Source: Terracoccus luteus (lineage in GTDB: Bacteria > Actinomycetota > Actinomycetes > Actinomycetales > Dermatophilaceae). Taken from it: DNA of 64,000 bases. This document shows, in pieces, positions 1 through 64,000 of the stretch. The notes beneath the pieces are model-generated. The model saw only the letters and a program-made list of their open reading frames with translations, was not told the origin of the DNA and did no database searches. The position numbers were made by a program, and so were the translations under genes. The DNA is taken from positions 2,046,001 to 2,110,000 of the forward strand of contig NZ_RBXT01000001.1 of NCBI RefSeq assembly GCF_003635045.1. The letters run 5' to 3'. Positions within the stretch are counted from its first letter, which is position 1, and each line of letters begins with the position of its first letter.

Positions 1-108
1 TTGTTCTCGCTGCGCACCGGTCGGTGTCTCGACGACGACGCGGTCGCGGTGGCCACGTACAGCGTCCGCGTCGTCGACGGGGTCGTGCGCGTCGGGCTGA
101 CGGCCTGA
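1..108 (+). CDS. nirD: nitrite reductase small subunit NirD, C-terminal fragment
   Basis: The last 35 codons of a gene that begins before the window and stops with TGA at 106-108. The peptide has the pattern FSLRTGRCLDD, then AVATYSVRVVDG, then a short hydrophobic end. This matches the C-terminus of the Rieske-like small subunit of assimilatory NADH nitrite reductase, where a cysteine follows a LRTG-type turn. NirD pairs with the siroheme/4Fe-4S subunit NirB, which should lie upstream outside the window. The siroheme genes at 1.5-4.8 kb support this assignment by context. Only the tail is visible, so the call rests on a short match. Confidence 0.6.
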   Translation: MFSLRTGRCLDDDAVAVATYSVRVVDGVVRVGLTA

Positions 109-121
109 CCCCGACCCCGGC

Positions 122-976
122 TCAGAGGGCGGCGCGGACCGCGTCCTCAAGGCTGGCCGTCGGGCGACCCACGAGGCGGCTGAGGTCGTGGGTCCCCGTG
201 AGCAGGCGGCCGTCACGGATGCCGCGGTCGCTGTCGGCGAGCACCGCGGCGTAGCCCTCGGGCAGACCGGCGCCGACGAGGAAGGCCGCGTACTCGTCGG
301 TGGGGAGGTCGCGGTAGGTGACCTCGCGGCCGGACACGCGCGCCACCGTGGCGGCGTACTCCGCGAGGGTGAACGGCTCGTCGGCGCCGAGCTCGTACAC
401 CGCACCCTCGTGCCCCGGGCCGGCGAGCACGACCGCCGCGGCGGCGGCGTAGTCGTCGCGGGTGGTGGCGCTGACCCGGCCCTCGCCGGCCGCTCCCACG
501 ACGGCACCGTGCTCCAGCGTCGTGGCCAGCTGGCCGGTGTAGTTCTCGGTGTACCAGGAGTTGCGCAGCAGCGCATGGGGCAGGCCCGACTCGGCGAGCA
601 GCTGCTCGGTCTGACGGTGCTCGTCGGCCATGAGGAGGTCGGTGTCGCCGGCCCGGGTGATGCTCGTGTAGGCGACGAAGCCGACGCCGGCACGACGAGC
701 GGCGTCGATCACGTTGCGGTGCTGAGGGATCCGGCTGCCCACCTCGCTGCCGGAGACGAACAGGAGCCGGTCGACACCGGTGAAGGCGGCGTCGAGCGAG
801 GCCACGTCGTCGTAGTCGGCGTGGCGCACCTCGACCCCGCGGTCGGCGAGGTCGGACAGTGCCTCCGGGCGCCGGGCTCCGGCGACGACCTCGGAGGCCG
901 GCACCCCGGAGGCGAGGAGGTGGTCGACGACGAGACGGCCGAGGTGACCGGTGGCGGCGGTGACGAACAGGGTCAT
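122..976 (-). CDS. NAD(P)-binding NmrA-like quinone oxidoreductase (Qor2/QorB type)
   Basis: A 284-aa atypical short-chain dehydrogenase. The Rossmann motif TAATGHLG is at residues 6-13, directly after the start. A second region around RNSWYTENY is characteristic of the NmrA/QorB branch that reduces quinones with NADPH and lacks the classic SDR YxxxK catalytic pair. I chose the ATG at 976 because GGAAGGAA lies just upstream and the glycine motif then sits at the very N-terminus; an upstream extension to 1114 would run through the promoter. It is divergent from an HxlR regulator with one cysteine, the arrangement known for qorR/qor2 of Corynebacterium glutamicum, where the regulator represses the oxidoreductase until oxidised. 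Substrate is inferred. Confidence 0.8.
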   Translation of the reverse strand: MTLFVTAATGHLGRLVVDHLLASGVPASEVVAGARRPEALSDLADRGVEVRHADYDDVASLDAAFTGVDRLLFVSGSEVGSRIPQHRNVIDAARRAGVGFVAYTSITRAGDTDLLMADEHRQTEQLLAESGLPHALLRNSWYTENYTGQLATTLEHGAVVGAAGEGRVSATTRDDYAAAAAVVLAGPGHEGAVYELGADEPFTLAEYAATVARVSGREVTYRDLPTDEYAAFLVGAGLPEGYAAVLADSDRGIRDGRLLTGTHDLSRLVGRPTASLEDAVRAAL

Positions 977-1056
977 GGGGGTTCCTTCCGACGGGTCCGG
1001 CGGATGCCGGTCGCTCGCGTCAACGATGCCCGCGCGGCTTGCCTTCCCAGTCGACG

Positions 1057-1079
1057 GTACCCACTTTCGAGTAAGGTAC
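1057..1079. promoter_or_regulatory. candidate HxlR/QorR operator between divergent genes
   Basis: A 23-bp imperfect inverted repeat with outer arms GTACC and GGTAC and inner halves ACT and AGT. This is the shape of DUF24/HxlR operators, which typically carry GTAC ends with a TA-rich core. It ends 4 bases before the GTG of the regulator and about 80 bases from the start of the oxidoreductase, so one bound dimer could control both genes. The pattern is seen directly; binding is inferred. Confidence 0.5.
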
Positions 1080-1083
1080 TGGC

Positions 1084-1545
1084 GTGAAAGTGAGTGCCCC
1101 CGTCCCCACGACACCCACGACCGCCGGGACCCGCGGCCCGCTGGCGGCCTGGTTCCCCGACGGCGTCTTCGCCTCCGACTGCCCCAGCCGCGTCGTGCTC
1201 GACCACGTCATGAGCAAGTGGGGCACGCTCGTGCTGCTGGCCCTCGCCGACGGCGACGCCCTCCGGTGGACCGAGCTGCGCCGGCGGGCGCAGGGGGTGA
1301 GCGAGAAGATGCTCGCGCAGACGCTGCGCACCCTCGAGGCCGACGGCCTCGTGCACCGCGACGCCAAGCCGGTCGTGCCGCCGCACGTCGAGTACTCGCT
1401 GACGCCCCTGGGCCGGGGCCTGACGGGCCACCTCGTGCCGCTCATGGCCTGGGTGGCCGAGCACGCCCCCGACATCGTCGACCGCGAGGCCGCGGCGCCG
1501 GCTCGGACGACACGTCAGACGTCCGCTCAGACGTTGAGTCGGTAG
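1084..1545 (+). CDS. HxlR-family (DUF24) redox-type transcriptional regulator
   Basis: A 153-aa winged-helix regulator. The HxlR domain covers about residues 30-130: SDCPSR (31-36), then MSKWGTLVLLAL, a recognition region around RRRAQGVSEKMLAQTL, and a wing near HVEYSLTPLGRGL. Cys33 is the only cysteine in the protein and sits just before the winged helix. In one-cysteine members such as QorR, oxidation of this residue releases DNA. It starts with GTG right behind the operator at 1057-1079 and is divergent from the quinone oxidoreductase. Its 3' end overlaps the convergent HemD gene by 19 bases. Redox or electrophile sensing is inferred from the family and the lone cysteine. Confidence 0.85.
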   Translation: MKVSAPVPTTPTTAGTRGPLAAWFPDGVFASDCPSRVVLDHVMSKWGTLVLLALADGDALRWTELRRRAQGVSEKMLAQTLRTLEADGLVHRDAKPVVPPHVEYSLTPLGRGLTGHLVPLMAWVAEHAPDIVDREAAAPARTTRQTSAQTLSR

Positions 1546-2714
1546 CCGCGCCGCACGACCGTCTGCACGAGGCGGCGGTCGGGCAGCGCCGCCCGCAGGC
1601 GGCTCATGGCCATGTCGAGGGCGTGCTCGTTCTCGGCGTCGGGCAGCTCGTCGAGCAGTCGCTCGCGGGTGAGCACCGCGCCGGGCTGCGAGATGAGGGC
1701 GGCGAGCATGGCCCGGGCGCCGCGCGGCAGCGCGACGGTCTCGCCCGCGAAGGTGACGTGCGCGCCCTGGACGACGAGCGGGCCCAGCGCGGTCGCCACC
1801 TCGGCCACGCCGTGCGTGGTCAGGTGCTCGACGACCGTGCGCACGAGCGCCCCCATCCGGTACCGCTGCGGCACGACGGGCGTGACGCCGAGGTCGACGA
1901 GCGGCGCCGCCGTGACAGGCCCGACGGCCGCTGCGGGGACACCACAGCGCAGCGCCTCGACGAGCACGCCGTCCATGCCGAGCTGGGCCGCCGCCGAGAC
2001 GAGCCCGTCGACCGCGGGGGCGGAGGTGAAGGTGACGACGTCGAGCTCGCGCGCCGCCACGGCCGCGACGAGCCGACCCAGCCGGCTCTCGTCGGTCGGG
2101 CGCACCCAGCGGTAGGGCGCCACGGTGAACACGGTCGCCCCGGCCGCCCGCAGCCGCTCGAGCTGCTCGACGTCCTCGTGTCCGTGCAGCTGCACGGCGA
2201 CGGTGCGGCCGGCGACACCGCGTTCGAGGGCGAGGCCCACCGTCGAGCTCGTCCGCTCGTCGGCGGCGATGCCGGCGTCGTCGTGGCCCGAGGCGCGCAC
2301 CGCGCCGCGTGCCTTGGGGCCGCGCACGAGGATCGCGGCCCGGTCGAGGACGGCGGCGAGCTCGTCACCCAGCCCCGCGGCATCCGCCCCCTCGACCCAG
2401 CGGCGCCAGCCGTAGGCCGTGGTCACCACGACGACGTCGGGCGGGTGGGCGATGATGGCGCGGGTGTCGGCGACGAGGTGCTCGTCCTGCTCGATGGGGG
2501 CGATGCGCACCGCGGGCGCGTGCAGCACCTCGGCCCCCCGCCGCTCGAAGGCGTCGATGAGGTCGGCCGACCGGCGGTCGGACGTCACCCCGATGCGGAA
2601 CCCGCGCAGGACGGGGCCGGTCGGCGCCGCCCTGGCCGTCTCGAGCTCGTCGGTCTCGGCACGCCCGCTCCAGGCCGTCGGCGGGTGCGCGGCCCGACCC
2701 GTCGGGTCGCTCAC
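1527..2714 (-). CDS. hemD: uroporphyrinogen-III synthase with C-terminal winged-helix DNA-binding domain
   Basis: A 395-aa two-domain protein. Residues about 35-285 are a HemD domain (RIGVTSDRRSADLIDAFERR near the start, TFTSAPAVDGLV further on), which closes hydroxymethylbilane to uroporphyrinogen III. The last 95 or so residues are an OmpR/PhoB-type winged helix (ALPRGARAMLAALIS, then AMSRLRAAL and VVRRGYRLNV). Such HemD-wHTH fusions are known in actinobacteria next to nitrite reductase genes and are often annotated as regulators. It begins with GTG at 2714, overlapping the stop of the SUMT gene by 4 bases (GTGA), so the two are translationally coupled. Whether the synthase activity remains cannot be judged by eye. 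Confidence 0.85.
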   Translation of the reverse strand: MSDPTGRAAHPPTAWSGRAETDELETARAAPTGPVLRGFRIGVTSDRRSADLIDAFERRGAEVLHAPAVRIAPIEQDEHLVADTRAIIAHPPDVVVVTTAYGWRRWVEGADAAGLGDELAAVLDRAAILVRGPKARGAVRASGHDDAGIAADERTSSTVGLALERGVAGRTVAVQLHGHEDVEQLERLRAAGATVFTVAPYRWVRPTDESRLGRLVAAVAARELDVVTFTSAPAVDGLVSAAAQLGMDGVLVEALRCGVPAAAVGPVTAAPLVDLGVTPVVPQRYRMGALVRTVVEHLTTHGVAEVATALGPLVVQGAHVTFAGETVALPRGARAMLAALISQPGAVLTRERLLDELPDAENEHALDMAMSRLRAALPDRRLVQTVVRRGYRLNV

Positions 2715-3826
2715 GCGACGACCTCCAGCCACGAGGTGAGGTCGGCGAGGGCGTCGGCGTCGCCTGCCCTCCCGCCGTCCTCCGCATCCGCGACGACGGC
2801 GCCGTCGACCCGTCGGTCCCACACCTGCGACCGGCGCACCACCTCGCCGACGACGATGACGGCGGGCGAGGTCACGCCGTGTCGCCGCGCGAGGTCGGGC
2901 AGGGTGGCGACGGTGCCGACGACGCTGCGCTGGGCGGGGGTGAGACCCCGTTCGACGACGGCCGCGGGCGTCGTCGCGGGCAGGCCCGCCGCCACGAGCG
3001 CGCCGGTGAGCGGGACGAGGTTGTGCACGCCCATGAGCAGGACGATCGTGCCGCCGAGGGCGACGAGCCCACCGGCCTGCTCGTTGGTGAGCGGCACGTG
3101 CCCCGACACGACGGTGACGACGTGGCTGACCCCCCGGTGGGTGACGGGGATGCCGGCCGCACCGGGCACCCCGACGGCCGAGGTCACGCCGGGGACGACC
3201 GTGACGGGGACGCCGGCCTCGACGGCCGCCGCGACCTCCTCGCCGCCCCGGCCGAAGACGTAGGGGTCGCCGCCTTTGAGGCGGACGACCGTGAGGCCCT
3301 CGAGGGCCGCCGCGACCATGAGGCTCTCGATCCGCTCCTGCGGCACGGCGTGGTGCCCCGGCCGCTTGCCGACATCGACGATGCGCGCACCCGGCGCGAG
3401 GCGGGTGAGGTCGCCGACCTCGGCCAGCCGGTCGGCGAGCACGACGTCGGCGTCGGCCAGCGCGTCGACGGCGTCGAGGGTGAGCAGGCCCGGACCGCCG
3501 GGCCCGGCGCCCACGAGCACGACCCGACCACGCCGCGACACCGGCGCCGGCTCGGTCACGACGAGGCAGCGGCCCTCGAGCACCTCCCGCACGGCCGGAC
3601 GGTCCGCCGAGCCGACGAGCACGGCGACGTGCGCCGTCTCGGCCCGGGTGGTCAGGGTGGTCAGGGTGGCGAGGTCGTCGGCGGCAGGGTCGGCGGGGTC
3701 GGTGCCGTAGACCGCCGTGGTCACGACGGCGCCGGCGCGTGACCACCGACGCACGCTGGCGTCCACCTCTCCGCTCGCCCCGACGACGAGCACCGGCACC
3801 CCACCCACGTCGGTCTGCAGCAGCAT
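2711..3826 (-). CDS. cobA: uroporphyrinogen-III C-methyltransferase with vestigial CysG-like N-domain
   Basis: A 371-aa protein. The SUMT domain starts near residue 101 and shows all usual blocks: VVLVGAGPGGPGLLTLDA, VGKRPGHHAVPQERI, VRLKGGDPYVFGRGGEE and GVTSAVGVPG. It methylates uroporphyrinogen III at C2 and C7 with SAM to give precorrin-2, the siroheme branch point. The first 100 residues resemble a shortened CysG/Met8 dehydrogenase domain (VLVVGASGEVDASVRRW) but lack most of that fold, so oxidation to sirohydrochlorin probably needs another enzyme. I chose ATG 3826, which has GGAGGTCGAC upstream. It is coupled to the HemD fusion and divergent from the chelatase. Confidence 0.88.
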   Translation of the reverse strand: MLLQTDVGGVPVLVVGASGEVDASVRRWSRAGAVVTTAVYGTDPADPAADDLATLTTLTTRAETAHVAVLVGSADRPAVREVLEGRCLVVTEPAPVSRRGRVVLVGAGPGGPGLLTLDAVDALADADVVLADRLAEVGDLTRLAPGARIVDVGKRPGHHAVPQERIESLMVAAALEGLTVVRLKGGDPYVFGRGGEEVAAAVEAGVPVTVVPGVTSAVGVPGAAGIPVTHRGVSHVVTVVSGHVPLTNEQAGGLVALGGTIVLLMGVHNLVPLTGALVAAGLPATTPAAVVERGLTPAQRSVVGTVATLPDLARRHGVTSPAVIVVGEVVRRSQVWDRRVDGAVVADAEDGGRAGDADALADLTSWLEVVA

Positions 3827-4012
3827 GCGGGTCGACCTCCTGGCCGGTGGAACCGTGGGGCAGGGCGCGCCCCCGCGTCTGTCGACACGGTACGAAACGC
3901 GTGTTTCTCCCACGTTTCCGGGGCGTCGGGTCACGGTAACGGTGGCCGCACGCGGACGGCGCGGTGCCGTGCGATGGTGTGCGGTGGCCGCCGGCGTGCA
4001 CGGACGTCGTGC

Positions 4013-4060
4013 GGCATCCGGGTCGGCATCCGGGTCGGCATCCGGGTCGGCATCCGGGCG
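4013..4060. repeat. four tandem 12-bp repeats (GGCATCCGGGTC)
   Basis: Three exact copies and one with two changed final bases, head to tail, in the 274-bp gap between the divergent SUMT and chelatase genes. The array ends 40 bases before the chelatase GTG. Each unit contains the GGCATCC heptamer that is unusually common throughout the window. Nothing else is recognisable in this gap. The repeat could be a regulator-binding array or simple slippage. Confidence 0.85.
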
Positions 4061-4100
4061 TCGTGGTCGCCGCGACGACGGCGCCTGTCAGAGTGTTGCC

Positions 4101-4781
4101 GTGAACCCGGTCCTCGTCGCCTCCGCCCACGGCACCGGCTCGCCGGCCGGCCGCCGTGCCGTCGGCGCCCTCGTGGCCGCCGTGGCCCGCGCCCGCCCCG
4201 AGCTCGAGGTGCGCGCCGCCTTCGTCGACGTGCAGCCCCCCGAGCCGTCGCACGTGCTCGCGGGCCTCGACGGGCGGCCGGCCCGCCTCGTGCCGCTGCT
4301 GCTGTCGGCCGGGTACCACGTGTACGTCGACCTCACCGAGGCCGCCGCCGGCTCGCCCGGCACGACGCTGTGCGGCGCGCTCGGGCCTGACCCGCGGCTG
4401 GCCGCCCTGCTGCGCGACCGGCTCGTCGAGGCGGGTCTGCGCGACGACGACGTCGTCGTCATGGCCGCGGCGGGGTCGTCGCAGCGCTCGGCCGTCGCCG
4501 ACTGCGAGCGGGTGGCCGCCGACCTCTCGAGTTTGCTGGGTCGCCCGGTCACCCCGGCGTACCTCTCGGCGGCGGAGCCGACGGTGGCGGATGCCGTCGC
4601 GGCGGTGCGGGTGCCCGGCCGCCGTGTCGCCGTGGCCACGTACCTGCTCGCCCCCGGCTTCTTCGCCGACCGCGCCGCGCGTGCCGGCGGTGACCTCACC
4701 TCCCGTCCGCTGCTGCCACCCCACGGCGAGCCCCCGCCGGCGCTCGTCGACATCGTCGTCGAGCGCTACGGCTCCGGGTGA
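4101..4781 (+). CDS. sirohydrochlorin chelatase (CbiX/SirB type)
   Basis: A 226-aa chelatase that inserts Fe2+ (siroheme) or Co2+ (B12) into sirohydrochlorin. Key signs are ASAHGTGSPAG at the N-terminus with the metal-binding His10, the LLLSAGYHV block with the second histidine around residue 75, and a second half with AAAGSSQRSAVADCE and TYLLAPGFFADR, the usual two-lobed CbiX fold. GTG at 4101 gives the expected start, with the conserved VLVASAHG at residues 4-11. It overlaps the next gene by GTGA at 4778-4781. Next to SUMT, HemD and nirD, iron insertion for siroheme is the more likely job. Confidence 0.9.
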   Translation: MNPVLVASAHGTGSPAGRRAVGALVAAVARARPELEVRAAFVDVQPPEPSHVLAGLDGRPARLVPLLLSAGYHVYVDLTEAAAGSPGTTLCGALGPDPRLAALLRDRLVEAGLRDDDVVVMAAAGSSQRSAVADCERVAADLSSLLGRPVTPAYLSAAEPTVADAVAAVRVPGRRVAVATYLLAPGFFADRAARAGGDLTSRPLLPPHGEPPPALVDIVVERYGSG

Positions 4782-5434
4782 CCCCCGGGTCGCCCGACCG
4801 GTACCGCACCCTCACCGCACCAGTGCGGGTGGAGACCGAGGTGCGCCGGTCGCGCTTCGCGTGCGACCTGCGGCCGGTGTCGTCGGAGGCGGCGGCCCGC
4901 GGCGTGCTGGACGAGGTCCGAGCCGAGAGCCGGGACGCCGGGCATCACTGCAGCGCCTGGGTGCTCGGCCCCGACGCGTCGACCGTCCGCAGTCACGACG
5001 ACGGCGAGCCGTCGGGTACGGCCGGCGCGCCGATGCTCGACGTCCTCAGGGGACGCGCCCTCATCGACGTCGTCGCCGTGGTGTCGCGGTGGTTCGGGGG
5101 CACGCTGCTCGGCACCGGCGGACTGATCCGCGCCTACGGCGACGCGGTGGCCGCTGCGGTCGACGCCGCAGCCCTCGTCACCATGCGACGCCGCGACGGC
5201 CTCGTCGTCGACGTGCCCGCCGCCGACGGCGCCAGGGTCGAGAACGCGCTGCGGGGCCGCAGCGACACGACGGTCGACGAGTCCCGTTGGCACGCAACGG
5301 GTCTCGTGCTCCATCTCGCCGTCGAGCCCGCGTCGACCGGAGCCGTCGAGGGGGTCGTCGCCAGCCTCACCTCGGGTCTCGGCAGGGTCTCCCCCGGCCA
5401 CCCGCAGTGGGTGGCGACCCGCGACCCGGGCTGA
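4778..5434 (+). CDS. YigZ/IMPACT family protein (UPF0029)
   Basis: A 218-aa protein of the YigZ family. The conserved block HHCSAWVLGP followed by SHDDGEPSGTAGAPML and VVSRWFGGTLLGTGGLIRAYGDA is diagnostic. YigZ proteins resemble the eukaryotic IMPACT protein, and some are annotated as proline dipeptidases; the bacterial role is not settled. The GTG start overlaps the chelatase stop by 4 bases, so it is translationally coupled although a functional link to siroheme is not obvious. It converges on the folate gene at 5559. Confidence 0.85.
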   Translation: MTPGSPDRYRTLTAPVRVETEVRRSRFACDLRPVSSEAAARGVLDEVRAESRDAGHHCSAWVLGPDASTVRSHDDGEPSGTAGAPMLDVLRGRALIDVVAVVSRWFGGTLLGTGGLIRAYGDAVAAAVDAAALVTMRRRDGLVVDVPAADGARVENALRGRSDTTVDESRWHATGLVLHLAVEPASTGAVEGVVASLTSGLGRVSPGHPQWVATRDPG

Positions 5435-5479
5435 CCGGCATCCGCGACGTGGAGTGGCCGTGACGGCAGCGGGCGGCGA

Positions 5480-5548
5480 CCTGACGTGCGTTCGGCACCG
5501 CCGGCACCGCAGGGGTGCCAGGAGCGCGGCCTGACGTGCGTCCGGCAC
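5480..5548. repeat. 19-bp direct repeat in convergent intergenic region
   Basis: Two copies of CCTGACGTGCGTTCGGCACC-like sequence (5480-5498 and 5530-5548, one mismatch, start-to-start distance 50) lie between the convergent YigZ and methylene-THF dehydrogenase genes. A small GGCAC/GTGCC hairpin lies between the copies. It may contribute to termination, but no classic terminator is evident. Confidence 0.6.
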
Positions 5549-5558
5549 CTGGGGGCCG

Positions 5559-6461
5559 TCAGAGCAAGGCGAGCCGCACGAGGTTGCGCATGGCCATCGT
5601 CACGGTCATCGGCCCCACCCGGGGGATGAAGGCGGCCGCCCGCTCGAGCACCGAGTCGTCGAAGTTCTTGAACTGCGAGAAGTTCACGCAGATCGCACCC
5701 GGCTTGATCTCGTCGGCGGTGACGAGCGGGAACGACCGCGACGGCACCCCGGTGACGACGACGTCGGCGCGGGCGAGCGCCTGGGTCCGGACCTCGTCAC
5801 TGTCGCGCACCGAGTGGGCGTGCCGCCCGATCGCCGGGTCGAAGACGACGGTCCCGTCCGCGTCGAGCGAGACGACCTCGGCGCCGTCGTTCGCGAGCAT
5901 CGCCGCGAGCGGCCGTCCCACGACGTCGCTGCGGTTGATGACGCAGGCGGTGACCCCCTCGAGGGGCGCGCCCTCGCCCGAGCGGCGCAGTCCCGCGTCG
6001 TCGAGCAGCTTGAGGATGGCCAGCGGGGTGCACGGCAGGATGGCGCGGCGGCCGCCGTCGAGCCGCCGTCGGTTCTCGTAGAGCATGCGGCTCCAGAACG
6101 AGTGCATCCCCTCGACGTCCTTGCGGGGATCGACGAGCTCGCGTAGCCACGGGTCCTCGTGCTCGTCGGCGAGGGGGTAGTAGTTGAAGATGCCGTGCAC
6201 GGCCGGGTCGGCGTTGGCCTCGCGGACCGCGTCGGCCGCGGCGGCCGGCTCGACGTCGCGGAGCACGAAGTCGATGCCGACGTCGGCCGCCCCGCGCGCC
6301 GCCCACTGGGCGTAGGTGCGAGCCGGTCCCTCGGCCCGGCTGAGCAGGCCGACGATGCGGGGGGTGGCACCGGTCCGCGCGGTGAGGGTGGCGACGTCCG
6401 CGCGCACCTCCTCCCGGAACCGGGCCGCCACCTCGGCGGGGTCGACGACACGTGCCGGCAC
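5559..6461 (-). CDS. methylene-tetrahydrofolate dehydrogenase, yeast MTD1-like
   Basis: A 300-aa enzyme of the tetrahydrofolate dehydrogenase/cyclohydrolase superfamily, expected to oxidise 5,10-methylene-THF in cytosolic one-carbon metabolism. Landmarks are FNYYPLADE, KDVEGMHSFW, RAILPCTPLAILKLLD, the nucleotide-binding stretch CVINRSDVVGRPLAAMLAND, VTGVPS, ICVNFSQFKNFDD, and VGPMTVTMAMRNLVRL at the end. From recall these follow the monofunctional NAD-dependent MTD1 of yeast more closely than ordinary bacterial FolD, which has PxPLP and DVDG signatures instead. GTG at 6461 is preferred, with GAGGAG 8 bases upstream; a longer start at 6506 is possible. Loss of cyclohydrolase activity is inferred. 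Confidence 0.8.
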   Translation of the reverse strand: MPARVVDPAEVAARFREEVRADVATLTARTGATPRIVGLLSRAEGPARTYAQWAARGAADVGIDFVLRDVEPAAAADAVREANADPAVHGIFNYYPLADEHEDPWLRELVDPRKDVEGMHSFWSRMLYENRRRLDGGRRAILPCTPLAILKLLDDAGLRRSGEGAPLEGVTACVINRSDVVGRPLAAMLANDGAEVVSLDADGTVVFDPAIGRHAHSVRDSDEVRTQALARADVVVTGVPSRSFPLVTADEIKPGAICVNFSQFKNFDDSVLERAAAFIPRVGPMTVTMAMRNLVRLALL

Positions 6462-6616
6462 GCGGGCTCTCCTCGGTCTCGGGGGTTCGACGTGCTGCGG
6501 CGGCATCGGCCGGTCCGCAGCGACACAGAGCCTAGCGACGACGCGGTCGGAGCCGTCGACGGGCGGGCACCGGTCGGGTCGGCGACCACGACGGCGGCCG
6601 GCCGGTGCGTGAGACC

Positions 6617-7192
6617 ATGCCGCGCATGGCCTTCCACATCGCGGGCGACCCCGCCGCCGACCAGGTCCTCGACGAGCATCCGTTCGCGGTCGTCGTCGGG
6701 ATGATGCTCGACCAGCAGTACGGGATGGAGCACGCCTTCCGCGGCGGGCACAAGGTGCTCACGCGCTTCGGCACCCTCGACCCGGCGGCCATCGCCGACG
6801 CGGACCCCGACGAGTTCACCGCCATGGCCTCGACTCCCCCGGCCATCCACCGCTTCCCCGGCTCGATGGCGAAGCGGCTGCAGGAGCTCGCCGCCCTCGT
6901 CGTCGAGCGTTACGACGGCGACGTCACCCGGCTCTGGACCGAGGCGACGTCGGGCCGGGACCTGCTCAAGCGCGTGCAGGAGCTGCCCGGGTTCGGGAGG
7001 CAGAAGGCCCAGATCTTCGTCGCGCTGCTCGCCAAGCAGCTGGGGGTGCGGCCCGAGGGGTGGGAGGCGGCGGCCGGCGACTACGCCCTTGACGGGTACC
7101 GCTCGGTGGCCGACGTCGTCGACGGCGACACCCTGCTCAAGGTGCGCGAGTTCAAGCAGGCGAAGAAGGCCGAGGCGAAGGCCAGGGGCTGA
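6617..7192 (+). CDS. HhH-GPD-type base excision repair-like protein
   Basis: A protein of 191 aa with the helix-hairpin-helix glycosylase fold: HPFAVVVGMMLDQQYGMEHAF near the N-terminus and the hairpin LPGFGRQKAQIFVALLAKQ around residue 125. Actinobacterial members are annotated as HhH-GPD base excision proteins or, misleadingly, HesB. The substrate is unknown, and I do not see the 4Fe-4S cysteine cluster of endonuclease III. Starts at 6605 (GTG), 6617 and 6626 (both ATG) are all possible; 6617 follows a GTGAG stretch. The basic tail (KQAKKAEAKARG) is ordinary for the family. It converges on cystathionine beta-synthase across a long palindrome. Confidence 0.75.
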   Translation: MPRMAFHIAGDPAADQVLDEHPFAVVVGMMLDQQYGMEHAFRGGHKVLTRFGTLDPAAIADADPDEFTAMASTPPAIHRFPGSMAKRLQELAALVVERYDGDVTRLWTEATSGRDLLKRVQELPGFGRQKAQIFVALLAKQLGVRPEGWEAAAGDYALDGYRSVADVVDGDTLLKVREFKQAKKAEAKARG

Positions 7193-7208
7193 CACCCGAG
7201 CCGCCGCG

Positions 7209-7274
7209 AACACACCGAGCAACGTGGAAGTCCCCGAGTTGCAACTCGGGGACTTCCACGTTTCTCGGTGTGTT
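7209..7274. repeat. 33-bp-arm palindromic element, copy 1
   Basis: A nearly perfect 66-bp palindrome: arms 7209-7241 and 7242-7274 pair at 32 of 33 positions (mismatch 7220/7263) with no unpaired loop sequence. It fills the gap between two convergent genes, so either transcript would fold into a very stable hairpin and it can act as a two-way terminator. The outer segment (ACACACCGAG) and the central CGAGTTGCAACTCG recur in the element at 25895-25966, while the intervening arms differ. This implies a dispersed family rather than a one-off terminator. There is no U-tract on either side. Confidence 0.85.
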
Positions 7275-7289
7275 TCGGGGCCGAGGGGG

Positions 7290-8660
7290 TCAGTCGGTGA
7301 GGAACCCGAGCAGGTCCGCGCGGGTGAGCACCCCGACCGGCTTGCCGTCCTCGACGACGAGCACGGCGTCGCTGTCCTCGAGCTCCTTCCGGGCGGCGGC
7401 GACCGGCGACCCGGTGCCGACGAGCGGCAGTCCGCCCGACATGTGCCGGCTCACCGGGTCGGCGAGGTGCGCCTTGCCGGTGAAGAGCAGCTCGAGCAGC
7501 TCGCGCTCGCTGACCGACCCGGCCACCTCGCCCGACATGACGGGCGGCTCGGCCTTGACGACCGGCATCTGCGAGACGCCGTACTCGCGCAGGATCTGCA
7601 CGGCGTCGCGGATGGTCTCGTTCGGGTGGGTGTGCACGAGCGCCGGCAGGTCGCCGGACTTGCTGCGCAGCACGTCGCCGACCGACGTCGTCGTGTGGTC
7701 GTCGAGGAAGCCGTACGAGTGCATCCACTCGTCGTTGAAGATCTTGCTGAGGTAGCCCTTGCCGGAGTCGGGCAGCAGCACGACGACGACGGCGTCCTCG
7801 GGGAGGTCCTTCGCGGCACGGAGGGCAGCGACGACGGCCATGCCGCACGAGCCGCCGACGAGCAGGCCCTCCTCGCGGGCGAGCCGACGGGTCATGGCGA
7901 AGCTGTCGGCGTCGCTGACGGCGATGACCTCGTCGACGACCGACGGGTCGTAGGCGCCGGGCCAGAAGTCCTCACCGACACCCTCGACGAGGTAGGGCCG
8001 GCCGGTGCCGCCGGAGTACACCGAGCCCTCGGGGTCGGCGGCGACGATGCGCACCTCGCCGCCCGAGACCTCCTTGAGGTAGCGGCCGCAGCCGCTGATG
8101 GTGCCGCCGGTGCCGGCGCCCGTGACGAAGTGCGTGACCCGGCCGTCGGTGTCGTTCCAGATCTCCGGACCGGTCGAGAGGTAGTGGCTGTTCGGGCCCT
8201 CGGGGTTGAAGTACTGGTTCGGCTTCCACGCCCCGTCGATCTCCTCGACGAGGCGGTCGCTCACCGAGTAGTAGGAGTCGGGGTGCTCGGGCTCGACGGC
8301 GGTCGGGCACACGACGACGCGGGCGCCGTAGGCGCGCAGCACGTCGCGCTTGTCCTGGCTGACCTTGTCGGGGCACACGAAGACGCACTGGTACCCGCGG
8401 CGCTGGGCGACGAGGGCGAGCCCGACGCCGGTGTTGCCGCTCGTCGGCTCCACGATCGTCCCGCCGGGCTTGAGCGAGCCGTCGCGCTCGGCCGCCTCGA
8501 CCATGCGCAGGGCGATGCGGTCCTTCACCGACCCGCCGGGGTTGAAGTACTCCACCTTCGCCAAGATGGTCGCCTTGACGCCGGCGTCCTCGACGACCTT
8601 CGACAGCTTGACGAGCGGGGTGTTGCCCACGAGGTCGGCCACGTTCTCCACGTACTTCAT
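7290..8660 (-). CDS. cbs: cystathionine beta-synthase
   Basis: A 456-aa PLP enzyme that condenses serine and homocysteine to cystathionine. The catalytic domain shows GNTPLVKL, FNPGGSVKDR with PLP lysine K46, EPTSGNTGVGLA, VTGAGTGGTISG and EGLLVGGSCGMA. It lacks the N-terminal haem region of mammalian CBS. Two CBS (Bateman) domains fill about residues 335-456 (ETIRDAVQILREYGVSQMPVV and DAVLVVEDGKPVGVLTRADLL), which suggests adenosyl-nucleotide control. ATG 8660 gives the standard N-terminus MKYVENVADLVGNTP. It stands alone and reads towards the palindrome at 7209-7274. Confidence 0.93.
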   Translation of the reverse strand: MKYVENVADLVGNTPLVKLSKVVEDAGVKATILAKVEYFNPGGSVKDRIALRMVEAAERDGSLKPGGTIVEPTSGNTGVGLALVAQRRGYQCVFVCPDKVSQDKRDVLRAYGARVVVCPTAVEPEHPDSYYSVSDRLVEEIDGAWKPNQYFNPEGPNSHYLSTGPEIWNDTDGRVTHFVTGAGTGGTISGCGRYLKEVSGGEVRIVAADPEGSVYSGGTGRPYLVEGVGEDFWPGAYDPSVVDEVIAVSDADSFAMTRRLAREEGLLVGGSCGMAVVAALRAAKDLPEDAVVVVLLPDSGKGYLSKIFNDEWMHSYGFLDDHTTTSVGDVLRSKSGDLPALVHTHPNETIRDAVQILREYGVSQMPVVKAEPPVMSGEVAGSVSERELLELLFTGKAHLADPVSRHMSGGLPLVGTGSPVAAARKELEDSDAVLVVEDGKPVGVLTRADLLGFLTD

Positions 8661-8869
8661 GGCGCCAGTCTCGCAGACCCCGGACCCCCTCCCGACGCCC
8701 CCGGACCTCGGCGGGCGTCGCCCGATGCCCCTGATACCCCGCAGGCGGCCGGATGCCGTGCGGTGGCCGGTCGCCCTCCGTGCACAGGGTGGTCGGTGGC
8801 CGGGCACGCACCGTCAGGCGTGCGCGTTACCGTGGTGACGGCAGCACGAGACGCAGGAGGCACGGGGGC

Positions 8870-10051
8870 ATGGGTCGGGCACGACGGGCGAGGCGGATCG
8901 CCCAGCGGGCGGCGTACGGCGGCGGGGTCGGCGCGGCCGGCATCGGCGCCCTCGGCCTGCTCGGCTGGGGCCTGCTCAAGGTCGAGGCGCGCATCACGCG
9001 CCGCCTCGTGGGCCCGTCCACGGGTGACGCCCCCGACGACGACGGCCTCTACGGCTCGGGCGCCGGCACCCCGCTCCGCCTCCTCGTCCTCGGCGACTCG
9101 ACGGCGGCCGGGCTCGGGGCCGAGCACCCGCACCAGACCATCGGGGCGACCATCGCGAGCGGGGTCGCCGCGTTCAGCGGTCGCCCCGTCGAGCTGACCA
9201 ACGTCGCCGTCAGCGGCGCCGAGTCGACCGGTCTCGACGAGCAGGTCGAGCGCGGTCTCGCGGCCGTCACGGCGCCCGACGTCGCGCTCGTGCTCATCGG
9301 CGCCAACGACGTCACCCACCGGATCGAGCGCTCGGTCGCGGTGCGTCACCTCGAGATGGCCGTGCGCCGGCTGCGCGAGTCGGGCTCCGAGGTCGTCGTC
9401 GGCACCTGCCCCGACCTCGGCGCCATCGAGCCGCTGCAGCAGCCCCTCCGCTCGCTCGCGCGGCGCTGGTCGCGCGACCTCGCGGCGGCCCAGACCGTGG
9501 CCGTCGTCGAGGCCGGGGGGCGGGCGGTCTCCATCGGCGACCTGCTCAGCGCCGTCTTCAGCGCCGAACCCAAGGTCATGTTCAGCTCGGACCGGTTCCA
9601 CCCCAGCCCTGCCGGCTACGCGCGCGTGGCGGCGGCGCTCATGCCGACCGTCAGCGCCGCCCTCGACCTGTTCGGCGAGCGCTCCGCCCCGACCCCGCCC
9701 AACGTCCGCCGCGGCGAGGGCGTCGACCCGGTCGCCGTCGCGGCCACCCGGGCGGTCGCCAACCCGGGCACCGAGGTCGCCCCGACCGAGGTCGGCGGCC
9801 AGTCGCGCGGCCCGCGCGGACGCTGGGCCATGCTGCTGCACCGGGTGCGCCCCGTCGCGGTGCCGTCGAGCGACCCGAGGCCGAGGCCCGACGACCACGA
9901 CGAGACCGCCACCGACGAGCGCGGGTCCGTCGACGCCGCGCCTGGCACCGCGACCAGCGACCCGGACCGCGACCCGAACCGCGACTCGGACCGCGACTCG
10001 GACCGCGACCCGGAGAGGGACTCGTCCGTCACGAGCGACGCCCGCGTCTGA
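8870..10051 (+). CDS. SGNH/GDSL hydrolase, membrane-anchored
   Basis: A 393-aa protein. An uncleaved hydrophobic segment at about 17-36 anchors the N-terminus. The SGNH domain follows: block I LVLGDSTAAGLGAE with nucleophile S77, a glycine block near VAVSGAEST, block III IGANDVTHR, and block V SDRFHPSPAGYARVA with the catalytic histidine. Such enzymes hydrolyse ester bonds of lipids or acylated sugars; the substrate here is unknown. From about residue 285 the chain is low-complexity, ending in D-R-D-S style repeats encoded by a 12-bp tandem repeat. The ATG at 8870 has AGGAGG at ideal distance. It is followed by a strong terminator. Confidence 0.82.
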   Translation: MGRARRARRIAQRAAYGGGVGAAGIGALGLLGWGLLKVEARITRRLVGPSTGDAPDDDGLYGSGAGTPLRLLVLGDSTAAGLGAEHPHQTIGATIASGVAAFSGRPVELTNVAVSGAESTGLDEQVERGLAAVTAPDVALVLIGANDVTHRIERSVAVRHLEMAVRRLRESGSEVVVGTCPDLGAIEPLQQPLRSLARRWSRDLAAAQTVAVVEAGGRAVSIGDLLSAVFSAEPKVMFSSDRFHPSPAGYARVAAALMPTVSAALDLFGERSAPTPPNVRRGEGVDPVAVAATRAVANPGTEVAPTEVGGQSRGPRGRWAMLLHRVRPVAVPSSDPRPRPDDHDETATDERGSVDAAPGTATSDPDRDPNRDSDRDSDRDPERDSSVTSDARV

Positions 10052-10092
10052 TCCGGCCCCACGCCCGTCCGGCCCGCTCCGGACACGGCAGC

Positions 10093-10120
10093 GCCCGGCA
10101 TCCCATCGAGGATGCCGGGC
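10093..10120. terminator. bidirectional hairpin built from the GGATGCC motif
   Basis: A perfect 11-bp stem (GCCCGGCATCC paired with GGATGCCGGGC) with a 6-base loop, midway between the convergent SGNH hydrolase and lipoprotein genes. There is no T-run, as is normal in high-G+C actinobacteria. The stem consists of two inverted copies of the abundant heptamer GGATGCC. Confidence 0.75.
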
Positions 10121-10141
10121 GATGCAGGTCCGTACGGGGCG

Positions 10142-10954
10142 TCAGCCGCCGAGGGACATGACCTGCGAGGCGGGCGGGGCCTTGATGCCGAGGTCCTCGT
10201 TCCACTTCGAGAAGTTGAGCTCGCCCGGCGTCTTCTTCGTGCCGGTGAAGCGGACGACCTCGTTGGCGTCCTTGCTCACGTAGAGCGCGCCGTTCTCCTT
10301 GCCGCTGCGGTCGGTGAGCACCCAGCAGTCGATCCCGTCGACGCTCTCCTCGGCCACGTCGGACGCGAGCTGCGAGCTGTTGACCGACCCGAAGGCCTTG
10401 TCGGCGAAGGTCTTGAGGCTGAGGCTCTTGACCATCGAGGCGGCGCTCGAGGGCGCCTTGATGAACTTGTCGCCCGCCTTCTGCACCGAGGCGGGGGCGC
10501 CCTGGCGCTTCCAGAACGTCGCGTCGGCCTGGATGTAGACGGCGTCGTCGACCGAGATGACCCGGGCCTTGCCCTGCTTGTCGGTCTCGATGCTCACGTC
10601 GGCGGTCTTGCCGTCGCTCGTGCCCTTGTAGTCGATCTTCATCGTCTCGCCGTTCTGCTCGATCTCGCCCGAGAAGGCGGCCGAGGTGGCCTTGAGGGCG
10701 TTGTCCTTGGCCTTCTCGAGGATCTGCGCGGCCTCCGAGCTGTCGCCGCCCATGTCGCCGGCGTCGGAGCTCGACGACATGGTCTCGCTCGGCGTCGCGC
10801 CCGGGTCGCTCGTCATGGTCGGCATGGCCGAGCCGGCGCTCGACGCGGCGGCCGCGGGCGTGCTCGGCGTGTCGGTCTTGCCGCAGGCGGCCGCCCCGAA
10901 GGTCAGCGCGACGGCGCCTGCGAGCGCCGCGATGCGCGTGCTGGTGGTTCTCAT
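10142..10954 (-). CDS. secreted lipoprotein, paralogue of the next gene
   Basis: A 270-aa predicted lipoprotein. Basic residues, a hydrophobic core and the lipobox GAAAC put the lipidated cysteine at residue 24. A Ser/Ala/Asp-rich linker follows, then a folded domain from about residue 88 (AAQILEKAKDNALKATSAAFSG, YIQADATFWKRQGAP, GIDCWVLTDRSG, NGALYVSKDANEVVRF). The layout is like mycobacterial LppX/LprG-type lipid-binding lipoproteins, but I cannot confirm that family by eye. The next gene encodes a clear paralogue, so this is a tandem duplication. ATG 10954 places the signal peptide correctly and follows a GGGGGAGAG ribosome site. Confidence 0.8.
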   Translation of the reverse strand: MRTTSTRIAALAGAVALTFGAAACGKTDTPSTPAAAASSAGSAMPTMTSDPGATPSETMSSSSDAGDMGGDSSEAAQILEKAKDNALKATSAAFSGEIEQNGETMKIDYKGTSDGKTADVSIETDKQGKARVISVDDAVYIQADATFWKRQGAPASVQKAGDKFIKAPSSAASMVKSLSLKTFADKAFGSVNSSQLASDVAEESVDGIDCWVLTDRSGKENGALYVSKDANEVVRFTGTKKTPGELNFSKWNEDLGIKAPPASQVMSLGG

Positions 10955-11112
10955 CTCTCCCCCGTCAGTGTGTGTCGGTGTGCCGGTGGGCACCGCGCCC
11001 GGGGGTACCGGGCACCGGGCGGCTGGCCGCCCTCGGCGTCTTACCCTGCCACGACCGACGGCGCACCGTGGGCAGGTTCACCGGGTCGGCGGATGGTCGA
11101 CCCCACCGGAGA

Positions 11113-11155
11113 CTCGCGTCAGCCGCCGAGCGAGCCTCGCGTCAGCCGCCGAGCG
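11113..11155. repeat. 20-bp direct repeat duplicating the 3' end of a lipoprotein gene
   Basis: Two identical 20-base copies (11113-11132 and 11136-11155) of a sequence covering the stop codon and last codons (Leu-Gly-Gly-stop) of the lipoprotein gene that ends at 11142. The outer copy lies just downstream of the stop. It is a short tandem duplication next to an already duplicated gene pair. Confidence 0.85.
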
Positions 11156-11975
11156 TGATGACCTGCGAGGCGGGAGGTGCAGCCACGGTGAGGGGGGCGT
11201 TCCACCCGCTGAAGTCGAGCTGGGTGCCGCCGCGCTCGGTGAAGCGGACGATCTGGTTGCCGTCCTTCGAGACGTAGAGCGCCCCCTGCGCCTCGCCGTC
11301 CGGGCCGGTGACGACGAGGCAGTCGACGCCGTTGACCGTCTTCTCGGTGACGTCCGGGGCGAGGTCGTTCGCGTCGAGCCCGTCGAACGCCTTCACCGCG
11401 AGCGAGGTGAAGGAGAAGCTGCGGGCGAGCGAGGTCGCGTCACCCGGCGCCTTGACGAACTTGGACCCCGCCTTCTGCACCGAGGCGGGGGCGCCGGACG
11501 ACTTCCAGAACGCGGCGTCGGCCTGCACGAAGTTGCCCGAGGGCACGATGATGATGCGCGCCTTCCCCTGCTTGGGGGACGACACGGAGATGTCGGCGGT
11601 GGAGGCGTCGACGGCGCCCGTCGACGTGATCTCGATGCGGCCCCCGTCATCGGGCACGCCGCCCTTGAAGGTCACCGTCCGGGCCGCCAGGGCGTTGGCC
11701 TTGGCCTTCTCGAGCACCTGGGCCGCGGCCGACGTGCTCGACCCGCCGCCGGCGGTCGAGCCCGACGTCGAGGTCGCGCTCGAGGGCGCGGTCGAGGGCG
11801 CGGCCGTGCTCGTCGTCGCGCCGGCCGCCGGGTCGCTCGTGCCCGCGCTCGCGCTGCCGACGGCGGGCGACGGCGCGCCCGCGGACGGCGTGGTCTCGCC
11901 GCTGCAGGCGGTGAGGGCGACGGCGACGGCGGCCGAGCCGACGGCAGCCACCACCCAGGTCGAGAAAGACGACAT
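11142..11975 (-). CDS. secreted lipoprotein, tandem paralogue
   Basis: A 277-aa lipoprotein with a hydrophobic signal segment and lipobox LTAC, lipidated at Cys24. A Ser/Thr/Ala-rich linker of about 65 residues is followed by a domain matching the neighbour at 10142 block by block: AAQVLEKAKANALAA, FVQADAAFWKSSGAPASVQKAG, VDCLVVTGPDGE, GALYVSKDGNQIVRF and the shared end APPASQV-LGG. GGAGAA lies upstream of ATG 11975. The pair sits 188 bases apart in the same orientation. A role in carrying or sensing a lipid at the outer membrane face is possible from architecture only. Confidence 0.8.
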   Translation of the reverse strand: MSSFSTWVVAAVGSAAVAVALTACSGETTPSAGAPSPAVGSASAGTSDPAAGATTSTAAPSTAPSSATSTSGSTAGGGSSTSAAAQVLEKAKANALAARTVTFKGGVPDDGGRIEITSTGAVDASTADISVSSPKQGKARIIIVPSGNFVQADAAFWKSSGAPASVQKAGSKFVKAPGDATSLARSFSFTSLAVKAFDGLDANDLAPDVTEKTVNGVDCLVVTGPDGEAQGALYVSKDGNQIVRFTERGGTQLDFSGWNAPLTVAAPPASQVITLGG

Positions 11976-12106
11976 TGGTTCTCCACTGTGAGAAGGCGCC
12001 GACCGGTCGCGGCAGGGCGGGCGACCGGCCGCGTGTCGCGGCCGGCGTGCACCGGTTGTCGGCCCAGCCTAGGCAGCGCCCCACGCGGCGGCCGGAGCCG
12101 GCGGAC

Positions 12107-12135
12107 GTGACCCCGTGACGCCGACCGCGTACGAT
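12107..12135 (+). promoter_or_regulatory. sigma-70-like promoter of the thiolase gene
   Basis: A GTGACC -35 (12107-12112) and TACGAT -10 (12130-12135), separated by 17 bases, lie about 80 bases upstream of the thiolase ATG. Each hexamer matches the consensus at four of six positions. The TetR-type operator at 12145 would overlap the expected transcription start. Confidence 0.5.
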
Positions 12136-12144
12136 CCTGCTGAC

Positions 12145-12158
12145 TAAGCGAGCGCTTA
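12145..12158. promoter_or_regulatory. TetR-type operator (TAAGCGAGCGCTTA)
   Basis: A 14-bp imperfect palindrome with arms AAGCG/CGCTT around two central bases. It resembles operators of actinobacterial TetR regulators of fatty acid and lipid catabolism (FadR/KstR-like sites with AAGCG half-sites). It falls about 10 bases downstream of the -10 element, so binding would block transcription of the thiolase. No regulator gene is adjacent; it is presumably encoded elsewhere. Confidence 0.55.
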
Positions 12159-12216
12159 CCTGCGCTCGACGTGACCCGTGGCCGGCGACGTCGCCGACCG
12201 TCCGCAGGAGGACCTG

Positions 12217-13440
12217 ATGCCCGAAGCCGTCATCGTCTCGACCGCCCGCTCCCCCTTCGGTCGGGCCTTCAAGGGCTCGCTCAGGGACGTGCGCCCCGAC
12301 GACCTCGCCGCCACCGTCGTCCAGGCGGCCCTCGACAAGGTGCCGGCCCTCGACCCGTCGCTCGTCGAGGACGTGTACCTCGGCTGCGCGGAGCCCTCCG
12401 GCAAGCACGGGTCGAACATGGCGCGCGTCGTCGCCACCCTGCTGGGGCTCGACCGCACACCGGCGGCGACGGTCAACCGCTTCTGCGCCAGCTCGGCCCA
12501 GACCACGCGCATGGCCTTCCACGCCATCAGGGCCGGCGAGGGCGACGTCTTCGTGTCCGCCGGTGTCGAGTGCGTGTCGCAGTACACCGACTGGGCCGGG
12601 GCCGGTGGGGCCAAGGCCGATGCGCAGAACCCCCGCTTCGCGGAGGCGCAGGAGCGCACGAAGCGCACCGCCGAGAGCAACGACACCTGGACCGACCCTC
12701 GCGAGCGGGGCGAGCTGCCCGACGTCTACATCGCCATGGGCCAGACCGCCGAGAACGTCGCCACGTCGTGCGGCATCGGCCGCGACCGGCAGGACGAGTG
12801 GGGCGTCACCTCGCAGAACCGCGCTGAGGCCGCCATCGCCCGCGGCTTCTTCGACTGGGAGATCACGCCCGTCACGACCCCTGACGGGACCGTCGTCACG
12901 AAGGACGACGGGCCCCGCGCGGGCGTCACCCTCGAGGGCGTGCAGGGCCTGAACCCCGTCTTCCGCCCGGAGGGCACCGTGACGGCCGGCAACTGCTGCC
13001 CCCTCAACGACGGCGCCGCGGCGCTCGTCGTCATGAGCGACACGCGTGCCAAGGAGCTCGGGCTCGACCCGCTCGCGCGGGTCGTCTCGACCGCCGCGAC
13101 AGGTCTCTCGCCCGAGGTCATGGGGCTCGGCCCCGTCGAGGCCAGCCGCCTGGCCCTGCAGCGGGCGGGCCTGACCATCGGCGACCTCGACCTCTACGAG
13201 ATCAACGAGGCGTTCGCGGTGCAGGTGCTGGCCTCGGCCGACCGGCTCGGCATGGACTACGACCGACTCAACGTCAACGGCGGCGCCATCGCCATCGGCC
13301 ACCCGTTCGGGGCGACCGGGGCCCGCATCACGGGCACGATCATCAACGCGCTGCGCGAGCGCGACGGGCAGTTCGGCCTCGAGACGATGTGCGTCGGTGG
13401 CGGCCAGGGCATGGCCGTCGTCTTCGAACGACTCTCCTGA
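12217..13440 (+). CDS. acetyl-CoA C-acetyltransferase (thiolase)
   Basis: A 407-aa thiolase that cleaves or forms acetoacetyl-CoA or longer 3-ketoacyl-CoA. The acylation cysteine is C90 in VNRFCASSAQTT. The second-half residues are intact: NEAFAVQVL, GGAIAIGHPFGATGAR with the catalytic histidine, and MCVGGGQGMA with C392 as the base. The length fits the degradative FadA-like group. ATG 12217 has AGGAGG five bases upstream. The TetR-type site in its promoter suggests induction by fatty acyl-CoA. It appears monocistronic, without a FadB partner, and converges on a small unknown gene. Confidence 0.92.
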   Translation: MPEAVIVSTARSPFGRAFKGSLRDVRPDDLAATVVQAALDKVPALDPSLVEDVYLGCAEPSGKHGSNMARVVATLLGLDRTPAATVNRFCASSAQTTRMAFHAIRAGEGDVFVSAGVECVSQYTDWAGAGGAKADAQNPRFAEAQERTKRTAESNDTWTDPRERGELPDVYIAMGQTAENVATSCGIGRDRQDEWGVTSQNRAEAAIARGFFDWEITPVTTPDGTVVTKDDGPRAGVTLEGVQGLNPVFRPEGTVTAGNCCPLNDGAAALVVMSDTRAKELGLDPLARVVSTAATGLSPEVMGLGPVEASRLALQRAGLTIGDLDLYEINEAFAVQVLASADRLGMDYDRLNVNGGAIAIGHPFGATGARITGTIINALRERDGQFGLETMCVGGGQGMAVVFERLS

Positions 13441-13452
13441 GCCCTCGGGGGC

Positions 13453-13776
13453 TCAGCCCACGGCGTGACGGATGCCGGTCAGCAGGGCGGCCACGTCGGC
13501 ATCCTCACGTCGTGGCGAGAGCGCGCACACGTCGTGGACCACGACGGTGAGCTGGTCCATGAGGACGGCCGGACCGAGGTCGGGCACGGGAGGTGCACCG
13601 TCGGGGTGGCCGCCCGCCACGGCCGCCCGGTCGGCGAGGCGCTGGACCGCCTCGCACACGGCCGGGGAACGCGAGAGCGCGTGGTCGAGCGGCAGCTGCT
13701 GCCACCGCTCGACCATGCGCCTCAGCTCGACGGCCACCCCGGGCGGGATCGGCGAGTCGCCCGAGGGGACCGTCAC
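13453..13776 (-). CDS. hypothetical protein coupled to Bax-inhibitor-1 protein
   Basis: A 107-aa soluble, helical-looking protein that I do not recognise. It starts at a GTG (13776) only five bases after the stop of the YccA-like gene, so it probably shares that transcript by translational reinitiation. The N-terminal GDSPIPPGVAVELRRMVERW is followed by LPLDHALSRSPAVCEAVQRLAD and an Ala-rich end. There are no membrane segments and a single cysteine-containing helix. No function is assigned. Confidence 0.55.
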   Translation of the reverse strand: MTVPSGDSPIPPGVAVELRRMVERWQQLPLDHALSRSPAVCEAVQRLADRAAVAGGHPDGAPPVPDLGPAVLMDQLTVVVHDVCALSPRREDADVAALLTGIRHAVG

Positions 13777-13781
13777 GGGGG

Positions 13782-14669
13782 TCAGTCGCGCAGGCGGGCG
13801 AACAGACGGACGAACTCGATGTAGAGCCACACGAGCGTGACGATGAGCCCGTGGGCCAGCAGCCACGAGTACTTCGACGGGGCACCGACGCGCACGGCGT
13901 TGTCGATGGAGTCGAAGTCGATGGCGAGGGAGTAGGCCGCGAGGGCCACACCGACGACCGAGAGGATGACGCCGAAGCCGCTGCTGCCGCCGAAGCCCCA
14001 GCCGTCGAGGACGCCGGTCATGAGCAGGACGACCTGGAGCAGCGAGAAGATGCCGTAGCCGACGATGGCGAAGAAGAACATGCGCCGCGTCTTGCTCGTC
14101 ACCTTGACGAAGCCGGTCGCGTAGCCGGCGTACATGGCCACGAAGGTGCAGGCCGTGGCGAGGACGGCCGTCATGACGACGCCCTCGTACCTCGGGATGG
14201 AGTTGATGTACTGGCTGAACGCGCCGACGAAGGCACCCTGCAGCACGGCGTAGACCATGATGAGCGGGACCGACACCTTCTTCATGAAGGCGATGGCGAA
14301 CCCGAGGGCGAGCGTGCCGAACATGCCGCCCAGCCACAGCGGCAGGGTCAGGCCGGGGCTGCCGCTCGTGAGCACCCACGACGCGGCGGCGACACCGACC
14401 GTGACGACGAAGAGCACGAGGCTCTTGACGATGACGTCGTCGAGGGTCACGCGGCCGGTGTCGACCGACCCGGCGGTGTCACGCGCGTACATCTCGTCGA
14501 GCTGCTGGGCGCTCATCGCGTCCTGCGCGGCGTAGCCGGCGCTCGCCTGCTGCATGCCCTGCTGGGCGCCCTGGCCCTGCCGGCCCTGCTGCGGCTGGCC
14601 GAAGCCGGCGTAGCGCTCCTTCTCGATCTGTTTGTTGAGCCGGTCGAAGACCGGGTTGGTACCTGCCAT
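13782..14669 (-). CDS. Bax inhibitor-1/YccA family membrane protein
   Basis: A 295-aa polytopic protein. A Gln/Gly-rich cytoplasmic leader (about residues 20-50) precedes seven hydrophobic segments from about residue 75 (VIVKSLVLFVVTVGVAAASW) to the C-terminus. Family marks are SVPLIMVYAVLQGAFVGAFS, the YEGVVMTAVLATACTFVAMY helix, and the acidic pair in AIDFDSIDNAV that forms the pH-sensing di-aspartate of BsYetJ-type calcium channels. Ca2+ or proton leak is known for the family; the role here is inferred. ATG 14669 starts MAGTNPVFDRLNKQ, the usual N-terminus in actinobacteria. Confidence 0.9.
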   Translation of the reverse strand: MAGTNPVFDRLNKQIEKERYAGFGQPQQGRQGQGAQQGMQQASAGYAAQDAMSAQQLDEMYARDTAGSVDTGRVTLDDVIVKSLVLFVVTVGVAAASWVLTSGSPGLTLPLWLGGMFGTLALGFAIAFMKKVSVPLIMVYAVLQGAFVGAFSQYINSIPRYEGVVMTAVLATACTFVAMYAGYATGFVKVTSKTRRMFFFAIVGYGIFSLLQVVLLMTGVLDGWGFGGSSGFGVILSVVGVALAAYSLAIDFDSIDNAVRVGAPSKYSWLLAHGLIVTLVWLYIEFVRLFARLRD

Positions 14670-14832
14670 GAGTGAGTGCCTCCCCGACACTGGTGGCCGC
14701 GGGTGCGGCGTCTGTCACCAGACTAAGCGAACGGGGGGTCTCGGTTGGTTCCCGCACGCGCGCGCGAGGCCGCGTGTCCACCACGCCCGACCCCCGGCAT
14801 CCGGCCTCGGCATACTGTCGGTGCTGCGACAC

Positions 14833-14907
14833 GCCCCCGTGGCCCAACTGGCAGAGGCAGGCGACTTAAAATCGCCACAGGTGAGGGTTCGACCCCCTCC
14901 GGGGGTA
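14833..14907 (+). tRNA. tRNA with anticodon UAA (leucine), short variable loop
   Basis: A 75-nt cloverleaf. The acceptor stem is 14833-14839 with 14900-14906 (first pair G-U), the D arm GCC/GGC, the anticodon stem GGCGA/TCGCC with loop CTTAAAA, so anticodon TAA is at 14867-14869. A 6-base variable region (ACAGGT) is followed by T stem GAGGG/CCCTC with loop TTCGACC, discriminator A, and no encoded CCA. UAA reads the UUA leucine codon. Leucine tRNAs of bacteria are normally class II with a long variable arm, which is absent here. It lies between the divergent YccA-like and MptB genes. Confidence 0.85.
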
Positions 14908-15123
14908 CGACAGGCGCGACCGGAGGGCGGCTCGCGCCACGCACCGACGGTGCCGGGCGGGGCATCGTACCCATCCGTCGCCGCGGTGGGCGGCGTGGGA
15001 ATCGTCGTTTTCGGGCACTCCCCCGTAGAATCGGGGGGACAGAGGACCACCCGGGGCCTGATGACGTGCCGGCGGGACACTTCCGGTCGCGCCCGCGCGG
15101 ACGGACGACACCGAAGGAGCCGC

Positions 15124-16803
15124 GTGCCGAAGCAGCAGGCCGACGCGCTCGGACGGGGTGCGGTGGCGACACCCGCCCTCCCGAGCAGCCGACTCGCCGA
15201 TCTCGTGCTGCGCTGGTACGCCGTCGTCCTGCGGGTGCTGCGCGACGAGCTGCCGGCCGGTGTGGCCCAGGCCTGGGGCGACCAGCTCGTGCGCCGCGGC
15301 ATGCTCGGCATGGCCCTCATCGGCGTCGGCTCGCTCACCCCGGCCTTCCTGCCCCCCGACGCCCCGATCGTGCGCACGCTGCACCTGCAGTGGCTCAGCA
15401 CGGGTGCCGGCCGCTTCTCGGCCACCCTCGTGCTCGTCGCCGGCATGGCCCTGCTCGTCGACGCCTGGCTGCGCATGCGCCCCCGCGAGGGGTCGGCGCG
15501 GCTGCACCGCTACACGTGGCTGCTGTGGAGCCTGCCGGTGCTGCTCGCGCCGCCGCTCTTCAGCCGTGACGCCTACAGCTACGCCGCCCAGGGGCGCATC
15601 GTCGGGCTGGGCCTGAACCCCTACGAGGTCGGCCCGGTGTACGTCACCGGCGAGTTCCAGCAGTACCGCGACCAGGTCGACCCGATGTGGCTGTTCACGC
15701 CGGCGCCGTACGGCCCGCTCGCCCTGCAGCTGCAGCACGCCATCGTCTTCGTCACCGGCGACAACGCCTACCTCGCGGCGCTCGCCATGCGCCTGCCGGC
15801 CCTCGCGTCCGTCGCCCTGCTCGCCTTCACCCTGCCGCGCCTCGCCCGCCGCTTCGGCGTCAGCGCCGACCGCGCGCTGTGGCTCGGCGTCTTCAACCCG
15901 CTCGTCATGATGCACCTCGTCGGCGGCGCCCACGGCGACGCCATGATGATCGCGCTCGTCTCGCTCGCACTCCTGCTCGCCGCCCGCGGCCAGCTCTTCT
16001 GGGCCAGCGCTACCATCGCCCTGTCGGCCAACTTCAAGCAGACCGCCGTACTCGCGCTCATCGGGGTCGTGGGCCTGGCCATGCAGGCCGACACCGGGCC
16101 ACGCTCGAAGGCGGCCAAGTTCGTCCGGGCCGGCGTCGTGCACGGCGGCGTCGCCGCGGCCACGTTCACCCTGCTCACGGCGGTGTCCGGCCTCGGGTGG
16201 GGCTGGATCCCCAACCTCGCGGTGCCGGCGTCGCTGCGCTCCCTGCTCAGCCCGCCCACCCTGCTCGGCACGGCCCTCGAGGGCCTGCTGCGCATCTCCG
16301 GCGTGCCCGACTCGTGGGTCGCGGCCGCGGTGCCGCGCGTGCAGACCCTCGGCATGCTCGTGGGCCTCGTCGTCATCGCCCTCATCGCCTGGCGGGTGGG
16401 ACCCCGCCGGCCGGTGTTCGCCAGCGCGGCCGTGCTGCTCGTCCTCTGCGCCTCCGGGCCGGTCGTGCACCCGTGGTACCTCCTCTGGGGCGGCGTCCTG
16501 CTCGCGGCCTGCCGCATCGGCGAGCGCACCGTCGAGGCGATGGTGTGGGTGACGCTGTTCTTCGCGTGCTACGGCACGGTCGACGCGACGGTCTCGAACG
16601 GCACGTGGGCCCTCGGGGTCACCGCCGCCGCGTGGTTGCTCGTCAAGATGGTGCGCCGCCACCGCGAGGGTGACACCGGCGACGCCGACGGCGACGGGCC
16701 GGGCGAGAACCGAGGCCTGCTCGACGGCTTCGGCCGCCTGTCCGGCCTCGACGACCGCCGCACCCCGAGCCGGTCCCGCACCGCGCACACGATCATCTCC
16801 TGA
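15124..16803 (+). CDS. mptB: polyprenol-phosphate-mannose-dependent alpha-(1-6) mannosyltransferase, MptB-like
   Basis: A 559-aa integral membrane GT-C glycosyltransferase with about 12-13 hydrophobic segments from residue 60 on. The family blocks are an extracytoplasmic loop SRDAYSYAAQGRIVGLGLNPYEVGP with the aspartate used for catalysis, FTPAPYGPLALQ, and VGGAHGDAMMIAL. MptB extends the mannan backbone of lipoglycans from polyprenyl-phosphomannose on the outer membrane face. GTG 15124 is preferred because GAAGGAG precedes it; an ATG at 15061 would add 21 unlikely basic residues. The C-terminal 45 residues are charged and cytoplasmic. It is probably a single gene transcribed away from the tRNA. 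Confidence 0.85.
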   Translation: MPKQQADALGRGAVATPALPSSRLADLVLRWYAVVLRVLRDELPAGVAQAWGDQLVRRGMLGMALIGVGSLTPAFLPPDAPIVRTLHLQWLSTGAGRFSATLVLVAGMALLVDAWLRMRPREGSARLHRYTWLLWSLPVLLAPPLFSRDAYSYAAQGRIVGLGLNPYEVGPVYVTGEFQQYRDQVDPMWLFTPAPYGPLALQLQHAIVFVTGDNAYLAALAMRLPALASVALLAFTLPRLARRFGVSADRALWLGVFNPLVMMHLVGGAHGDAMMIALVSLALLLAARGQLFWASATIALSANFKQTAVLALIGVVGLAMQADTGPRSKAAKFVRAGVVHGGVAAATFTLLTAVSGLGWGWIPNLAVPASLRSLLSPPTLLGTALEGLLRISGVPDSWVAAAVPRVQTLGMLVGLVVIALIAWRVGPRRPVFASAAVLLVLCASGPVVHPWYLLWGGVLLAACRIGERTVEAMVWVTLFFACYGTVDATVSNGTWALGVTAAAWLLVKMVRRHREGDTGDADGDGPGENRGLLDGFGRLSGLDDRRTPSRSRTAHTIIS

Positions 16804-16898
16804 CGGTCGGCGACCGCGGTGTCGTCGGTGTCGTCGGCGTCGTCGGTCGGTGACCGCTCGTCCTGCCCGTCGGCGCCCCCGACCTTGCTCTCGCTACG

Positions 16899-17624
16899 AT
16901 GCCGCGCGTGGTCAGGGTGAGCAGGGCGGGTCGGATGGACCCGCGCGCAGTCGGTCGGTGGGTGCTGCGCCGGCCACCGGTCGAGTGGGGCACCGCCCTC
17001 GTCGTGCTCGTGCTGCTCGCGTCCGGGCTGTTCGGCGGCCTGCGCGAGGTCGACACCGACCCCGTCCGGCCCCTCGTGCTCGGTGCGCCCGTCACCGCCG
17101 AACCGGTGCAGCTCACCGTCGAGGCCGTCTACACGGTGACGCAGTTCCCCGGCATCCCCGCCTCCGGCGACACCCCGGAGGCCTACCCCGACGACCCGAG
17201 CGGCGGGCGGTTCGTCGTCGTCGAGGGCACGGTGACGAACACGAGCGACGCGACGCTTCGCTCCGACGTGCTCTACCGGCTCATCGGCCTCGACGGCGAC
17301 GAGGGTGGGGATGGCGACGGGGGCGCCGGCGGGTTCGTCTCGCGCACCCGTCCCGGCGAGCTCGTGCCGGCGGCCGACGCCCGACCCGCCCTCGCCTACA
17401 CGATGCCCGAGAAGCGCGCCCTCACCTCGGCCCAGCCCGGACTCACCTACCGCGTGGCGTGGCTCTTCGACCAGTCGAGCAGCCGGCCCGCCCCCACCCG
17501 TCTACAGGTCGCCGTCAACGAGCACACCTGGCGCCAGGACACCCTCGACTTCAGCTACGGCTGGAAGGACCCCGAGCCGCGTGCCCGGGCCGAGGTGCCG
17601 GTCGGGACGGGGAGACCGTCGTGA
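16899..17624 (+). CDS. hypothetical membrane-anchored protein, first of a coupled trio
   Basis: A 241-aa protein with one N-terminal hydrophobic segment (about 30-47, GTALVVLVLLASGLFGGL) and an extracytoplasmic beta-rich domain (VEAVYTVTQFPGIPASGD, RFVVVEGTVTNTSDATLRSD). The phrase about a growing term with added groups resembles DUF4352-like immunoglobulin-fold domains of secreted actinobacterial proteins, but that is only a pattern impression. Start is uncertain among ATG 16899, GTG 16908 and ATG 16935. Its stop overlaps the next GTG by four bases, so three genes are translationally coupled. No function is assigned. Confidence 0.7.
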   Translation: MPRVVRVSRAGRMDPRAVGRWVLRRPPVEWGTALVVLVLLASGLFGGLREVDTDPVRPLVLGAPVTAEPVQLTVEAVYTVTQFPGIPASGDTPEAYPDDPSGGRFVVVEGTVTNTSDATLRSDVLYRLIGLDGDEGGDGDGGAGGFVSRTRPGELVPAADARPALAYTMPEKRALTSAQPGLTYRVAWLFDQSSSRPAPTRLQVAVNEHTWRQDTLDFSYGWKDPEPRARAEVPVGTGRPS

Positions 17625-18244
17625 CCGGACGCAGACTGCCCAGACCGCAGCGCTCGACCCTCGGGGTGGGCGCCCTCGTCGTGGCCGGGCTCTCGGTGTC
17701 GCAGGCCCTGTCGACCGTCGTCCCCTCCCCCACCGACGGAGGCGCCGGCGAGGGCTCGCAGCGCCCCTTCGTGCGCGAGGCCACCGTCGGGCAGCCGACC
17801 TCGCTGCGTACCGGCGAGCTGCTCGTGACCGACGTCGAGGGGGCCACGACGGTGACGGCCCCCTTCGCGCAGCCGGCCACGACGCAGGGGGTCTTCGTCG
17901 TGCTGCGCTTCTCGTGGACGCCGACGCACGAGCGCTCGACCGTCACGACCGTCACCCTCACCGACGCCCGTGACCGCACCTACCGCGTCGGGCTGGTCGG
18001 CTCGGGCCGCGACGGGGTCGCCTGCCTCGGCCCGCCCCCGGGCGTCACCGCCCTGTGCACCGCCGCCGTCGAGGTGCCACGCGACGCCCTGCCCGGCGCC
18101 ACCGTGCGCCTCGAGACCAACGGCTTCGACCCCGGCTGGGACGACGTCGCCGAGCTCGCCCTGCCGGTCGACGACGCTAGCGCGGCCACCCTCGGCAGCG
18201 GGCGCACCGCCGCCGTCGACTCGACCTACCGGGGGCTCACGTGA
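17621..18244 (+). CDS. hypothetical membrane-anchored protein, second of the trio
   Basis: A 207-aa protein with the same plan as its upstream neighbour: a short basic start, a hydrophobic segment (about 14-28, GVGALVVAGLSVSQAL), then an exported beta-rich domain (FVREATVGQPTSLRTGELLV, GVFVVLRFSWTPTHERS, VTLTDARDRTYRVG). Two cysteines near ACLGPPPGVTALCTAA probably form a disulphide. The GTG start at 17621 overlaps the previous stop (GTGA). The VVLRF block in both neighbours suggests a common fold and perhaps duplication. No function is assigned. Confidence 0.7.
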   Translation: MTGRRLPRPQRSTLGVGALVVAGLSVSQALSTVVPSPTDGGAGEGSQRPFVREATVGQPTSLRTGELLVTDVEGATTVTAPFAQPATTQGVFVVLRFSWTPTHERSTVTTVTLTDARDRTYRVGLVGSGRDGVACLGPPPGVTALCTAAVEVPRDALPGATVRLETNGFDPGWDDVAELALPVDDASAATLGSGRTAAVDSTYRGLT

Positions 18245-18972
18245 GCCAGCCGACGCCGACGTCACCGACCGCGAATGCCGGCCGCCCGGCATCCGTCGCC
18301 CCCTCGCGCACGTCGTGGTGGCGGCGCAACGCCGTGGGCCTGGCCCTGCTGCCCGTCGCGGTCGCGGCCGCGCTGGCCGGGAACGGCCAGCGGCTGCAGA
18401 CCCTGTGGTGGGAGGGTGACCTGCACGCCGTGCAGCGCCCCGGTGACGACGGGATCGTGCGCTTCGTCGACGAGTACGACGACGGGCACCACCGGTGGGC
18501 CATCGAGCCCGCCGTGTCACTCGTCGGCGTCGTGCCCGCGACGACGCTCCCGGGCTACGACGGCAGCCCCCAGGAGGTGCAGCTGCCCACGGGGGCCCGC
18601 CTCTGGAGGGTGACGCTGCACGTCGACGCACCCAGCGACATGATCCTCAGCGGCTGCCGGCTCGCCCTGGCCGACGCCGACGGCACCCGGTGGGAGGCGG
18701 GCTCGAACGCGCTGCAGTCGTCGGCGATCGAGCCGGCCTCACCCTGCACCCCACCGGGGCAGGTCGGCCCGACGTGGCTGCCCGGAGCGCCGCGACCGAC
18801 GACCGACGACGGCGCCGAGCGGCCGCCCGCCTACGACGTCGACAGCTACGTCGTCACCTCGGGCGACGCCGCGCCGACCGAGGTGTGGCTGTGGTGGAAC
18901 CCGCCGGAGTTCGCGGCCCTGCCGCTCAGCGGTCCGGGCGGCGCGGGCGGCGAGGTCAGTAGCGGGGGCTGA
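18241..18972 (+). CDS. hypothetical membrane-anchored protein, third of the trio
   Basis: A 243-aa protein with a 32-residue cytoplasmic start, one membrane segment (about 32-47, AVGLALLPVAVAAALAG) and an exported domain with VHAVQRP-like motifs, RLWRVTLHVDAPSDMIL and a cysteine pair (SGCRLALADA, ASPCTPPGQ). It begins with GTG overlapping the preceding stop (18241-18244) and ends overlapping the convergent polytopic gene by 17 bases. All three proteins of the operon are bitopic with outside domains, as expected for a surface complex. The function is unknown. Confidence 0.7.
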   Translation: MSQPTPTSPTANAGRPASVAPSRTSWWRRNAVGLALLPVAVAAALAGNGQRLQTLWWEGDLHAVQRPGDDGIVRFVDEYDDGHHRWAIEPAVSLVGVVPATTLPGYDGSPQEVQLPTGARLWRVTLHVDAPSDMILSGCRLALADADGTRWEAGSNALQSSAIEPASPCTPPGQVGPTWLPGAPRPTTDDGAERPPAYDVDSYVVTSGDAAPTEVWLWWNPPEFAALPLSGPGGAGGEVSSGG

Positions 18973-20377
18973 GGGGGGCGACGGCCGGCTGGGGCGTCAC
19001 GTCGACGGCGCCGCCGGGCAGCCGGGTGATGATGCGGTCGACCGCGGCGGCGATGAGCCCGACGAGCAGCAGCGTGTAGGCGGCGCCGCTGACGAGGGAG
19101 AGCCACGGCGCGAAGGCGAGCCCGGTCGACGGGTCGACGGGCCCACGTACGACCCGGATCAGCTCGCTGACCCCCCACTCGACCGCGCGGGCGACGCTGA
19201 AGACGATGCAGAAGAGCAGCATCGGCACGAGCCCGGCGGCCACGAGCAGCCGCACGCCCTGGGCGAAGGTGCCGAAGCGCTCGCGCAGGTCGGCGGTGGC
19301 GCCACGACCGAGCCGGCGCACAGGCGCGGGCAGGCGCGTCCGCGCGGTGTGCAGGGCGGCACGGGCGCGGGTGGGTCCGGGTCGCCCCGGCCCGGCCACC
19401 GCGAGGGGCACTGCGAGAGGCACCGACCGCAGCGACTGGCCGCGCAGGGCGGCGCTCTGGCCGTAGGCGACGGCGCCGACGGTCAGCCAGGCCACGGGCA
19501 CGACGACGAGGTCGGTGCCGTCGGCGAGCAGGCCGACGACCCACTCGACGGCCGTCCGCACCGGCACCCCGACCGGGCCGAGCACGTCGACGACGGCGTG
19601 CCACCGGTCGAGCACCCAGACGGTGAAGGCCCGCGAGTCGCGCCAGCGCGCGAAGACGTCGACCAGACCGGTCGCCCAGGCGGCGACCGAGAAGATCCAG
19701 AAGATCTCGACGTAGGCGGCGAAGAGCCCCATGCCGGTGCTCCTCGACGCGAGGTCGAACCCGTTGATGAGCCGGCGCAGGGCGAAGGTCACGACGACGA
19801 CGCCGATGATGACGGCGGTGCCGCCGAGGACGAAGCGGTTCGGCCCCGACGAGCCGCCGTAGAAGAAGTCCGCGTTCGACCGGAACTCGGCGAAGGCCGC
19901 GCTGTTGACGAACTGGCGCCGGTCGGCCTCGAGCAGCCCCTGGGCCGAGTACACGGTGAGGAACGGGACGAGCATGCTCGCGAGCAGGCCGAGCTGGCGG
20001 TTGGTCGCCGTCGCGAGACGCCGGCGCCGTGGTGGGCCAGGCGGGCCGTCGGCGGTGGCGGGCACCCCACCCGGGTCGCGGCCGAAGCCGGCGTGGCGAA
20101 GCGAGGGCGAGAGGGCGCGCAGCATGAAGACGATGGCGGCGAGGGTGCCGATCGGGGCGAGCGGCAGCAGCAGCTGGGCGGCGACCGGGTGCTCGTCGCT
20201 CAGCTCGACGGCCGCCCAGATGACGGCGCCCCGCACGGCGGCGCCGAGCAGGAAGAGGGTCAGCAGCACCGGCAGGTGGCGCCCGGCGAGACGCAGCCCG
20301 TCGACGACGACCGCGAAGGCGTCACCGACCCCCTGCCTCAGCCTGTCCACGGCCGGCAGTCTAGGGCCCACCGCCAC
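18956..20377 (-). CDS. hypothetical polytopic membrane protein
   Basis: A 473-aa protein with about eight hydrophobic segments, for example VLLTLFLLGAAVRGAVIW, LGLLASMLVPFLTVYSA, FVLGGTAVIIGVVVVTFAL, MGLFAAYVEIFWIFSVAAW and LLVAAGLVPMLLFCIVF. A basic, Pro/Arg-rich cytoplasmic loop sits near residue 320-345. It converges on, and overlaps by 17 bases, the three-gene operon of bitopic proteins, so the four may work together although they are on opposite strands. I do not recognise a family and see no catalytic motif. Confidence 0.7.
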   Translation of the reverse strand: MAVGPRLPAVDRLRQGVGDAFAVVVDGLRLAGRHLPVLLTLFLLGAAVRGAVIWAAVELSDEHPVAAQLLLPLAPIGTLAAIVFMLRALSPSLRHAGFGRDPGGVPATADGPPGPPRRRRLATATNRQLGLLASMLVPFLTVYSAQGLLEADRRQFVNSAAFAEFRSNADFFYGGSSGPNRFVLGGTAVIIGVVVVTFALRRLINGFDLASRSTGMGLFAAYVEIFWIFSVAAWATGLVDVFARWRDSRAFTVWVLDRWHAVVDVLGPVGVPVRTAVEWVVGLLADGTDLVVVPVAWLTVGAVAYGQSAALRGQSLRSVPLAVPLAVAGPGRPGPTRARAALHTARTRLPAPVRRLGRGATADLRERFGTFAQGVRLLVAAGLVPMLLFCIVFSVARAVEWGVSELIRVVRGPVDPSTGLAFAPWLSLVSGAAYTLLLVGLIAAAVDRIITRLPGGAVDVTPQPAVAPLSPRY

Positions 20378-20443
20378 GGCGGCGCCGCCGGTGTCGACCC
20401 CCTTCGACCGGTGTCGACAGGTGCCGACACCCGTGGCCGCGGG

Positions 20444-21439
20444 TCAGACCTGGCTCAGGGCGATGCCGTCGAGGATGTCGTGCTCGGAGGTGATGACCTC
20501 ACCGATGCCGGCCCGATCGCGCAACCGGGTGACGATGCGGCTCCAGACCAGCGCACCGGCCCCGATGACGTCGACGCGGCCGGGGTGCATGTAGGGCAGG
20601 GCCGCCCGCCGCTCTCGGGTCATGGCGAGCAGGTCGGCGCAGGCCGCGAGGGTCTCGTCCACCCCTCCCCGGGCGAGGTGGATGCGCTCGGGTTCGTACG
20701 TCGGCAGCCGCAGCCGGTGGGCCGTGATCGTCGTGACGCTGCCCGCGAGGCCGACGAGCGCCCGGATGCCGTCGAAGCCGACCTCCGCGGCCGCGGCGTC
20801 GATGGCGGCGTCGACGTCGCGCGTGGCGGCCGCGATCTGGTCCGGCGTCGGCGGGTCGCTGAGGAGGTGGCGCTCGGTCATGCGCACGCACCCGACGTCG
20901 ACCGACCGGGCCGCCTCGACGGCATCCGTGCCGCGGACGAACTCCGTCGAGCCACCGCCGAGGTCGACGACGAGGTAAGGGCCGGGCACCCCGCCGCCGA
21001 CGAGGTCGCCCGTGGCTCCGGTGAACGAGAGGGAGGCCTCCTCGTCGCCCGACACGACCTCGGGGGTCACGTCGGCGCCCCAGTGCTCGGCGAAGGCCCG
21101 GCGCACGCCCTCGACGAACTCGCCGGCGTTGCGGGCGTCGCGGGAGGCGGAGGTGGCCACGAACCGCACCCGCTCGGCGCCGAGCTCGCGGCAGGAGGCG
21201 GCGTACTCGGCGGCGACACGCAGGGTGCGCTGCATCGACTCGGGCGCGATGACGCCCGTGCGGTCGACGCCGTGGCCGAGGCGCACGATCTCCATGCGGC
21301 GCAGCACGTCCGTGACCGCCCGTGTGCCGCGGTCGATGTCGGCCACGAGCAGGCGGATGCTGTTGGTACCGCAGTCGACCGCGCCGACGCGCACCGTCGT
21401 TCCTGAGGCGTCGTGGGTGTCGGGGGTGCTGTCGCTCAT
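20444..21439 (-). CDS. ppx: exopolyphosphatase/pppGpp phosphohydrolase (Ppx/GppA, short form)
   Basis: A 331-aa ASKHA-fold phosphatase. The first phosphate loop is VGAVDCGTNSIRLLVAD, followed by RFVATSASRDARN, the second loop YLVVDLGGGSTEFV and the adenosine-type motif ALVGLAGSVTTITA. It has only the two N-terminal domains of E. coli Ppx, like the short mycobacterial Ppx1. It hydrolyses terminal phosphate from polyphosphate, or pppGpp. Its ATG at 21439 overlaps the DUF501 stop (ATGA). It is the last gene of the eno-ftsB-DUF501-ppx run, an order conserved in actinobacteria. Choice of substrate is uncertain. Confidence 0.9.
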   Translation of the reverse strand: MSDSTPDTHDASGTTVRVGAVDCGTNSIRLLVADIDRGTRAVTDVLRRMEIVRLGHGVDRTGVIAPESMQRTLRVAAEYAASCRELGAERVRFVATSASRDARNAGEFVEGVRRAFAEHWGADVTPEVVSGDEEASLSFTGATGDLVGGGVPGPYLVVDLGGGSTEFVRGTDAVEAARSVDVGCVRMTERHLLSDPPTPDQIAAATRDVDAAIDAAAAEVGFDGIRALVGLAGSVTTITAHRLRLPTYEPERIHLARGGVDETLAACADLLAMTRERRAALPYMHPGRVDVIGAGALVWSRIVTRLRDRAGIGEVITSEHDILDGIALSQV

Positions 21440-22023
21440 CGCTGCGCCTGCTCGTCGGAGGTGTCGTCGCGCCGGTGCTGGTCGGCGCACGAGAACGGCT
21501 GCCACCACGGCTCGAGCATCTCGAGCGCCTCGTCGCCGAGGGGGTTGACCCCCGGGCCGGCGGCGAGGGAGTGGGCCACGAGCACGTGCAGGCACTTGAC
21601 CCGGGTCGGCATGCCCCCGGCCGAGACACCGTGGATCTCGGGGACGTCACCCAGCTCGGCGCGCGAGGCGAGGTAGGCCTCGTGGGCCCGCGCGTAGGCC
21701 GCCGCCAGCTGCTCGTCGTCGGCGAGACGCTCCGTCATCGTCCGCATCGTGCCGGCCGTCTCGAGGGTGCTCACGGCGCCGGTGAGGCGCGGGCACGTGG
21801 CGTAGTACGTCGTCGGGAAGGGCGTGCCGTCGGGCAGCCGCGGCTGGGTGCGCAGCACGTCGGGCTCCCCGCACGGGCAGCGGTGCGCCACGGCGGCCAC
21901 GCCACGCGGCGGCCGGCCGAGCTGGCGGTGGACCGCCTCGAGGTCGGCCGGGTCGACGCCGTCGGTGCCGTCGGTGCCGTCGACGGAGAGGTCGGCGGTG
22001 CCCGCCGGGTCGGGGTCGGTCAT
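21436..22023 (-). CDS. DUF501 domain protein
   Basis: A 195-aa protein of the actinobacteria-specific DUF501 family. Recognisable blocks are VHRQLGRPPRGVAAVAHRCPCG with a Cys pair, VLRTQPRLPDGTPFPTTYYATCPRL, and SAGGMPTRVKCLHVLVAHSLAAGPGVNPLGDEAL. The conserved cysteines and histidines (HRCPCG, CPRL, KCLH) look like a metal site. The function is unknown; its constant place between ftsB and ppx suggests a link to envelope or phosphate physiology, which is only context. It starts 7 bases after ftsB and is coupled to ppx. Confidence 0.9.
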   Translation of the reverse strand: MTDPDPAGTADLSVDGTDGTDGVDPADLEAVHRQLGRPPRGVAAVAHRCPCGEPDVLRTQPRLPDGTPFPTTYYATCPRLTGAVSTLETAGTMRTMTERLADDEQLAAAYARAHEAYLASRAELGDVPEIHGVSAGGMPTRVKCLHVLVAHSLAAGPGVNPLGDEALEMLEPWWQPFSCADQHRRDDTSDEQAQR

Positions 22024-22030
22024 GCCGTCG

Positions 22031-22705
22031 TCACTTCTTCTGCGGCAGGCCGGCGGTCGGGCGGTCGGCGATCTGGATCGACTGCCACACCTTGCCGTAC
22101 CAGGGCGCCGCGTCGTTGGCCATGGGCGCGGAGACGACGGGCGCGGCCGCGGCGTCGTCGGGGCGGTCGGTCTGCGACGGGTCGATGACCGAGTAGGCGC
22201 GGTCGCCGACGCGCACGAACTTCAGCCGCTCGCGAGCCTGCACCTCGACGTACGACGGGTCCTTCCACAGGGCGGCCTGCCGTTCGAGGGCGGCGACGGT
22301 CTCACGCTGCTGCGCGATGCTGGCCCTCGTCTCGGACGTGCCGTGCTGCTGCTGGACGAGCGAGCGGATGGTCGGCACGAGCGTCACGGCGAGCATGACG
22401 ACGATGCCGATGAGGATCGCCCCTCGCACCCAGGCCTGCGACGGCGGCGGCGCCACCGGAGCGGCGACCTTCGCCCGCGCGGCCGTCGGCGGCCGTGAGC
22501 GCGAGGGGGCCGGGCGGGCTCCCCGCGGGGCGCCGGACGCGGAGCGGCCGGAGCCGGCCCCGCCGCCGGCGCGACCCTGCCCGGGACGGGGTCCGGTGCG
22601 CGGACCGGTGCGGGTGGGGGCCGTGGACGGGCGTGCCGGACCGCCGGACCGGCTCGTCGAGGACGAGCTGCGGCCCGGGCGGGGGGTCGGCATGCGGTCG
22701 GCCAC
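22031..22705 (-). CDS. ftsB: septum formation initiator FtsB/DivIC
   Basis: A 224-aa bitopic division protein. Residues 1-90 are a Pro/Arg/Gly-rich disordered cytoplasmic tail, as usual in actinobacterial FtsB. One membrane helix is at about 93-113 (VRGAILIGIVVMLAVTLVP), followed by a short coiled coil (SLVQQQHGTSETRASIAQQR) and the conserved DPSYVEVQARERLKFVRVGD block. In the divisome it binds FtsL and FtsQ at the septum. It lies 12 bases downstream of eno and 7 upstream of DUF501, in one operon. Confidence 0.88.
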   Translation of the reverse strand: MADRMPTPRPGRSSSSTSRSGGPARPSTAPTRTGPRTGPRPGQGRAGGGAGSGRSASGAPRGARPAPSRSRPPTAARAKVAAPVAPPPSQAWVRGAILIGIVVMLAVTLVPTIRSLVQQQHGTSETRASIAQQRETVAALERQAALWKDPSYVEVQARERLKFVRVGDRAYSVIDPSQTDRPDDAAAAPVVSAPMANDAAPWYGKVWQSIQIADRPTAGLPQKK

Positions 22706-22717
22706 GGCCCGCCCCCG

Positions 22718-24381
<1,664 letters not shown>

Positions 24382-25875
24382 ATGGGGCAACCCATGCGTG
24401 AGTCGAACGTGCTCACGCTCGACATCGGTTCGCGTCCGATGACGCAACCGCTGACACAGCGCTCGCGCTGGCTGCGCGCGCTGCAGGGCGGCATCGCCGT
24501 CGGCGACCTCTTCATCGTCACCGCCGCCGTCGTCATCGCCGGGATCGGGCGCAGGCAGCTGCAGCTCTTCGACACGGCCAACGACCTGACGCTCGTGGCC
24601 GACTCGGTCGGGGTCTACATCATCGCGCTCTGGATGCTGGCCAACGTCGGCGTCGGCACGTACGCCAAGACCTTCCTCGGCGTCGGCACCGTGGAGTACG
24701 CCCGCATCGGCTCGGCCGCCGGGCTCACCGCCGGCCTCGTCGGCATCGCCAGCTACCTCACGCACTTCAACCTGTCCCGCGGCTACTTCGTCATCATGTT
24801 CGCCATCGGCCTGCCGGCCCTGCTGCTGTGGCGCTACCTCGCCCGCCAGCTCGTGCACCGGGCCCACACCCGCGGCCACCTCATGACCCGCGTGCTGCTC
24901 ACCGGCTCGTCGTCGCACGTCGACGACGTGGCCGCCGTGCTGCGCCGCGAGAAGTGGCTCGGCTACGACATCGTCGGCGCCGTGCTGCCCAAGGGCAGCA
25001 CCGAGCTCGTCACCGGTCGCGGCATCCACGTCGTCGGGCGCACCGGCGACACGTCGGCGGCCGTGCTCAGCACCAAGGCCGACCTCGTCGTCTTCACCGA
25101 GGGCGCGTTCCCGTCGGCGGTCGACTTCCGGCGCATCGCCTGGGACCTCGAAGGTCGCCACGTGCAGATGGCCGTCGTGCCGAGCCTCAGCGACATCAGC
25201 TCGGGCCGCATGGCCATGCGCCCGGTCGGCGGGCTGCCGCTCGTGCACGTCGAGCAGCCCCAGAGCATGGGGGCCTCGCGCGGCGCCAAGCGCCTGTTCG
25301 ACATCGTCGGGGCCAGCCTCATGCTGCTCGTCTCCTCCCCCGTGCTGCTCTTCGTCGCCCTCGCCATCCGGCTCGGCGACAAGGGTCCGGTGCTCTTCCG
25401 CCAGACCCGGGTCGGACGTGACGGTGAGCTGTTCGAGTGCCTGAAGTTCCGCAGCATGGTCGTCGACGCCGAGGCCCGCCTCAGCTCGATCACGCACCTC
25501 AACGAGAGCAGCGAGGGCGTGCTCTTCAAGATGCAGAGTGACCCGCGCATCACGCCCATCGGCCGGTTCATCCGCCGCTTCTCCATCGACGAGATGCCGC
25601 AGCTGCTCAACGTGCTGCGCGGCGACATGAGCCTCGTCGGCCCCCGCCCGGCCCTGCCGGCCGAGGTCCGTCGCTACGACCCCGACGTGCAGCGCCGCCT
25701 GCACGTGCGCCCCGGCCTCACCGGCCTGTGGCAGGTCTCCGGCCGCAGCGACCTCTCGTGGGACGACACGGTCCGCCTCGACCTCTACTACGTCGACAAC
25801 TGGTCGATGGTGCAGGACATCGCCATCATGCTGCGCACGGTCCAGGCCGTCGTCGCCTCCCGCGGAGCGTACTGA
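24382..25875 (+). CDS. polyprenyl glycosylphosphotransferase (WcaJ/WbaP-like)
   Basis: A protein of 497 aa that starts exopolysaccharide repeat assembly by moving a sugar-phosphate onto undecaprenyl phosphate. Four to five N-terminal membrane segments are followed by a CoA-binding-like domain (TRVLLTGSSSHVDDVAAVLRR). The bacterial sugar transferase domain runs from about 290: GAKRLFDIVGASLMLLVSSP, LKFRSMVVDAE, IDEMPQLLNVLRGDMSLVGPRP and PGLTGLWQVSGRSDLSWDD. Start is uncertain among GTG 24373, ATG 24382 and ATG 24394. It is isolated from the rest of the polysaccharide genes by about 9 kb and breaks the usual mazG-eno order. Sugar specificity is unknown. Confidence 0.9.
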   Translation: MGQPMRESNVLTLDIGSRPMTQPLTQRSRWLRALQGGIAVGDLFIVTAAVVIAGIGRRQLQLFDTANDLTLVADSVGVYIIALWMLANVGVGTYAKTFLGVGTVEYARIGSAAGLTAGLVGIASYLTHFNLSRGYFVIMFAIGLPALLLWRYLARQLVHRAHTRGHLMTRVLLTGSSSHVDDVAAVLRREKWLGYDIVGAVLPKGSTELVTGRGIHVVGRTGDTSAAVLSTKADLVVFTEGAFPSAVDFRRIAWDLEGRHVQMAVVPSLSDISSGRMAMRPVGGLPLVHVEQPQSMGASRGAKRLFDIVGASLMLLVSSPVLLFVALAIRLGDKGPVLFRQTRVGRDGELFECLKFRSMVVDAEARLSSITHLNESSEGVLFKMQSDPRITPIGRFIRRFSIDEMPQLLNVLRGDMSLVGPRPALPAEVRRYDPDVQRRLHVRPGLTGLWQVSGRSDLSWDDTVRLDLYYVDNWSMVQDIAIMLRTVQAVVASRGAY

Positions 25876-25894
25876 GCCGCCCCGCGAAGACACC

Positions 25895-25966
25895 GCGAAC
25901 ACACCGGGAAAGCGCGAGATCGGCGAGTTGTAGCTCGCTGGTCTCGCGCTTTCCCGGTGTGTTCGC
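25895..25966. repeat. 36-bp-arm palindromic element, copy 2
   Basis: A 72-bp inverted repeat centred between 25930 and 25931. All 36 positions pair if three G-T pairs are allowed (25920/25941, 25922/25939, 25928/25933). Those are G-U in a plus-strand transcript but A-C on the minus strand, so the structure is best kept in RNA read from the sugar transferase side. The outer CGAACACACCG and central CGAGTTG-TAGCTCG match the element at 7209-7274, while the arms between differ. Again it lies between convergent genes and covers almost the whole gap. Confidence 0.85.
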
Positions 25967-25992
25967 CGGCCGCGACCGGAGGGCGATGCGCG

Positions 25993-27021
25993 TCAGCGCG
26001 GGTCGGCGGCCGTGGTCAGCTCGACCAGCGTCTGCCGCAGAGCGGACTCGGCGTCGACGCCGGCCGCCCGGGCTTCGCGCACGAGGGCGAGCAGGCGCCG
26101 CCCGAGGTCGGGCTGTCCGGTACCGGACGCGAGCACGGCGTCGGTGACCTCGCCCCGGCCCGCGCGGTCGAGACGGGTGACCGCCTTCTGGGCCCGGGCC
26201 AGCGCGGGCATCGAGACTGGGATGCCGTCGAGCACGTGGGTGCGCCCGGCCTTCTCGGTGGCCTTGATGCTCTCCCAGTTCGCCTCGACGCCGGAGGCAC
26301 CGTCGACCTCGACGTCGCCGAAGACGTGCGGATGCCGGCGCACGAGCTTCTCCACGAGAGTGCCGGCCACGTCGTCGACGTCGAACGGCGCCTCCGGGTG
26401 CTCCTGGGCGACCCGGGCGTGGAAGGCGACCTGCAGCAGCAGGTCCCCGAGCTCCTCCTCCATGTGCACGCGGTCACCGGACTCGATCGCCTCGATGGCC
26501 TCGTGCGCCTCCTCGAGCAGGTAGGGCACGAGGGTCTCGTGCGTCTGCTCAGCGTCCCACGGGCAGCCGCCGGGCGAGCGCAGCCGGTCCATGACGGCGA
26601 CGACGTCGAGCAGCCGGGCCCCCGGGACGTCCCACGAGGCCACGAGCAGCTCGACCTCCGGTGGCTCCGGCAGGCGGGTCACCTCGACGGCCACCGCCTC
26701 GTTGAGGCCCGGGTCGCCGTCGGACGAGCCGACCCACACGACGTCGCCCGCGTCGTCGGCGGACGCCGCGGACACGAGCTCACGGGCCAGGGCCGCGGGG
26801 TCGTCGGTGCCTTGCACGTCGTCGGCGCCGTCCGCGCCCAGCGACCCGTCGGCGCCGTGCAGCGTCACGGCCAGACCGGCCTCGACCACGGCGGCGGCCT
26901 GTGGCTCACCGCGACGGGCGTGCACGGCATCCGCCCGCTCGAGCGCGGACCACGCCTCACGGCTCAGCAGGCCGGGTGCGACCCTCGGGCTGCTGACGAG
27001 CACGACGACCCGACCGGGCAC
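25993..27021 (-). CDS. mazG: nucleoside triphosphate pyrophosphohydrolase MazG
   Basis: A 342-aa protein. Residues about 1-135 are an actinobacterial N-terminal region with VVVLVSSPRVAPGLLS. The MazG domain follows: LRSPGGCPWDAEQTHETLVPYLLEEAHEA and MEEELGDLLLQVAFHARVA supply the EExxE and ExxD metal ligands. Then come VRRHPHVFGD and NWESIKATEK. It hydrolyses aberrant (d)NTPs to monophosphates, protecting against oxidised nucleotides, as known for mycobacterial MazG. The start is GTG 27021. It sits 10 bases downstream of the SurA-like lipoprotein gene and probably shares its transcript with mfd. Confidence 0.9.
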   Translation of the reverse strand: MPGRVVVLVSSPRVAPGLLSREAWSALERADAVHARRGEPQAAAVVEAGLAVTLHGADGSLGADGADDVQGTDDPAALARELVSAASADDAGDVVWVGSSDGDPGLNEAVAVEVTRLPEPPEVELLVASWDVPGARLLDVVAVMDRLRSPGGCPWDAEQTHETLVPYLLEEAHEAIEAIESGDRVHMEEELGDLLLQVAFHARVAQEHPEAPFDVDDVAGTLVEKLVRRHPHVFGDVEVDGASGVEANWESIKATEKAGRTHVLDGIPVSMPALARAQKAVTRLDRAGRGEVTDAVLASGTGQPDLGRRLLALVREARAAGVDAESALRQTLVELTTAADPR

Positions 27022-27031
27022 GATGTGGGCG

Positions 27032-27613
27032 TTACTGCTGGGCGGGCGCCGGCGCGGTGGCCGTGGGGCCGCTGCCGGGCTTGATCCAGTTCGGCTGGCT
27101 CGCTCCGAGGCTGAAGTAGACCGGCCCCTCGTTGCTCGGCACGACGGTGCCGAACTTCGGGTTGACCGAGATGTCGGCGCTCTTGAGCTCGTTGCGGTAC
27201 GTCGTCACCTGCTGGGCGCTGAGGGTGCCGGCCTGGATCGACGCGACGGCCTTGACGAACTCCTTCGTCGTGTCCGTGGCGTCGGGGATCGAGGCGATGG
27301 TCTGCGCGTAGACCTGGTCGGGCTGGTACGTGGTGCCGCGGGCCGAGTCGAGCAGCGGGGCGGCGATGAGCGCCGTCACGACGATGTTCTCGGAGAAGTC
27401 GAGGCGGGCCGACTTCAGCTGCTGGGCCGTCGTGGCGACGTCGTCCTCGTGGATGACGTGACCGTTGACGACGGCCGCCGCCTGCTGCCGGGTCTCGAAA
27501 CCGCAGCCACCGAGCAGCGGCACGGCCACCGCGGCCGCCACGAGGACCCCCGCGGCCCGGACCCGGGCGGGGCGTCGCCGCGACGGGCGAGCTGACAGAC
27601 CTGACTGAGCCAT
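27032..27613 (-). CDS. SurA N-terminal-like lipoprotein
   Basis: A 193-aa secreted lipoprotein. A twin-basic start (RPSRRRPARVR) and hydrophobic core end in lipobox LGGC with the lipidated cysteine at residue 37. The following AAVVNGHVIHEDDVATTAQQLK is the start of a SurA/PrsA-type chaperone N-domain (NGxxIxxxDV). No PPIase domain is present, and the chain ends in a Pro/Ala/Thr tail. It likely binds unfolded secreted proteins. The double start GTG 27616/ATG 27613 follows GAGGAGGAAC; I use the ATG. Its place between mfd and mazG is common in this group. Confidence 0.82.
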   Translation of the reverse strand: MAQSGLSARPSRRRPARVRAAGVLVAAAVAVPLLGGCGFETRQQAAAVVNGHVIHEDDVATTAQQLKSARLDFSENIVVTALIAAPLLDSARGTTYQPDQVYAQTIASIPDATDTTKEFVKAVASIQAGTLSAQQVTTYRNELKSADISVNPKFGTVVPSNEGPVYFSLGASQPNWIKPGSGPTATAPAPAQQ

Positions 27614-27644
27614 CACGACGTTCCTCCTCGAGCGGGTGCGGGTG

Positions 27645-31298
<3,654 letters not shown>

Positions 31299-31476
31299 GC
31301 GGATGGAGTTCCTTGTCGGACGTCGTGGGGTGATCCGGGCACCGGACCGGACACGGGCCGGCGCCGAGGTGCGGCGAGGCGAGACGGAGCGAGGCAGGGC
31401 GGAGACGGGCGGTGGGCTCCGGTGGCATCGGTGGGACCCGCGCGTCAAGACTAGAACAGCCCACTGACACCGGATC

Positions 31477-33411
31477 ATGCCCGGATGCGCCGATCGGCTC
31501 CCGGGTGCTGGCAAACCGGCGCGAACCGGGGCGGGCGCCGGTACGGTCGGCACTGCCACCGCCTGCCCGACGCCCGAACCCGGCGACCCGCTCCGGCGCA
31601 CCGCCGACGTCGCGGTCGTCGGGCCAGGTGTCCGGTCGACCCAGGAGAGCGTCATCACCAGCCCGACCCTCAGCCCGCTCGACGAGCACCGCCTCGACCT
31701 GCCCGACGCGCGCATCGACGGCCGGGTCGCCCGTGACGTCGACCTCGCCCTGCTCGGGCTGCTGCCCCGCGGCCAGCGCCTCGGTGGGCCGGTCGCCTTC
31801 GGCACCACGCGGCCGCCGACGCCGGCCTCCCGCGTGTCGGCGCCGCTCGTCAGCCTCGAGCTCGACGCCGCCGTCGCCGCCGCGGCCCGCCGGGGCGGCG
31901 GGGTGGTGCTGCGCGACGAGGAGCTGACCCCGCTCGCCCGGCTCGAGCTCGACGGGGCCGACGCCCACCTCGACGGGGCCGGGACCTCCTCGCGGCCGCC
32001 GGCGGCGTCCGGCGCCGCGCGGAGCGGGGCCGACGCCCCGACCGCCCCCACGGGCGGAGCGGACCGCGCCGGGGCGACGCAGGAGGTCGTCGTGGGCCGG
32101 CTGCGCCGCGTACGCGAGCGGGAGGCGGGCCAAGGCCGCCGCCTCGTCGTCGACACGGGCTCGCTGTGGCCCGAGACCGGGCGCGCGGTCGTCGTCTTCG
32201 GTCGCCCCCCGGTGGCGGGCGACCGCGAGGCGCTCGACCACGCCCTCGCCGGCACCGACGAGGCGCCCGACCACCACGCAGACCACGCCGTCACCGCGGC
32301 CGCCCCGACCACGCCGAGCATGCCGAGCACGCCGAGCACGCCGACCACCGACGCGACGCGGCAGCCGGTGCTCGCCCTCGTCTCGGACGACCCCACCGCC
32401 GCGGTGCCCACCCAGGTGATGCTCGACGTCGTCCGCCTCTGGTTCGACGACCTCGGCCTCACCGACGCCCAGGTGCGCACCGCCCCGCTCGCGTGGCGCG
32501 ACCCGGCGAGCAACGCCGCGCTGGCCGCCCGCCTCGGGTCGGCCCTGGGCGGCTCCCCCACCGTCTTCGTCGACCCCGACGACGGGTCGCGACCGGCCCG
32601 GGCGTGGGACCGGTCGTGGCGTGCCCTCGAGGCCGGTGACCCGGCGGGCGACCTCGGGGAGCTGTCGCCGCGCATCGCGCACCGCCTGCAGCGGTGGCGC
32701 CCCCCGCGTGACCGCCGCGGCCTCGTGCTCATGTTCAGCGGCCTGTCGGGCTCGGGCAAGTCGACCCTCGCCCGCGACGTCGGCGACTGGGTGGCCACCC
32801 ACTCGGAGCGCACCGTCACCCTGCTCGACGGCGACGTCGTTCGCACGATGCTCTCGTCGGGCCTCGGCTTCAGCAAGGCCGACCGCGAGCTCAACATCCG
32901 CCGCATCGGCTACGTCGGCTCGGAGATCGCCCGCCACGGCGGCATCGCCATCTGCGCGCCCATCGCCCCGTACGCCGCCACCCGCGAGGCGGTGCGCGGC
33001 ATGGTGCGGGCCGTCGGCGACTTCGTCCTCGTGCACGTCTCGACGCCGCTCGAGGCGTGCGAGGCGCGCGACCTCAAGGGCCTCTACGCCAAGGCCCGGG
33101 CCGGGCTCATCGCGGAGTTCACCGGCATCTCCGACCCGTACGAGGTGCCCACCGACGCGGCCCTCGCGGTCGACACGTCGGTGCTCTCGCGCGACGAGGC
33201 GCTCGCCGCCGTCGTCGACCTGCTGCGCACCGCGGGGTACGTGCCGCCGCGCGACGCCACCCTGCCCCCCGCCGCCCCGCCGTTCGCGGGCCGTGGCGAC
33301 CGACGCGCCCCCGCCACCCCGGCCACCCCGACCACCCCGACCACCCCGGCCACCCCGACCACCCCGACCACCCCGGCCACCCCGACGAGCACCACCACCC
33401 CGGAGGACTGA
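31477..33411 (+). CDS. cysC: adenylylsulfate kinase CysC with a long unassigned N-terminal region
   Basis: The kinase domain fills about residues 414-590: P-loop FSGLSGSGKSTLARDV, LLDGDVVRTMLSSGLGFS, NIRRIGYVGSEIARHGG, and DLKGLYAKARAG. It phosphorylates APS to PAPS, the sulfate donor. Ahead of it are about 350 residues with DEHRLDLPDARIDGRV and a later LALVSDDPTAAVPTQVMLDVV segment that I cannot assign, separated by low-complexity linkers. The C-terminus is a Thr/Pro/Ala repeat. The only upstream ATG is 31477, but its first 59 codons look non-coding. The best ribosome site (AGGAG) precedes GTC/ATC at 31651-31656. It is followed by the TauE-like gene 6 bases on. Confidence 0.85.
   Translation: MPGCADRLPGAGKPARTGAGAGTVGTATACPTPEPGDPLRRTADVAVVGPGVRSTQESVITSPTLSPLDEHRLDLPDARIDGRVARDVDLALLGLLPRGQRLGGPVAFGTTRPPTPASRVSAPLVSLELDAAVAAAARRGGGVVLRDEELTPLARLELDGADAHLDGAGTSSRPPAASGAARSGADAPTAPTGGADRAGATQEVVVGRLRRVREREAGQGRRLVVDTGSLWPETGRAVVVFGRPPVAGDREALDHALAGTDEAPDHHADHAVTAAAPTTPSMPSTPSTPTTDATRQPVLALVSDDPTAAVPTQVMLDVVRLWFDDLGLTDAQVRTAPLAWRDPASNAALAARLGSALGGSPTVFVDPDDGSRPARAWDRSWRALEAGDPAGDLGELSPRIAHRLQRWRPPRDRRGLVLMFSGLSGSGKSTLARDVGDWVATHSERTVTLLDGDVVRTMLSSGLGFSKADRELNIRRIGYVGSEIARHGGIAICAPIAPYAATREAVRGMVRAVGDFVLVHVSTPLEACEARDLKGLYAKARAGLIAEFTGISDPYEVPTDAALAVDTSVLSRDEALAAVVDLLRTAGYVPPRDATLPPAAPPFAGRGDRRAPATPATPTTPTTPATPTTPTTPATPTSTTTPED
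33319..33381 (+). repeat. 9-bp tandem repeat coding for Thr/Pro/Ala
   Basis: Seven 9-base units (CCGGCCACC or CCGACCACC) in a 27-base higher-order pattern, encoding the C-terminal A-T-P/T-T-P tail of the CysC protein. The in-phase unit makes it prone to slippage in copy number. It lies outside the kinase domain. Confidence 0.85.
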
Positions 33412-33417
33412 CCCACC

Positions 33418-34413
33418 GTGACCATCGACTGGATCCTCGTCGCCGCGACGTTCGGCATCGGCATCGTCGTCGGGCTCACCGGCATGGGCGGCGGCGCCCT
33501 CATGACACCGGTGCTCGTGCTCTTCTTCAACATCCCGCCGCTGACGGCGGTCTCGAGCGACCTCGTCGCCGCCGCCGTGATGAAGCCCGTCGGCTCGGTC
33601 GTGCACCTGCGCCGCGGCACCGTCAACCTGCCGCTCGTGAAGTGGCTCGCGATCGGGTCGGTGCCCGCCGCGTTCTGCGGCGTGCTCGTGGCCCGGGCCA
33701 TGGGGTCGGGCCAGGCGGTGCAGGACGGCATCCAGGTCGCCCTGGGCGTCGCCCTGCTCGTGGCCGCCGCCGGCCTCACCGTGCGGGCCTTCCTGCGTCT
33801 CGTCGAGCGGGCCAAGGTGCGTGACGGACGGGCCGCACCGCTGCCCCAGGACCGCCCCGACGTCACGGTGCGGGTCGTGCCCACCGTCATCGTCGGCGCC
33901 GTCGGCGGCATCGTCGTCGGCATCACCTCGGTCGGGTCGGGCTCGCTCATCATCATCGCCCTCATGGCCCTCTACCCCGCCCTCAAGGCGAGCCAGCTCG
34001 TCGGCACCGACCTCGTGCAGGCCGTGCCGCTCGTGGCCGCCGCGGCGATCGGGCACATCCTCTTCGGCGACTTCCAGCTCAGCCTCACCCTGTCGCTGCT
34101 CATCGGCTGCGTGCCGGGGGCCTGGCTCGGCGCCCGCATCTCGTCGCGGGCCCCCGGCGGCCTCGTGCGCCGCGCGCTCGCCTTCGTCCTGCTCGCCTCG
34201 GCGCTCAAGCTGCTCGGTGTGCCGACCCTCACGACGGGCATCGTCCTCGTCGTCGTGCTGCTGGCCGCCCCGCTCGTGTGGTTCGTGGTGCGTCGCCACT
34301 ACGGCTTCCCGGGATTCGTCGACCGGCAGGCGGCCAAGGCCCGCCGTGCCGCCAAGGCCGAGCGCGAGCGCGAGCCCGCCGGTCAGGATGCCGGGGGGCC
34401 GAGCGGGCACTGA
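33418..34413 (+). CDS. TauE/SafE family sulfite exporter-like permease
   Basis: A 331-aa polytopic protein with about eight membrane segments in two related halves. The first repeat has VGLTGMGGGALMTPVLVLFFNIPPLTAV followed by SSDLVAAAVMKPVGSVVHLRRG. The second has VGITSVGSGSLIIIALMALYP and ASQLVGTDLVQAVPLVAAAAIGH. TauE/SafE proteins export sulfite, sulfoacetate or other sulfur anions. It begins with GTG 6 bases after cysC, so they form an operon and the substrate is probably a sulfur oxyanion. Direction of transport is not proven by sequence. The C-terminal 30 residues are charged. Confidence 0.88.
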   Translation: MTIDWILVAATFGIGIVVGLTGMGGGALMTPVLVLFFNIPPLTAVSSDLVAAAVMKPVGSVVHLRRGTVNLPLVKWLAIGSVPAAFCGVLVARAMGSGQAVQDGIQVALGVALLVAAAGLTVRAFLRLVERAKVRDGRAAPLPQDRPDVTVRVVPTVIVGAVGGIVVGITSVGSGSLIIIALMALYPALKASQLVGTDLVQAVPLVAAAAIGHILFGDFQLSLTLSLLIGCVPGAWLGARISSRAPGGLVRRALAFVLLASALKLLGVPTLTTGIVLVVVLLAAPLVWFVVRRHYGFPGFVDRQAAKARRAAKAEREREPAGQDAGGPSGH

Positions 34414-34478
34414 CCCCGCCGCCACGCCGGGGCCACGGTCCGCGCCACGAGGCCGACCGGCATCCGCCGGTGGTCGCC

Positions 34479-34505
34479 GTGACCATCGTGACCATGGTGA
34501 CCATC
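34479..34505. repeat. three tandem 9-bp repeats (GTGACCATC)
   Basis: Three head-to-tail copies, one with a single change, in the 118-bp gap between the permease and the convergent small gene. A GGCATCC motif lies just upstream (about 34459). No function is evident. Confidence 0.8.
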
Positions 34506-34531
34506 CGGCCCACCCCGACCGCCCCCACCGA

Positions 34532-34783
34532 CTAGACACGCGAGGACCGCCCCACCGGCGTCAGCGACGAGGGCGGCAGCCACTGCTGCACGGCCGCCTG
34601 CTGCGCCTCGACGACGAAGACGACGAGCGCCTCCCACGCGCCGTCGCCCGCCCGTCGCCACTCGAGCACGAGACCCGGGTGCGGCCCCCGCGCGCCGGGC
34701 ACGCCCGTGACCCAGCAGTGCTGGCGGGCCGGCGGCGTCGGGGGCAGGGGGTGAGAGACCCCTCTGCCCGCGCCGCCTGCCAT
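34532..34783 (-). CDS. small hypothetical protein
   Basis: An 83-aa protein with a flexible Pro/Gly-rich start and a folded part: GLVLEWRRAGDGAWEALVVFVVEAQQAAVQQWLP ending in SLTPVGRSS. Small proteins with this LEWRR...W.ALV...QQWLP arrangement are common unnamed proteins in actinobacteria. The start may be ATG 34783 or GTG 34786. It converges on the TauE-like gene and is probably monocistronic. No function is assigned. Confidence 0.6.
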   Translation of the reverse strand: MAGGAGRGVSHPLPPTPPARQHCWVTGVPGARGPHPGLVLEWRRAGDGAWEALVVFVVEAQQAAVQQWLPPSSLTPVGRSSRV

Positions 34784-34933
34784 CACCCCAGTATGCCCAC
34801 TCGGTCGAACACGTGTTCGGATGATCCACAGAAGTGGAGGCGGACGACGGACGACCCGCCGGGCACGGGGCCCGACGGGTCGTCTCTATGGTGCAGCCGT
34901 GGCGCAGCGGACGATCAGCGCCCGCTCAGCGCG

Positions 34934-36460
34934 TCAGCGCGGACCTCCGGCGCCGTAGGTGCGGACGTAGATCTGGTTGTCCGCCCCGTCGGTGACCGGG
35001 TTGACGAGGTCGCACATGCCCGACACGAACACGACCCGGCCGGCGTCCGAGCTGAGGTAGGGCCGCGTCGCGACGTTGCTCTTCCCGGGCCGGGCGAACG
35101 GCGTGAGGATCGTGTCGTCGAGCCCGATGCCCGCGGCCCGGGTGACGGGCTGCGCCGTGCGGGCGGCGGCCCCCGCCGGCTCCGCGCAGTTGTCGAGCGC
35201 CCCGGCCGTGTCGCCGTTGGGGCGCTGGCTGATGACGTACGTCGTGCCCTTCGTCGGGTCGCTGCGGTCCATGACCCGGATGAAGGCGTCGGGGCGACCG
35301 TTCGTGTCACCGCGCACGAGACCGTTGCTCGTCGAGGTGAAGGCCGCGACGTAGCCGGAGCCGTCGAGCTGCGGCCGGCTGCTCTGGCCCTTCGGCACCC
35401 CACCGTCGTAGCCGCGCGAGAGCAGCACCGTCTGCCCCGTGCGCATGTTGCGCCAATAGGAGTCGAGCACGCCGTTCTTGTCGTCGGCCACGAGGTTCGT
35501 GCTCGACTGGAAGCTGATGATGGAGCCGTCGTCGTTGATGCCGGGTCGCGACGACGGGCGCGGGGCCGCGATGCCGGCCGACGTGACGTCGACGAGCTCG
35601 TAGGTGAACGACGTGACGCTCTTGTCGGCCTGCCAGCGGCTGAGGTCGACCCGGTAGATGTTGCGCGAGTCGTTGGTGTCCTTCGGCGAGAGCCGCGCGT
35701 CGCTGGCGAAGACGATCGTCGAGCCGTCGCCGCTGATCTCGGGGCGCAGCGACTCGTCGTTGTTCGACACGCTCGCGGCCACCCGCACCGAGCGGCGGTT
35801 CGAGGTGTCGGACATGTCGCGGACGTAGATGTTGCCGCTCGTCGTGTTCCACGAGACGTAGCGACCGTCGTCGCTGATGACCGGGCGGGTGCTGACCCCG
35901 TCGATGGTCGCGCCGTCGTTGCCGTTGGCCTGGCTGACGACACGGGTCTCACCGCTGCGCATGTTGCGGATGTAGACGTCGCCCACGTGCGTCCAGCCGG
36001 GGACGAGGTTCGAGCAGTTCGAGGCGAAGACGACCCACGGGCCGTCGCCACCGCGCTGGTTGCTCACCTCGTTGAAGGTGCTCTGGCCGTTCGTGCCGGC
36101 CTTGGTCTTGCACCGTGCTCCCGTCGTCGCGTCGGCGTCGACGAGGCGCGTGTTGTTCCCCCCCGGGAAGAGCGTGCCCGAGACGTCGGTGAGGTAGACG
36201 TGCGGGCCGCCGCCGCGGTTGGTCGTGAGGTTCTGCGCTGCCGACTGGTAGACGACGAAGCGCCCGTCGCCGCTGATGCGGGCGCGGGTGCTGGTCTTGT
36301 CGCCCCAGGAGCCGTCGGGCGCCTTGCTGACGAGCGTCGTGACACCGTCGTCGGGTGGGCTGACGGCCGCGATGGCAGCCGGCGCCACGAGTCCGACCCC
36401 GGCGAGGGCCGCGACCGCGACGCCCGCCCGGCGTCGCTTGCGTGTGCTCATGATGGACAT
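34934..36460 (-). CDS. secreted TolB-like beta-propeller protein
   Basis: A 508-aa exported protein. A signal peptide (KRRRAGVAVAALAGVGLVAPAAIAA, here given only as basic start plus hydrophobic run ending in AIAA near residue 32) is followed by repeated blades with the pattern ISGDGRFVVYQS, PVISDDGRYVSWNT, PEISGDGSTIVFAS, GINDDGSIISFQS and LSSDAGRVVFVS. These are WD40-like/PD40 TolB repeats, about six or seven. Such propellers bind ligands or other surface proteins. ATG 36460 has AGAGG upstream. It lies 137 bases downstream of the flippase operon on the same strand, so a surface role linked to the polysaccharide is likely. Confidence 0.82.
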   Translation of the reverse strand: MSIMSTRKRRRAGVAVAALAGVGLVAPAAIAAVSPPDDGVTTLVSKAPDGSWGDKTSTRARISGDGRFVVYQSAAQNLTTNRGGGPHVYLTDVSGTLFPGGNNTRLVDADATTGARCKTKAGTNGQSTFNEVSNQRGGDGPWVVFASNCSNLVPGWTHVGDVYIRNMRSGETRVVSQANGNDGATIDGVSTRPVISDDGRYVSWNTTSGNIYVRDMSDTSNRRSVRVAASVSNNDESLRPEISGDGSTIVFASDARLSPKDTNDSRNIYRVDLSRWQADKSVTSFTYELVDVTSAGIAAPRPSSRPGINDDGSIISFQSSTNLVADDKNGVLDSYWRNMRTGQTVLLSRGYDGGVPKGQSSRPQLDGSGYVAAFTSTSNGLVRGDTNGRPDAFIRVMDRSDPTKGTTYVISQRPNGDTAGALDNCAEPAGAAARTAQPVTRAAGIGLDDTILTPFARPGKSNVATRPYLSSDAGRVVFVSGMCDLVNPVTDGADNQIYVRTYGAGGPR

Positions 36461-36597
36461 AGAGGTCCTCTCCCCTGGGCGACGGCCGCCCCGCCGCACG
36501 GGCCGAGCGTAGGGCGGGGATCCTCGATTCACAGCGGAATCGCAGCAAGAGGTGCAGAACGCAACGAGAGCCGCAGGCCGGATGCCGGATGGCGGCG

Positions 36598-38316
36598 TCA
36601 GCGCCCCCCGTGCCCCCCGCGCAGACCCGGCCGACCGGCATCCCCGCCCTGGGACGGTGCCGGTGACGGCGCGGCGGCCGTCACGTCGTCCTCGTCGCCG
36701 TCGGGCGCGGAGAGGGCGGCGGGCGCACGGCCGGCGCGGTGCCGTCCGCCGCCACGCCCGCCACCGCCGCCACGCCCGCCACCGCCGCCACCCCGACCAC
36801 CGCGGCCACCGCGGCGAGCGACGCTGCGGATCATGACGCGGTCGGCCTCGTCGATGCCGAGGGCCCACACGACGGCGCCGAAGACGAGCACGGCGGCGAG
36901 CGCGCCGACGACGAGCTCGAGCAACTCGGGGCCGACGAGCGCCCGGACGAGCACCGCGGCGGCGGCGGCCGCGAGGGCCGCGACGGCCTCCTTGACGGTC
37001 GCGATGCCGAAGGGGGTGTGACCGAGCACGCGGCGCACCTGCGCGACGCGGGCGATGTTGACCAGGCCGAGCGAGACGCTCCACGCGACGGCGCTGCCGA
37101 GGATGCCCATCGGCGGGATGAGGAGGATGTTGAGCACGACGTTGAGCACGAGCACGACGATGTTGTTGGCCATGTTGAGCCCGACCCGGCCCGACATGTT
37201 GAGCACCGTCGCACAGGGCCCGGTGGCGGCGTTGACGAGCTGGCCCAGGGCGAGCGTCACCGTGACGGCCGCGCCGGTCGCGTAGTCGCTGCCGAAGAGG
37301 TGCAGCAGCGGCACGGGGAAGACGAGCAGCACGATGAAGGCCGGCAGCGAGAAGCGCATGATCCACGCGGTGGCGGCGGAGTACACCTCGCCGAGCCGGG
37401 CGGACTCGCCGCGGTGGTGCAGCCGGGCGATCTGCGGTGCGAAGGCGGCGTTGATGGGGGCCATGACGAACACCGAGAGCGTGACGATGCGGGTGGCGAC
37501 GGTGTAGACACCGACCTCGTTCGGCCCGGTCATCTGGCCGAGGATGAGGGTGTCGGCCCAGAGCAGGCCGGCGGTCGCGAGGCTGCTGGCCCAGCTCACC
37601 ATCGAGAAGCTGAAGATCGGGCGGGTCTCGTAGACGGGTCGGGCCCGGTCGGTGCGGCGCAGGAACCCGCGCAGCGACAGGACCGCGAGCACCGTCGCCG
37701 ACCACGACCCGATGAACAGCGCCCAGAACGCGCCGGTGAGCCCGAACCCCGCGAAGAGCGCTCCGGCGGTGAGCACGAGGCGCAGGCCCGGCTCGAAGAT
37801 GCGCCCGATGAGGGTGAAGGGGCGCATCGTGCGCCAGCCCTGGGTGGCCGAGAGGGCGGCGTCCGTGATCGTCATGGCCGGGATCGACAGGCCCGAGAGA
37901 CGGATGCCGGTGACGAGCCCGGGGTCGTCGAAGACCCGCGCGACGGGCTCGGCGAGCAGCGCGAGGCCGACGCCGAGCACGATCGAGCTGACGACGCTGA
38001 TGCGCATGCCGAGCCGTACCGTGCCGCGGATGCGGGCCGCGTCGTCGTCGGCGACGTACATCGCGACGAAGCGGGTCAGGGCGGCACGGAAGCCGGCGAG
38101 CGAGAGCAGGCCGAGCAGCGACACCATGGCGAAGCACAGGGCGTAGCGACCGACGTCGGCCGTCGAGAGCTGCCGGGCGATGAGGGCGGTGATGAGCAGC
38201 AGCGACGCCTGGCTGCACAGCGCGCCGACGATGTTGAGCGACCCGCCCCGCGCGAGGCCGGTGAGGTGGTCGCGCGGGGGCGCACCCGCCCCGTCCGCTG
38301 GCCCCGGGGTCGTCAC
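36598..38316 (-). CDS. polysaccharide flippase (Wzx-like, MOP superfamily) with Gly/Arg-rich tail
   Basis: A 572-aa protein with about 12-14 membrane segments, starting with LARGGSLNIVGALCSQASLLLITALIARQLS split around the first helix and the typical ADVGRYALCFAMVSLLGLLS stretch. It should move undecaprenyl-linked repeat units across the membrane. The middle has ADTLILGQMTGPNEVGVYTVATR, typical of Wzx/oligosaccharide flippases. After residue 505 comes an unusual tail of R-G-G repeats followed by a Pro/Ala end. GTG 38316 overlaps the Wzz stop by 4 bases, so it is the last gene of a coupled operon: sulfotransferase, ligase, Wzz, Wzx. Confidence 0.88.
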   Translation of the reverse strand: MTTPGPADGAGAPPRDHLTGLARGGSLNIVGALCSQASLLLITALIARQLSTADVGRYALCFAMVSLLGLLSLAGFRAALTRFVAMYVADDDAARIRGTVRLGMRISVVSSIVLGVGLALLAEPVARVFDDPGLVTGIRLSGLSIPAMTITDAALSATQGWRTMRPFTLIGRIFEPGLRLVLTAGALFAGFGLTGAFWALFIGSWSATVLAVLSLRGFLRRTDRARPVYETRPIFSFSMVSWASSLATAGLLWADTLILGQMTGPNEVGVYTVATRIVTLSVFVMAPINAAFAPQIARLHHRGESARLGEVYSAATAWIMRFSLPAFIVLLVFPVPLLHLFGSDYATGAAVTVTLALGQLVNAATGPCATVLNMSGRVGLNMANNIVVLVLNVVLNILLIPPMGILGSAVAWSVSLGLVNIARVAQVRRVLGHTPFGIATVKEAVAALAAAAAAVLVRALVGPELLELVVGALAAVLVFGAVVWALGIDEADRVMIRSVARRGGRGGRGGGGGGRGGGGGRGGGRHRAGRAPAALSAPDGDEDDVTAAAPSPAPSQGGDAGRPGLRGGHGGR

Positions 38317-39482
38317 GACCTTTCGGTGCCGACGAGGGCACCGCGGGAGCGCCGCTCGTCGTGGCCGTCGTCACCGGCGTCCGAGTCGTCGGCGGCGTGC
38401 TCGGCGTTCGCGGTGTCCGACCGCTCCCCCGTCGGTGCCGTCGCCGGCTGCGACGGCGCGGCGGCGGCCGGCTGGGCCTCGGGGGTGGTGGCGGTGGTGG
38501 TGGCGGTCGTCGTCGTGGCCCCCGGCCCGCTGTGGCGGCCGCGGCCGCTGCTGCGGCGGCCGGCCGCCCACAGCTCGAGCACGGCGATGAGGGCGAGGGC
38601 GAGGAAGATGCCGGCGCCGAGCACCGGCAGCCCGACCGAGACGACCTCGTCGGTGCGCTCGAGCTTGCGCTGGCCGCTCACCCACACGACCTGGCTCGGG
38701 TCGGCGGCGGTCTGCTGGGTCTTGGCCTGCGCGAGGTTCTGGCGGGCGGTCGTGAGGTCGGCCTGCGCCGAGTCGCGCGTCGCCGAGAGGTCGTTGAACT
38801 CCGCGATCTTCGGGCCGTAGCCCTTGAGGGAGTTGTTCACCTCGGTGATGGTGCCGCTCAGCGCGCTGGCGGCCGCGTCGTTGCCCTGGGCCTTGAGGCT
38901 GGCCTGGCTCTGCTGCAGCGAGCTGAGGCGCTCGAGCTGGGCCTGGTAGACGCGGGTCGGGTCGACCATGTTGTTCTTGGCGCCCCACGCGTTGATGGCG
39001 GCGTTCGCGGCCGAGACGTCCTTGCGCGCCTGGTCGACACGGGCCTGGCCCAGCGTGACCTGGCTGTCGAACATCTGCTTGAGGGTCGCGCTCGCGACCG
39101 TGCTGACGACCTTCGTCGGCTCACCGTTCTTCGTGCCGGTGAAGGTGATCGAGACGGCGCTCGAGCCGCCGATCTGGGTGACGGCGAGACCGTCCTCGAT
39201 CTGGCCCGGCTGCAGCGTCGTCTGCGCGCGCACGGCGTCGTCGACGGGCGCGCTGGCGGCCGTCGACTGGAACGCCGAGACGAACTGGGTCACGGCCTGG
39301 CTGCCGGTGTACTGGCCGCTCGAGCCGCCGACGAGGGCGGGCGCGTTGACCGTCGCGGTCGCGGTGTACTGCACCGGTGCCGTGAAGAGCACGACCCCGG
39401 CGATGACCGCGGCGAGCAGCGGCACGCCGATGAGCAGCATCCACCGGCGGCGGGCGATGGCGAGGTAGTCGGTGATCTCCAT
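38313..39482 (-). CDS. Wzz-type chain-length determinant protein
   Basis: A 389-aa protein with the polysaccharide co-polymerase plan: EITDYLAIARRRWMLLIGVPLLAAVIAGVV gives membrane helix 1 at about 14-34, then a large outside domain with long helices (ARVDQARKDVSAANAAINAW, LERLSSLQQSQASLKAQG, SATRDSAQADLTTARQNLAQ) and helix 2 at about 294-312. It sets polymer length. No BY-kinase domain is attached; the 75-residue C-terminal tail is Thr/Ala/Pro-rich and disordered. It starts 2 bases after the ligase gene stop and overlaps the flippase start. Confidence 0.85.
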   Translation of the reverse strand: MEITDYLAIARRRWMLLIGVPLLAAVIAGVVLFTAPVQYTATATVNAPALVGGSSGQYTGSQAVTQFVSAFQSTAASAPVDDAVRAQTTLQPGQIEDGLAVTQIGGSSAVSITFTGTKNGEPTKVVSTVASATLKQMFDSQVTLGQARVDQARKDVSAANAAINAWGAKNNMVDPTRVYQAQLERLSSLQQSQASLKAQGNDAAASALSGTITEVNNSLKGYGPKIAEFNDLSATRDSAQADLTTARQNLAQAKTQQTAADPSQVVWVSGQRKLERTDEVVSVGLPVLGAGIFLALALIAVLELWAAGRRSSGRGRHSGPGATTTTATTTATTPEAQPAAAAPSQPATAPTGERSDTANAEHAADDSDAGDDGHDERRSRGALVGTERS

Positions 39483-39484
39483 GG

Positions 39485-41068
39485 TTACGGCTTCTCCAGG
39501 GTGTCAGAGACGGACGGGACGAGGTCGGGGGTGGCGGCCCGTGGTGCACGGGACCGACGGACGGGGCCGGCCACCTCGGGCAGGCGGGTCACGGCGAGGG
39601 CGGCGGCGGCGAAGACCGCGAGGTACCAGAGCACGACGACGGACGAGATGACGTTCGCGGCCACGCTCTGCAGCACGAACATGCCGGCGCAGGCGAGGTA
39701 GCCCGCCGCGACCGCCCGGCCCCACGTGCCGACGACGGTGCGCCGCACGGCGCGCAGGCCGATGACGACGATCTGCCAGCAGAGGTAGAGGTAGGCCCCG
39801 AGCCCGAGGATGCCGGTCTCGACGTAGGCCTTGATGAAGTCGTTGTGCGGCTGCTTGGCCACGTCGGTCTTGTACTGCGTCATGTCGTAGCCGATGCCGT
39901 TGACGGGCTGGCGGTCGGCGAGCGGCAGCGTCTCGGCCCAGTAGGACAGGCGCCACTCGAGGGAGTTGGAGGTCGGCGCCTGGCCGACCGCGCGCTCCTG
40001 CGTCACGGCGTCGAGGCGCGACCCGAGCCCCGGCACGAGGGTGAGGGCGAGCAGCCCGGCCGCTCCGAGCCCGAGGAGCAGCTTCCAGCGGCGCTGGAGC
40101 ACGACGACGGCGAGCAGGCCGAGCACCGTCGCGAGCAGGGCGCCCCGGGTGAGCGTGAGCAGCAGGAAGACGCTCGAGAGCGAGAGCCCGCCGACGAGGG
40201 CCACCCGGGCGCGACCCTTGACGTACGGAAGGATCGCGACGCCGAAGACGATGAGGAAGGCGAGGTAGCGCGCGAAGGTCGTCGACTGCGTGAACGGCCC
40301 GGTGATGCGCACGAACGAGCTCTTGACGTCCGCGGCCGGGTGACCGGAGACGAAGCCGAACGCCGTGTACGTCAGCGGGATGACGAGCGAGCCGAAGGCG
40401 ACGGCGATGGCGGTGCGCACCGACTTCGCGTCGCGCACCAGCTGCTCGAGCACGAGGAACATGACGGCCACGGCGAGCAGGCGCGTGATGCCGATGAGGC
40501 TGACCAACGGGTTCTGCGACCCGAAGAGGCTGAGCACCGCGGCGACGATGAGGGCGATCCAGGCGACGCGCAGGCGGGACGCCGGGGGCCGCCCACCGGG
40601 CGACGGGTCGGCCGGCCGCGAGTACTGCGCGATGAGCCACAGGGTGCCCGCGACGATGACGAGCAGGCCGACGAGGGTCGACGGGTCGAGCCCGCGGGCC
40701 GCGGCCGTGTTGGTGTTCGTGTTGCCGGCGGCCGGCCCGCTCAGCTTGAGCAGGTCCAGGCCCGTGCGGGTGAGCAGCAGCAGGTAGACGAAGCCGGCGA
40801 AGCGCGTCAGGGCGAGCATGCCGAGCGCGACGCCGATGCCGGCGAGCAGCGGCAGGTACACCCACGTCGGGCTCGTGCCGAGGGTGGCGAGGCCGCTCAC
40901 GGCGGCGGCCGCGGCCGCCACGAGCGCACCGCCGACGGCCGCCACGCGGGACCCGAGGTGTCGCCGGCCGGTGCCGGCGTGCGGACCGGCCCCCACGGCA
41001 TCCGGGTCGATGGTCGAGACCTCGCGTGGCGTGGGCGTCGGGCCCGGCGGGCGCGTCGTGGTGCTCAC
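39485..41068 (-). CDS. O-antigen ligase/polymerase-like membrane protein (Wzy/WaaL)
   Basis: A 527-aa polytopic protein with about 12 membrane segments. The large outside loop before the last helices has the family pattern: EWRLSYWAETLPLADRQPVNGIGYDM, then KQPHNDFIKAYVETGILGLGAYL, with the conserved PHN(D/S)F and ETG(I/L) motifs. Wzy or WaaL enzymes join repeat units or attach finished polymer. In this Wzx/Wzz operon the polymerase (Wzy) role is the better guess. GTG 41068 overlaps the stop of the sulfotransferase gene (GTGA), so sulfation and polymerisation genes are made together. Confidence 0.87.
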   Translation of the reverse strand: MSTTTRPPGPTPTPREVSTIDPDAVGAGPHAGTGRRHLGSRVAAVGGALVAAAAAAVSGLATLGTSPTWVYLPLLAGIGVALGMLALTRFAGFVYLLLLTRTGLDLLKLSGPAAGNTNTNTAAARGLDPSTLVGLLVIVAGTLWLIAQYSRPADPSPGGRPPASRLRVAWIALIVAAVLSLFGSQNPLVSLIGITRLLAVAVMFLVLEQLVRDAKSVRTAIAVAFGSLVIPLTYTAFGFVSGHPAADVKSSFVRITGPFTQSTTFARYLAFLIVFGVAILPYVKGRARVALVGGLSLSSVFLLLTLTRGALLATVLGLLAVVVLQRRWKLLLGLGAAGLLALTLVPGLGSRLDAVTQERAVGQAPTSNSLEWRLSYWAETLPLADRQPVNGIGYDMTQYKTDVAKQPHNDFIKAYVETGILGLGAYLYLCWQIVVIGLRAVRRTVVGTWGRAVAAGYLACAGMFVLQSVAANVISSVVVLWYLAVFAAAALAVTRLPEVAGPVRRSRAPRAATPDLVPSVSDTLEKP

Positions 41069-41940
41069 GCGTCCACCGTCTGCCAGCGGAAGTCGACGCC
41101 CGGCAGGGCGTACAGCTGCTCGTTGAGGGGGGCGAACCAGCGGCGCAGCTCGGCCATCACCTCGGGGGCCTGCTCGGCGGACGTGCTCTCCTTGGCCGGG
41201 TAGAGACCGTCGAGCCGCACGTCGTCGACCCCGATGAAGCCCCACACCCGCGACAGCTCACGGGCGGGGTCGGCGAACATGGCCTCACTCTGCACGACGA
41301 GCACCCGCTCGGGCCCGACGAGGTCGTGCAGGCGGGTGAGCTGCTGCGCGTAGTGGCCGCGGGCCCGGTAGGTGTGGTGGCGGTGGGCGTAGCTCTCGTA
41401 GGCGGGGTCGGCGAGCATGTGCTCGACCTCGCCCCGCAGCCGATCGGGCTCGGCCGCGACAGCCTCCGCGAAGGACAGGGACTCGTGCCCCGTGTCGACC
41501 TCGCGGCGGTACTGCGACCACGCGCGCTCGGCCGGCTCGCGCAGCACGACGACGAGGCGCACGTCGGGCAGCTCGTCGGCGATGCGCTGCGGCGCGTGGG
41601 GATGGAACATGTAGTACGGGCTCGCCTCACCGGTGACGCGCCAGGGGTCGGCCGGGTGCTCGAAGCGCGAGCGGAACCAGTCGCGGCCGCGGCCAAAGTT
41701 GACGTCGAAGTAGTGGGTGCCCTTGCCGACGCGGCACGGGGCCACCTGCGGGTGCCGGCTCATCCACGAGGCGAGCGCTGTCGAGCCCCCGCGCTTGGTG
41801 CCGACGACGAGGTAGTCGGGCGTCATCCGGTCGCGGGCCTGCACCTTGTGCACCGGCGCGAGGGCGAGCCGGGCCAGTCGTCGGGAGGCATGGTGCAGCG
41901 GTGACGGCAGGCCGATCGGCCCGGCAGTGCTGACACGCAC
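41065..41940 (-). CDS. sulfotransferase 1 (head of the Wzy-Wzz-Wzx operon)
   Basis: A 291-aa PAPS-dependent sulfotransferase. The 5'-phosphosulfate loop is TKRGGSTALASWM (residues 48-60). The 3'-phosphate motif is VVLREPAERAWSQYRR with R134 and S142. The middle carries GEASPYYMFHPHAPQRIADE, typical of heparan/carbohydrate-type sulfotransferases. It is closely similar in plan and spacing to sulfotransferase 2 at 51208. GTG 41940 is chosen because GGAG precedes it; about 37 N-terminal residues are basic. It transfers sulfate to a sugar hydroxyl, presumably of the polymer made by the coupled genes. Acceptor is inferred. Confidence 0.88.
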   Translation of the reverse strand: MRVSTAGPIGLPSPLHHASRRLARLALAPVHKVQARDRMTPDYLVVGTKRGGSTALASWMSRHPQVAPCRVGKGTHYFDVNFGRGRDWFRSRFEHPADPWRVTGEASPYYMFHPHAPQRIADELPDVRLVVVLREPAERAWSQYRREVDTGHESLSFAEAVAAEPDRLRGEVEHMLADPAYESYAHRHHTYRARGHYAQQLTRLHDLVGPERVLVVQSEAMFADPARELSRVWGFIGVDDVRLDGLYPAKESTSAEQAPEVMAELRRWFAPLNEQLYALPGVDFRWQTVDA

Positions 41941-42350
41941 GGCTGCTCCCCTCCCTGGCTTCGCGCGGCTGGTGACGGCGCTCGTGACGGCGCGGTGGCG
42001 ACCCCCCAGTCGCCGACGTCTGCGTTCTCGCCACATGAGAGCACATCCCGGGCGCCGGCAGGACCGTTTCGCGCGATTTCCCACGGTCGGCGGCGCGTCC
42101 CAGCCCACGGTCAGCCCCGCCTCCGGTTGTGGGCAATCAGCCGTGCTAGGGCCCCCGCCGTGCCATACTCCGTCGCGTCGGCATCGACCGGGGGGTCGAA
42201 GCCGTGGGGCTCTCGAAGACGTGGCCGTTCCCGGCCACGTCCGGGCGGTCACACGGCACGTCGTTTGTCAGGCCCGCGGCCGCACCAGGTCTCGGCGCAG
42301 GGGTTGTTCGGCCAGGGGGTTCCCCGGGCCGGCACGTGAGGGGGCGCGCA
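41941..42350. other. intergenic region between divergent sulfotransferase and glycosyltransferase
   Basis: A 410-bp gap without a convincing gene. An in-frame extension of the glycosyltransferase upstream to 42204 exists, but its composition is not protein-like. It must contain promoters for both directions. CGTGCCATACTCC-type AT-containing DNA near 42160-42180 is the only candidate promoter zone I noticed. No known riboswitch pattern was recognised. Confidence 0.55.
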
Positions 42351-43757
42351 GTGACGACCGAACGGTCAGTCGGCACGGGTGACAGCGGTCCGGCACCCAT
42401 CGAGGCGCAGGTGTCGTGGCGCCCGCTGCACATCGCGATGGTCGGCCAGAAGGGCCTGCCCGCCACGTACGGCGGCATCGAGCACGTCGTGTCCGAGACG
42501 GGTCGCCGGCTCGCCGACCGCGGGCACACGGTCACCGTCTTCACCCGCACCTCCTACGCCGCCGTGCCGGAGTCGCCCTACCTCGGCATGAACGTCGTGC
42601 CGGCCTTCACCATCGCGTCCAAGCACCTCGACGCCATCGTGCACAGCGCCACCTCGACCGCGAAGACGCTGACCACCCACCGCTGCGACGTCGTGCACTA
42701 CCACGCCCTCGGGCCGGGCCTCATGGCCCCGCTACCCCGCTACCTCAGCCGCAGCAAGGTCGTGCTCACCGTGCACGGGCTCGACCACGAGCGCAGCAAG
42801 TGGGGCAGCCGCGCCCAGTCGGTGCTGCGCCTCGCGCACTGGGTGAGCGGGCACGTGCCCGACCGCACGCTCGTCGTCTCCGAGACGCTGCGCCGGCACT
42901 ACGCCGACACCTTTGGCCGAGACGCCGAGCACGTCCCCAACGGGGTCGACCTGCCCGAGCACGTGCCGGCGTCGGCCATCGCCGACCTCGGCCTGGAGCC
43001 CGGCCGCTACGTGCTCTTCGTCGGGCGCATCGTGCCGGAGAAGTGGCCCGACAAGCTCATCGAGGCGTTCCGCTCGGTCGACCGCGACGTGCGCCTCGCC
43101 GTCGTGGGCGACTCCTCGTGGACCGACGAGTTCACGACGTCAGTGCGTGAGCTGGCCGCCCGCGACCCGCGGGTCGTGCTGGCCGGCTACCAGTTCGGCG
43201 AGCGGCTGTCCGCCCTCTACGAGCACGCGGGCGGCTTCGTGCAGCCCTCCCTCGTCGAGGGGCTGCCGCTGACGCTGCTCGAGGCCGTGAGCCACGGCCT
43301 CCCCGTGCTCGTCAGCGACATCCCACCGCACCTCGAGGTCGTGGCCCCCGAGGGGAGCGACCTCGCGGGCGCCACCGACGACGGCGGGTCGCCCTGCCGC
43401 GCCGACCGCCCGGGCGCGACCGACGCGGCCGTCGTCACCTTCGCCGCCGGCGACGTCGACGAACTGGTCCGCGGACTCACCACCCTGGTCGACCGCTTCC
43501 CCGTCTCCCGGGTGGCGGCGGCCGCCCTGCGTGAGCGCACCCTGGGCCGCTACGACTGGGATGCCGCGACCGACCGTCTCGAGCAGGTCTACCTCGAGCT
43601 CGCGGCGGGCATCCCGCCCACGCTGTCGCGGGAGGCCCAGCTGGCCCGCAGCCTCGCCCCCAGCCGGGCGGGCACCCGCGCGTCACGTCGTGCGGCGCCG
43701 ACCGGGTCGGCGCTGCGGGCGGTCGACGCCGTCGGCGAGGGAGCGGTGGCCCCGTGA
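42351..43757 (+). CDS. glycosyltransferase family 4 (GT-B)
   Basis: A 468-aa retaining GT-B enzyme. The acceptor half begins IAMVGQKGLPATYGGIEHVVSE with the glycine-rich loop of the DUF1972/GT4 group. The donor half has VLFVGRIVPEKWPDKLIEAF and the nucleotide-sugar signature FVQPSLVEGLPLTLLEAVSHGLPVLVSD, with the E-x7-E motif. GTG 42351 follows GAGGGGG. The last 60 residues are basic and disordered. It should add a sugar to the lipid-linked repeat unit in the cytosol. Its stop overlaps the start of the lipoprotein gene (GTGA). Donor and linkage are unknown. Confidence 0.88.
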   Translation: MTTERSVGTGDSGPAPIEAQVSWRPLHIAMVGQKGLPATYGGIEHVVSETGRRLADRGHTVTVFTRTSYAAVPESPYLGMNVVPAFTIASKHLDAIVHSATSTAKTLTTHRCDVVHYHALGPGLMAPLPRYLSRSKVVLTVHGLDHERSKWGSRAQSVLRLAHWVSGHVPDRTLVVSETLRRHYADTFGRDAEHVPNGVDLPEHVPASAIADLGLEPGRYVLFVGRIVPEKWPDKLIEAFRSVDRDVRLAVVGDSSWTDEFTTSVRELAARDPRVVLAGYQFGERLSALYEHAGGFVQPSLVEGLPLTLLEAVSHGLPVLVSDIPPHLEVVAPEGSDLAGATDDGGSPCRADRPGATDAAVVTFAAGDVDELVRGLTTLVDRFPVSRVAAAALRERTLGRYDWDAATDRLEQVYLELAAGIPPTLSREAQLARSLAPSRAGTRASRRAAPTGSALRAVDAVGEGAVAP

Positions 43758-44620
43758 CCGGACCCGTCATCAACCGTGTCACCAAACCCGTCACCGACCC
43801 CGTCACCGACCTGACCGGGCCGGACGGCATCCGCGCCGCGCGCCGCACCACCCTGCGCCGCACCACCCTGCGGCGGGCCACCGTCGCGCTCACCCTCGCG
43901 GCCGCGAGCGTCGGGCTCGCCGGGTGCGCCGGCGACGCCGGAGCCTCGGGCGGCACCGACGTCGGCGCCACGCGGCTCGGCTCCGCAACCCCGGTCCCCT
44001 CCGCCTCGACGGCGACGAGCGGCGGGTCCACGGTCGCGACGACGTCGGCCCCGGCCACGGCCGACCCCCGGGCGGCGAAGGTCACGGCGGCCAACACGGC
44101 CCTGACGACCTCGCTCTACACCCTCGTCGAGGCGATGAAGAAGGTGCAGACCGACAACACGCTGTCCGACCTCCGGGGGCAGCTCGGCACGGCGGCGACG
44201 GGGGCACGCGACGCGCTCGCCCGCGAGCGCAAGGCGGCCTACCCGTCCGAGACCCGCAGCTGCACGTCGGTGCGCACGTACGCCTCCCGGGTGGCCGGGT
44301 TCGTCGAGACCGGCACGCGGGTGCGCGGCTCCATCGCCTCGCGCATCGGCCTGCTGGAGTCCGACCTCGCCGCGCTGAAGACGGCGCAGGATGCCGTGAC
44401 GACCCGACGCGACGCCCTGGCGGCCGCCCTCAAGGGCGTGAGCAACCCACCGTCGACGGTCAGCCCCGCTGACGTCACGGCGGCGCTCGAGCAGGCGACC
44501 ACGCGCCGCAGCGACGTCGCCGGCACGATCGCCACCGTGGGCGGGGCGAGCAGCGAGGCCCGCACCGCGTTCGCGAAGAACCTGTCGAGCTCGCGCACGA
44601 TCCTCTACGACGCCTGCTAG
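43754..44620 (+). CDS. hypothetical lipoprotein with coiled-coil character
   Basis: A 288-aa protein. An unusually long 41-residue basic leader with T-L-R-R repeats precedes a hydrophobic core and lipobox LAGC (Cys58). A Ser/Thr/Ala linker leads to a helical domain: ALTTSLYTLVEAMKKVQTDN, RIGLLESDLAALKTAQDAV, TRRDALAAALKGV. It contains two further cysteines (SCTSV and the C-terminal residue). The start is GTG 43754 inside the glycosyltransferase stop. Its genetic coupling suggests a surface role alongside the polymer, but I recognise no family. Short direct repeats in the 5' end (GTCAC and CGCACCACCCTG units) hint at slippage growth. Confidence 0.7.
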   Translation: MTGPVINRVTKPVTDPVTDLTGPDGIRAARRTTLRRTTLRRATVALTLAAASVGLAGCAGDAGASGGTDVGATRLGSATPVPSASTATSGGSTVATTSAPATADPRAAKVTAANTALTTSLYTLVEAMKKVQTDNTLSDLRGQLGTAATGARDALARERKAAYPSETRSCTSVRTYASRVAGFVETGTRVRGSIASRIGLLESDLAALKTAQDAVTTRRDALAAALKGVSNPPSTVSPADVTAALEQATTRRSDVAGTIATVGGASSEARTAFAKNLSSSRTILYDAC

Positions 44621-44631
44621 GCGTCGACCCG

Positions 44632-44646
44632 CGGCCCGACGGGCCG
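44632..44646. terminator. small hairpin after the lipoprotein gene
   Basis: A CGGCCC/GGGCCG stem with a 3-base loop begins 12 bases after the stop codon. It is short and has no T-run, so it is at best a weak rho-independent terminator. Confidence 0.35.
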
Positions 44647-44766
44647 TATCGACACCACCACCCACCCCACCGACGAGCAGACGTCCGCCCCGACAAGGGT
44701 CAACGGACGGTAAAGCGGAGGCCGACCGGCCACCGCACGAGCAGCGAGACCAGCACGAGGAGCGAG

Positions 44767-47133
44767 ATGAGAACACGTCGAGGCGTCACCGCCGCCACCG
44801 CGACGGCCCTGGTGGCCGTGGCCGCGGTGGGGGCCGGCCAGGTGGCCGGGGCCGGGACCTCGGAGGGGGCCGCCCTCGCGGTCGGCCCGTCCTCCCTGTC
44901 GACGGTCGCCGCGCCCACGTGGTGGGGCGCGAACGGTCGGGTCACCGACATCAAGGCGGTGGGCTCACGGGTCTACCTCGCCGGCGCCTTCGACTACATC
45001 GGCCCGCAGACCGGCTACGGCGTCGCCGTCGACCCGGCCTCGGGCGCGATGCGCGCCGGGGCCCCCCGCGTCGACGGGATCGTCCGCGCCAGCGCCCCCG
45101 ACGGTGCCGGCGGCTGGTACATCGCCGGCGACTTCACCCGCGTCGGCACCACCTACCGTCGCGGGGCGGCCCAGGTCACCTCGGCCGGCACCCTGACCGC
45201 GTGGGACCCGAAGCCGAAGGGCAGCGTCAACGCCATCGCCGTCACCGGCGACCGGGTCGTGCTCGCGGGCGACCTCAGTGCCGTGGGGACGGCCAACACC
45301 CCGGTCAGCCGGGTCACGGCCGTGGACCGCGTCAAGGGCGCCCGGCTCACCTCGTGGACGGCCGCCCCCAACGGCACCGTCCGCTCCGTCGTCGCCACGC
45401 CGACCGCGGTCTACATCGCCGGCGACTTCACGGCGGTCGGGTCCCAGACCGCGACCCGGCTGGCCCGGCTGTCGCCGACGACGGGCGCCCCCGACCCGGC
45501 CTTCCTCGCCACCGCCAACGGCCCGGTCCGGGCGCTGTCGACCTCCCCCGACGGGTCCACCCTCTACGCGGGCGGCACGTTCTCGTGGGCCGGGGGCGCC
45601 CAACGGGCCAACCTCGCCGCCTTCGCCGCGGGCACCGGGGCGGTCTCGGCCTGGGCGCCGGCCGCCAACGCCACGGTCTCCGCCCTCGCCGTCGACCCCT
45701 CCGGCTCCGTCGCGGCCGGTGGCCAGTTCACGACCGTCGCGGGCGTGGCCCGCACCGCCCTCGCGCAGGTCACCCCGTCCGCCGCCGTCACGGCCTTCGA
45801 CGCGCGGCTCAGCGGGTGCAACGCCCCGCACACGACGAAGAACACGTACACGATGGCGCCCTGCGTCACCGAGGTCACGGCCCTCGCCACCCGGGCCGAC
45901 ACGGGTGGCACCCAGCTGCTCGTCGGTGGCCGCTTCGGTCGCAGCGGCACGCTCGAGCGCCACAACGCCGCGGCGTTCAGCCTCGGCACCGCCGCCCCGA
46001 CCGCGTGGAACCCCGTCGCGTCGGGCCTCGTGCTCAGCATCGCCACGACGACGACCGGCACCTTCCTCGGCGGCGACCTCACGAGCGTCGGCGGCCTCGT
46101 GCGCACCGGCCTCGCCGCGCTCGACGCCACGACCGGCGTCGGTGACCCCGCCTTCCGGGCCGACACCGACAACATCGCCCTCGACCTCGAGCCGGCTCCC
46201 GACGGCAGCCGCCTCTACGTCGCGGGCAGCTTCCTCACCGTCGCCGGCCAGCCCCGAACCAACCTCGCGGCGCTCACCCTGCCCGCCGGCACCCTCGACC
46301 CCACCTTCGTGGCCAACGCCAACAACACCGCCATCGTCGTCAAGGCGGCCGGCTCGTCGGTCTACGTCGGCGGCGCGTTCAACCGCGTCGGCAAGACCGT
46401 GCGCAACCACCTCGTCAAGCTCGACGGGCGCACCGGGGCCATCGACGCCGGCTTCGTCGTCAACACGACGGGGCCCGACGGCCCCCTCCAGCGCGGTGGC
46501 ATGGTCCAGGGTCTCGCCGTGCGCCGCGACGGCAGCCGCGTCTACCTCGCCGGCCCCTTCACCGCGGCCAACGGCGTGGCGGTCACCAACGGCATCCTCG
46601 TCGTCGACGGGCGCACGGGCGCCCGCACGCCCGGCCAGCTGGGCGGCGTCGCCTCACGCTGCAGCTGGGTCGCCGGCCAGTGGGTCACCAACCTCTACCT
46701 CAACCCTGCCGAGACCTCGCTCTACGGCGGTGACACGTGCCCCGACAACATCTACAAGTGGGATGCCGTGTCGCTCGGCACGAGCAGCAACCCGACGGGC
46801 CTGCAGTGGCTGACGTGGTGCAACGCGGGCTTCCAGGCCGGCCTCGAGGTCAACGGGCGCTTCTACTACGCCGCCCACGGCGGAGACCGCGACAAGGGCG
46901 GCTTCTGCTGGCAGAGCCCGACCCAGCGCACCAACGTCGACCGCCAGCGCCTCGTCGAGTTCGACGCCGGCACCGGCGCCCTCACGACGAACACCTACAC
47001 CTTCAACTCGCCGATGGGCGTGTGGGCCCTCGAGGCGGTCCCGTCGGGCCTGCTCGTCGGCGGTGACTTCTCGCTCGTCGGCGGCAGCTCGGAGGTGCGG
47101 CAGGGCCTGGCCCTGCTCCCCGGCACCCCGTGA
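44767..47133 (+). CDS. large secreted beta-propeller (delta-60-type repeat) protein
   Basis: A 788-aa exported protein with a signal peptide in the first 35 residues (basic start, Ala/Val-rich core, VAGAG region). The rest is repeats of the kind VGSRVYLAGAFDYIGPQ, GGWYIAGDFTRVG, AVYIAGDFTAVG, TLYAGGTFSWAGG, SVYVGGAFNRVGKTVRNHL and RVYLAGPFTAANG, matching delta-60/PQQ-like propeller blades (about 10). A C-terminal segment with cysteines (RCSWVAGQW, GGDTCPDNIYKWD, WCNAGFQ, GGFCWQS) is probably disulphide-linked. Good GAGGAG ribosome site. It is paralogous to the N-half of the protein at 48986. Role unknown: surface adhesin or polymer-binding protein. Confidence 0.82.
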   Translation: MRTRRGVTAATATALVAVAAVGAGQVAGAGTSEGAALAVGPSSLSTVAAPTWWGANGRVTDIKAVGSRVYLAGAFDYIGPQTGYGVAVDPASGAMRAGAPRVDGIVRASAPDGAGGWYIAGDFTRVGTTYRRGAAQVTSAGTLTAWDPKPKGSVNAIAVTGDRVVLAGDLSAVGTANTPVSRVTAVDRVKGARLTSWTAAPNGTVRSVVATPTAVYIAGDFTAVGSQTATRLARLSPTTGAPDPAFLATANGPVRALSTSPDGSTLYAGGTFSWAGGAQRANLAAFAAGTGAVSAWAPAANATVSALAVDPSGSVAAGGQFTTVAGVARTALAQVTPSAAVTAFDARLSGCNAPHTTKNTYTMAPCVTEVTALATRADTGGTQLLVGGRFGRSGTLERHNAAAFSLGTAAPTAWNPVASGLVLSIATTTTGTFLGGDLTSVGGLVRTGLAALDATTGVGDPAFRADTDNIALDLEPAPDGSRLYVAGSFLTVAGQPRTNLAALTLPAGTLDPTFVANANNTAIVVKAAGSSVYVGGAFNRVGKTVRNHLVKLDGRTGAIDAGFVVNTTGPDGPLQRGGMVQGLAVRRDGSRVYLAGPFTAANGVAVTNGILVVDGRTGARTPGQLGGVASRCSWVAGQWVTNLYLNPAETSLYGGDTCPDNIYKWDAVSLGTSSNPTGLQWLTWCNAGFQAGLEVNGRFYYAAHGGDRDKGGFCWQSPTQRTNVDRQRLVEFDAGTGALTTNTYTFNSPMGVWALEAVPSGLLVGGDFSLVGGSSEVRQGLALLPGTP

Positions 47134-47135
47134 CC

Positions 47136-47168
47136 GGGCGCTGAGCGGGCGCTGAGCGGGCGCTGAGC
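47136..47168. repeat. three tandem 11-bp repeats (GGGCGCTGAGC)
   Basis: Three exact copies directly after the stop codon of the propeller gene and before the long palindromic terminator. They probably arose by slippage. Confidence 0.85.
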
Positions 47169-47178
47169 GCGACAGACG

Positions 47179-47216
47179 GGACGGGCCCCCGGGGAGATCT
47201 CCCCGGGGGCCCGTCC
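47179..47216. terminator. 19-bp perfect palindromic terminator
   Basis: A 38-bp perfect palindrome with GGACGGGCCC at one end and AGATCT at the centre. It lies between the convergent propeller and beta-helix genes, 16 bases before the end of the latter. Transcripts from either side would form a very stable hairpin, so it should stop both. Unlike the elements at 7209 and 25895 it shares no sequence with them. Confidence 0.8.
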
Positions 47217-47232
47217 TGCTGTGTACGACGGG

Positions 47233-48615
47233 TCAGCAGCCCTTGGCGGCCGACGTGCGCACCTGGTCACCCGGGGGGCGCGACGAGCCGTCCCAGGTGT
47301 TGCCGGCGGACCCGAAGTACGAGCGCAGGTTCGAGCTCAGCTGCACCTCGCCGTCGAACCCGTTGCCGCGCACCGTGCTGTCCATCATCGCGCCGGCCTG
47401 GAAGACGACCCGACCGCCCGAGACGACGTTGCACGCGATGACAGCGCCCTTGGGGCTGCTGTTCAGCGACGGCTTCGTCAGCTTGGCGTCCATGGCCCGA
47501 AGGCTGATCCCCGCGGTGCGGAAGGTGTCGACCCGGTTGTTCGTCCACTGGTTGCCCCAGCCCGACATCTGGTCGTTGAAGCCGATGGCGACGTTGCGGG
47601 CGGTGTTGTCGCTGAACGTGTTCCACGACCCGTCCTCGTCGGTCGTGAAGGCACGGCCGTCGCCGGGCAGGTTGTAGACGGTGTTGCCGGTCACCGTGTT
47701 GTAGGCGGACGAGCCGCCCACGCGGATGCCCTCCTGCATGTAGTGCTTCCACGCCGACGGCGCGATGTCGTGCACGGTGTTGTCGGTGACCTGCCAGCCG
47801 TCGCTGAACGTGCCGAGCCACAGGCCGGGGCCCGTGCCGCAGGCGATGTCGTGGATCTCGTTGCGAGACACGACGCCGTTCTTGTTCATGGCCGAGTGGA
47901 CGCCCTTGAGGCTGAGGTCGTTGTTCGTGATGCGGATGCCGATCGACGGGCGCAGCGCGGCACCGGTGGCCCGCTGGAGGTAGTCCGTCGAGGCGAGGAT
48001 GCCGCTCGGGTCGTAGCTGTCGCGACCCGGCACCGCGCGACGGGCCTGCCAGTTCTCGTCGTTGCGGTTGAGCCACTGGCGCACGTTGCCGGCGTTGCCG
48101 CCCATGATCATGATGCCGCCGCGGATCGACAGTCCGTCGATGTTCCAGTAGCTCGCGCCCGCGAGGAACCTGATGGTGCGGTTGGGGTCGGGCGAGGTCG
48201 CCCCGCACGACGGCATCCTGAGGTTGGCGGTGAGGCGCACCTCGCCGGTGCCGGCGGACGTGATGGTGATCGGGGCCGACGCGGTGCCCGACGATTTGAT
48301 CGTGAAGGGACCGGTGTAGGTGCCGCCGGCGAGCCGGATGACGTCGCCGGGCACGGCACCCTTGATGGCGACTTGCAAGCCGGTGGTCGAGGAGACGAGC
48401 TGGGTCCGGGGCGCCCGGTGGGCGACGGCGCCCCCGTCGACGGGGGCGGCCCCCGCGCTGGTGGCGGTCGCCGCGACGCCGGCCGCCGTCAGCGCGCCGG
48501 TCGTAACCAGCGCCAGGGCCAGACCGCCCGCCACGCGACGCGGTCGACGGCGGCCCGGTCGGGCGGGGGCGCCCGGGGGGTCGGAGGGCAGGGTGGGGTG
48601 CAGGAAGGGGTGCAC
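47233..48615 (-). CDS. secreted right-handed parallel beta-helix protein
   Basis: A 460-aa exported protein. A basic stretch (RPGRRRPRRVAGG) and hydrophobic run end in SAGAA near residue 44. The mature part starts with the pectate-lyase-like opening VAIKGAVPGDVIRLAGGTYTGPF and then has repeated NxxV/NDxS/NTV rungs: NNDLSLKGVHSAM, RNEIHDIACG, DNTVHDIAP, GNTVYNLPG, DNTARNVAIGF, NNRVDTFRTAGISL. This is the PbH1 fold of polysaccharide lyases and epimerases. No catalytic set can be named by eye. GTG 48615 is a compromise start. It sits in the polysaccharide region, so carbohydrate binding or cleavage is likely. Confidence 0.8.
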   Translation of the reverse strand: MHPFLHPTLPSDPPGAPARPGRRRPRRVAGGLALALVTTGALTAAGVAATATSAGAAPVDGGAVAHRAPRTQLVSSTTGLQVAIKGAVPGDVIRLAGGTYTGPFTIKSSGTASAPITITSAGTGEVRLTANLRMPSCGATSPDPNRTIRFLAGASYWNIDGLSIRGGIMIMGGNAGNVRQWLNRNDENWQARRAVPGRDSYDPSGILASTDYLQRATGAALRPSIGIRITNNDLSLKGVHSAMNKNGVVSRNEIHDIACGTGPGLWLGTFSDGWQVTDNTVHDIAPSAWKHYMQEGIRVGGSSAYNTVTGNTVYNLPGDGRAFTTDEDGSWNTFSDNTARNVAIGFNDQMSGWGNQWTNNRVDTFRTAGISLRAMDAKLTKPSLNSSPKGAVIACNVVSGGRVVFQAGAMMDSTVRGNGFDGEVQLSSNLRSYFGSAGNTWDGSSRPPGDQVRTSAAKGC

Positions 48616-48985
48616 GGAGGTCCGTTTCCACGGCGCAGACCACCGACCGCAGGGCGGCGTCGCACCCGTGGCCGCGACCACCGCAGGGGTGGCCGGGGTC
48701 GGTCGGCACGCCCCTGCATGCCCCTGTCCCACACCGTGTGTGATGGTTCCGTGGAGGGACCCGGCCGTTCGAGACAGGTACCCCGGCCGGGTGTGCGCGC
48801 GGGCTGGGCCCGCGCGGACGCGTGCAACCTATACGCGGCCTTCTGGGTGCGCCAACTCAGGCCGCGTCGCGAAATCGCCTCTCATTCGGTCGAACCGGGG
48901 CGTTCTCGAACAGACCAACCCTCGCGAACCGGGATCAAAGCGACGAGAGACGACGGCTGTGAATTCCCTGACAGACCGGCGCGTC
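48616..48985. other. intergenic region with CACACCGTGTG palindrome
   Basis: A 370-bp gap between two minus-strand genes with no convincing coding sequence. It holds a CACAC-C-GTGTG inverted repeat (48730-48740) and a TATACG element around 48829, both upstream of the beta-helix gene and possibly part of its promoter and operator. No terminator is obvious for the fibronectin-type gene. Confidence 0.5.
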
Positions 48986-51007
48986 TCACTGTCCGGTGAG
49001 CACGACCGTGGCGGACAGCGGTGACGAGCCGATGGCGTTCACGGCCTTGACCCGGTAGCCGTACGCCGTGCCGCGCACGACCGCCGTTTCGGTCCACGTG
49101 CGGGTGGTCGCGGGCAGGACGGCGACGCGGATGCTGTCGCGCAGCACGACGTACTGCGTGACCGGCGAGCCGCCGTCCTTCGCCGGCTCGGTCCACGTCA
49201 GGTCGTTCGCCCCGATACGGGCGGTGCCGCTCAGCACCGGCGGGCTCGGGAGACCGTTCGTGGGCACCGCCCACTCCTCGGGGCTCAGCACGCTCTCGCC
49301 GACGGCGTTCACCGCGCTGACGCGGTAGTAGTACCGGGTGCCCACGGTGACGGCCGTGTCGGTGAAGCTCGTCCCGGTGCCCGACGTCGAGGCGTAGAGC
49401 GTCGTCGCCCCGCTCGTCGTGCCGCGGTAGACGCGGTAGCCGGTGATGGCCGAGCCGCCGGACGCCGGCGTGCTCCACGTCAGCCGGTCGGCGTTGTACG
49501 TGCCGGTCGCGACGAGGCCGCCGGGGACACCGGGGGCGGTCGCGGCCGCCGCGGACGGGCGGGCGGCCACCTCGGCCGAGGACGCGCTCTCGCCGACCGC
49601 GTTGAGGGCGGTGACCCGGTAGCGGTAGGTCGTCTCGTTGACGGCGGTCGTGTCGGTGAGGTCCGGCCCCGTCGTGGTGCCGACGAGCGCCCAGGTCGTG
49701 GCGGCGTCGTCGGTGCGGTAGACGCGGTAGCGCTGCAGCGGGCTGCCGCCGTCGGTCGACGGGACGTCCCAGTGCAGGATGACGGCGGCGTCGCCCGGCG
49801 CGGCCACGAGCGCGGAGGGCGCAGCGGTCACCGTGCGCGCCGCGTCGTCGCCGAAGACGGCGAGACCGGTCTGCGGCGTGGCGTCGATCTGCGTGAAGTC
49901 GCCGCCGATGTAGACCCGCCCCGAGTCGGCCGCCATCGACCACACGCCGAGGGCGCTGTTGACGACCGGGGCGTAGGGCAGCGTCGTGCCGGTGGCCGTG
50001 TCGACCGCGGCGAGCTTGTACCGGGTGAGGTTGTCGAAGCCCCCCGCCCCGGTGAAGTGCCCCCCGCAGTAGGCGACCCCGCCGACGACCTGCACCCCCT
50101 GGAGGTTGCCGTTCGTGTGCTTCGACCACGCGACGGCACCGGTGACGGCATCCATCGCGGTGCACGCTCCCCCGCTGCCCGCGACGGCGAGGTAGAGGCG
50201 CGACCCGCTCTGGGTGATGTCGTAGACCGGGGGCTTGCTTGTCTGGTTGGTGTTGCCGGGCACGAAGCCGGCCGTCACGGCGCCCGTGGTGGCCGACACG
50301 CGCGAGATGCCGCGCTGCGTCGTCGCGCCGCCCACGGTGGTGAAGGTGCCGCCGAGGTAGACGGAGGCGCCGTCGTCGGCGGGTCGCACGCTGAGCACGC
50401 GGTCGTTGGGCGTCGGGCTCCACGTCGTGTCGAGGGAGCCCGAGGTGGCGTCGAACCGCGCCACCCAGGGCTTCACGGCGAGGCCGCCGCCGCTGCCGGC
50501 CGCCTGGGCGAACGGGCCACCGACGTAGACCCGGCTGCCCGAGACCGCGACGGTGTCCGGCGGGCGGTCGACGACCGGCGACCACGTCGGGTCGATGGCC
50601 CCGGTGGTGGCGACGAGCTTGGCCAGCTTCTTGCGCTTGGCGCCGGCGATCGTCGTGAACGCCCCGCCGACGAAGAGCGAGGACCCGCTCACTGCGAGGG
50701 TCGTCACCGACGCGTCGGGGGCCGGGGCGAAGGTGAGGTCGAAGCTGCCCGTCGACGGTACGAAGACCGCGAGGCGCGTGGCCGGGTAGGAGCGGCCCGA
50801 CGGGTCGGTGACCGCGGTGAAGTCGCCGGCGACGTAGACGCGGTCGCCGACGGGCGCGATGGCCAGCACGCGGCCGTTCGTGCCCCACGTGCGTGAGGGG
50901 GTGGCCGTGACCGCGGCGGCGGCGGGACCGCCGGCCAGGGTGAGCCCGACGACGGCGGCGATCGCCGCTGCCAGCAGGGTGGTGAGGGGTCGGTTCGACC
51001 TCGTCAT
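48986..51007 (-). CDS. secreted beta-propeller protein with three fibronectin type III domains
   Basis: A 673-aa exported protein. Signal peptide: basic start, Leu/Ala-rich core, end at PAAAA near residue 32. Residues 35-390 are delta-60/PQQ-like blades (NGRVLAIAPVGDRVYVAGDF, SSLFVGGAFTTIAG, SRVYVGGPFAQAAGSG, SVYLGGTFTTVGG, RVYIGGDFTQID), paralogous to the protein at 44767. Residues about 400-670 are three FN3 domains, each with the W and Y-R-V core (TTYRYRVTALNAVGES, TRYYYRVSAVNAVGES, TAYGYRVKAVNAIGSS). FN3 domains are typical spacers of bacterial carbohydrate-active and adhesion proteins. ATG 51007 has AAAGGA upstream. Confidence 0.87.
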   Translation of the reverse strand: MTRSNRPLTTLLAAAIAAVVGLTLAGGPAAAAVTATPSRTWGTNGRVLAIAPVGDRVYVAGDFTAVTDPSGRSYPATRLAVFVPSTGSFDLTFAPAPDASVTTLAVSGSSLFVGGAFTTIAGAKRKKLAKLVATTGAIDPTWSPVVDRPPDTVAVSGSRVYVGGPFAQAAGSGGGLAVKPWVARFDATSGSLDTTWSPTPNDRVLSVRPADDGASVYLGGTFTTVGGATTQRGISRVSATTGAVTAGFVPGNTNQTSKPPVYDITQSGSRLYLAVAGSGGACTAMDAVTGAVAWSKHTNGNLQGVQVVGGVAYCGGHFTGAGGFDNLTRYKLAAVDTATGTTLPYAPVVNSALGVWSMAADSGRVYIGGDFTQIDATPQTGLAVFGDDAARTVTAAPSALVAAPGDAAVILHWDVPSTDGGSPLQRYRVYRTDDAATTWALVGTTTGPDLTDTTAVNETTYRYRVTALNAVGESASSAEVAARPSAAAATAPGVPGGLVATGTYNADRLTWSTPASGGSAITGYRVYRGTTSGATTLYASTSGTGTSFTDTAVTVGTRYYYRVSAVNAVGESVLSPEEWAVPTNGLPSPPVLSGTARIGANDLTWTEPAKDGGSPVTQYVVLRDSIRVAVLPATTRTWTETAVVRGTAYGYRVKAVNAIGSSPLSATVVLTGQ

Positions 51008-51140
51008 GCGTTGTCCTTTGCCTGCCGGGCGCGTCCCGGTCGTGACGCTCGTGACGGGCGGGCGCAGGGCGCGCCGCTGCCGCCGGGCCAGCCTAGGGCC
51101 GGCCACCGACCGTGGTGGCGGAACCGCGGAACCCCGCCCA

Positions 51141-51158
51141 CCGGCATCCGGATGCCGG
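51141..51158. repeat. 18-bp perfect palindrome of two GGATGCC motifs
   Basis: Two inverted, adjoining copies of the recurrent heptamer form a perfect palindrome with CCGG at both ends, in the 200-bp gap between the fibronectin-type gene and the sulfotransferase 2 gene, 50 bases after the latter's stop. As a hairpin it could help end the sulfotransferase transcript. Confidence 0.75.
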
Positions 51159-51207
51159 CCCGTGGCCCGGGTGCCCCGGGCTCGTCGGGCTCGCCGCGGG
51201 CGGTGCG

Positions 51208-52113
51208 TCAGCCCGGGTTCGACGTCGAGGTGGGGGTGCTCAGCTCGGCGGGCCAGCTGCTCGACCACCCGAGCAGGTTCGCGAGCCGGTCGTTGTGCGG
51301 CCCGAACCGGCGCTCGAGCTCGGCGAGCGTGCTGTCGGCCGGGGCGTCGATGCGCGGCTTGGGGCGGCTGAAGACGCCGAACCGATCGGGCGTGTGCGGC
51401 GCCAGCCCGAGGAAGTCGAGGACGCGGTCGTAGACCGGGGCGGGGTCGGCGTACATCTCCTCGCTCTTGAGCACGAGGACCTGCTCGCGGGGCACGTGCT
51501 CGAACCAGCGCTCGAGCTGGTCGGCGTACAGGCCGCGCGAGGCGTACGAGAACGAGCGCAGGGCGGCGTGGGCCTCGCGGCTCGTCACGTCGTGACCGAG
51601 GTAGGGGGCGAGGCGCTCGTCCTCGGCGGCGAGGGCGTCGGCGAACGACAGCGGCTCCACGCCCCGCTCGACGGAGTGCCGGTAGTGCGAGACGGCCCGG
51701 GCGGCCGGGTCGCGCAGCAGCGCGACGAACCGCCCCTCGGGCATGGCGGCGGCGATGCGCTGCGGCGCGAGCGGGTGGTAGAGGTAGTACGGGCTGGCCT
51801 CGAACGTATGACGGCCGGGCGTGGCCGGGGGGAAGTGCCCCCGGTACCAGCGCTCCCCGCGGTCGTGGAAGACCGTGAAGTACTGCAGCTCCTTGCCGAT
51901 GGCGGGCTCGACGTCGGGGTGCTGCGCGAGATAGCTGTAGAGCGACGTCGTCCCGCAGCGCATGCCGCCGATGACGAGGAAGTCGGGCATCGACCCGGGG
52001 CCGTGGCGACGGGCCCGCACGCTCGCGCGGGCGCTGCGCACCGTCTCGCGCAGCCGCTGCTCGCCCTTGAGCCAGGCGGCGCGGCGACGGGAGGGCGGGG
52101 CGAGCGGGCTCAC
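51208..52113 (-). CDS. sulfotransferase 2
   Basis: A 301-aa sulfotransferase. PAPS motifs are IGGMRCGTTSLYSYL (residues 48-62) and VALLRDPAARAVSHYRHS with R134 and S142, the same positions as in sulfotransferase 1. Shared blocks EASPYYLYHPLAPQRIA and the KELQYF(T)-type general base region mark the two as paralogues. The carbohydrate-type motif order fits modification of a polysaccharide rather than a small phenol. GTG 52113 lies 12 bases after the previous stop, so it is the last gene of a four-gene minus-strand operon (sulfotransferase 4, glycosidase-like lipoprotein, sulfotransferase 3, sulfotransferase 2). Confidence 0.9.
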   Translation of the reverse strand: MSPLAPPSRRRAAWLKGEQRLRETVRSARASVRARRHGPGSMPDFLVIGGMRCGTTSLYSYLAQHPDVEPAIGKELQYFTVFHDRGERWYRGHFPPATPGRHTFEASPYYLYHPLAPQRIAAAMPEGRFVALLRDPAARAVSHYRHSVERGVEPLSFADALAAEDERLAPYLGHDVTSREAHAALRSFSYASRGLYADQLERWFEHVPREQVLVLKSEEMYADPAPVYDRVLDFLGLAPHTPDRFGVFSRPKPRIDAPADSTLAELERRFGPHNDRLANLLGWSSSWPAELSTPTSTSNPG

Positions 52114-52125
52114 GCGGGCACCACC

Positions 52126-53010
52126 TCAGGCGGGTGCGAGCAGCTGGGACGCATCGCACACCTCCAGGTCGTCGACGTCGTATCCGAATCGGGCGATCTG
52201 TCCACCGTACCTGCGGCTGATGAGACGCCGCTGGACGCCCCCCGGTCGCAGGGGGTTCTCGTAGTCGCGCCACGCCTGCTCATAGCGCGAGCTGCGGTCC
52301 GGCCGGATGCCGTCGGCGGGGATCGGCTCGACGAGGCCGAGGAAGCGCTGGATGCGCTCCAGCTCGCGCTCGGGCTCACGGACGAGGTCCTCGTAGCAGA
52401 GCACGTGCAGGCGCCGCAGGTGCGGCGCGTCGGCGCGCAGCGTCTCGTGGGCGCGGACCCAGTTGTCGACGAGGGTGGAGAGCGTCGTCTGGCGGGTGAG
52501 GTCGCGGCTGAGCAGGCTGCGCCACTTCTTGTTCGACAGGGCGACGACGACCGGGTGGCGCACGACGACGATGAGGGCCGAGCCCGGGAAGGCGGCCTGC
52601 AGGAACCGGCCCATGACGAGGTTCGGCGGCGACTTCTCGAGCAGCACCCGCCGGCTCGTGTCCCAGTACGGGTCCCACGCGGAGCGCAGGCGGTGGGCGG
52701 TGTCGGGCGCGAGCAGCGGCGAGTGCTCGGTGAGGTGCGAGCGGGGGTCGCGGGCGAAGCGCCCGGACCCGCCGTAGACCTTGGCCTTGGGGTACACCGG
52801 CTGCAGGTGCTGCCCCTCGTCCTCGGGCACGCCCGTGCCCTCGAGACCGGCGATCTCCGGATGCCGGGCGAGGCTGCGGGCGAGCGGCGTCGTGCCGCTG
52901 CGGTGCAGCCCACCGATGAAGACGAGCTCGTGGTGGTCGCGCCCGCCGGCCGGTGGCTGGGGCAGCGCCTCGGCCGACGGGGCCCCACCCGAGGGGGCGC
53001 CGGCGCTCAC
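52126..53010 (-). CDS. sulfotransferase 3
   Basis: A 294-aa sulfotransferase. The phosphosulfate loop is IGGLHRSGTTPLARSL (residues 32-47), and the 3'-phosphate motif is LIVVVRHPVVVALSNKKW. It belongs to a different branch from sulfotransferases 1 and 2, with the RHP-VVALS form found in Stf/LPS-type enzymes. LLEKSPPNLVMGRFLQAAFP is the usual intermediate block. GTG 53010 overlaps the stop of the glycosidase-like gene (GTGA). The C-terminus (RPGGVQRRLISRRYGGQIARF) is typical of actinobacterial members. Acceptor is inferred to be the local polysaccharide. Confidence 0.9.
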   Translation of the reverse strand: MSAGAPSGGAPSAEALPQPPAGGRDHHELVFIGGLHRSGTTPLARSLARHPEIAGLEGTGVPEDEGQHLQPVYPKAKVYGGSGRFARDPRSHLTEHSPLLAPDTAHRLRSAWDPYWDTSRRVLLEKSPPNLVMGRFLQAAFPGSALIVVVRHPVVVALSNKKWRSLLSRDLTRQTTLSTLVDNWVRAHETLRADAPHLRRLHVLCYEDLVREPERELERIQRFLGLVEPIPADGIRPDRSSRYEQAWRDYENPLRPGGVQRRLISRRYGGQIARFGYDVDDLEVCDASQLLAPA

Positions 53011-54560
53011 TTGAGGGCCCCGGTGAACGACGAGAGCGGGCCGGGCAGGTCGATCTGCACCGGCGAGGTGGCGTCGACGGTGCCGGAGGCCCCGGTGGGG
53101 TCGTCGCCCGCCACGGCCGCGCTGGCGCCGGCCGGCACCGGCGCCTGGCCGCCCCACACGAAGACGGTCGAGCCGCTGCTGCCGGACGCGCCCTCGAAGC
53201 CGATGCCGGTCAGCCCCTTGCCGGAGATCGGCACCGCCTTCGCCCCGCGGCTGGCGGCCGCGAGCGCCGAGACGACGTCGCCCGCCGGGCGCACGCCCCC
53301 GGCGGGGTCGATGAGACCGAAGCGGGGCTCGTCGGAGTTGCGGCCCGACGGGTTCACCGCGAGCGGCAGCCAGATGGTGATGGTGATGCCCGCGGCCATG
53401 AGCTGCGACAGCGTCTGCACGACCTCGCCGGTGGCGGCGTCACCGCCGTCGCCGGCGCCCTCGCCGCCCTCGCCGCGCAGGAACCGGCCGACCTCCCACG
53501 CCTCGATGGGCGTGCCGGCGGGCGTCGTGGCCTTGAGGTAGGTCACGAGGGCGGGCACGACGCTCCACTTCTCGTAGAAGTGGATCTGGCGCACGTCGAC
53601 GGTCTTGTCCTGCGCCAGCCGGGTCGCCATGGCGAGGTAGGTGAGGTTGCGCTTGCCCTGGTCGCTGTCGAGGACGGCCTGGAGCGAGGCGGCGTCGGTG
53701 ACCTGCGGGATCTTGTCGCCGCGCGTGCCAATGCGTCGCTCGAAGTAGCTGTTCCACGCGTCGACGGCGCCCTGGACGTCGCCCGCCTTGAGCAGCCGGT
53801 CGGCGATGCCGTAGCCGTACGTCGTGCTGGCCAGGCCGAAGTCGACGACCTTGGCGGTGCGGCTGCCCGCCCGCACGGCCTCGGCGCCGGAGGTCATGAG
53901 CTGCTGCAGCTGATCGGGCGTGCCACCCCAGTAGCTCGGGCTGTTGACCTCGTTCTCGAGGGCGAACTCGGTGACCCCCTGCGGGGCGTAGCGCTGCACG
54001 GCGCTCGTGATGAACGCCTGGTAGGTCGCGAGGTCCTTGGGCATGCCCGACTCGGTCTTGTCGGTCTGGCCGCGGGTGAACTGCGGCTCGCCGTCGGTCG
54101 CCCAGCACATGCCGGTGCGGATCTTGAGCAGCAGCGTCATGCCGAGCGAGCGGGTGCGCTCGACGACCCGGTCGACCGTCGACCAGTCGACCTGGCCCTG
54201 GGTGGGCTCGATGTCGCACCAGACGAACTCGTAGTACGTGTAGCCACCCTTGAGGGTCGACAGGTACGGCTGGTAGCTGGCGAACCGGGCCCAGTCCCAC
54301 TTGGCCCCGAGCGGGGTGACCCCACCGGCGACGGGCGCCGACGTGCCACCGGGCTGCGTGGAACCCGGCGTGGAACCCGGCGTGGACCCGGGTGTGCCGC
54401 CACCGGGCCCGGCGGACGACGAGCTCGAGCCGAGCTGCGACGCGGGGGGCGGGGCCGGCTCGCTGCCGGTGCAGGCCGTCAGCAGCGTGAGCGTGAGGGC
54501 CACACCGGCGGCGAGGAGGGCGCGCGGCATCCGCCGAACAGCCGGTCGTGCTGCACTCAT
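53007..54560 (-). CDS. glycoside-hydrolase-like lipoprotein (clan GH-A fold)
   Basis: A 517-aa lipoprotein: signal peptide with lipobox LTAC (Cys30), then a T-P-G-S repeat linker (about 55-70) and a TIM-barrel-like domain. YYEFVWCDIEPTQGQVDWS resembles the strand-2 region of GH39/GH42-type enzymes. LENEVNSPSYW places an Asn-Glu pair with E204 as acid/base, and IEAWEVGRFLRG places E356 as the nucleophile, the spacing of retaining clan A glycosidases. ATG 54560 overlaps the stop of sulfotransferase 4 (ATGA), and its own stop overlaps the start of sulfotransferase 3. A surface enzyme trimming the sulfated polymer is the likely role. Confidence 0.75.
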   Translation of the reverse strand: MSAARPAVRRMPRALLAAGVALTLTLLTACTGSEPAPPPASQLGSSSSSAGPGGGTPGSTPGSTPGSTQPGGTSAPVAGGVTPLGAKWDWARFASYQPYLSTLKGGYTYYEFVWCDIEPTQGQVDWSTVDRVVERTRSLGMTLLLKIRTGMCWATDGEPQFTRGQTDKTESGMPKDLATYQAFITSAVQRYAPQGVTEFALENEVNSPSYWGGTPDQLQQLMTSGAEAVRAGSRTAKVVDFGLASTTYGYGIADRLLKAGDVQGAVDAWNSYFERRIGTRGDKIPQVTDAASLQAVLDSDQGKRNLTYLAMATRLAQDKTVDVRQIHFYEKWSVVPALVTYLKATTPAGTPIEAWEVGRFLRGEGGEGAGDGGDAATGEVVQTLSQLMAAGITITIWLPLAVNPSGRNSDEPRFGLIDPAGGVRPAGDVVSALAAASRGAKAVPISGKGLTGIGFEGASGSSGSTVFVWGGQAPVPAGASAAVAGDDPTGASGTVDATSPVQIDLPGPLSSFTGALK

Positions 54561-55504
54561 GCCGCGCCCTCGCTCACGGGGCGCGACGCCGCGGTGGCGG
54601 CCACGAGACGGGCGGTCAGCGCGTCGGCGAGCGCGTCGACGGCGGGGTCGATCTCCAGCGGGCTGCGACCGTGCGACTGACGCGCGTCGATGTGCGCGTG
54701 CAGCGACGCGCGGTACGGGAAGTCGAGGAAGCGGCACAGGCTGCGCATCTGCCCCTCGGGGTCGCGCACGAGGTCATCGTACGACATGAGGAGCACGTCG
54801 TCCCGCGTGTCGAGGCCGAGGTCGAAGAAGAGCTCGTTGCGCACGCACCAGAAGAGCACGGCGGCCGTGTCGGCCGTCATGGATGCCGTGTCGAACGACC
54901 GCACGAGGTCGCGGGAGCGCTGGGGCAGCCGCTGCGCCTGCCACATCCCCTCGTCACGGCCCTCGGCGATGGCCCGCAGGGCCTCGAGGTTGCTCGTGCC
55001 GAACTTGCTGACCTCCGAGCGGGCGCGGTCGTGCGCGTCGCGCCACTGCCACACGGCGCGCCCGGGGCGGGTGCCGGGCAGCTCGAGCAGCTCGTCGACG
55101 CGCTGCGAGTCGCACAGCGGCTTGACGAGCACGATGCGGTGGCGCGACCGGGCGACGGTGCGCTGGAGGACGTGGTCGCCGCGCAGCCGGAACCGCTCGA
55201 AGACCGTGCGGTCGTTCTCGCCGCGCACCTCCACCTCGGGCGCCTCGTCGAGTCCGCGCAGCAGCATGTTCGTCCCCGACCGCTGCAGGCCCACGACGTA
55301 GACCGGCACGGCGTCACCTCGGCGCACCCCGTGCGCCGAGCGCCATTGGTGCTTGGCCCACGCCGTGCGGGCGCGGGTCACCGGGTTGAGCTGGTCCTCC
55401 TCGACGAGTCGACGCACCCCCTCGGTGCGGGCCCAGTGGACGTGACGGGCGACCCGGCCCGCCGTGTACCGGACGCGCTCGGTCGTCGTGCTGACGCGGC
55501 TCAT
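54557..55504 (-). CDS. sulfotransferase 4
   Basis: A 315-aa sulfotransferase-fold protein. The N-terminal motif YVVGLQRSGTNMLLRGLDEA (residues 69-88) is the phosphosulfate loop. The second motif is less standard: RHRIVLVKPLCDSQRVDELL, then RAVWQWRDAHDRARSEVSKFG. The C-terminal part MSYDDLVRDPEGQMRSLCRFLDFP is the usual family end. It is the first gene of the coupled four-gene operon. The weaker 3'-phosphate motif may mean a different acceptor or a distant subfamily. ATG 55504 is the only good start. Confidence 0.82.
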   Translation of the reverse strand: MSRVSTTTERVRYTAGRVARHVHWARTEGVRRLVEEDQLNPVTRARTAWAKHQWRSAHGVRRGDAVPVYVVGLQRSGTNMLLRGLDEAPEVEVRGENDRTVFERFRLRGDHVLQRTVARSRHRIVLVKPLCDSQRVDELLELPGTRPGRAVWQWRDAHDRARSEVSKFGTSNLEALRAIAEGRDEGMWQAQRLPQRSRDLVRSFDTASMTADTAAVLFWCVRNELFFDLGLDTRDDVLLMSYDDLVRDPEGQMRSLCRFLDFPYRASLHAHIDARQSHGRSPLEIDPAVDALADALTARLVAATAASRPVSEGAA

Positions 55505-55632
55505 GGGACGCGGACTCGCTCTCGGGTGGTCGGTTCGTGGGGCGTGCTCGGGTTCGAGCCTAAACGCCCCCGTGGGGGTCGCCTCCCGGAGCCGGACAGC
55601 GAGACGGCTTGTGCCTGCGGGTCGTTCACGCC

Positions 55633-56373
55633 TCACACCCCCAGGCGCACTGGTCGACCGTGCGAGGCCACGACCTGCTCCAGCTCGTCGGCGCGGGCGG
55701 GGTCGGTGCCCGCGAGGTGGGAGTGCAGGGCGGCGACGGTGTCGAAGCGGCGCTCGCCGTAGCCGGCCGACACGAAGCGCGCGTACGTCTGCTCGTCGAG
55801 GTCGAGGGCCGGGGCGAGGATGGCGGTGTTGTCGATGACGGCCGGGTAGCGGCGCGGGTCGACGCGGTACTGGCCGGGCTCGAGGCAGCCGCCCGACCGC
55901 AGCAGCAGGCCCAGCCGGTGGCCCCCGTCGCCGACGTGCAGGCGGGCCGCCACGGTGACGCCGCGGTCGGTGACGGGCACCCCGCGCACCCAGCGCAGCG
56001 TGACCGGGGGCAGGCCCGCGAACCCGTCGCGCCGGAAGGTGCGCATCATGTCGAGCGAGCGGGTGACCCGCTCGTCGAAGTGGTCCTCCAGCGACGTCGG
56101 CGTCTTCATGGCCCAAGGGCGGAACCGGGGCACCGCGACCTTCTCGAACCACAGGCGGTAGGGCTCGTCACGGGCGGCCGCGAGGAGCCGCTCCCGCGGC
56201 AGGTGCTCGTTCGCCTCGAGGAAGTCGTAGAAGCGGGCGCGGACGACGACGTCGTAGCGCAGAGGGCTGACGAGCGACTCGATGGCGATCGGCTCGCGGC
56301 CGACCGTCTTGGGCCGCCAGGTGAGGCCACGGCGAGCAGTGCGATGCAGAGTCGCCACCGCCGAACGCTTCAT
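55633..56373 (-). CDS. hypothetical protein in the sulfotransferase cluster
   Basis: A 246-aa soluble protein I do not recognise. It opens with KRSAVATLHRTARRGLTW, then REPIAIESLVSPLRYDVVVRARFYDFLEANE, WAMKTPTSLEDHFDERVTRS, and a later part with YRVDPRRYPAVIDNTAILAP and RFVSAGYGERRFDTVAALHSH. It has no signal peptide, membrane segment or P-loop. The basic residues and its place 128 bases upstream of sulfotransferase 4 on the same strand suggest a helper or kinase-like factor in the same pathway. It is divergent from the glycosyltransferase operon at 56552. No function is assigned. Confidence 0.6.
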   Translation of the reverse strand: MKRSAVATLHRTARRGLTWRPKTVGREPIAIESLVSPLRYDVVVRARFYDFLEANEHLPRERLLAAARDEPYRLWFEKVAVPRFRPWAMKTPTSLEDHFDERVTRSLDMMRTFRRDGFAGLPPVTLRWVRGVPVTDRGVTVAARLHVGDGGHRLGLLLRSGGCLEPGQYRVDPRRYPAVIDNTAILAPALDLDEQTYARFVSAGYGERRFDTVAALHSHLAGTDPARADELEQVVASHGRPVRLGV

Positions 56374-56551
56374 GGCCGCGAGTGTTCCAGACCCCGTGCG
56401 GCCGGGAGGGGGTTTCGGCCGATTGCCGTGGAAAGGCGGGCTTGCCCGCGGATCGCCTGTCGCCGGGCGGGCCTCCCCCTAGACTGCCGACGTCGTGCGG
56501 GGTCGATGTGGCCGCGCAGCGCCGTCCCGCGAGCACCAGTGAAGGCCTCCC

Positions 56552-57814
56552 GTGAGAATCCTGCACGTCAACAAGTACCTCTACCGCCGCGGCGGCGCGG
56601 AGGGCTACATGCTCGACGTGGCGCGGCTGCAGCGCGAGGCCGGCCACGAGGTCGAGCTCTTCGGCATGCAGCACCCCGAGAACCCGGCCGGCCTGCCCCT
56701 CGCGGACACCTTCCCCGGGCTCGTCGAGCTCGAGCCCGCCCCGGAGGGGCTGCGGGCCAAGGCCGCCGCCGCGGCGCGGATGCTGTGGTCGACCTCGAGC
56801 CGGTCGGGCCTGTCCGAGGCCATCCGCCGCTTCCGGCCCGACGTCGTGCACCTGCACAACGTCTACCACCAGCTCTCGCCGTCGGTGCTGCACGCGGTGC
56901 GTGACGCGGGGCTCCCGAGCGTCATGACCCTGCACGACTACAAGCTCGCCTGCCCCAGCTACCAGATGCTCGACCACGGCAAGCCGTGCGACGCGTGCGT
57001 CACGGGCTCCCCCGTCCAGGCGGCCCGCCGCCGGTGCAAGGACGGCTCGCTCACCGCGAGCACCCTGCTCGCCGTCGAGTCGACGCTGCACCGCGCCACC
57101 CGCGCCTACGCCCCTGTCACCGCCCTGGTCTGCCCCAGCGAGTTCCTCGCCGGCGTCATGCGGCAGGCCGGGGTGTTCCCCGAGCGCCTGCACGTCGTCC
57201 CGCACTTCGTGGCCCCGTCGGATGCCGCCCTGCCGGCCTCGCCGGGTCTCGGCTTCGTCTTCGGCGGGCGCCTCAGCCACGAGAAGGGCGTCGACACCCT
57301 CGTGCGGGCCGTGGGTCTGGCCCCGGACGTGCACCTCGACGTCGCGGGCGACGGACCGGAGCGCGCAGCGCTCGAAGCGCTGGCCGCCCAGTGCGCGCCG
57401 GGCCGGGTCCGCTTCCACGGCCGCATCGCCCGCGACGAGCTCGAGACCCTCATGCGCGGCTCGCTGGCCGGTGTCGTGCCGTCCCGCTGGTACGAGAACC
57501 AGCCCATGACGGTGCTCGAGTCGATGGGTGCCGGGGTGCCCGTCGTGGCGACGACGCTCGGCGGCCTCCCCGAGCTCGTGCGCGACGGCGTCGACGGGTG
57601 GACCGTCCCACCCGACGACCCGCAGGCCCTCGCGACCATCCTGCAGGCGGTCGCGGCCGACCCCGCCGAGGCCCGCCGCCGCGGTGCCGTCGGCCGAGAG
57701 CGCATGCTGCGCGACTTCTCCGCCGACGTGCACGTCGAGCGGCTCGACGAGCTCTACCGCGAGTGCCGGGCCGTCGTGGCACGCACCTCGACCACGACGG
57801 CGGTGACGGCGTGA
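56552..57814 (+). CDS. glycosyltransferase family 4
   Basis: A 420-aa GT-B enzyme. The N-half begins RILHVNKYLYRRGGAEGYML with the GGAE loop and has VVHLHNVYHQLSPSVLHAVR and TLHDYKLACPSYQM, common in WcaL/Wbu-type family 4 members with a Cys-rich insert (PCDACVTGS). The donor half shows GFVFGGRLSHEKGVDTLVRA and SRWYENQPMTVLESMGAGVPVVATTLGG with the E-x7-E motif. The start is GTG 56552. Its stop overlaps the start of sulfotransferase 5, so glycosylation and sulfation are co-translated. Sugar donor unknown. Confidence 0.9.
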   Translation: MRILHVNKYLYRRGGAEGYMLDVARLQREAGHEVELFGMQHPENPAGLPLADTFPGLVELEPAPEGLRAKAAAAARMLWSTSSRSGLSEAIRRFRPDVVHLHNVYHQLSPSVLHAVRDAGLPSVMTLHDYKLACPSYQMLDHGKPCDACVTGSPVQAARRRCKDGSLTASTLLAVESTLHRATRAYAPVTALVCPSEFLAGVMRQAGVFPERLHVVPHFVAPSDAALPASPGLGFVFGGRLSHEKGVDTLVRAVGLAPDVHLDVAGDGPERAALEALAAQCAPGRVRFHGRIARDELETLMRGSLAGVVPSRWYENQPMTVLESMGAGVPVVATTLGGLPELVRDGVDGWTVPPDDPQALATILQAVAADPAEARRRGAVGRERMLRDFSADVHVERLDELYRECRAVVARTSTTTAVTA

Positions 57815-58896
57815 GCGCGCTCGGTTCGGCACCGGCATCCGACCCCCTCGGCGACGGGCACGGTGACCCGGGCGAGGCTCCGGTGCGCGTGCTGTACTTC
57901 ACCGGCAGCGGGCGCAGCGGCACGACCGTCATCAACAACATCCTCGGCCAGCTGCCCGGCGCGTTCGCGTGCGGCGAGCTGCGCTACCTCTGGCGACGGG
58001 GGGTGGTCGAGGACCACCTCTGCGCGTGCGGCGAGACGTTCGCCGAGTGCCCGGTGTGGAGCGCGGTCATGGCCTCGCCCGGTCGCCCGGGTTCCGTTGC
58101 GGGCGAGCCGATCTCGGCCGACGAGGCGGCGGGTGTCGCGGCACGGCTGCTGAACCGGCTCGCCAGCCGACGAGTGCCGGCGATGCTGGCCCGCCGCGTG
58201 GTGGGGCGCACCCCCGTTCCACCGCACCCCGACGACGCGACCGTCCACTGGCTCTACCGGTCGGTGGCCCGGCACACCGGCGGCGCGCTCGTCGTCGACA
58301 GCAGCAAGCTGCCGCCGTACGGTCTGCTGCTGCACCAGCTGCCCGGTGTCGAGGTGCTGCACCTGCACGTCGTGCGCGACTCCCGTGCCACCGCGTTCTC
58401 GTGGCAGCGCACCAAGCCGACACTCGACCACGCCGGCGGCGACCAGGTCATGCCCAAGCTGATGTTCTGGAAGAGCTCGCTGCTCTGGGCCTGGTGGAAC
58501 ACCCTGACGGTCGCGCTGTGGGGCCGCTCCCCCGGCTACCTCCGCGTCCGGTACGAGGACTTCGTCGCCGACCCGAGAGGTGTCATGCAGACCATCGCCG
58601 AGTGGGCCGGCCTGCCGGCCGACGACCTCCCCTTCGAGACGCCGACGAGCGTGCGCATGGCGCCGACCCACTCGGTCGCGGGCAACCCGTCGCGCCACTC
58701 GCGCGGGGCGGTCGAGATCCGCTCCGACGACGAGTGGACGCGGGCCATGCCCACCCGCGACCGTCGCCTCGTGACGGCGATGACGGCCGCCGTGCTGCTC
58801 GGCTTCGGCTACTCCCTGCGCGCCGGGGCCGTCGCCGCCGTGCGCGGCGGTGGCTCGTCGACGCGAGAGCGCCTGAGCGGCAAGGGGGTCCGCTGA
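57811..58896 (+). CDS. sulfotransferase 5
   Basis: A 361-aa sulfotransferase. The phosphosulfate loop is YFTGSGRSGTTVINNIL (residues 29-45), and the 3'-phosphate motif is LHVVRDSRATAFSW. The middle has a cysteine-rich CGELRYLWRRG and LCACGETFAECPVWSAVM, with cysteines that could bind a metal or form a disulphide. VVDSSKLPPYGLLL is the conserved downstream block (general base region). This branch is widespread in actinobacteria next to family 4 glycosyltransferases. GTG 57811 overlaps the preceding stop, and its TGA overlaps the next ATG (TGATG). Confidence 0.9.
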   Translation: MSALGSAPASDPLGDGHGDPGEAPVRVLYFTGSGRSGTTVINNILGQLPGAFACGELRYLWRRGVVEDHLCACGETFAECPVWSAVMASPGRPGSVAGEPISADEAAGVAARLLNRLASRRVPAMLARRVVGRTPVPPHPDDATVHWLYRSVARHTGGALVVDSSKLPPYGLLLHQLPGVEVLHLHVVRDSRATAFSWQRTKPTLDHAGGDQVMPKLMFWKSSLLWAWWNTLTVALWGRSPGYLRVRYEDFVADPRGVMQTIAEWAGLPADDLPFETPTSVRMAPTHSVAGNPSRHSRGAVEIRSDDEWTRAMPTRDRRLVTAMTAAVLLGFGYSLRAGAVAAVRGGGSSTRERLSGKGVR

Positions 58897-59783
58897 TGTT
58901 CGCCCTCGTCACCGGCACCGGCCGCTGCGGCTCCACCCTCGTGCACGAGCTCATCGCCCGGCACCCGCAGACCGGGTTCGTCACCAACGTCGACGACCTC
59001 GGCGTGCAGCGAACGACCCGCCGGCAGGTCGACCTGTGGCGGCGGATGCCGGCCGCGGTGACCCAGAAGGGGCGGGCGCGGTTCGCGCCCTCCGAGGCCT
59101 ACCGCGTGCTGGGCCGGGAGGTGTCGCCGCTCGTGGTCGACCCCGCCGCCGACCTGCGCGAGGACGACCTCACGCCGTGGCTCGAGGAGCGGCTGCGCCG
59201 CTTCGTCCGCGAGCGTGACGAGCGCATCGGCCTGCCCGTGTTCCTGCACAAGCTGACCGGGTGGCCCCGGGCCGGCCTGCTCTCGGCCGCGTTCCCCGAC
59301 GCCCGTTTCGTCCACGTCGTGCGAGACGGGCGGGCGGTCGCGAACTCGTGGCTGCAGATGCCCTGGTGGAAGGGTCACCTCGGCCCGCAGGGCTGGCACT
59401 TCGGACCGTTGCCGGCCGAGCTCGACGAGCTGTGGTCGCAGCACGGCCGCACCCAGCCGGTGCTCGCGGGCCTGGCCTGGCGGATGCTCGTCGACGCCCA
59501 CGACGACGCCGCCGCGGGCCTCGGTGACCGGTGGATCACCGTGCGGCACGAGGACGTCCTGCGCGACCCGCGCACCGAGCTGACCCGCATCCTGCAGCAC
59601 TTCGGCCTCGGCTGGAACGACGAGTTCGCCTCGGGCGTGGACAGGTACGCCCTGCACGAGGAGCGCACGCAGGCCTACCGCGACGACCTCGGCGGGCGTC
59701 ACGTCGCCGCGCTCGAGGCCGTCATGGCGCAGCAGCTGACGCGCCACGGCTACGACCTGTCGTCGGTGGCCGCGGGCACCTGA
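58896..59783 (+). CDS. sulfotransferase 6
   Basis: A 295-aa sulfotransferase. The loop is at the extreme N-terminus (VTGTGRCGSTLVHELIARHP, residues 5-24), and the 3'-phosphate motif is FVHVVRDGRAVANSWLQMPW. LPVFLHKLTGWPRAGLLSAAF lies between. It differs from sulfotransferases 1-5 in lacking any N-terminal extension. ATG 58896 shares a base with the previous TGA, so it is translationally coupled to sulfotransferase 5. It is followed by a very strong hairpin that separates it from convergent cysN. Confidence 0.9.
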   Translation: MFALVTGTGRCGSTLVHELIARHPQTGFVTNVDDLGVQRTTRRQVDLWRRMPAAVTQKGRARFAPSEAYRVLGREVSPLVVDPAADLREDDLTPWLEERLRRFVRERDERIGLPVFLHKLTGWPRAGLLSAAFPDARFVHVVRDGRAVANSWLQMPWWKGHLGPQGWHFGPLPAELDELWSQHGRTQPVLAGLAWRMLVDAHDDAAAGLGDRWITVRHEDVLRDPRTELTRILQHFGLGWNDEFASGVDRYALHEERTQAYRDDLGGRHVAALEAVMAQQLTRHGYDLSSVAAGT

Positions 59784-59800
59784 GAGCCCAGCCAGACGCA

Positions 59801-59839
59801 CGGATGCCGGTCCGCTCGGTGCGAGCGGACCGGCATCCG
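59801..59839. terminator. 18-bp-stem terminator built from the GGATGCC motif
   Basis: A perfect 18-bp stem with a 3-base loop (GTG) between the convergent sulfotransferase 6 and cysN genes. The stem begins CGGATGCCGG and ends CCGGCATCCG, so its outer part is an inverted pair of the recurrent heptamer. It should terminate both operons. Confidence 0.85.
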
Positions 59840-59865
59840 GTCTCGTCGGGGTGGCCCCGAGGGGC

Positions 59866-61122
59866 TCAGCTGACGGTGGTGATCATGCCCGCGGCGACGG
59901 TGCGGTTGGTGGCCTCGTCGACGAGCACGAAGCCGCCGGTGTTGCGGTTGCGGGTGTAGTCGTCGGCCATGAGCGGCACCGTCGTGCGCAGGCGCACGCG
60001 GCCGATCTCGTTGAGCGACAACGCCGTCGCCTCCTCGTCGCGGTGCAGCGAGTTGACGTCGAGGCGGTACTGCAGCTGCTTGACGATGGTGCGCGCCGAG
60101 CGGGTGGTGTGCTTGATGGCGTACTTGCCACCGAGGCGCATCGGGCTCGACTCGTCCATCCAGCAGATCATCGCGTCGATGTCCTGCGCGACGGCCGGCT
60201 GGTTGTGCGGGCGGCAGATCATGTCGCCGCGCGAGACGTCGATCTCGTCCTCGAGGCGCACCGTCACCGACATGGGCGGGAAGGCCTCGTCGACCTCGCC
60301 GTCGGCGGTCTCGACGGCGAGGATGCGGCTGGTGAAGCCCGAGGGCAGCACCATGACCTCGTCGCCCTTCTTGAGCACGCCGCCCATGACCTGGCCCGCG
60401 TAGCCGCGGTAGTCGTGCCAGTCGTCGGACTGCGGGCGGATGACGTACTGCACCGGGAAGCGGACGTCGATGAGGTTGCGGTCGCTCGCGACGTGCACGT
60501 TCTCGAGGTGGTGCAGCAGGCTCGGCCCGTCGTACCACGGCATGTTGTCGGAGCGGCTGACGACGTTGTCGCCGGCGAGCGCCGAGACGGGCATGACGGT
60601 GAGGTCGGGGACGCGCAGCTTGGCCGCGAACTGGGTGAACTCGTCGCGGATGCTCTCGTAGACCTCCTGCGAGTAGTCGACGAGGTCCATCTTGTTGACG
60701 ACGAGCACGAGGTGCGGCACCTGCAGCAGGGTGGCGAGGAAGGCGTGCCGGCGGCTCTGCTCGACGAGACCCTTGCGGGCGTCGACGAGGATGAGCGCGA
60801 GGTCGGCCGTCGAGGCCCCCGTCACCATGTTGCGGGTGTACTGGATGTGCCCCGGGGTGTCGGCGATGATGAACTTGCGGTTGGGCGTGGCGAAGTAGCG
60901 GTAGGCCACGTCGATCGTGATGCCCTGCTCGCGCTCGGCGCGGAGGCCGTCGGTGAGCAGCGCGAGGTTGACGTGCTCGTCGCCGCGGTCCTTGCTCGCC
61001 CGCTCGACGGCGTCGATCTGGTCCTGGAAGACCGTCTTGGTGTCGTACAGCAGGCGCCCGATGAGCGTGCTCTTGCCGTCGTCGACCGAGCCGGCGGTCG
61101 CGAACCTCAGGATGTCCATCAT
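59866..61122 (-). CDS. cysN: sulfate adenylyltransferase GTPase subunit CysN
   Basis: A 418-aa EF-Tu-like GTPase that drives ATP sulfurylase. G1 is ATAGSVDDGKSTLIGRLL (residues 9-26), then AEREQGITIDVAYRYF (G2), DTPGHIQYTRNM (G3), NKMDLVDYS (G4) and VSALAGDNV (G5). Beta-barrel domains follow to the C-terminus (VRLEDEIDVSRGDMI, NEIGRVRLRTTVPL). There is no APS kinase fused behind it, consistent with the separate cysC at 31-33 kb. ATG 61122 follows the cysD stop by 2 bases. In this locus it supplies APS for PAPS and the six sulfotransferases. Confidence 0.96.
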   Translation of the reverse strand: MMDILRFATAGSVDDGKSTLIGRLLYDTKTVFQDQIDAVERASKDRGDEHVNLALLTDGLRAEREQGITIDVAYRYFATPNRKFIIADTPGHIQYTRNMVTGASTADLALILVDARKGLVEQSRRHAFLATLLQVPHLVLVVNKMDLVDYSQEVYESIRDEFTQFAAKLRVPDLTVMPVSALAGDNVVSRSDNMPWYDGPSLLHHLENVHVASDRNLIDVRFPVQYVIRPQSDDWHDYRGYAGQVMGGVLKKGDEVMVLPSGFTSRILAVETADGEVDEAFPPMSVTVRLEDEIDVSRGDMICRPHNQPAVAQDIDAMICWMDESSPMRLGGKYAIKHTTRSARTIVKQLQYRLDVNSLHRDEEATALSLNEIGRVRLRTTVPLMADDYTRNRNTGGFVLVDEATNRTVAAGMITTVS

Positions 61123-61124
61123 GT

Positions 61125-62042
61125 TTAGAAGTACCCCTCACGCTTGCGGTCTTCCATGGCCGCCTCGCTGAACTTGTCGTCTCCGCGGGTGGCGCCCCGC
61201 TCGGTCACGCGGGTGGAGGCGACCTCGTCGATGACGAGGTCGACCGTGTCGGCCTGCGAGCGCACCGCGGCGGTGAGGCTCGCGTCGCCGACGGTGCGGT
61301 AGCGCACGATCTCGGTGAAGACCGTCTCCTGCGGGCGCGGCTGCTTGTGCTCGTGCACGGCGAACAGCATGCCGTCGCGCTCGAAGACGTCGCGCTCGTG
61401 GGCGTAGTAGATCGAGGGCAGCTCGATCTCCTCGCGCTTGATGTAGTGCCAGATGTCGAGCTCGGTCCAGTTCGAGAGCGGGAAGACGCGGATGCTCTCC
61501 CCCGCGTGGATGCGCCCGTTGTAGAGGCTCCACAGCTCGGGGCGCTGGTTCTTGGGGTCCCACTGGCCGAACTCGTCGCGGAAGGAGTACATGCGCTCCT
61601 TGGCCCGCGCCTTGTCCTCGTCGCGCCGCGCGCCGCCAAAGATGGCGGTGAAGCGGTGCTTGTCGAGGGCGTCGAGCAGCACCGGCGTCTGGATGCGGTT
61701 GCGGGTGCCGTCGGGCGGCTCGACGACCTGGCCGGCGTCGATGGCCTCCTGCACGCTCGCGACGATGAGCTGCACCTTGAGCTCGGCGACGCGCTGGTCG
61801 CGGAAGGCGAGCACCTCGTCGAAGTTGTGGCCCGTGTCGACGTGCATGACGGCGAACGGGATGCGCGCCGGGTAGAAGGCCTTCTCGGCCAGGCGCAGCA
61901 TGACGATGGAGTCCTTGCCGCCGGAGAAGAGCAGCACGGGCCGCTCGAACTCGGCGACGACCTCGCGCATGACGAAGATGGACTCCGCCTCGAGCACGTC
62001 GAGCTGGCTCAGCTGGTAGTCGTGCGTTGGGGATGTGGTCAC
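61125..62042 (-). CDS. cysD: sulfate adenylyltransferase catalytic subunit CysD
   Basis: A 305-aa PP-loop ATP sulfurylase subunit. Marks are ESIFVMREVVAEFERPVLLF, the PP-loop SGGKDSIVMLRLA (40-52), MHVDTGHNFDEVLAFRD, FGGARRDEDKARAKER and LSNWTELDIWHYIKREEI. With CysN it forms adenylylsulfate from ATP and sulfate. GTG 62042 overlaps the cysQ stop by 4 bases, so cysQ-cysD-cysN is one coupled operon. Full length and no anomalies. Confidence 0.96.
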   Translation of the reverse strand: MTTSPTHDYQLSQLDVLEAESIFVMREVVAEFERPVLLFSGGKDSIVMLRLAEKAFYPARIPFAVMHVDTGHNFDEVLAFRDQRVAELKVQLIVASVQEAIDAGQVVEPPDGTRNRIQTPVLLDALDKHRFTAIFGGARRDEDKARAKERMYSFRDEFGQWDPKNQRPELWSLYNGRIHAGESIRVFPLSNWTELDIWHYIKREEIELPSIYYAHERDVFERDGMLFAVHEHKQPRPQETVFTEIVRYRTVGDASLTAAVRSQADTVDLVIDEVASTRVTERGATRGDDKFSEAAMEDRKREGYF

Positions 62043-62803
62043 GGTGTGGCGTCCTCGTGGATCAGGGATGAGACGGTGTCGAGCAGCAGCCCGGCGTGCT
62101 GGGGCCGACAGATGAGCAGGTCGGGCAACAGCGGGTCGGGCTGGTTGTACCGCAGGGGGGAGCCGTCGATGCGGCTCGCGTGCAGGCCGGAGGCGAGCGC
62201 GACGGCGACGGGCGCGGCGGAGTCCCACTCGTACTGGCCACCGGCGTGCACGTAGGCGTCGACGACGCCGTCGAGCAGGGCGGTCGCCTTGATGCCGGCC
62301 GAGCCCATCGGCACGAGCTCGGCGCCGAGCCTCTCGGCCAGGCTGTTGACGAAGGCGGGCGGCCGCGAACGGCTCACCGCCAGGCGCAGGGGGCCCTCCC
62401 CGGCATCCGGTACCGGCGCGGGCTCACCCGTCGTGAAGCTGCGCCCCCGTGCGGGTCGCGCCACGGCGCCGGCCACGAGCTCGCCGCGCTCCCAGAGGGC
62501 GACGTGCACCGCCCAGTCGTCGCGGGGCTTCTCGGAGTACTCACGGGTGCCGTCGAGCGGGTCGACGATCCACACGCGGTCGGCCGTCAGCCGGACGGGG
62601 TCGTCCTTGCCCTCCTCGCTGAGCACCGCGTCGTCGGGGCGCAGCCGCGCCAGCTCGCGCACGAGGTACTCGTGCGCGCCGCGGTCACCCTCCGCCTTCA
62701 GGGATGCCGGGTCGTCGAGCCGGGTGCGCAGGCGCAGCAACACCTGCCCCGCACCCTCGGCCAACGTCCGAGCGACGTCGTGGTCGTCCATGCTGTCGTC
62801 CAT
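62039..62803 (-). CDS. cysQ: 3'(2'),5'-bisphosphate nucleotidase CysQ
   Basis: A 254-aa inositol monophosphatase-superfamily enzyme. Metal-binding motifs are AVLSEEGKDDP (59-69), WIVDPLDGTREYSEKP (78-93) and YEWDSAAPVAVAL near residue 205. It converts PAP, the product left after sulfate transfer, to AMP and so relieves inhibition of sulfotransferases; related enzymes can also act on PAPS. It is the first gene of the cysQDN operon, coupled to cysD. Its presence next to many sulfotransferases makes PAP recycling the likely function. Confidence 0.9.
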   Translation of the reverse strand: MDDSMDDHDVARTLAEGAGQVLLRLRTRLDDPASLKAEGDRGAHEYLVRELARLRPDDAVLSEEGKDDPVRLTADRVWIVDPLDGTREYSEKPRDDWAVHVALWERGELVAGAVARPARGRSFTTGEPAPVPDAGEGPLRLAVSRSRPPAFVNSLAERLGAELVPMGSAGIKATALLDGVVDAYVHAGGQYEWDSAAPVAVALASGLHASRIDGSPLRYNQPDPLLPDLLICRPQHAGLLLDTVSSLIHEDATP

Positions 62804-63056
62804 CGCTCTCCTCAGGGCTAGACGCGCACACCGTACCGGGCGCCCCGCACGCTCTGCAGGGGATCACCGGAACGTGGCCAAACGGCCGATTTCGGTGGTG
62901 AGATACCGCGGTTGCGCCGCAAGCGCCCCGATTTCGTCGTTTCGCAAACGTTCAACCACTCGCCACGTACGATCTGCAGCGGGGAATCAACGAGGGCGGT
63001 GGGACGCCCCCGTACGGAGCGGCGCGAGCTGCACAGACTTTGGGGGAAACGTTTAC
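62804..63056. promoter_or_regulatory. divergent promoter region between cysQ and a glycosyltransferase
   Basis: A 253-bp, comparatively AT-rich gap. The segment 62890-62975 (CCGATTTCGTCGTTTCGC and the following TACGAT at 62968-62973) is the likely promoter zone for the plus-strand gene; TACGAT would be its -10. Just before that gene, GGGGGAAA occurs twice (about 63041 and 63062), the first acting as ribosome site. No known sulfur riboswitch pattern is recognisable. Confidence 0.45.
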
Positions 63057-64000
63057 ATGCTGGGGGAAAGCACGATCGACGACGGCCTGCTCTCGATCGC
63101 GATGCTCGGCACGCGCGGCGTGCCGGCACGCTACGGGGGCTTCGAGACCGCGGTCGAGGAGGTGGGCAAGCGGCTCGCCGCCCGCGGCCACCGCGTCCGG
63201 GTCTACTGCCGCGAGGGCAACGTCGAGGAGGAGATGACCTCCTACCTCGGCATGGAGCTCGTCACCCTGCCGACGCTGAAGAAGCGCACGCTCGACACGC
63301 TCGCGCACACCGGCGTCTCGACGATGCACCTGCTCGGTCACCGCACCGACGTCGCCTTCGTCTTCAACGCGGCCAACGCGCCGTTCCTGCCGGTGCTGCG
63401 CGCCGCCCGCATCCCGGTCGCGACGCACGTCGACGGCCTCGAGTGGAAGCGCGCCAAGTGGGGCCCGGCCGGCCAGAAGTACTACCGCCGTGCCGAGGAG
63501 GCGAGCGTGCGCCTGTCGGACGCCCTCATCGCCGACGCCCAGGGCATCGCCGACTACTACGACCGCGAGTTCGGCGCCGAGACCGAGCTCATCGCCTACG
63601 GCGCGCCCATCCTCGAGAACATCGGCCACGACCGGCTCGCCGAGATGGACGTCCGCCCCGGCGAGTACCACCTCGTCGTCGCCCGCTTCGAGCCGGAGAA
63701 CCACGTCGACGTCATCGTCGACGGCTACGTGCGCAGCTCGGCGCAGAAGCCGCTCGTCGTCGTCGGGTCGGCCCCGTACGCCGACGAGTACATCGCCAAG
63801 GTGCAGGCCATGGCCGGCGACGACCCCCGGGTGCGCCTCGTCGGCGGCGTCTACGACCAGGAGCTGCTCGACCAGCTCTACGGCAACGCGGCGACCTACC
63901 TGCACGGCCACTCGGTGGGCGGCACCAACCCGTCGCTGCTGCGCGCCATCGGCGCCGGCACGGCGACCATCGCCTACGACGTCGACTTCAACCGCGAGGT
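63057..64000 (+). CDS. glycosyltransferase, DUF1972/rhamnosyltransferase-like (3' end outside window)
   Basis: The first 314 codons of a gene that continues past the window. The protein opens with SIAMLGTRGVPARYGGFETAVEEVG, the DUF1972 N-domain signature of GT4-type rhamnosyl- and glucosyltransferases. RIPVATHVDGLEWKRAKWGP and the donor-binding LVVARFEPENHVDVIVDGY follow, and the GGVYDQELLDQLYGNAATYLHGHSVGGTNP region includes the donor-site loop with its conserved GGTNPSLL. ATG 63057 has GGGGGAAAC upstream. It is divergent from cysQDN and should add a deoxysugar or hexose to the polymer. Confidence 0.9.
   Translation, partial: MLGESTIDDGLLSIAMLGTRGVPARYGGFETAVEEVGKRLAARGHRVRVYCREGNVEEEMTSYLGMELVTLPTLKKRTLDTLAHTGVSTMHLLGHRTDVAFVFNAANAPFLPVLRAARIPVATHVDGLEWKRAKWGPAGQKYYRRAEEASVRLSDALIADAQGIADYYDREFGAETELIAYGAPILENIGHDRLAEMDVRPGEYHLVVARFEPENHVDVIVDGYVRSSAQKPLVVVGSAPYADEYIAKVQAMAGDDPRVRLVGGVYDQELLDQLYGNAATYLHGHSVGGTNPSLLRAIGAGTATIAYDVDFNRE

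Follow-up and report, generated by a model that had tools for sequence, protein, structure and literature searches.

Leucine tRNAs keep their long variable arm except in animal mitochondria, according to a 2023 review (PMC9976931). The same review reports that E. coli LeuRS requires A73, A15-U48, G18G19 and A20a, with A14 as a further reported element of recognition, and that leucylation by this enzyme shows no correlation with the sequence or folding of the variable arm, arm-less variants being active (PMC9976931). In mycobacteria, a tRNALeu(TAG) with a short variable loop has been noted in a tRNA cluster (PMC6582537), and the M. tuberculosis gene leuX is tabulated as Leu_TAA with 74 bp (PMC9336784), which is a class I length. 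For bldA, the UAA tRNA of Streptomyces, Chandra and Chater considered that the broader developmental significance may stop at Streptomycineae (PMC4255298). In the open-access literature we found no account of a class I tRNALeu(UAA) as the general UAA tRNA of actinobacteria, nor of a class I tRNA sharing the bldA locus.

We analysed a stretch of 64,000 nucleotides of Terracoccus luteus DNA (NZ_RBXT01000001.1, positions 2,046,001 to 2,110,000; hereafter the window), which carries a class I tRNA gene with the anticodon UAA. We are highly confident in the account as a whole, namely that this would be a working class I tRNALeu charged by LeuRS, the sole UAA tRNA of its genome, and a vertically inherited orthologue of bldA.

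Structure and surroundings of the tRNA gene

ARAGORN placed a tRNA-Leu(taa) at 14833-14908, the final base being past A73, and the Rfam model RF00005 covered 14833-14907 from end to end (49.6 bits, E 1.3e-7), this being the sole Rfam match of the window. Reading of the sequence gave the acceptor stem GCCCCCG/CGGGGGU, with a G1-U72 wobble, the anticodon stem GGCGA/UCGCC and the T stem GAGGG/CCCUC. The variable region has six bases, short of the roughly ten or more that mark class II, and its last base, U48, pairs with A15 (the Levitt pair). In a set of 33 diverse homologues, both bacterial and phage, standard pairs occupied 99.4% of the cloverleaf cells, compensatory changes were seen in 16 of the 20 pairs, and the covariation score was 0.718 versus 0.202 in shuffles (0/500 shuffles). 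Because these changes compensate one another across homologues, the short variable region belongs to a real family and is not a misreading. The complete cloverleaf, UAA anticodon and six-base variable region described in the initial annotation were thus confirmed by ARAGORN, RF00005, direct reading and covariation. Upstream, a TANNNT box lay at -26..-7 in 90 of 141 homologous bacterial genes, versus 11.6 expected from shuffles, and the tRNA is presumably expressed.

Table 1 Features of the tRNA gene and its neighbours (positions in the window)
Feature	Position	Strand	Support or remark
Unnamed protein, in block shared with bldA loci	8753..10051	+	51-54% identity over about 290 aa
Thiolase (acetyl-CoA acetyltransferase), conserved neighbour	12178..13440	+	
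BaxI_1 family membrane protein, conserved neighbour	13782..14690	-	PF12811, 226.8 bits
TACTGT, probable -10 element	14813..14818	+	TANNNT box conserved upstream
Class I tRNALeu(UAA), 75 nt, no encoded CCA	14833..14907	+	ARAGORN, Rfam, direct sequence reading, covariation
Leu-type D arm: 3-bp stem GCC/GGC, C13, loop AACTGGCAGA (A14, A15, G18 G19, A20a)	14842..14858	+	Invariant in 33 homologues
Anticodon loop CTTAAAA (RNA CUUAAAA), anticodon TAA at 14867-14869	14865..14871	+	ARAGORN, sequence reading
Short variable region ACAGGT (RNA ACAGGU, 6 nt)	14877..14882	+	Sequence reading, homologues
Discriminator A73	14907	+	A73 in 249/252 homologues
MptB-like alpha-1,6-mannosyltransferase, directly downstream of tRNA	15124-16803		NF038066, 180.7 bits (cut-off 40)
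Ppx/GppA-like exopolyphosphatase, other flank	20444..21595	-	TIGR03706, 178.6 bits, below curated cut-off of 307
Enolase (eno), other flank of ancestral locus	22718..24019	-	

Along the window, the unnamed protein gene is followed by those for thiolase and BaxI_1, the tRNA and the MptB-like protein, and, farther on, by the ppx-like gene and eno. The real start of BaxI_1 is probably at 14669. The MptB-like gene adjoins the tRNA in the closest relatives only. Among the matches listed, the closest locus in a named genome was that of a Terracoccus (L214), with 87% identity for the thiolase and 73% for BaxI_1.

The genome searched for tRNAs (4,023,595 bases in one contig, 99.87% complete) gave 47 RF00005 matches. 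ARAGORN, run on these, assigned the other leucine tRNAs to the anticodons CAA, CAG, GAG and UAG, all of class II and reading UUG or CUN. No second UAA tRNA was found among the 47 matches, and the class I gene is the only one of its genome. The proposal that it was a second isoacceptor was thereby refuted; the normal class II tRNA-Leu(UAA) that might have stood elsewhere in the genome was found neither with RF00005 nor with ARAGORN.

Two other matches in this genome were unusual. The one at G000:C1:3146892-3146951 (L045; 30 bits) is the 3' part of a tRNA-Phe without its 5' part, perhaps the remnant of an attachment site used by an integrative element. The other, at G000:C1:2160732-2160810 (L044), is an oddly shaped tRNA-Gln(TTG) of 80 nt by ARAGORN that scored only 40 bits; a match about as weak is present in a relative of the same family (G349).

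Leucine, UUA codons and the retention of the tRNA

The D-arm pattern of the class I tRNA (3-bp stem, unpaired position 13, loop AA-YY-GG-N-AGA) is found in all five leucine tRNAs of this genome and in no other isotype, the Asn, Lys, Trp and two Gly tRNAs having the same D-loop letters in a different stem register. The elements recognized by LeuRS (PMC9976931), i.e. A73, A14, A15-U48, G18G19 and A20a, are all present. We then considered the residues aligned with 200 UUA codons from 36 loci of genomes bearing the class I tRNA; 157 of these codons came from five loci of 41-51% GC, so that the test rests mostly on lower-GC relatives. Leucine was the aligned residue at a frequency of 0.59, like that of the CUN and UUG controls, and the log-likelihood was -342.8 for leucine and -479.1 for the next candidate, methionine (136 log units apart). 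In the high-GC loci alone (29 UUA codons), it was -63.7 for leucine versus -75.9 for isoleucine (12 log units). Among strongly conserved columns at UUA in the whole set, 49 of 52 held leucine. In IMCC26103, where UUA is frequent (its locus has 35), the 38 tRNAs include two for UAA, both class I, with no class II UAA tRNA. Direct support from the genome of the window is confined to one credible UUA codon in the sample described below. Because of the leucine-exclusive D arm, the LeuRS elements and the alignment of UUA codons with leucine, the class I UAA tRNA most likely carries leucine.

We estimated codon usage from 675 predicted ORFs with 244,305 codons, in a sample of 864 kb (21% of the genome). 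UUA was the rarest codon, with 11 raw occurrences versus about 598 expected from base composition, and of the 312 TTA trinucleotides a frame-by-frame coding test placed a single one in a coding-looking frame, which bears out the initial remark that UUA is almost absent. Ten of the 11 raw codons failed this test and were rejected as evidence for UUA-containing genes. In each case with a recognizable Pfam domain, the UUA sat upstream of it, pointing to probable over-calls of the start. The sole raw UUA of the window in the ORF scan was the anticodon of the tRNA itself, inside an over-long ORF. By extrapolation, the whole genome would hold about five UUA codons, and at most a few tens. The one credible codon faces CTC in two relatives.

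Several explanations other than an ordinary leucine tRNA were considered. Reassignment of UUA to a different amino acid would cost little where the codon is almost unused, and a short variable region is atypical for a bacterial tRNALeu; yet UUA codons align with leucine in the loci that bear class I tRNAs, and the D arm and the full set of LeuRS elements contradict this idea, raised in the initial annotation, which we regard as extremely improbable. A switch of the bldA type, acting on UUA-containing genes, would fit the position of the gene and the extreme rarity of the codon. However, relatives have CTC at the site of the one UUA codon judged credible, the 21% of the genome sampled showed no conserved UUA in regulatory or developmental genes and no sign of a developmental role, and the significance of bldA in development may not reach beyond Streptomycineae (PMC4255298). 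The regulatory role that had been suggested was therefore unsupported, and we consider it very unlikely. A stronger contender, though one we would still not favour, is that the tRNA is kept mainly for decoding UUG by wobble, or for a role other than decoding, rather than for UUA: about one credible UUA codon was found in 864 kb, and nearly every relative keeps a UAA tRNA, including two with divergent copies (G349 and G054). Against this, a few UUA codons in important genes would be enough to keep the tRNA, and UUG is already served in this genome by the class II CAA tRNA. The simplest reasons for its retention would be the reading of UUG by wobble together with that of the few UUA codons.

Distribution of the two classes and the bldA locus

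A sequence pattern fitting both structural classes was run over 58 relatives of the same order. It matched in 55, with a class I tRNA in 53 and a class II tRNA in two (G038 and G053). The two genomes G349 and G054, both missed by the pattern, carry divergent UAA tRNAs, and the absence of any UAA tRNA from them was therefore rejected. In the family of G038 and G054 (L466, L583, L594), which belongs to the same order, the UAA tRNAs are class II; the tRNALeu(CAA) of G054 is class I, the opposite of the genome of the window, the class being swapped between the two UUR isoacceptors. The sole UAA tRNA of G349 (C3:310125-310300, L566), of the same family as the genome of the window, is aberrant, with a shortened D loop without A20a and G20b and a longer variable region, possibly through decay or rewiring where UUA is almost unused.

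A scan of named GTDB genomes returned at least 119 stretches, most of them real class I tRNAs (at least about 100 loci, mostly actinobacterial). Among the matches listed, class I was found in Mycobacterium, whose loci carry the same class I sequence, Nocardia, Corynebacterium, Rhodococcus, Gordonia, Tsukamurella, Amycolatopsis, Pseudonocardia, Streptosporangium, Actinomadura, Blastococcus, Microbacterium, Arthrobacter, Bifidobacteriaceae and others, and, scattered, in a few genomes of other phyla. The suggestion that similar tRNAs exist in other actinobacteria thus proved right, while the premise that bacterial tRNALeu is always class II is wrong for the UUR-reading tRNALeu of Actinobacteria. 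Class II UAA tRNAs were found in Streptomyces-like genomes (the label of this family, f21, being inferred, partly from a tRNA sequence matching bldA) and in other families of the same phylum. One locus assigned to class II by ARAGORN (L071) has a variable region of 5 nt and was left out of the class II count. IMCC26103 (L141, L452) has a class I CAA tRNA beside its two class I UAA tRNAs.

Both classes share the same neighbours. In six genomes (four Streptomyces-like, two of another family), a class II UAA tRNA adjoins this same thiolase and BaxI_1 pair, two of the six having the ppx-like gene at a greater distance; ppx and eno adjoin the class II gene of G038, from the order of the window, and also, in G100 (family f22), a class I gene. 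Class I UAA tRNA genes lie near BaxI_1 in 57 cases and near ppx in 63; for genuine class II genes the numbers are 6 and 5, respectively. These are counts of loci and not of independent events, since they include overlapping loci from a few of the same genomes (L046-L107). The side and orientation seen at bldA are kept in 45 of the 57 class I loci with BaxI_1 and in 59 of the 63 with ppx. Twelve of the 57, i.e. the window, its closest relatives and a few others, have the tRNA inverted with respect to BaxI_1, and the locus is not strictly frozen. Since the neighbours (thiolase, BaxI_1 / ppx, eno) are common to both classes, the class I gene is, by position, the orthologue of Streptomyces bldA, with the locus in common but without the class II structure; a single tRNA gene has therefore switched structural class within Actinobacteria. 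The contrast with bldA drawn in the initial annotation overlooked this orthology. Positions 9-13 change jointly between the classes, reading G-GYG-R in class II and R-GCC-C in class I.

The same D arm, a variable region of 5-6 nt and A73 were found in at least 118 phage contigs of IMG/VR, the invariant D arm (TAGCCCAA..GGCAGAGGCA) being identical in all of these. Blastn matches in 98 phage records were mostly tRNA-Leu where annotated, and phage class I tRNALeu have the anticodons TAA, CAA, TAG and GAG. Some contigs carry class I tRNALeu of several anticodons; L313 and L330 show these four, so that one phage contig holds an almost full leucine set lacking the arm.

These phage forms raise the possibility, which we consider unlikely, that the class II gene at the bldA locus recombined with, or gave way to, a class I tRNALeu of phage type, which came with its whole D-arm core. 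The identity of D arm and A73 in phages, the variety of phage anticodons, the joint change of several core positions and the scattered occurrence in other phyla would all agree with this. Phages may equally have acquired their class I tRNALeu from hosts, however; a molecule of 75 nt yields no reliable tree, and loss of the arm in place explains both the side and the orientation kept at most loci without any transfer. Still less probable, in our view, is a broader version in which tRNALeu without the arm are a lineage of their own, frequent in phages, which took over from class II at the bldA locus in most Actinomycetes and was kept there for a purpose other than reading UUA.

The reading that we prefer builds on what the sequences show: a single UAA tRNA, its homology and covariation, leucine as the residue at UUA codons, and the common locus. 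LeuRS would charge the tRNA through A73, A14, A15-U48, G18G19 and A20a, with no need for a variable arm, and the wobble base U34 would let it read UUA and probably UUG. The gene would have been inherited vertically at its locus, as class II in Streptomyces and others and as class I in most Actinomycetes. For the direction of the switch, we infer that, within Actinobacteria, the gene either shed its variable arm or made way for an arm-less tRNALeu, the D-arm core switching alongside from G9-GYG-R13 to R9-GCC-C13. The gene thus appears to be a normal, vertically inherited leucine tRNA, and the exotic readings fall away: the description first given of it and its actinobacterial kin stand, while, of the three options offered, an additional isoacceptor is refuted, another amino acid is contradicted and regulation found no support in the sample of the genome.

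Comparison with known systems

Across the greater part of a bacterial phylum, and in many phages, UUA would be read by a class I tRNALeu, against the textbook rule of the long arm, a rule both broken and, in the class II gene of Streptomyces, kept at one same locus. This offers a natural series for asking how LeuRS separates arm-less tRNALeu from serine and tyrosine tRNAs and how tRNA class evolves. It also puts bldA in context, the locus being ancestral and its regulatory use seemingly not. The persistence of a class I copy amid almost no UUA codons makes the reason for keeping the tRNA directly testable.

Animal mitochondrial tRNALeu(UUR) resembles the present tRNA in reading UUR without a long arm and in having A14 and A73 as identity elements (PMC9976931), but it belongs to an organelle and represents an independent loss. 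M. tuberculosis leuX is alike in length, anticodon and kind of gene; unlike here, it is an annotation only, and the passages on it pass over the missing arm (PMC9336784). The tRNALeu(TAG) of the mycobacterial cluster is also a tRNALeu without the long arm (PMC6582537), but it is an extra, clustered copy with another anticodon, whereas the present gene is the sole chromosomal UAA tRNA. Phage class I tRNALeu share the invariant D arm, the variable region of 5-6 nt and A73, and differ by acceptor and anticodon stems that vary freely and by their several anticodons. A further counterpart is bldA of Streptomyces, with the same anticodon, the same status as sole UAA tRNA, the same place between thiolase/BaxI_1 and ppx/eno, and UUA as the rarest codon. 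Yet, bldA is a class II tRNA of 85-86 nt, with the core GGUGGAAUG in place of the GGCCCAACUGG of the class I tRNA.
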